From positions 1 through 26,450 of the IMG/VR virus record IMGVR_UViG_3300022208_000024: DNA of 26,450 nt. One strand, 5' to 3'. The translations under genes and the position numbers were made by a program. The DNA comes from a virus. Numbering within the stretch: the first letter of the stretch is position 1; each line of letters opens with the position of its first letter. Below the pieces are notes generated by a model. It searched no databases and was not told the origin of the DNA. It saw nothing but the letters and a program-made list of their open reading frames with translations. Below, one piece after another: positions 1-26,450 of this stretch.

Positions 1-1642
1 CAGACTTTAATTTATTATAGTCTTCTTGCGATTTAATTTCCACACGATTTTCTTGCGATTGAATCGGAGTAAATTTTTGAGGATTTTCTATGATTTGAAT
101 TTCTTGTTTAGCGGCACTATTAAAATCTGTAAGAATTTTTTCAATATCTTCTAAATTTTGTTTGAATAAAAAGTGACTCATATTTGGATCAATTGATCCC
201 AATGTGCTTGCCAACAAGTCTAATTCTTTTTCAGAAACTGATCCTAATGCAGCCCCAGTAGGTGATGCTGCTCTCATGTCTGCCAATGCTTTAAATGCAA
301 TGTTTCCTTGAAGCGTTTTAACTAATTTTCTTATATCTGCCGCATCACTTGCTGGAATCCATTGTAAAATTGTTCCCGTAAATCCTGTTGCGGGAGAAGC
401 ACCTTCATAAATGCTTTTAATTTGCTTAATAGTTTTAAGCATTATATCATTTGTTTGAAGAGGTTGTTTTAAAATCTGTATTTTCTTTTCCTTTGGCAAT
501 TCAGGTTCAAGATCATATGTGATTTTGCCAGTTGCGTCTTTTTTGGCAGATTTAATTTTTAATCCTTCTGGAACACTAGTAGACGAAATTTGTTTTGGCG
601 TTGGAGGATCAATAACGTAAAAAGTTTGACCATCAACAGTCTCTTGCTTAATTGGATTTACATCATAATCGGGAAGCATTTTAGCAAGCATCTTGTTGGC
701 TTGCTCGGCATCCTGCCATGACTCGTATGCATTAGATACTAAATCGTCTGGTCGAATGCTTGCCATTTCTGGCATTGGGGCAGGCATTGCTGCCTCTTCT
801 TTTGCAATTACGTCTTCAATCCATTGCCTGCGATAACTTGTCGGAAGCTCGCGTTCTTGCTTTGCAAATTTAGCAAATTCACTCATTTGTTGTGGCGTTT
901 GCGGAACAGCAGGAGTCATTGCGCTTGCTTGCGTTTGTGCTGTAAGAACATCTTTCCCACCAACGTCAGGAGTTCCGTATGCTGTAGACGATGCTAAAAG
1001 GGTCTGCATTTCTGGAGGAACCATTGCTGTAGGTTCCTGCAATTGCCTGCCCTCTGGTGTCATTGCAAATCCAGAGAACAATCTCTTTTGAGGTTCTGGA
1101 AGTGGAATGTCCCGCAAACTGCTGACGCTCTGACCATCTGGAATGATAAAATCTGGGCCAATGCTAAAATCAACTGCTTTAGGCAATTCTGGTTCTACAA
1201 CTTTATTTTTTGGCTTTTCAGTGTTCTGGAACACTCCAGAAGGCAATATCCTTTTAGGTTCCACATTGCCACCACGATCTTGAATCAATGATTTAAGATT
1301 TTCTGTCCTATACAATTCATACAATTTTTCTTCAGGAGTCTTCTCTGCTTTGATTTCAGCAATCTCTTTTTCGCGTTCATGCTTTGTTGTGAGTGCTATG
1401 CCTGCTTTTCTTTCCTCTTCTTTATCCTTAAACGCCTTGATAATAGGTTCAGCGAACGCTTGGAACCCCTTTGCCGCACCCATGCTGACTAACTCCTGCT
1501 GCGCGGATGGAACCTCGTATTTTGGCATTGGAGTAAACTGAACGCTTACTCCAACGTCAAGAGCTTTCAACGCAGAAAGAGGACTCGCTCCAAGATTTGC
1601 GGTCTGAGGAGAGTATGAATAGCCACCAGTAGGGAGTGCCAT
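1..1642 (-). CDS. Large phage virion-associated protein, C-terminus beyond window
   Basis: The frame is open from an ATG at 1642 to the window edge, giving 547 codons with no stop. The N-terminus reads MALPTGGYSYSSPQTANLGA. A charged, probably helical or coiled-coil stretch rich in Lys and Glu lies near residues 65-110. The middle is rich in Pro, Met and Glu (about 150-330). Near residues 410-490 there is a conserved-looking block with GFTGTILQWIPASDAADIRK and RAASPTGAALGSVSEKELDL. I recognise this block from phage structural or DNA-transfer-like proteins, where the pattern 'IPGTDAADLR...EMRAASPTGGALGQVSERE' recurs. The last visible residues (SQEDYNKLKS) resemble the short SAF-like ending of that family, so perhaps only some tens of residues are missing. 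It follows the MGGGS protein by three bases and probably belongs to the same virion or ejection block. The exact function is unknown. Confidence 0.8.
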   Translation of the reverse strand, partial: MALPTGGYSYSPQTANLGASPLSALKALDVGVSVQFTPMPKYEVPSAQQELVSMGAAKGFQAFAEPIIKAFKDKEEERKAGIALTTKHEREKEIAEIKAEKTPEEKLYELYRTENLKSLIQDRGGNVEPKRILPSGVFQNTEKPKNKVVEPELPKAVDFSIGPDFIIPDGQSVSSLRDIPLPEPQKRLFSGFAMTPEGRQLQEPTAMVPPEMQTLLASSTAYGTPDVGGKDVLTAQTQASAMTPAVPQTPQQMSEFAKFAKQERELPTSYRRQWIEDVIAKEEAAMPAPMPEMASIRPDDLVSNAYESWQDAEQANKMLAKMLPDYDVNPIKQETVDGQTFYVIDPPTPKQISSTSVPEGLKIKSAKKDATGKITYDLEPELPKEKKIQILKQPLQTNDIMLKTIKQIKSIYEGASPATGFTGTILQWIPASDAADIRKLVKTLQGNIAFKALADMRAASPTGAALGSVSEKELDLLASTLGSIDPNMSHFLFKQNLEDIEKILTDFNSAAKQEIQIIENPQKFTPIQSQENRVEIKSQEDYNKLKS

Positions 1643-1645
1643 AGG

Positions 1646-2158
1646 TTAAACCCCGCCAAATGTTAGTCCAGATGCGGAAGGAATTGCGAATTGGTTTATT
1701 CGAGAAGTGCCACCACCCGATCCTTGGTTTGCCATTGCCGTTGTCATTGCAGGGTTAACCATGGTTGGTGGTACGTTAGCACCTGTAGATGGCAGTACTC
1801 CAGATGCTGCTCCAAGATTGGAAAGCGCACCAGCGCGAGCAGTATTGATGTCATAGCCAGTTCCAGTTGCTGCCGCTCCTGCGCCTTGTGCCGCAATCAA
1901 GCTACGTTGAAGCGCAGCAGCATCCTCTGCGGCCTTTAGTGCATTCATGCCACTAATCGATTGCTGGGCGCGTTGCGACCCCTCACGCGCAAGCATTGAC
2001 GCTTGCTGGTTTTGAGCCTCAATCATAGCGTTGCGTTGAGAAAGATCCGTTTCGCGGCGTGCGCGAGCTGACTCCTCTCTATTTTGACGCATTTGTTCCA
2101 GCAACACTGGTGTGTTGTCTGGTGGTGGTGGTGGTGTGGGCATTGATCCTCCTCCCAT
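1646..2158 (-). CDS. Putative internal virion protein, MGG-starting (170 aa)
   Basis: This protein starts MGGGSMPTPPPPPDNTPVLL. A Pro-rich tip is followed by a long predicted helix rich in Gln, Arg, Glu and Ala (about residues 20-95), then a Gly/Ala/Ser/Thr-rich low-complexity tail ending in FGGV. Composition and position suggest a virion structural or ejected protein, but no catalytic motif or named family is visible. The start is supported by a strong AAGGAG Shine-Dalgarno seven bases upstream, one of few in this window. It is preceded by a 64-base gap holding a promoter-like element and a perfect palindrome, so it may head its own transcript. Two other proteins nearby (3055 and 4717) also begin MGG. 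Confidence 0.75.
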   Translation of the reverse strand: MGGGSMPTPPPPPDNTPVLLEQMRQNREESARARRETDLSQRNAMIEAQNQQASMLAREGSQRAQQSISGMNALKAAEDAAALQRSLIAAQGAGAAATGTGYDINTARAGALSNLGAASGVLPSTGANVPPTMVNPAMTTAMANQGSGGGTSRINQFAIPSASGLTFGGV

Positions 2159-2165
2159 AATATTA

Positions 2166-2171
2166 CTCCTT
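2166..2171 (-). promoter_or_regulatory. Shine-Dalgarno for the MGGGS gene
   Basis: AAGGAG on the minus strand ends seven bases before the ATG at 2158. It is notable because most neighbouring genes have no recognisable ribosome binding site. Confidence 0.7.
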
Positions 2172-2204
2172 AATTTTAATGTTGATTGTTGTTTTTATTG
2201 TTAG

Positions 2205-2225
2205 TGAAATATATAATATATTTCA
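2205..2225. repeat. Perfect 21-base AT-rich palindrome between genes
   Basis: Ten-base arms (TGAAATATAT and its reverse complement) flank a single central base, with no mismatch. The palindrome sits in the gap upstream of the MGGGS gene, overlaps the proposed -10 region of the promoter-like element, and touches the end of the upstream cysteine-cluster gene. The stem is A/T except for one G-C pair near each end and is not followed by a T-run, so it is unlikely to be an intrinsic terminator. An operator for a dimeric regulator is possible, as is chance in an AT-rich gap. Confidence 0.6.
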
Positions 2226-2234
2226 AATTGTCAA
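2208..2234 (-). promoter_or_regulatory. Promoter-like element upstream of the MGGGS gene
   Basis: On the minus strand TTGACA (2234-2229) is followed after 15 bases by TATATT (2213-2208), then TTCAC. The spacer is shorter than the usual 17. The same TTGACAAT...15-base spacer...TATATTT..CAC layout occurs at 22041-22015, which is the main reason to take it seriously. The TTGACA lies inside the last codons of the upstream gene. Promoter activity is inferred. Confidence 0.45.
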
Positions 2235-2507
2235 TTTACTTCTTGCCTCTTTGCATAAGTCTGATCCGGGCTGGAATTTCCTGCAAGAATTCGGCCTGTC
2301 TGCATATACCATGCAGCACACCTTCTCACCAACTTTTCCGTCCAAGGCAATGCATCGAGAATCAGTAGTCTTCATAAGCGGATAGTCTTGCCTTTGCATT
2401 TCTTGCGGGATGCCAGTCGCATCAGATCGATCTCGTCGCAGCACGGGCCAAGACCATTTAAAGCAACAACAAGCCCCACACTTTTCGCAATCGTATTCAT
2501 CGTTCAT
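2223..2507 (-). CDS. YkgJ-type cysteine-cluster protein (94 aa)
   Basis: Ten cysteines lie in 94 residues. The N-terminal CEKCGACCC (Cys7, 10, 13, 14, 15) is the CxxCxxCC signature of the YkgJ / UPF0153 family, annotated as zinc- or iron-chelating or Fe-S proteins. It is followed by C52, C64-C65, then 'YADRPNSCRKFQ' (C75) and C85, matching the family's usual 'C..Y..RP..CR.F' second half. Length is normal for the compact family members. Biochemical function is not settled for the family; metal binding is inferred from the cysteines. It starts five bases after the MGGS protein ends, with no Shine-Dalgarno, so it is probably in the same transcript as its virion-gene neighbours. It looks like an auxiliary gene carried by the phage rather than a virion protein. 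Confidence 0.85.
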   Translation of the reverse strand: MNDEYDCEKCGACCCFKWSWPVLRRDRSDATGIPQEMQRQDYPLMKTTDSRCIALDGKVGEKVCCMVYADRPNSCRKFQPGSDLCKEARSKLTI

Positions 2508-2512
2508 TAATA

Positions 2513-3055
2513 TTAAAGCGGCCTGCGTACTTGAGCATAGGGATTAAATTGACCGCCGGGGGATGTTGCTTTATTTCCAAACTTGTTGCCATAAGCACCA
2601 ATTACAGAAGTGCCAATCGATTTAAATGCATCGGCCCAGCCTTGAGATACCTTTTCCTCTCCAGACTCTGGAACATCGTATCCACCCATCGATGAAAAGT
2701 TAAGACTGCCACTTCCATCGCTACTTCCATCGCTACTTCCGCGCTGCATGGCTGACCACGCTGAAGCGGAATCAGACCTCGATTTAGCAGCTCGTTCATA
2801 TTGGGATGCTGCTGTTTCACCAATCTTTCCAAACGCATTTTTAAAGGCATCTCCCATTTGGTTCTGTTGTTGCTTTTGGGGATTGTAGTCTGGCCTTGGT
2901 TGCGCTCCAGTTCCTAGTTTTCCAGAAAAGAAGTTTTGAACTGTGTCACCAGTTCTACCAATTGAATTTGATGCGCTACCAAGCAGTCCACCGAATTGAC
3001 TATTTAGCACTGGTGTTGCTGCCCCTGTTGTATTTGCTGGTTGTGATCCACCCAT
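2513..3055 (-). CDS. Putative virion protein, MGG-starting (180 aa)
   Basis: This protein starts MGGSQPANTTGAATPVLNSQ and is rich in Gly, Ser, Ala, Gln and Asn throughout. Short amphipathic stretches such as MGDAFKNAFGKIGETAASQY (about residues 67-86) and a run of SSDGSSDGSGS near 111 are visible. The end is GGQFNPYAQVRRPL. No domain is recognised. Composition resembles the other MGG proteins at 1646 and 3902 and fits a structural or ejected virion protein. It follows the PP-loop gene by four bases. A weak purine-rich AAGAAG lies upstream of the ATG. Confidence 0.7.
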   Translation of the reverse strand: MGGSQPANTTGAATPVLNSQFGGLLGSASNSIGRTGDTVQNFFSGKLGTGAQPRPDYNPQKQQQNQMGDAFKNAFGKIGETAASQYERAAKSRSDSASAWSAMQRGSSDGSSDGSGSLNFSSMGGYDVPESGEEKVSQGWADAFKSIGTSVIGAYGNKFGNKATSPGGQFNPYAQVRRPL

Positions 3056-3059
3056 AATG

Positions 3060-3902
3060 TTATTCTTCTTTGTTGTTCCAAGTTACTGGCTTAAATCCTA
3101 AGTCTGGTATTACGATATCATCGTAAGGCGCAAGATGCGAAATATTTGTGATTTTTGCTTTTAGCTTTGGGCAATCGACGTGTTGTCCTTGGTGACGATC
3201 AACGCAATTAAGGCAGACAGGATAAAAATCGGCATTCAATGACTTATCTGGATTATTCATCCATCCGTTCTTGCCTTTGACATATCGTGTTGGGTCTGGT
3301 TTTACGTTGTTTGTCTCTAGGTACTCGTAAACATCCTCGTCAGTCCAATCTTTTAAAAGATAAAGTGACACGGGATTTCCATCGACGTGACGAATATCTT
3401 GCGCCAGTGGCACATGACCCTTAATCAAATCTGTGTCGGTATATTTAGTTCCAATCCATACTGCATTCCACGGGAAATTAAAATTTCCAGTTGGACGCAT
3501 TAAAAAATCATCAACTCCACACATATATGGTTCATTTTCTTTAGGACGTTCTGTTCCCAAAGAAAGAATAATACTATTTTGACCCCATTGAAAATAATGA
3601 AGTAGATCAAAGCGAACTTCACCTGTTTCAACATCTGGCCCATCTGCAAGAGTATGTTTAAATGCTGGATACTCATATACAGATAATTGCCAATCTTTAA
3701 TTAACTTGTCTGAATATGCATATCTTTCGCGAAATTTGGGTTGTCTAAACTGAACAACTGGAATATCAATTCCACATTTAAATTTTAAAAAGTGTAAAAG
3801 GACAGTTGAATCCTTTCCGCCAGACCAAAAAATGACCGAATTGGGCCATTGCTTGTTCCAATTAACTGCTTTATGGATTGTTTTATGTATTAGGTTTTTC
3901 AT
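3060..3902 (-). CDS. PAPS-reductase-like PP-loop (adenine nucleotide alpha hydrolase) protein
   Basis: The PP-loop motif is clear: residues 26-33 read WSGGKDST, the nucleotide-binding signature of the PAPS reductase / ATP sulfurylase small subunit / DndC-like superfamily. Further family-like features are FRERYAYSDKLIKDW (58-71), which follows the second beta strand, and DWTDEDVYEYL (185-195), which matches the 'W.. edV..Y' helix of PAPS reductases. The C-terminal region holds C230-x2-C233 and C244 in place of the ECGLH-type catalytic motif of true CysH, so an assimilatory PAPS reductase role is not supported. Phage members of this family are usually annotated simply as phosphoadenosine phosphosulfate reductase family. 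Chemistry here could be sulfur transfer or adenylation. The ATG overlaps the preceding stop by one base (TAATG), implying coupled translation with the MGGK virion gene. Confidence 0.85.
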   Translation of the reverse strand: MKNLIHKTIHKAVNWNKQWPNSVIFWSGGKDSTVLLHFLKFKCGIDIPVVQFRQPKFRERYAYSDKLIKDWQLSVYEYPAFKHTLADGPDVETGEVRFDLLHYFQWGQNSIILSLGTERPKENEPYMCGVDDFLMRPTGNFNFPWNAVWIGTKYTDTDLIKGHVPLAQDIRHVDGNPVSLYLLKDWTDEDVYEYLETNNVKPDPTRYVKGKNGWMNNPDKSLNADFYPVCLNCVDRHQGQHVDCPKLKAKITNISHLAPYDDIVIPDLGFKPVTWNNKEE

Positions 3903-4717
3903 TAAATAATAACCGCAGCACCAAGAGCTGCACCACCAACTGCTCCACCCGCACTAAGCCATGAACCAGTTGCTGAATTTTTGCTTTGTGCGTTTTGGGC
4001 CATGACTTGGTTCATCATGTTATTGTAATTTTGAGTATCGGCAACATTTGCAGCGTGAGCAGATTGAATGTTACCCATAGAGCGGTTGATTGCGTCTTGA
4101 GCAGTTTGACCTAGACCTTGCGCTCCAGACAGGAGTCCACGTTGCCAATCTTGTAAGCCTTGTAGGTTCTGTCCTCTTGCGGCCTGTTGTGCAGCAATCA
4201 ACGAGCTGGGGTCAATGCCCCCCTGCATTTGAGTTGCATCAAGATACTTTTGACGCAAAGCCAAGTCTTCCAAAGCAATCTGCCTTCCTTGTGCCGTGGA
4301 TTGGTCGAACATTGCAGACCTTCCAATAGTGGATCCCATATCCAATCCAGTTCCCATCATTTGAGCCAATCCCTTGGTCTTTGCCCATTGGCTCAACTTG
4401 TCTTGCCAACTCTCAGGGGAGGTTAACTTCTCAACAGTCTCACCCATTCCTGCTCGCATCCTTGCTGTTTCTGGATCTACGGACTCTTCAAATTGCCGTG
4501 CGCGATTGGCATTCTCAATTCCTAACTCAAAAGCCTGTTGTGAAACTTGGGATGGATCAAATGTTTGCTCAATTGGTTTTAATTGTGATGTTAATTCAAG
4601 AAATCTAGCTTGAGATGCAAGGCCACCATACATTCCTTTGTTTGCCTCGGATGCCATCATCATATTGAGTTCTGGACGAGGACGTTGAATTTGAGGAGTA
4701 TATGTTTTGCCACCCAT
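3902..4717 (-). CDS. Putative internal virion / DNA-ejection protein, MGG-starting (271 aa)
   Basis: The N-terminus is MGGKTYTPQIQRPRPELNMM. The body is rich in Gln, Ala, Met and Ser with long predicted helices (about residues 25-110 and 130-245). The C-terminus becomes small and hydrophobic (WLSAGGAVGGAALGAAVII), like a glycine-zipper membrane-inserting segment. That architecture is common in podovirus internal or ejected proteins, which are helical, enter with the DNA and cross membranes; I do not see a match to a named one. The stop overlaps the start of the PP-loop gene by one base. No Shine-Dalgarno is evident before the ATG. Confidence 0.75.
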   Translation of the reverse strand: MGGKTYTPQIQRPRPELNMMMASEANKGMYGGLASQARFLELTSQLKPIEQTFDPSQVSQQAFELGIENANRARQFEESVDPETARMRAGMGETVEKLTSPESWQDKLSQWAKTKGLAQMMGTGLDMGSTIGRSAMFDQSTAQGRQIALEDLALRQKYLDATQMQGGIDPSSLIAAQQAARGQNLQGLQDWQRGLLSGAQGLGQTAQDAINRSMGNIQSAHAANVADTQNYNNMMNQVMAQNAQSKNSATGSWLSAGGAVGGAALGAAVII

Positions 4718-4724
4718 AAGTTTA

Positions 4725-5105
4725 TTAAGCTAAAGAGTAAACTTCTCTTTTGAGAGGAGTCAACCCTAATTTTTCAATTATTTGGTTTGTAAAGTTAGGT
4801 CGTTCATCTGCTAATGGAACACCGATGAATCCCGGTGAGTTTGAAAGTTGCGAATGTGCCTTCCAGTCACTCATAACCTGTATAACATCTTGTGGTCTTG
4901 TATACTTTGGATGAAATGCTGGATAAATTGTAGGTATAAAAACATGATCAGAATATCCAAATAACACACCATTACGATAATGTGCATATACATTAATATT
5001 AGGATGCTCTATGATCTTATGATTAAATTCTTCAGAAAAATCAACGAGTTCTAAGAATTCATTAGTTCCATTTTGCAGAAGTTTATATTCAATTTGTGGC
5101 CTCAT
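4725..5105 (-). CDS. Hypothetical protein (126 aa), possibly GNAT-like
   Basis: This is a mixed alpha/beta soluble protein starting MRPQIEYKLLQNGTNEFLEL. Several aromatic and His residues cluster in the middle (VYAHYRNGVLFGYSDHVF, about 39-56, and YPAFHPKYTRP, about 61-71). The ending EKLGLTPLKREVYSL is reminiscent of the last strands of GNAT acetyltransferases, but no acetyl-CoA loop (Q/RxxGxG/A) is visible, so this is only a guess. It lies between a small cysteine-motif gene and the MGGK virion gene, five and seven bases away, in the same direction. Function unknown. Confidence 0.7.
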   Translation of the reverse strand: MRPQIEYKLLQNGTNEFLELVDFSEEFNHKIIEHPNINVYAHYRNGVLFGYSDHVFIPTIYPAFHPKYTRPQDVIQVMSDWKAHSQLSNSPGFIGVPLADERPNFTNQIIEKLGLTPLKREVYSLA

Positions 5106-5110
5106 ATGTA

Positions 5111-5365
5111 TTAATTAAATCCAACCAGAATGTCATCTGGATTGGCTATTGTTTGTGTATAGTTCGCAAATCTGTCAGCCTGTTCTTTCAGAATATTATT
5201 GCGGGTAGAGTTACTACCACAGAGCGCACATGGCAAGCAATTATTTTGACCAGTCGTAAATGGAATTGAAGAATAAATTGGAACCACGGGATCATCACCA
5301 AATGGCGATATGAACTTGTTTGGGAAGTTCGACACTTCTTTAGTTGCTGTAATGATGCTTGGCAT
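5111..5365 (-). CDS. Small protein with CxxCxxC motif (84 aa)
   Basis: I chose the ATG at 5365 (MPSIITATKEVSNFPNKF), one base after the stop of the nozzle gene; the frame stays open upstream, but that part overlaps the nozzle C-terminus and is probably noncoding. The middle carries NNCLPCALCGSN, a C-x2-C-x2-C cluster that could bind zinc or iron, or be oxidised. The C-terminus is acidic and polar (NPDDILVGFN). No domain is recognised. The position straight after the nozzle gene suggests co-expression with the tail genes. No Shine-Dalgarno is visible. Confidence 0.65.
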   Translation of the reverse strand: MPSIITATKEVSNFPNKFISPFGDDPVVPIYSSIPFTTGQNNCLPCALCGSNSTRNNILKEQADRFANYTQTIANPDDILVGFN

Positions 5366-5366
5366 A

Positions 5367-7505
5367 TTAACAAGGATTCTGCGCTTTAAATTGTTGTGCA
5401 GCGGAGGTTGCCGATTGCATTGCAAGCACTCCTGCCTCCTCTTGAGCGTGTTCAAAACTGATGTAAGACAAAAATGTTGCTGATGCAGTGGCCGAAATTG
5501 ATTTCGTTGGATCAGCATCACAGATTAGCGTGACTGTCTTCCAAACTTTTGCACTGTAGGAGTTATCATTTGCGGATTGTTGTTCGTATGGGTTTGGAAG
5601 CAAATCAATCGACAATGTTTCACCAGTCTGTGCAACAACGCACGATTTTGTTTCATCGCCCTGCGGCACACCAGTTGATTTTTCTTGCCAAGGATCCATG
5701 AAGAGTCTAACAATCTCAACTCCGAATTCACCGCACCACTCGATTAGTAGCGAGAATGCCTTATCGACATCGTCTGTCAGATATGACTCGCAGGTAGAAA
5801 CAAGTGAATTGCGTTGCGCTGATTCAGTCGTGAGTCTTCTATATTGGGAGTTCAAAAACCCTAGATTCTTAATCTCGGATTCATATGGGGTATTTTCCCA
5901 CTGGTAGTCAGAAGTGACTGCCAGAATGCGCTTCTCTAGGATTGGGTTGTATGACCCCTTGCTGCCCCTGTAAGACACTTTTAAGTCAACTGTTCCACCA
6001 ATCTGCGTGGATTCGATTTCAGCGTAGATAAACTTCTTTAAATCCATCTCATCACCAAGCAATGGAGTTTCAAACTGCGAGTAAATGCGATTGTAAAGTG
6101 TTGTTGTGGTTTTGTCTGGATTGATCTGAAGGTAAGAATCAACTCGTTCTGGCTGGAATGATTCCCAGAGATGGTTGAATGAACCATCATTTGTTGCTGC
6201 GTAATCCACAGAAAAATGGAAACACCTAGATTGCCCGTCAATAACACCTGTAGTCCATTCTACTGGACGTGTGCCTGTCCAAACTCCAGACCATGCAGGA
6301 AATCTATTTTCCCCACCACTCCATTCTGAAGCGGTGGCATAATCCATAACCATTGTATCTGAATTAAGGGTCTGCAAGTAAGGGATTGAATAGAGCAAAT
6401 AATTTTCAAATCCAGTAGCACAAATCTTTGTTGGGTCAGCGGCCATCAGTCTCTTTGCTCTTGCCATCTCAACGTCTTTATAAAGCACTTGCGAAGATAA
6501 ATACGATGTTGCTGCAATGTCACCTGTCATCAGTCCACCCTGAGCATACCACCACATTTGACCCGCTTGAAAAGCAATTGATTTTCCTGCAACGCAACCA
6601 ACAGTTGGGTAAAGAGTCGATTGGAAGTTTTCGGTAGTGACCCATTGATCTCGATCAAGGATTCCCGATTTAAGCTGGAAAGTAGAACGATCCGTAAAGA
6701 CAATCAATCGGGTGGACGTATCTTGACCGACATAACTTGTCATGCCAGTGATAGGACGCGAAAAACTAAAGTCACCACGGGAAGTGCCTGTTGTACGTTC
6801 TTGGAATGAGGTTGGATCACCTAAGTCAGATGCAATCACAATATTCTTGTCAGCAATCCACATTCTGTTGCCAGAGTATGCCATCCAATATCCTACTGGA
6901 ATTGTAGAGAGTTGAAAGCCTGCCTTATCAGAACCATCCCAGTACGAAGGGTATGAAATGCCATCTTGGATCATAACAATTCGATGTGCTGGGGTAGCGA
7001 ATTCTTGAGATCCAGTAGATAGATTGGCTGAACGTGTGGCAAGTTCAAATACGAATTGATCAACGTCTGGTGACATCGCAATGTTTTTAAGCCGAAAATC
7101 TTCCCAGTTGCTTGGCTGAACTAGAGGGAATGGAGAGAAATAGACTTTTCCGTTTACCGCAAAAACCATGTAGGACAACTCGCTTGCAATTACGCCATTT
7201 CCATCCACGTCGAATATTTTAGCTGGAGTTGTTGTAATAACCCCATCTCGATCTTGCGTGAGTGCGGCTTCCTTTTGTTTGTTAGAGGAAAACAAGATGC
7301 CACCTTGGAAATTGCCAGCGGGAAGGGAAAGCTGCATTTTATGCCCGGGTCTTGTTTGCACGATGCCACCACGGAAAGTTACATTGACCCCCCACTTGCA
7401 TTGGTTCTCAGGCAATAACCAAGGATTCCTAACAGAATTAACTCCCTGAATCCATCCTGATGATACCTTTTTAAGTCTGCCTGATGTAATGTTTTCACTT
7501 TTCAT
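5367..7505 (-). CDS. Tail nozzle / stabilisation protein, P22 gp10 / T7 gp12 type
   Basis: This 712-residue protein has the N-terminal block NPWLLPENQCKWGVNVTFRG followed by GIVQTRPGHK (about residues 27-56). That is the hallmark start of the podovirus tail-stabilisation or nozzle family ('N..lR.G....RPG'). The middle is beta-rich with repeated short strand pairs (YPSYWDG, WMAYSGNRMWIADKN, TRLIVFTDRSTFQLKSG), consistent with the beta-propeller of P22 gp10 and T7 gp12. The C-terminal ~250 residues are probably an additional domain and end in Ala/Gln-rich helix. In relatives it forms a hexameric tube at the bottom of the short tail that closes the DNA channel. It directly follows the adaptor gene (two bases), the classic order. 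Confidence 0.8.
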   Translation of the reverse strand: MKSENITSGRLKKVSSGWIQGVNSVRNPWLLPENQCKWGVNVTFRGGIVQTRPGHKMQLSLPAGNFQGGILFSSNKQKEAALTQDRDGVITTTPAKIFDVDGNGVIASELSYMVFAVNGKVYFSPFPLVQPSNWEDFRLKNIAMSPDVDQFVFELATRSANLSTGSQEFATPAHRIVMIQDGISYPSYWDGSDKAGFQLSTIPVGYWMAYSGNRMWIADKNIVIASDLGDPTSFQERTTGTSRGDFSFSRPITGMTSYVGQDTSTRLIVFTDRSTFQLKSGILDRDQWVTTENFQSTLYPTVGCVAGKSIAFQAGQMWWYAQGGLMTGDIAATSYLSSQVLYKDVEMARAKRLMAADPTKICATGFENYLLYSIPYLQTLNSDTMVMDYATASEWSGGENRFPAWSGVWTGTRPVEWTTGVIDGQSRCFHFSVDYAATNDGSFNHLWESFQPERVDSYLQINPDKTTTTLYNRIYSQFETPLLGDEMDLKKFIYAEIESTQIGGTVDLKVSYRGSKGSYNPILEKRILAVTSDYQWENTPYESEIKNLGFLNSQYRRLTTESAQRNSLVSTCESYLTDDVDKAFSLLIEWCGEFGVEIVRLFMDPWQEKSTGVPQGDETKSCVVAQTGETLSIDLLPNPYEQQSANDNSYSAKVWKTVTLICDADPTKSISATASATFLSYISFEHAQEEAGVLAMQSATSAAQQFKAQNPC

Positions 7506-7507
7506 TG

Positions 7508-10500
7508 CTAGAACATAACTGGATCAGTACCATCACCATACGTCAAATTATTAATTTGTGGTGGAACAAAAGCGTGGCCATCTTGGTGTTCTTGCTGATT
7601 CTTCAGATATGCCAAAGAAAACCCCCAATAGCGTAGTGCTTGTTCAGCAAAATCCTTGTCCTCAAGGTCGCAAGCATGAACGGCAGTAATGATTGCGCGG
7701 GTATGCTCAATTGGAATGAAGTCGTATCTGCTAGTTATTACTGGAGGTTTAATCCTATAGGCAATTCTTGCCCACGCGCATGGTTTTCCAATGCGAATCC
7801 TGCGGTATTGCGGATTTACTTCGGTGGGATGGTATTGTCCAATCAGAGTCAAATCATTGCTGCGTCCGTAGTCCATTGCATACAAGCTAACAAATCCATC
7901 TGTAAGAGGTTTTTGAATGTTAGCAACACTTTTCACTAAGATTGGATCTTGAATTGCATCGACGAAGAATTTGCTATCCGTGGATAACCCGCTAGTCAAA
8001 AATGAAATCCTTCCAGTTGCGCTAGTTAAGTTTTGAGATTGTAACTTGGTTGTATACAATTCAAATTCATCATTGTCGATTCGACGAACAAAGTATGTCG
8101 TTCCTGCCACAAGCCCAGATGGAAGCACATCACCTGAATCGGCTCGTACAGTCACAGACTGCCCTGTCGTGTAAAGCGAAGCGTCAGCAATGATGCTAGT
8201 GGATGGGGATGCCGTAAATGTGCGTTGAATATCTAGCGACAATTGACCAGTTCCGGGTGTTGTAATCGGAACCAGAATACCTCCAGAATACACATTAACA
8301 CTATCTCCAATGATCTTAACTTGGTAGTCCGTTCCAACAACCAATGGAGTTGGCAAAACTCCGCTTGTTGAAAACTTCACGCTTTCATTTTCCGACAAGA
8401 ATTGAACGGAAGAAGGTTGAATTAGATTGTTGTATGGAAGCGGGGAAACAGAGAATCTTTTCGCGTAGTACGATTGACCAGTCCCAAATGACACCACGCT
8501 AATCAAGCCAGTTGTTCCACCAGCAATAGCATTTGCAGATGACGTGTATGCCCTAGCAACTGATGTAGATGATACATTTAGGTATGCTGGAGTCGCTCCA
8601 TTATCAATTGCTGGGCTTGTTGTTGGTAACAAATAATCCGTTCCCCAGTAAATGGTTTCTGGAGTTGTTAGATTAGTAAAATCACCTAACCAGTTATTGG
8701 TAAACGCAACTCCAAAAACGCGAGATAGTACAACATAGAATGTTCCAGTTGGAGCAGATGTGATATTAATTTTAGAAAAGTCAGCATTTTTAACTGTAAA
8801 CACTCCAGTAGATGAATTTAATGGAGTTTCTGCGCGATATGATGTTCCAGACAATAATGGAGATGGAAGCGTTCCAGTAGACGAAAACTGAACAAACACT
8901 CCAGTGGATGGAGTTATAGAAACTGTTGGTGGACTCGTATATCCAGTTCCACTTGTTATTACATTAAGAGAAGTGACAATTCCACCTGCAATGTTTGCTG
9001 TTGCAGTTGCTCCAGATCCACCACCTCCAGTTATTTCAACCTGCGGAGCATTTACATATCCAGAACCTCCAGAGATTTGAGTGAATCCAACAACAAATGA
9101 TGTTTGAATTGTAGCGTTTGCAACTGCTTGAGTTCCAGTTTTAAGTTTAACATTTAATGTTCCAGTTGCAGGAGAAGAAAACGCTTCTTTGGTTCCAGTT
9201 GCAGGTGTTGTTAGTGAAGACGAAACAGTATAAGTAAATGTTGTTCCAGATGCGGTTAATAGCGTTTTATTTCCATTGTATCCATCTGGATCAGCTCCAC
9301 TAATTGCAATAACCTGACCAGCAGCAAAGCCATGTGCAGCAGATGTTGTTCCTGTTGCAGTTGTGGATACTCGCGTTAGGTTTGTTATTGAAACTGTTTG
9401 TCCAATTTCAGTAATTAGCTGATATGTAAATGATGTGGAACTTAATACTGTGACCACGAAATCGCCATTGTAAGCGGATTGATCTGCTCCAGATATTGTG
9501 ACTGTATCACCAGTTCTATAGCTATGATTGCCAGATGTATTAACAGTAACTGTAATACCATTTGTAACCATTGATGTAATGTTAATTAATGGAGATACAG
9601 GAGGAGAAGAAATTGTTACAGAAGGTGCGGTTGTGTATCCGAAGCCGGGGTCTTCAATTACAATCGAGGACAACTGGTATGTGATAGAATTGCGAATAGC
9701 ATATCCAGTCGCAGTTCTAACGGAGATTGTGCTTCCAGATGGTGGTGCTGGAGGAGCAGAAAATGTCACTGTAGGGTCGGCGGTGTATCCAGAACCTTGA
9801 TCAGACAAGTTAACTGAAGTAACACTTCCAACCACGATGGGAGTGAAGTTTGCTCCAGCTCCAGATGGGGACGCAATGGAAAGACCCGGTGCGGTAATCT
9901 GGCTGGATTCTCCTGCCACAGCAGATGCTGGGATTAACTTAATAAGTGAAATTGTACCAACTCCAGCGGAAGTGATCTGAATTGGGTTTACGAAATTCGT
10001 AGGAGAAGATGCAAGTGCATCCGCTTGTGTCGTGTGAATCGAAACTGCTTTTGTGTCTACAATATTGACAAAGTAGTTTTGATTGGCAATTAGAGGTTGA
10101 GGAAGCGTTCCTCCAGATGTAAATACTTGAACTTGGTCGCCTTGTGTTAGCAGGTGATCTATGCTAAATGTTAACTTTGTCTCTGGAACTATTTCCTTTC
10201 GGATATCGACATTGATTGGGTTTGTTGATCCAGTAGTGTGTACCTCGTTAACATTTGCTTGTGCGTCAGAGATCGAGCTAAAAATCTGAAGGTGCGTTGC
10301 ATCGAGAAGATTTCCAAAGTAGGTAACTCCAGATTTAATCCCAATAGGTAAAGTTTGCCCAGATGGAAAAGTAATTGGATTTGCAGTCGTAATTTCGATA
10401 GTAGGAGCAGACGCGAATTGAAGAGCGGTAACGACAAGTGAAGTCCTTGAATCAAGAAATTTCAATGGCCCTGCTCCCACTATACTTTGGAGGGAAAGTG

Positions 10501-11248
10501 GATAATTACCTGCCTGTGCATTGAGAGAATCGTTGTAGATTTGGATCGTTAAAGCATCGAGAACACCAATGTAATACGTTTGACCATTGGAAAGCGGAAC
10601 TGGGATAGTGCCAGAAATCGCAGTAATAGTCATTCCTTGCCCAGAATTGAGCGTGTGAGGGGTTGTGGACGCAAACTTGCTAATCGGGCTTATAACAACC
10701 TCACGGGTGCGAATAGTAGCATCATCAGGAGCAATCGTTCCGTATGCAAAGTCAGATTGAGAATGGATTGGAATAAGCAACCCATCGACACCAGTGCCAT
10801 CTTTGAGTTGGCTACGAATATCTCGGTTGTTGGAATCTGTTCCAGTTACGCGAATGATCTTGCCTACGTCATTTTCGCTTTCGGCAATCGCTACCAACTG
10901 CGAGGGTTGGATAATCTGCATCAATGTGGCTACATAGCCTCGGTCATCCCATGCCCATTCTACAGTGTTGAACTTACCACCTTTGTTGACATGGTATTGG
11001 AATAGACGATTGCGGAAGTAAACTGGGGAACCATCTACATTAACCGCAAGGGGAACATCTATTCCACGGGGAAGAGCTATTGTGCAACCATCCCATCCTG
11101 TGCAAACATCAACATCAGCAGTGGATTGCATCCAATGCCCAGACTCCATAAGCGTCTGGACAGCTTGCGTGATTTTGCGGTAAACTCTTTTTTCGTCAGT
11201 AGTTCCTAAAATCTCCGCACATTCCTCAAAGATTTGATCGACAAACAT
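7508..11248 (-). CDS. Head-to-tail adaptor-like protein with ~900-residue repeat insertion (1246 aa)
   Basis: Residues 1-187 (MFVDQIFEECAEILG...) and 1104-1246 (SVANIQKPLTDG...YHPTEVNPQYRRIRI...AYRIKPP...ITAVHACDLEDKDFAE) read as two halves of one conserved podovirus protein that sits beside the nozzle gene, comparable to adaptor / tail tubular protein A (P22 gp4, T7 gp11 role). Between them lie about 900 residues of beta-rich repeats of three types. (A) Six copies of 'LPxPLxxGxxYxV' near residues 213, 297, 379, 791, 962 and 1039. (B) Four copies of 'GxGYxxxPxV' near 485, 535, 728 and 767. (C) Two 'ISGAD..YNG' modules at 574-610 and 639-675. Types A and C resemble FCCH-like or Ig-like phage decoration repeats. 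The insertion probably projects from the tail neck. Adaptor identity is inferred from the ends and the neighbouring nozzle gene. Confidence 0.7.
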   Translation of the reverse strand: MFVDQIFEECAEILGTTDEKRVYRKITQAVQTLMESGHWMQSTADVDVCTGWDGCTIALPRGIDVPLAVNVDGSPVYFRNRLFQYHVNKGGKFNTVEWAWDDRGYVATLMQIIQPSQLVAIAESENDVGKIIRVTGTDSNNRDIRSQLKDGTGVDGLLIPIHSQSDFAYGTIAPDDATIRTREVVISPISKFASTTPHTLNSGQGMTITAISGTIPVPLSNGQTYYIGVLDALTIQIYNDSLNAQAGNYPLSLQSIVGAGPLKFLDSRTSLVVTALQFASAPTIEITTANPITFPSGQTLPIGIKSGVTYFGNLLDATHLQIFSSISDAQANVNEVHTTGSTNPINVDIRKEIVPETKLTFSIDHLLTQGDQVQVFTSGGTLPQPLIANQNYFVNIVDTKAVSIHTTQADALASSPTNFVNPIQITSAGVGTISLIKLIPASAVAGESSQITAPGLSIASPSGAGANFTPIVVGSVTSVNLSDQGSGYTADPTVTFSAPPAPPSGSTISVRTATGYAIRNSITYQLSSIVIEDPGFGYTTAPSVTISSPPVSPLINITSMVTNGITVTVNTSGNHSYRTGDTVTISGADQSAYNGDFVVTVLSSTSFTYQLITEIGQTVSITNLTRVSTTATGTTSAAHGFAAGQVIAISGADPDGYNGNKTLLTASGTTFTYTVSSSLTTPATGTKEAFSSPATGTLNVKLKTGTQAVANATIQTSFVVGFTQISGGSGYVNAPQVEITGGGGSGATATANIAGGIVTSLNVITSGTGYTSPPTVSITPSTGVFVQFSSTGTLPSPLLSGTSYRAETPLNSSTGVFTVKNADFSKINITSAPTGTFYVVLSRVFGVAFTNNWLGDFTNLTTPETIYWGTDYLLPTTSPAIDNGATPAYLNVSSTSVARAYTSSANAIAGGTTGLISVVSFGTGQSYYAKRFSVSPLPYNNLIQPSSVQFLSENESVKFSTSGVLPTPLVVGTDYQVKIIGDSVNVYSGGILVPITTPGTGQLSLDIQRTFTASPSTSIIADASLYTTGQSVTVRADSGDVLPSGLVAGTTYFVRRIDNDEFELYTTKLQSQNLTSATGRISFLTSGLSTDSKFFVDAIQDPILVKSVANIQKPLTDGFVSLYAMDYGRSNDLTLIGQYHPTEVNPQYRRIRIGKPCAWARIAYRIKPPVITSRYDFIPIEHTRAIITAVHACDLEDKDFAEQALRYWGFSLAYLKNQQEHQDGHAFVPPQINNLTYGDGTDPVMF
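7940..10681 (-). repeat. Degenerate protein-repeat region inside the adaptor-like gene
   Basis: This stretch encodes residues 190-1103, built from three interleaved, diverged beta-repeat types (six, four and two copies). Examples are SGTIPVPLSNGQTYYIG, SGVLPTPLVVGTDYQV and SGTLP-like copies; GSGYTADPTVTF and GTGYTSPPTVSI; ISGADQSAYNG and ISGADPDGYNG. Copies are recognisable in protein but not as exact DNA repeats, so duplication is old or the units were acquired separately. Confidence 0.65.
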
Positions 11249-11257
11249 GACGATAAA

Positions 11258-11575
11258 TTAGCGAATGGAACCTTCGGATGCAATAGAATTCAGAAAATCT
11301 TCTTCGCTTGCCATTGCTGCATTTTCAGCAGCAGGTGCTTTGCCTTCTAGCGATTCAGTTACCGCCTTTTGACCCTCAACATCAGCGGCAAGAGCATCGA
11401 TAACACCAGCGAGTTGCATGGCAATACTATGCAGTTCGTCGAACTTGGATTTAGCAACAGAGATAGTTACAGCACCCTCTTCTGCCATTGGAGAAGGGAT
11501 TCCGCTCATGTCTTCGGGAAGATCCATTCCCATTGCTGGTTCGGGCATTGCTGCCTCAGTTGTTGGTTGTGCCAT
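11258..11575 (-). CDS. Acidic Met/Ala-rich hypothetical protein (105 aa)
   Basis: It starts MAQPTTEAAMPEPAMGMDLP. The first third is Pro/Met/Glu low complexity. The middle is a predicted helix (KSKFDELHSIAMQLAGVIDA, about 42-61), and the end is an acidic segment closing in EGSIR. It lies between the acidic 137-residue protein and the adaptor-like gene. Size, acidity and helix content could fit a small scaffold-like or connector-associated protein, but no family is recognised. A purine-rich AGAGGAAG lies about ten bases upstream of the ATG and may serve as ribosome binding site. Gene order suggests a virion or assembly role. Confidence 0.65.
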   Translation of the reverse strand: MAQPTTEAAMPEPAMGMDLPEDMSGIPSPMAEEGAVTISVAKSKFDELHSIAMQLAGVIDALAADVEGQKAVTESLEGKAPAAENAAMASEEDFLNSIASEGSIR

Positions 11576-11578
11576 AAA

Positions 11579-11992
11579 TTAATCTTCCTCTTTCTCACCA
11601 CCGATTTCAATCTCGATTTTAGTTGTTGGTTTTGCAGATTCAGCTTCTTCTAGTCCAGAATCGATAGCCTCTTCGTCATTCATCTCGTCTTCCATTTCTG
11701 GTGAAGACTTGTCTGCTTTGATTCCGCAGATGCAAAGCTCAACGCAATGACGCTTGGTTTCTTTTCCATCGCGCATGGTTGTTTCATCCTTCTCCATAGT
11801 CTTTTTGAACACAATGGTAGCAGTTCCCTCTTTGGGAAGGTTTTTAAGCCCCTCTGCGTTCTCAAAATAAAGGGATGGGTAATGGTAGTCGCTTTTAGGT
11901 ATTGCCATTTCTGGCATCGACATTGGCTTTACCTCCTCACCCAGATCAGTAAATCCAGATGGAAGGTCATATTTTTCTTTAGCGTATGGCAT
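11579..11992 (-). CDS. Acidic hypothetical virion-associated protein (137 aa)
   Basis: It starts MPYAKEKYDLPSGFTDLGEE. The central block YPSLYFENAEGLKNLPKEGT followed by beta-strand-like segments (TIVFKKTM, HCVELCICGIKA) looks like a compact beta domain. The C-terminal ~40 residues are strongly acidic with a Lys/Glu alternating end (KIEIEIGGEKEED). The 'YPSLY....LP.EGTATI' pattern recalls small phage proteins I have seen labelled as capsid staple or minor head proteins, but this is a weak, remembered resemblance. Its start overlaps the end of the upstream membrane-protein gene by 14 bases, so the two are probably translationally coupled. Confidence 0.65.
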   Translation of the reverse strand: MPYAKEKYDLPSGFTDLGEEVKPMSMPEMAIPKSDYHYPSLYFENAEGLKNLPKEGTATIVFKKTMEKDETTMRDGKETKRHCVELCICGIKADKSSPEMEDEMNDEEAIDSGLEEAESAKPTTKIEIEIGGEKEED

Positions 11993-12284
11993 AGTGTAAG
12001 ATTATTGTTAATGTAATTACAATTATAGATGGTATTGTCAAGTCAGCAAGAAATGCTTTCAGCGTCCAGTATTTCGGATTGAACCCACCAAACACACTCA
12101 TATCTTTTCTTAACTTGCTTGGGGATGCCTCAATTGCACGATACTCTGCTTGAGCAATCTCCCTACCTGCGAAGAAAAAAATCCCAGCAATAGCACCAAT
12201 AAACGGATTCTTTGTCAAAGCATATCCGATTCCTTGGAGTGCAAGGCAGATTAGGATATGAGATATGTTAATGAAGTTTTTCAT
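11979..12284 (-). CDS. Small membrane protein (101 aa)
   Basis: Hydrophobic segments lie near residues 6-25 (ISHILICLALQGIGYAL), 27-42 (PFIGAIAGIFFFAGRE) and 82-98 (IPSIIVITLTIILHYA), with a polar loop between (GREIAQAEYRAIEASPSKLR). The 'AGREIAQAEYRAIE' stretch resembles small phage membrane proteins of unknown function, sometimes annotated holin-like. A holin role is possible, but the clear lysis cassette lies 11 kb upstream, so I would not call it one. Its ATG overlaps the stop of the 29-codon ORF (ATGA), and its 3' end overlaps the next gene by 14 bases. Confidence 0.7.
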   Translation of the reverse strand: MKNFINISHILICLALQGIGYALTKNPFIGAIAGIFFFAGREIAQAEYRAIEASPSKLRKDMSVFGGFNPKYWTLKAFLADLTIPSIIVITLTIILHYAIR

Positions 12285-12370
12285 AAATCAGCATCAGGGC
12301 CATGTTTTTCAACATAGTCTCTGATTTCTTTTTCTTTTTCAGAATACTCTTTTTCTTTATTGTCTTCCAT
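12281..12370 (-). CDS. Very small charged protein (29 aa)
   Basis: ATG at 12370 to TGA at 12281 encodes MEDNKEKEYSEKEKEIRDYV and nine more residues. It is almost entirely Lys/Glu/Asp and probably a single helix. It exactly fills the space between the spike gene stop (12373) and the membrane protein, with an ATGA overlap at its 3' end. This tight coupling is the main evidence that it is translated. No Shine-Dalgarno is seen. Function unknown. Confidence 0.5.
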   Translation of the reverse strand: MEDNKEKEYSEKEKEIRDYVEKHGPDADL

Positions 12371-12372
12371 TT

Positions 12373-14205
12373 TTATTTAACGATATAACCAAATGAAAAT
12401 GAATATGCCGTAGCTACTGTTTGAGTTAATGTTGCTCTAAACAATGCTTGATCGTTCGTTGCATCTGCAATAATGCAACCATTATCAGTATCTTGATTTC
12501 CAGAACTATATGTGCTAAATGTTCCTCCAAGATTATTTGATGAAGTAAGATTGCTTGCAACAGGAAGTGTTATTCTCCATTCTGTAGCTCCAGTAGCAGT
12601 TGCATCAACAGTAACAGCACCACTAACCATTACATAATTCCCAATCCTTGCATATTGGCATCCAGTTGGAGTAATTGTTGTAACATTTGTTACTCCAGTT
12701 CCCGCTGGTGTGTATGTTCCGCTAAATATATTACCATAAGAATTTGGAGGAGCTGGTTGTTGACTGGGGCTTGTTGCGTTTACATTTACATCAGCAATTT
12801 GAATTCCATTATTTATTTGTTTTTTGCTATCAAGCAAAATATAATCTGTTGCAAGTTTTGTTGGGTCATAATCTCCTGATGCAAAAAGATTTAATGCAGC
12901 ATATCCAACAGTCATCCTATTTAGTCCATTAATATTTGCATATTCAACTCCAGAAAAATTTGATCCAAATCTACGCTGATACTTAACATTTAAATTGTTA
13001 AGTTTGTAATTAGCTCCACACTCAATATTAAATTGATTAATGTCTCCACCATTTATGTTACAATAAAAAACACAACCAGTAAAAGTATTATTTGGAACAT
13101 AGAAATCCCATCCAAGAATATTTACTGTTCCAGTTTGATTGCTTACAAATGATTTGTTAATATCGAATTGATTTGCTGAAACCCAAGTAGCCAATGCTTC
13201 ACCATTGTAATTTGTTGTTCCACTAATATCAACTCTATAATTATGAGTTTCTGGTAGTAAATGATTTCCGTTTACAGTTACCCTTGCATTGCCGCTTCCA
13301 TTATTTGCAATAGATGTAATTGAAAATACTCTATCATCATAAGCATTTTCAAGAGAGTTATTGGACATAAAAATTTGTCCAACCCTTTCATCTCTTGTTG
13401 AAGTCCAATTTGGTTTTGCTAAAACATTTACACCATTGCCAATAATTTTATTATTAGAAGTCAAATGCGTTCCGTGATTTTGGCAATAAATTCCAACTCC
13501 GCCAAAACCCGTGTTTTCTGCTGTCCCGATATTTCGGTTATCAACAATAATATTGTTGGCAATAATAGTGTCTCCGCGATCCCATGAGAATGCATTTAGC
13601 ATTCCATCAGGCACGCTTATATCGTTAGCAAGCCAAATTCCATTCTTGTTTCCACTTAAATAACAATTTGTAATACTATCAAATGCCCCAGTATCCGTTA
13701 TGGCAATGGCATTCATTTTGTTAGATATTGTAAGACCGGAAATAATTGTTCCAACACGCGAAGAAAGCGTTGCAAATCTTTGATTATCTGATCTTTCATC
13801 ATCAATCCATATACCATACTGATTGACTCCAGACGAGAATGCGCCATACATTTCAAAGTCTTGTATTTTACAATAACTGTGAACAACTTTTATGCAGGCA
13901 TGGACTATTTTTGTAATTTTAGGCCCAGCACCAAAAATTAATTGGCCGTTAACGGCAGTTTTTAATATTGAATCTGTTGGAAGGCTATATGTTCCAGCAG
14001 GCAAATAGACATTTTTACCTGTGTTTATAGCATTTTGAATTGCATTTAATGTTGTTGTTGCATTTGCGCTTGAACCATTATTGAATGCACCAAAATCCAG
14101 AACATTCACTACATCAGCAAACCGATCTTGCAATGTCCTTGCCGTAGTTGATCCTGTAGATGTGATTGCTTCAATTACATTTTGAGTTGTTTTTGTTATA
14201 GGCAT
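12373..14205 (-). CDS. Tail spike 4, pectate-lyase-fold beta-helix
   Basis: I chose the ATG at 14205 (MPITKTTQNVIEAI, 610 aa). An in-frame TTG at 14250 would add 15 residues but would overlap the upstream 34-codon ORF. Near the N-terminus is the shared spike hinge LQDRFADVVNVLDFGAFNNG, the entry to a pectate-lyase-3 parallel beta-helix with many 'NN.I..N..GI' rungs. An Ig-like module (HLLPETH...ISGTTNYNG, about 312-365 from this ATG) interrupts the helix. The C-terminus (GTYTPAGTGVTNVTTI...YARIGNYVMVSGAVTV) is a known phage fibre tip domain. It should bind and possibly cleave surface glycan; no catalytic residues can be assigned. The body is clearly paralogous to the spike at 16227, with a different C-terminus. 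Confidence 0.8.
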   Translation of the reverse strand: MPITKTTQNVIEAITSTGSTTARTLQDRFADVVNVLDFGAFNNGSSANATTTLNAIQNAINTGKNVYLPAGTYSLPTDSILKTAVNGQLIFGAGPKITKIVHACIKVVHSYCKIQDFEMYGAFSSGVNQYGIWIDDERSDNQRFATLSSRVGTIISGLTISNKMNAIAITDTGAFDSITNCYLSGNKNGIWLANDISVPDGMLNAFSWDRGDTIIANNIIVDNRNIGTAENTGFGGVGIYCQNHGTHLTSNNKIIGNGVNVLAKPNWTSTRDERVGQIFMSNNSLENAYDDRVFSITSIANNGSGNARVTVNGNHLLPETHNYRVDISGTTNYNGEALATWVSANQFDINKSFVSNQTGTVNILGWDFYVPNNTFTGCVFYCNINGGDINQFNIECGANYKLNNLNVKYQRRFGSNFSGVEYANINGLNRMTVGYAALNLFASGDYDPTKLATDYILLDSKKQINNGIQIADVNVNATSPSQQPAPPNSYGNIFSGTYTPAGTGVTNVTTITPTGCQYARIGNYVMVSGAVTVDATATGATEWRITLPVASNLTSSNNLGGTFSTYSSGNQDTDNGCIIADATNDQALFRATLTQTVATAYSFSFGYIVK

Positions 14206-14231
14206 AATTTTATTATTGTTGTTGAGGTAGA

Positions 14232-14336
14232 TTACTCGCTGATTGTCCAAACTGGAATTGGATTCTTAAAAAGAATCTCGATCCCGTTTTCTACGCAGCC
14301 GATCACCAATGTTTTGTCTTCAGAGTATATGTACAT
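14232..14336 (-). CDS. Possible 34-residue ORF between spike genes
   Basis: ATG at 14336 to TAA at 14232 encodes MYIYSEDKTLVIGCVENGIE, then ILFKNPIPVWTISE. The composition is protein-like: alternating hydrophobic and polar residues giving two or three beta strands, with no low complexity. It fills most of the 173-base gap between two spike genes, the widest gap in the window. No Shine-Dalgarno is seen, as for the spikes. It could be a real small protein or a relic of a spike domain. Confidence 0.4.
   Translation of the reverse strand: MYIYSEDKTLVIGCVENGIEILFKNPIPVWTISE
14261..14277. repeat. Small inverted repeat (7-bp arms)
   Basis: GATTCTT and its reverse complement flank AAA, inside the 34-codon ORF. 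The stem is AT-rich with no adjacent T-run on the minus strand, so terminator function is unlikely. Confidence 0.4.
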
Positions 14337-14378
14337 ATTAAGATGAGAGAAATTTAATTTTTTGCTTTAGTCATTATA

Positions 14379-16208
14379 TTATCTAAATATTGTATAATAT
14401 ATTTGCCTTGGGGAACCTGTTCTGTTGTTTATGTATACTAAACCATTATATGCAGCTATATTTATTTTAAGATCAACGCCATCCGTTCCCGATAGTGCAG
14501 AAGATGATGTTGATATTAAATTCATCATTCCACCAACATAGCCAGCATCGGTTATGGTATTGCTTGTTGTGTTAAATGCAATCTGCGCCATTCTTAAATT
14601 TGCTCCACCACCGTCTGTAACGATCATAAAACCTCCAACCTTGGGAGGCTTAAATGAAAACACATCTCCATTGTCAAGAAAATCGTTTTTTCCAGAATAT
14701 GCTGAATTTAATTTCACTCCATCAGTTGAATCAATATACAATGAATTGTATGCTGATGGTATATTTGCGGTTAAAGAACCGCTTGAATCTGGCATACGAA
14801 GAACTAATCCAAGTGATCCATCTGATGGCGTTGTTGCTGTTTCGTCAGAAGATATAATTTCAATAAATCCAGATGTTTGTCCAGATATATTTATATCTTG
14901 CAAAGAGTTTTGTTGCCGCCCTCGTCCTGTTGTTGTTCGCATTATGCGATTACATCCACCAGCTAAAAAACATTGTTCTTTTAAGCGTGTTCCAGTAAAA
15001 TTAACATTGTATGCATTTTTTATATAGGTAAAATTAACATTGCATCCAGTAAAAAATAAATCATTTACATCTCCAGAAACGTCTCCGTTAATATAAATGT
15101 CCCACAATGGCCTAATCAATGTTCCTGTTTCATTTGCAACAAACGGCTTATTTATATCAACTGTAGTGTTCGTAACATTTGAAACTGTTACGCCAAGTCC
15201 ATCGTAAGATGTAGTGCCTTGGATTCTTATATTTTGCATTCCTTCAGTTAAAGAGTGCGCTCCTATAGTTAATGTTGTTTTAACGCCTGGATTAGTAACT
15301 GAATTGGCTGCTGATGTTATAGTGAATGAATCTCTATTTGCATAGAGTCTTTGGTTGTTTGACAAGGAACATTGATCAAAATAACTTTCCAGCGATTTTC
15401 TTGATGCTGTTCCATTAATGTAAAGGCCCACGTTGTAGTTTTCACTAATCGTGCAATTGCTCATTTTTACTTCTTGCCCTTGTGTGACTAGTGCGCCATG
15501 ATTGACGTTATCTTTAAAGTGACAGTTACTAAATTGAGATCCCAAGCTGTATTCTACAAGTAATCCGTTTTGCTTATTGAAATCGCTATAACAATTCACA
15601 AAGCTCTGGTGAGCTGTGTAATATGTTTGTGACAGTGCATCGCCAAGAACAATACCGTTTTGTTTGTTCATGATATATAAATTATAAAAAGAACCACCTC
15701 GCACGTTTTGCGATGTGCTTTTCATAACAAAACCATCTTGAGTGGTAATATCTCCATCAAGAGTCAAATCAAAAACTTGGCAATCATTTTTGTCAATCAA
15801 TATTTGAATGTTATATAAAACAGAAGCATTTCCATCCCCAAAAATAACGCTGCCAGAAGAGGTTGGAGTGATCGTCAATCCTGTTGTTACATATTTTCCA
15901 GAAGGAAAATACAATGCTTTCTTAATAGGAAGCCCATTCCAATGTGATATAGCAGCTTGAATCGCGGCAGTATCGTCCGTAACCCCATCACCAACTGCTC
16001 CGAAGTCTTTCGCATTCACCACATCCGCAAAGCGATCTTGCAGATTGCGGGGTGCAGTGGTTCCTGTTGCCGTCACGCTAGAGCTATTCAGCCCTACAAA
16101 GCTATTTGCCGTGACTACGCCAGCGTTGTTCACTGTCATCTGGTCAACGCCTCCTACGCCGATGATTGCCTGTGTTCCGTCTGTGGATGCTTTAATGTTT
16201 GCGCTCAT
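14379..16208 (-). CDS. Tail spike 3, pectate-lyase-fold beta-helix (609 aa)
   Basis: The N-terminus MSANIKASTDGTQAIIGVGG, with VDQMTVNNAGVVTANSF, is a typical phage fibre attachment segment. The hinge TAPRNLQDRFADVVNAKDFG then AVGDGVTDDTAAIQAAI (51-87) opens a pectate-lyase-3 beta-helix running to about 290. An Ig-like module (about 312-370, IQGTTSYDG) follows, then more helix rungs. A beta-rich C-terminal domain ends in VYINNRTGSPRQIYYTIF. It should act as a receptor-binding or depolymerising tail spike, probably trimeric; active-site residues are not identifiable by eye. The first codons and upstream bases (16186-16213) are repeated exactly at 18186-18213. No Shine-Dalgarno precedes the ATG. 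Confidence 0.82.
   Translation of the reverse strand: MSANIKASTDGTQAIIGVGGVDQMTVNNAGVVTANSFVGLNSSSVTATGTTAPRNLQDRFADVVNAKDFGAVGDGVTDDTAAIQAAISHWNGLPIKKALYFPSGKYVTTGLTITPTSSGSVIFGDGNASVLYNIQILIDKNDCQVFDLTLDGDITTQDGFVMKSTSQNVRGGSFYNLYIMNKQNGIVLGDALSQTYYTAHQSFVNCYSDFNKQNGLLVEYSLGSQFSNCHFKDNVNHGALVTQGQEVKMSNCTISENYNVGLYINGTASRKSLESYFDQCSLSNNQRLYANRDSFTITSAANSVTNPGVKTTLTIGAHSLTEGMQNIRIQGTTSYDGLGVTVSNVTNTTVDINKPFVANETGTLIRPLWDIYINGDVSGDVNDLFFTGCNVNFTYIKNAYNVNFTGTRLKEQCFLAGGCNRIMRTTTGRGRQQNSLQDINISGQTSGFIEIISSDETATTPSDGSLGLVLRMPDSSGSLTANIPSAYNSLYIDSTDGVKLNSAYSGKNDFLDNGDVFSFKPPKVGGFMIVTDGGGANLRMAQIAFNTTSNTITDAGYVGGMMNLISTSSSALSGTDGVDLKINIAAYNGLVYINNRTGSPRQIYYTIFR
16033..16067. repeat. 35-base exact repeat, spike hinge (copy 1)
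   Basis: It is identical to 19686-19720. It encodes the TGTTAPRNLQDR part of the hinge in spikes 3 and 1. Such identity inside otherwise diverged genes marks a recombination hot spot or recent gene conversion. Confidence 0.8.
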
Positions 16209-16213
16209 AGTTT
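16186..16213. repeat. 28-base exact repeat around spike 3 start (copy 1)
   Basis: This 28-base block covers five bases upstream of the ATG, the ATG itself and the codons for SANIKAS. An identical copy is at 18186-18213, exactly 2000 bases away. Confidence 0.85.
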
Positions 16214-16226
16214 TTGAGATGATAGT

Positions 16227-18182
16227 TTAAGTTCCAACGTAAGTAATAGAGAAAATAACCAAGTTTTTATTAATACCATTATCAAGATTTGCTACTGGAA
16301 TTGCAGCATCTGTTGTAGTAGATGATCTATACTTTAAATCAAACACGCTGGCGTTGGCTTCAGCACTGACAAAATCAGGAGCTTGTGTGGCCCAGCCTGT
16401 TACCGTGCTGATAGCAGCTCCACACCTATATTTAGGTATTAAATTAGTTGGAATGCCGCTAATAACTACATTTCCAGTTCCTCCAGAAACTGCATCAGTT
16501 CTTATAGCGCATGTCAAATTTACTAATCGCCCTATCTTGGTATAGTGACACCCAAGGTTTTCCATGGTAACTGTTAAGTCTACATTGGTGGTTTGAAATA
16601 CTGCATTCCAAGTTCCTTCGGAATATTCGTCAAGTGTATTGGGGTTGTTGGATAATTGAGGTTGAGACGGAAAAGTGAATTGTCCAATTGTATAGTCAAC
16701 TGATCCGTCTACTTTTGAATATTGTCCCGTTAATTGCAGAGGCAAATAGTTCCCAGACGGAGGTATATCTATATTGTTTGCTAATCGGTCTGTTCCGTGT
16801 GTGTAAGCAAATTCCGTCATGTGATTAACATTGACACCAAATCGTCGTTGATATTTTACGTTAATGTTGTCTAAACGAAAGTTAGCACCACTCTCGATAT
16901 TGAATTGGTTTATGTCTCCACCTTGGATGTTGAAATTGCCATAAGTTCCTGCTGCTCCAGTATCAACACAATGCATATCCCATCCCAACAGAACCGCAAT
17001 ACCAGTATTGTCAGCAATAAATGCCGTATCTAAATCAAAAGCAGTATTACTTACCCATGTAGCTTCATGGTTGCCGTTATAGTTTACACTTCCAGATATA
17101 GTAACAAGATAAGCGTGGGTTTCAGGAAGTAAGTGGTTTGAATTTACTGTTACCCTAGCGTTTCCAGAACCATTGTCGGCAACAGAAACTATATTTAGCA
17201 CTCTGTTTGCTGTTGCGTTTTCAATGGAATTGTTGCTCATGTACAACCCTTGAACCTTTTCGTTCCTTCCACCAGTTATGTCAGACGAAACCAATAAATT
17301 AGTGCCGTTGCCGATGATTTTATTATTGTTTATAAGAACAGCACCTACACACTTTGCCCAAATACCAGCAATGTCATTATCATAGATAATGTTGTTGTTT
17401 ATAAGTTTATCTCCTCTATCGTAGACTAGAGGATTAAGCGTTCCTGTAGCAGAAGATACGTCATTAGCAAACCAAATACCGTAAGAATTTTGATTTATAT
17501 AGGAATTGGTAACAGCATCAAAAGATCCAGTATCCGTAAAAGCAATACCGTATGTTTTATTGATAATATAGCATTTATCTACAACTGCGTTTTTTCTCAA
17601 AGACTGCGACGATGTTCTTTCTGTTTCCGATCTGCCGTCATCAACTAAAACACCATATGATGGAGTATTGGATTGCGCCCCCAATAGCTTCAATCCTTCT
17701 ACTCTACAATGAGTATGTTTTATGTGAATGGTTAAACAATTTAAAAGTGAAGCATCTAATCCATCTCCAACAATAACTTGACCATTCATTGTTGTTTCTA
17801 TAACAACACCAGTTGTAGAAAATCTATAATTCCCTGATGGAACATAAACAACTTTGCCAGCCGCCATTGCATTTGTGAATGCTGTGAGATTTGTTGTTGC
17901 ATTACTCAAATTTCCATCACCAACCGCGCCAAAGTCTTTTACATTGACCACATCAGCAAACCTATTTGCTAAAGAATGAGCGGTTGTGCTTCCTGTAGCC
18001 TTAACAAGACCATCGAAATTCCCACTTGCATCTACACTAATCACATCCTGCGTAGTTGCTCCAGAATTGCCCCGTGCCAGCTTAATCGTGCCGTCTGGTG
18101 ACGATGGCACTGCCAGCGTGAAATTTTGAGTTGCTGTTCCTGATTGTCCGATCTGGACTGCGTTGGATTTGATGAGACTCAT
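16227..18182 (-). CDS. Tail spike 2, pectate-lyase-fold beta-helix (651 aa)
   Basis: The N-terminus MSLIKSNAVQIGQSGTATQN and TIKLARGNSGATTQDVISVD form a fibre attachment region. The hinge LANRFADVVNVKDFGAVGDG (71-90) opens a beta-helix with many Asn-rich rungs (INNNIIYDN, LINNNKIIGNG). An Ig-like module (348-400, ISGSVNYNG) follows. The C-terminal tip (EGTWNAVFQTTNVDLTV...YTKIGRLVNLTCAI, about 522-560) matches the common phage fibre tip style 'EGTW...YTKIG'. Residues 64-450 align throughout with spike 4 (12373), showing duplication. Its ATG overlaps the stop of a nine-codon vestigial ORF copied from the start of spike 3 (see 18179-18208). The role is host surface binding, perhaps glycan cleavage. 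Confidence 0.82.
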   Translation of the reverse strand: MSLIKSNAVQIGQSGTATQNFTLAVPSSPDGTIKLARGNSGATTQDVISVDASGNFDGLVKATGSTTAHSLANRFADVVNVKDFGAVGDGNLSNATTNLTAFTNAMAAGKVVYVPSGNYRFSTTGVVIETTMNGQVIVGDGLDASLLNCLTIHIKHTHCRVEGLKLLGAQSNTPSYGVLVDDGRSETERTSSQSLRKNAVVDKCYIINKTYGIAFTDTGSFDAVTNSYINQNSYGIWFANDVSSATGTLNPLVYDRGDKLINNNIIYDNDIAGIWAKCVGAVLINNNKIIGNGTNLLVSSDITGGRNEKVQGLYMSNNSIENATANRVLNIVSVADNGSGNARVTVNSNHLLPETHAYLVTISGSVNYNGNHEATWVSNTAFDLDTAFIADNTGIAVLLGWDMHCVDTGAAGTYGNFNIQGGDINQFNIESGANFRLDNINVKYQRRFGVNVNHMTEFAYTHGTDRLANNIDIPPSGNYLPLQLTGQYSKVDGSVDYTIGQFTFPSQPQLSNNPNTLDEYSEGTWNAVFQTTNVDLTVTMENLGCHYTKIGRLVNLTCAIRTDAVSGGTGNVVISGIPTNLIPKYRCGAAISTVTGWATQAPDFVSAEANASVFDLKYRSSTTTDAAIPVANLDNGINKNLVIFSITYVGT

Positions 18183-18208
18183 AGTGATGCTTTAATGTTT
18201 GCGCTCAT
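18179..18208 (-). other. Nine-codon vestigial leader ORF (MSANIKASL)
   Basis: ATG at 18208 reads MSANIKASL and stops at a TGA that overlaps the ATG of spike 2 (ATGA). Its first eight codons repeat the first residues of spike 3. It is either a recombination scar or, as a by-product, a short coupled leader delivering ribosomes to the spike 2 start, which has no Shine-Dalgarno of its own. Confidence 0.55.
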
Positions 18209-18213
18209 AGTTT
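18186..18213. repeat. 28-base exact repeat upstream of spike 2 (copy 2)
   Basis: It is identical to 16186-16213. Here it lies between the end of spike 1 and the start of spike 2, not at the start of a full gene. Confidence 0.85.
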
Positions 18214-19858
18214 AAGATGCTGATCGTGTTTTAATTGTGGATATGACAATTTGTTGAGATGAAGCATATCCATTAGAAATTTGATATTTCACAGAACCTC
18301 CGTTATATGCTAATCCAATTTCATTTGCTCCAGCAGCACCAGATACCATTGAAGCTGCGCCTGAGACTTTTGTAACTGTTCCCCCATAACATAAAAACAT
18401 AGCGAGATCACCAGTTGTGTTGTTGTGCAACAAAACAAGTCCAGACCCTACTCCAAGTTGATATGTGCCAGCGGCAGCAATCGTAAAACCACTGCGTTTT
18501 GAGAAGTCAATTCCCCAATCTGTAGATGGAACTGTAAATGGAGTAATTGAACCACCAACTCCAGAATTAAAGTGAAATACATTTGTTTCTGGGCTTGCGC
18601 TGGAATCAGTAATTCCAGTCACATTTGATCGCAAGTCGTTGTTGGAAACAATTACATTTGATGTTGTGCCTCCAAGGAAAATTGCAAGAACATTACCAGA
18701 ATACAATCCGTGCGATCCAATAATGTTTCCAGTTATTACCGCGCCTGATGTGTTACTTAAAGAGATCGCAGTAGTGTGTCCACCAATTTTGTTTCCGTTT
18801 AAAATCAAGTTTGATGCTCCAGACGATGTAATTCCTTCTCCCGTTCCAACAAAAAGACTGTTTGAAACTTGCAGCGAAGAGATTGTGCCGCCTCCAGCGG
18901 TGGAGGCTAAAACATCGCTTGTTGTGCCTTTGATCCACGGAGAATTAATTGTGACCTCGTTTACTTGACCTCCTGTTGCTGGAGCAAGTCTAATGCTTGC
19001 TGTAGCGGCATCATCAAACTGTGAGTCGTTGCACCAAAGCAAACCAATGGCTTGTCCCGATCCGGGAATCACATTCATGTTTATGCCTCCGCTAATACAT
19101 TGGCACTTGCTGAAAACAATGTCTTCAACATTTTCAATTTGAATATGACTTTCTGGCCTTGATGCAGGATCATTTCTGAATATGCAGTCAACAAAACTTA
19201 TTCCAAATCCTCCAGTAACAACAATGCTTTTGCCAGTACTTGCAACTGCGCCATTAATGTCAATAGATTCAAACTTTGCAATAGCGATATTTGGAATTAA
19301 GATTCCAATATATGGTGACACAATATCAACTTGATACACATCAATTTTTGATGCGTTTGTTGTGATTGAAATACTTGATCCAGCAGTTCTTGTTGTTGCG
19401 TGTTCGATACGAAGATTTGAGATTCCAACATTTCCAGCATCAAGAACGATTACATTTGCAGTTGCAGATGTAGTGCGAATTATTGTTTTTGATCTGTTTT
19501 CCCCAGTAAGAATAATTCCAGCAATTGAAACATTCATTGCAGAAGATGTTTTGTAAATTCCACATGGAAACAAAACAGTTCCTCCGATTGAAAGACTATT
19601 TATCGCAGCTTGAATCGCAGCAGTGTCATCCGCAACCCCATCACCAACCGCTCCGAAATCCTTTACATTCACCACATCAGCGAAACGATCTTGCAGATTG
19701 CGGGGTGCAGTGGTTCCTGTGGCAAGAATAGGAGCAATTTTTGATTCTGTTACTGACCCGTCTTGTAGATTTACAGAATCTATAATGAAATTGCCAGAAA
19801 TGTCCCCTCCAGTTACATTTCCAAATAGTCCAGATGTTCCGTCAAGAATTAGTGACAT
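18212..19858 (-). CDS. Tail spike 1, pectate-lyase-fold beta-helix (548 aa)
   Basis: The N-terminus MSLILDGTSGLFGNVTGGDI is followed by a 'SVNLQDGSVTESKIAPI' linker. The hinge TAPRNLQDRFADVVNVKDFG then AVGDGVADDTAAIQAAI (50-86) is the canonical pectate-lyase-3 entry. A long beta-helix follows with rungs such as NLILNGNKIGGHTTAISLSN and AVITGNIIGSHG. The ~100-residue C-terminal domain (GTYQLGVGSGLVLLHNNTTG, GGSVKYQISNGY) ends the protein. Unlike spikes 2-4 it shows no Ig-like insertion. A 35-base stretch of the hinge is identical in DNA to spike 3. It starts four bases after the collagen-like fibre stop, so it is co-transcribed. The role is receptor binding; enzymatic activity is undetermined. 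Confidence 0.82.
   Translation of the reverse strand: MSLILDGTSGLFGNVTGGDISGNFIIDSVNLQDGSVTESKIAPILATGTTAPRNLQDRFADVVNVKDFGAVGDGVADDTAAIQAAINSLSIGGTVLFPCGIYKTSSAMNVSIAGIILTGENRSKTIIRTTSATANVIVLDAGNVGISNLRIEHATTRTAGSSISITTNASKIDVYQVDIVSPYIGILIPNIAIAKFESIDINGAVASTGKSIVVTGGFGISFVDCIFRNDPASRPESHIQIENVEDIVFSKCQCISGGINMNVIPGSGQAIGLLWCNDSQFDDAATASIRLAPATGGQVNEVTINSPWIKGTTSDVLASTAGGGTISSLQVSNSLFVGTGEGITSSGASNLILNGNKIGGHTTAISLSNTSGAVITGNIIGSHGLYSGNVLAIFLGGTTSNVIVSNNDLRSNVTGITDSSASPETNVFHFNSGVGGSITPFTVPSTDWGIDFSKRSGFTIAAAGTYQLGVGSGLVLLHNNTTGDLAMFLCYGGTVTKVSGAASMVSGAAGANEIGLAYNGGSVKYQISNGYASSQQIVISTIKTRSAS
19686..19720. repeat. 35-base exact repeat, spike hinge (copy 2)
   Basis: It is identical to 16033-16067 in spike 3. 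It encodes the Thr-Gly-Thr-Thr-Ala-Pro-Arg-Asn-Leu-Gln-Asp-Arg hinge lead. Confidence 0.8.
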
Positions 19859-19862
19859 AATA

Positions 19863-21953
<2,091 letters not shown>

Positions 21954-22014
21954 GGGATATTATTTTTTAAAATAAAATTTAATCATTGTTGATGCAAGGA
22001 TTGTTTTTGTGAAA

Positions 22015-22041
22015 AATATATTAATCAAAATAGATTGTCAA
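22015..22041 (-). promoter_or_regulatory. Promoter-like element upstream of the fibre/spike block
   Basis: Minus-strand TTGACA (22041-22036) overlaps the stop of the upstream gene. After 15 bases comes TATATT (22020-22015), then TTTCAC. Hexamers, spacing and the following CAC match the element at 2234-2208. It lies in an 84-base gap, one of the widest here, before the 696-residue fibre. A transcript start here could drive the fibre and all four spikes. Confidence 0.45.
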
Positions 22042-22316
22042 TACGTTTTTTTATTTGAAACTTTGAGATAATAATGCGGAATAGGCATTAAAGCTCCTAT
22101 TTCATTTAAAATATAAAAATCTTTTTTTTCAATAAGTTCAAGTTTTATGCCTTTTGTAATCATTTTTAAACAGGTAGTTTTTTTATAATTCCATAATTCA
22201 CATAACTCACTCCGTGTATACCATCCTTTTGGAACTTTCTCCACGCATTTGTTTTTAGAATCAATCAAGATTTTTAAAAAATCATTTGCTGTCATTTTTA
22301 TACTGGTTGTCTCCAT
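22038..22316 (-). CDS. Small basic protein, possible winged-helix DNA-binding (92 aa)
   Basis: It starts METTSIKMTANDFLKILIDS. The core GWYTRSELCELWNYKKTTCL (31-50) followed by KMITKGIKLELIEKKDFYIL looks like a helix-turn-helix ('sr.elae.wn.sk.t...l') and a short beta wing. The protein is Lys-rich, with Cys at 23, 38 and 49. A perfect AAAGGAG lies just upstream, supporting the start at 22316 even though it overlaps the phosphoesterase gene by 19 bases. A DNA-binding role is inferred only. A promoter-like element overlaps its stop codon, so it might regulate the fibre block. Confidence 0.65.
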   Translation of the reverse strand: METTSIKMTANDFLKILIDSKNKCVEKVPKGWYTRSELCELWNYKKTTCLKMITKGIKLELIEKKDFYILNEIGALMPIPHYYLKVSNKKTY

Positions 22317-23062
22317 ACCTCTCCTTTATTCCGTTGCGTAATTTGTAATGAGGATTGATTTAGTTCTTCGCAGTATTCGCCCCAACACCATGCTTGACAC
22401 CAACTAAATGTGCTTCTTCTATTTTTAGCGTAATCCAAAGATCCTCTAGATGTTAAAGTGCCAATATTATAACAAGTTCCACCATGGTATGTTCTTGCGC
22501 TTTGTATAGCAACACGATGAGTGTGTCCCATCACTATTTTACGTCTAGATCCATTGCAATATTGTTCAGCCATATCCCTTGCCGCAGATTCACCATAGCA
22601 CGTTCCATGAGTAAAACCCATATCGGAAATATCAACAATTTGTTCGATTCCAGAATATGGAATGAGGCGAGCTTTTAGTTTTTTTGATGTGTCTTCAATC
22701 GCACATACAATCTTGTGGGCGCAATATTGTGTTACAGCATTCTTGCTATTTGTTAACTTCCAAGCACGATCTTCATGGTTGCCACAAAGGATGTATGGGT
22801 CTTTGCATCCTGCCATTAATTCACGAAGATGCATTAATCCTGTATCAATATCTGGGGTAACTTCATCACCATCGTTTCCAGACCCAATTCCATTACCCAT
22901 TAAAGCTGATAAATCAATAAAATCCCCTAAATGAAGTATTGTATTTGGTTTGAAACGATCTTTAAAAGTCATTACTTGTTTCCATGCTTCTTTATCGCAA
23001 TATTTTGCGTGAGAACAAGAAACTGCTAGAACCTTTTTCCACTTATGCGTGATATTTGCCAC
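22298..23062 (-). CDS. Calcineurin-like metallophosphoesterase (254 aa)
   Basis: Family motifs appear in order: SCSH (15-18), LHLGDFID (43-50), CGNHEDR (93-99), FTHG (150-153) and MGHTHR (178-183). These correspond to the metal-binding and catalytic motifs of calcineurin-like phosphoesterases, which hydrolyse phosphomono- or diesters with two metals. The first motif normally reads D-x-H; here the Asp position is Cys16, which is unusual. The C-terminus has several Trp and Cys (WCQAWCWGEYC, 221-231). The start is GTG (codons GTG GCA AAT ATC), directly after the stop of the endolysin-like gene; no in-frame ATG lies nearby. The role could be nucleic acid processing or host signal-nucleotide degradation; the substrate cannot be told. 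Confidence 0.85.
   Translation of the reverse strand: MANITHKWKKVLAVSCSHAKYCDKEAWKQVMTFKDRFKPNTILHLGDFIDLSALMGNGIGSGNDGDEVTPDIDTGLMHLRELMAGCKDPYILCGNHEDRAWKLTNSKNAVTQYCAHKIVCAIEDTSKKLKARLIPYSGIEQIVDISDMGFTHGTCYGESAARDMAEQYCNGSRRKIVMGHTHRVAIQSARTYHGGTCYNIGTLTSRGSLDYAKNRRSTFSWCQAWCWGEYCEELNQSSLQITQRNKGEVWRQPV
22321..22327 (-). promoter_or_regulatory. Shine-Dalgarno for the 92-residue protein
   Basis: Minus-strand AAAGGAG lies four bases before the ATG at 22316, inside the 3' end of the phosphoesterase gene. It decides for METTSIKM over the internal Met at 22295. Confidence 0.7.
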
Positions 23063-23602
23063 TTATTTATTATTTAATAGCAAGTATGGAATGGTTTTTT
23101 GCTTATATCGACTCATCTCAGAGTAAACTAAATTTATGAATCCGTTCCATTGCGGCGGATAGATCGTTTGGCAACCCAATGATGATGTTGTCTTGTATCC
23201 TCCACGATGGATGTTAATAGCGATTCCCATATCATCCCCAATACCATCTCGCGTAACTGGGAGTTCTTCTTTTGGGTTAGCAGGTCGAAGCGCAGGGTAA
23301 CCACCTCCGGGTTTAGAGATACCATGATTTCCTTTGCGAAACCTATGAATCCCCGTTTTAAGAACAGCAATCCCTTTTTTAAAAACTGAAGGATCCGTAT
23401 TAGCGTTAAATGTAGCATGAACACTAGGAGTCAATAATATAATTGCATCATCATAGATTCCACGATCATTACCTGATGGTGCAAAAGTTTCCGAATAATA
23501 CCCTCTAATTCCCACTAAAGATACGCAATCTTCAATCCCAGCTTTTATAACCATTGCAAGAGTTTTTTCTTTCGCTTGCTGTGGTCTGGAATTAGGAACC
23601 AT
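23063..23602 (-). CDS. Candidate endolysin with L,D-transpeptidase-like catalytic motif (179 aa)
   Basis: The C-terminal half has INIHRGGYKTTSSLGCQTI (129-147). A His-x-Gly followed about ten residues later by Ser-x-Gly-Cys resembles the HG...[ST]HGC active site of L,D-transpeptidase (YkuD) folds, with His132 and Cys144 as candidate catalytic pair. Upstream are LVGIRGYYSETFAPSGNDRG (29-48) and GIHRFRKGNHG (84-94), consistent with a beta-rich substrate groove. The position directly after a holin-like gene argues for a cell-wall enzyme, so an endolysin of this unusual fold is the best guess. It could instead be a virion-independent peptidoglycan-modifying enzyme. Its ATG overlaps the holin-like stop (TAATG). 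No signal peptide is present, consistent with holin-dependent release. Confidence 0.65.
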   Translation of the reverse strand: MVPNSRPQQAKEKTLAMVIKAGIEDCVSLVGIRGYYSETFAPSGNDRGIYDDAIILLTPSVHATFNANTDPSVFKKGIAVLKTGIHRFRKGNHGISKPGGGYPALRPANPKEELPVTRDGIGDDMGIAINIHRGGYKTTSSLGCQTIYPPQWNGFINLVYSEMSRYKQKTIPYLLLNNK

Positions 23603-23772
23603 TATTTATTTGAGTCCTTAGCAAGGATTAGGCCAACGCCAGCCGTGACTGCTGCAAAAAGCAAGCCCAAATCACCGGGTGTGCCGTTAACCATAAACTC
23701 TTTTCCAGCATCAGCCACTGCTGCAAGAATTGTAAATACTCCAAGTAGTGTTGTTTTCCAATTAATTTTCAT
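23602..23772 (-). CDS. Holin-like membrane protein (56 aa)
   Basis: ATG at 23772 encodes MKINWKTTLLGVFTILAAVA, DAGKEFMVNG and TPGDLGLLFAAVTAGVGLIL, ending AKDSNK. There are two hydrophobic segments (about 8-22 and 35-51) with a short polar link. This 'WKTTLLG...AGVGLILAKD' pattern is a recurring phage/prophage small membrane protein that sits beside endolysins. A Shine-Dalgarno (AAGGAA) lies about eight bases upstream. The ATG overlaps the lipoprotein stop (ATGA), and its own stop overlaps the endolysin-like start. A holin or pinholin role is inferred from size, topology and position. Confidence 0.7.
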   Translation of the reverse strand: MKINWKTTLLGVFTILAAVADAGKEFMVNGTPGDLGLLFAAVTAGVGLILAKDSNK

Positions 23773-23927
23773 TTTTTTGTTCCTTTTGGTTCTGGCAGTT
23801 CGTATGTGAAACTACCATAATCTGTTTCTAACGAAATGCCAAGTGTAGCGCATCCTGTCAAGAATGTAATTGAAAGGATAGAGAAGAAAATTAAAATAAT
23901 TATAAATGCTGTTTTTTTTGAGTTCAT
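23769..23927 (-). CDS. Small lipoprotein, Rz1-like spanin candidate (52 aa)
   Basis: ATG at 23927 encodes MNSKKTAFIIILIFFSILSI then TFLTGCATLG. A positively charged start, hydrophobic core and lipobox LTGC (Cys26) give a lipoprotein signal peptide, leaving a mature chain of about 27 residues (CATLGISLETDYGSFTYELP plus PEPKGTKK-like end). The location in the lysis cassette suggests an outer-membrane spanin component of Rz1 type, although the mature part is not notably Pro-rich and no Rz partner with a coiled coil is evident. It implies a Gram-negative-type host. Both ends are ATGA-coupled to neighbours. Confidence 0.65.
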   Translation of the reverse strand: MNSKKTAFIIILIFFSILSITFLTGCATLGISLETDYGSFTYELPEPKGTKK

Positions 23928-24096
23928 TTTTTAATAATTTGTTTTGCCATATAAATACAAGTTAATACACCAGCAATAATACTTATTATACCACCCATGA
24001 TCCGAATTGATTCTTCTATTTCTGGTAACATACTAACTATAAATCCTGTTGTCGAAACAATAGTACCTAAAACTCCATGAGATGTTGTATTGTCAT

Positions 24097-24100
<4 letters not shown>
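23924..24100 (-). CDS. Two-segment small membrane protein, holin-like (58 aa)
   Basis: ATG at 24100 encodes MNDNTTSHGVLGTIVSTTGF, IVSMLPEIEESIRIM and GGIISIIAGVLTCIYMAK, ending QIIKK. There are two hydrophobic stretches (about 10-25 and 35-51), a short acidic turn (PEIEES) and a Lys-rich end, a class II holin-like topology. The ATG overlaps the stop of the LamG-like gene, and its stop overlaps the lipoprotein start (both ATGA). With the 56-residue protein it makes two holin-like proteins in one cassette; one may be an antiholin. Confidence 0.6.
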
Positions 24101-26289
<2,189 letters not shown>

Positions 26290-26327
26290 TAAATTCTTCT
26301 TGTTTTGCGATTTTGTCAAGTTACATA

Positions 26328-26450
26328 TTAAACTAATGCGGCTTGAGTGATCTTCTTCTTCAGCGTGGCTTCCGTATTAGATAGCTCAGTTGATGTGGCT
26401 GCACCATAATTGTTCAGTGCAGTTCCAACTTGTGGTTGGATATATTGCAC
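26328..26450 (-). CDS. C-terminal end of an unidentified gene
   Basis: The frame is open from the window edge to a TAA at 26328. The visible 40 residues read VQYIQPQVGTALNNYGAATS then TELSNTEATLKKKITQAALV. The end is a predicted helix with Lys-Lys-Lys. The upstream part is outside the window, so the family cannot be named. It ends 42 bases before the collagen-like fibre start and probably belongs to the same late transcript. Confidence 0.6.
   Translation of the reverse strand: MQYIQPQVGTALNNYGAATSTELSNTEATLKKKITQAALV

Follow-up and report, generated by a model that had tools for sequence, protein, structure and literature searches.

The gene at positions 7508..11248 (minus strand) of the window, the whole stretch of 26,450 nucleotides analysed here, codes for a 1246-residue protein in which two nearly constant ends enclose a middle built of whole beta domains of about 80 residues, which close relatives gain and lose as units. 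Based on its genomic position and on the predicted topology of its ends, this protein is probably a phage head-to-tail adaptor. On balance we favour, a little less firmly, its interpretation as an adaptor in which the fibre-dock region has expanded into a modular, outward arm.

The Phage Group and Its Genomes

The window, a virus record of 26.45 kb, represents a fragment from a phage group of approximately 62 kb seen only in metagenomes. Its close relatives measure 60–66 kb, including L171/G001 (62,098 bp) and L221/G002 (62,443 bp), and the records of the relatives were read as indicating a freshwater habitat. Searches by tblastn with the ends, the nozzle-like protein or the terminase gave no close match in isolated phages, and plasmids and GTDB genomes likewise yielded no relative. 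In G001 the genes are ordered as follows: terminase large subunit (matching phrog_2, E 9e-12), putative portal and capsid (assigned from position alone), a long fibre block, the putative adaptor gene, a gene of the 712-aa type described below, and a gene for a 2131-aa virion-like protein. Several small G001 proteins have no assignment, among them the product of a 113-aa gene that follows the putative capsid gene.

The 2131-aa protein of G001 (L281:4424-10816), encoded downstream of the nozzle gene, gave weak matches to ART-PolyVal (E 0.07) and to ParB-like proteins (E 0.0025), and is possibly an internal ejection protein. On the minus strand of the window there are also two genes for spike-like proteins (14379-16208 and 18212-19858), whose N-ends match several of the same tail-spike PHROGs; the first contains pectate-lyase-like and beta-helix domains, and these sequence matches suggest that the two are alternative depolymerases. 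Two further products (19863-21953 and 24849-26285, minus strand) match collagen-like tail fibre families. A PAPS reductase-family protein (3060-3902, minus strand; Pfam PAPS_reduct 27.5 bits, above the cutoff) is encoded amid the structural genes, and a gene of similar size occupies the corresponding place in G001 (41069-41902).

Organization of the Gene and Its Repeats

The gene starts with ATG and was delimited from the list of open reading frames and from 128 distinct complete relatives; all features described below lie on the minus strand. Alignments define a constant N-end (residues 1–186; 10691..11248) with predicted helices and beta strands, and a constant C-end (residues 1100–1246 plus the stop codon; 7508..7951) in which predicted beta strands lead to two predicted helices. 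Between them lies the variable insertion (residues 187–1099; 7952..10690). The borders proposed in the first-pass annotation, about residues 187 and 1104, are near those seen in the 128 relatives (186 and about 1100).

From its N-terminal side, the insertion begins with three modules of the LPxPL form with approximate borders: an FCCH-type module (residues 188–262; 10463..10687), a second one recognized by motif and spacing (residues 263–346; 10211..10462) and another FCCH-type module (residues 347–437; 9938..10210). These are followed by two GxGY beta repeats (residues 462–555; 9584..9865) and by two ISGAD/FCCH modules, both variable cassettes (residues 556–622, 9383..9583, and residues 620–687, 9188..9391), the former being identified by HMM and by a match to Pfam E1_FCCH (21.8 bits, under the cutoff of 29.5 that is exceeded in relatives). 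Two more GxGY beta repeats (residues 720–780; 8909..9091) precede two LPxPL modules with approximate borders (residues 785–850, 8699..8896, and residues 946–1010, 8219..8413) and a final LPxPL/FCCH module (residues 1021–1098; 7955..8188). In searches of the window and of G001, the module profile matched the putative adaptor alone.

Six LPxPLxxGxxY-type motifs occur at residues 215 (as IPVPL), 300, 382, 794, 965 and 1042, four GxGYxxxPxV motifs at residues 485, 535, 728 and 767, and two ISGAD..YNG motifs at residues 585 and 649. The counts and places reported earlier were the same on recount and far above those of shuffled sequences: in 2000 residue shuffles the LPxPL, GxGY and ISGAD motifs had means of 0.011, 0 and 0 and maxima of 1, 0 and 0, respectively. 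A chance origin of the repeats was ruled out, as the motifs are virtually missing from these shuffles.

Fold of the Modules

A structure was predicted for L164, a full-length natural relative, using a 46-sequence alignment. The insert of the model is all-beta, with pLDDT values mostly of 80–92, while the ends have mostly low pLDDT and the pTM of the whole model is 0.47. A search with VIA-align gave as top match the FCCH domain of Uba1 (Z 7.6, rmsd 2.6 over 75 residues; the tool advises Z 8), followed by phage endosialidase domains (Z 4.7–5.5). A Foldseek search of the same model against the PDB gave no match with E below 0.001. No adaptor was present in the VIA-align list, which is a weak probe for one given the low confidence of the model ends. 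Since L164 lacks ISGAD modules, the Uba1 match belongs to the LPxPL type. The ISGAD type, in turn, matches Pfam E1_FCCH (PF16190) with 48.7 bits in L200 and 34 in L221. As the LPxPL type matches the Uba1 FCCH structure and the ISGAD type the Pfam family, in two separate tests, both kinds of module appear to have the same fold, that of the E1 FCCH beta-barrel. An FCCH-type fold of the modules is well supported, and GxGY is a short beta repeat of about 40 aa. The three repeat types distinguished in the first-pass annotation were thus recovered as motif forms, but they probably correspond to two folds, LPxPL and ISGAD both being FCCH-type.

The Uba1 and endosialidase alignments reach from about residue 178 to about residue 937 of the L164 model, the strands with which the insert begins and ends. 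We read this feature of the model as a single domain in which the two ends of the insert come together, as would be expected of an insertion into a loop. The modelled modules resemble the E1 FCCH domain and the barrels of the K1F and phi92 endosialidases in being small beta-barrels, although Z scores below 8 are modest and a fold common to the endosialidase barrel and the window modules does not imply glycan binding. Since the beta-barrel of the K1F endosialidase binds polysialic acid and is a hotspot of host discrimination (PMC12632334), glycan binding by the insert is possible by analogy.

Constant Ends and Exchangeable Modules

The 128 distinct complete relatives were collected by repeated scans of viral contigs. 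The 186-aa N-end and the C-end of about 146 aa occur together in 128/128, and no complete open reading frame among them has one end alone, which bears out the proposal that both ends belong to one protein interrupted by an insertion. Across these relatives the insert ranges from 750 to 1589 aa and the whole protein from 1084 to 1921 aa. For the 91 members most closely related to the window, the distinct insert lengths are quantized near 83 aa (R 0.82, versus at most 0.46 in 1000 random sets). Even when the ends are at least 95% identical, the insert differs by more than 60 aa in 184 of 319 pairs. For example, L046 and L053 have ends 99.7% identical and middles two modules apart; the differences, of 79 and 84 aa, lie at separate places, and each is one clean cassette flanked on both sides by collinear DNA 91–97% identical. 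With L164, at 1084 aa the shortest member, as the reference, additional modules are found at four main sites (L164 residues ~295, 545, 595 and 750), and divergent members have a few further insertion sites. Scans of viral contigs with the ends or with the nozzle-like protein found no short, insert-free member and none with an insert below 750 aa. It is thus well established that whole beta domains of about 80 residues come and go as units in the middle of this protein.

Evidence on a Probable Adaptor Function

The next gene (5367..7505, minus strand), whose ATG lies 2 bases past the stop codon of the putative adaptor, codes for a 712-aa nozzle/stabilisation-like protein. Its profile matches the HMO-2011 gp44 family by hhalign with a score of 52.6 (prob 81, E 1.2e-5); after thinning, the profile scores 51.3, and 0/60 column shuffles of the thinned version exceeded 26.2. 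T7, P22 and SU10 nozzle-type proteins, used as single sequences, gave no match, and the predicted model of the family has a pLDDT of 39.5. The nozzle assignment, as a remote homologue, comes from this one profile match. In HMO-2011, ctYwJ313, RHph_N3_19, MQM1 and vB_Pun_Y3, a gp44-family gene directly follows a gp45-family gene (212–244 aa), and the gp45 family matches T7 gp11 (prob 85, E 5.8e-6). The place directly before the nozzle gene is that of the adaptor in T7, P22, HMO-2011 and related phages, and the putative adaptor gene directly precedes the nozzle/stabilisation homologue, as an adaptor gene would.

The sequence of the ends was less informative. Profiles of the joined ends against T7 gp11, P22 gp4 and HMO-2011 gp45 gave E values of 0.08–0.6, within the range of column shuffles. 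These tests are low-powered, since the known adaptor families partly miss each other: the control pairs gave E 0.0017 for gp11 with gp4 and E 0.15 for the HMO-2011 gp45 family with P22 gp4. No sequence relation of the ends to adaptors or to PHROG, Pfam, NCBIfam or PDB entries was detectable. On the other hand, described adaptors all share a four-helix bundle despite having no sequence homology (PMC6702177), and the order predicted in L164, with low confidence at the ends, is helix 7–14, helix 19–35, strands, insert, strands, helix 1019–1030 and helix 1037–1058. The adaptor role put forward in the first-pass annotation is therefore partly supported: it agrees with the gene position and, at the low confidence of the model ends, with the predicted topology, but was not reinforced by profile comparison. 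A separate adaptor gene, which would speak against this role, was not seen in the 62-kb G001 with three profiles (gp4-, gp11- and gp45-like), a search of low sensitivity.

Conserved cysteines are present in the ends of many members (VCTGWD, KPCAWAR), and the G001 genes downstream of those for the virion include one for an Erv1/Alr-like protein (L281:11340-11939; E 7e-6, just under the Pfam cutoff). Taken together, these sequence features hint at disulfides in the putative adaptor; the T7 adaptor contains one disulfide (PMC6702177).

Comparison With Known Adaptors

In T7, a beta fibre dock is added to the helix bundle of the adaptor (PMC6702177). The fibre dock of the T7, KP32 and SU10 adaptors is an accessory domain that is lacking in P22 and Sf6, and the adaptor complex of SU10 supplies the attachment sites of the long fibres (PMC9509320). 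The first-pass annotation regarded adaptors as buried at the neck, which does not agree with the exposed fibre-dock domain of the T7 and SU10 proteins (PMC6702177, PMC9509320). The window protein resembles T7 gp11, KP32 and SU10 gp11 in its predicted helix-helix-beta-helix-helix order, with the insert predicted where their fibre dock sits, and its gene precedes a putative nozzle gene as in T7; however, those adaptors have about 200–250 aa and a small fibre dock, whereas the window family has 1084–1921 aa and no significant sequence similarity to them. With HMO-2011 gp45/gp44 it shares the two-gene order and a downstream partner that is a remote homologue, but the HMO-2011 adaptor has 238 aa without a large insert, and the window-family ends are not significantly similar to it. 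The P22 gp4 and Sf6 adaptors occupy the same slot before the next tail protein, although they have only about 150–170 aa and neither fibre dock nor insert.

PHROG profiles and a predicted-structure search located the same beta modules in cyanophage structural proteins, in the 1200-aa neck protein gp14 of metaG-MbCM1 and in PHROG 460 ("head closure Hc2"). These belong to different host protein families and match locally, with TM-scores of about 0.1; gp14 and PHROG 460 nevertheless set a precedent for neck proteins with modules.

Proposed Model and Alternatives

We propose that the gene product would be a phage head-to-tail adaptor whose N- and C-ends jointly form the ring-building four-helix bundle, with two helices from each end. 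The beta region between helices 2 and 3 would occupy the fibre-dock position of T7 and SU10 and be interrupted by a large array in which small beta-barrels of FCCH type are combined with GxGY repeats. The ring would lie between portal and nozzle, and each of its subunits may carry this array as an outward-pointing arm, giving 12 arms if the ring resembles that of T7. The ends stay nearly constant, while whole cassettes of about 80 residues come and go at a small number of preferred sites, as expected if an exposed arm experiences selection that shifts quickly with host surface polymers or with the fibres held. We infer the ring assembly, the outward projection and the binding role of the putative adaptor; the arm might act as a whisker, a glycan binder or a fibre anchor. 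More tentatively, the neck ring could bear a recombining cassette adhesin, in which interchangeable FCCH barrels at a few fixed fibre-dock sites retune surface binding and leave the ring interfaces untouched.

Whether the arm itself contacts the host bears on an alternative that we consider somewhat doubtful, namely that the protein is an adaptor whose insert has only a structural part, as a scaffold or docking arm on which the neighbouring spikes and fibres sit, with no host contact of its own. The gene adjoins the block of spike and collagen-like fibre genes, and the long-fibre attachment sites given by the SU10 adaptor complex (PMC9509320) also fit this interpretation; the fast turnover of whole modules on near-identical backbones is more typical of host-facing surfaces, a weak argument because fibres too turn over fast. 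An unlikely alternative is that the protein is a neck or collar adhesin or whisker and that a small unrecognised adaptor is encoded elsewhere. The ends without detectable relation to any adaptor and the several unassigned small G001 proteins, such as that of the 113-aa gene, would agree with it, whereas the adaptor place directly before the nozzle homologue and the predicted end topology oppose it, as does the lack of an adaptor profile match elsewhere in G001, although these profiles have little power to detect known adaptors from other families.

The number of modules might also be nearly neutral, the insert being an exposed repetitive loop in which recombination is easy and affects function little. 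Tandem beta repeats are prone to recombination, and the length of the insert varies even between near-identical ends. We consider this improbable, since changes occur in whole modules placed at preferred sites, no complete member has lost the ends, and insert-free members or inserts below 750 aa were not found.

If the protein is an adaptor with a modular arm, as we favour, its several hundred residues of exchangeable modules would make part of a core assembly ring fast-evolving and possibly host-facing, in a phage group that is widespread yet uncultured. The natural series of lengths on near-identical backbones makes the role of the modules directly testable.
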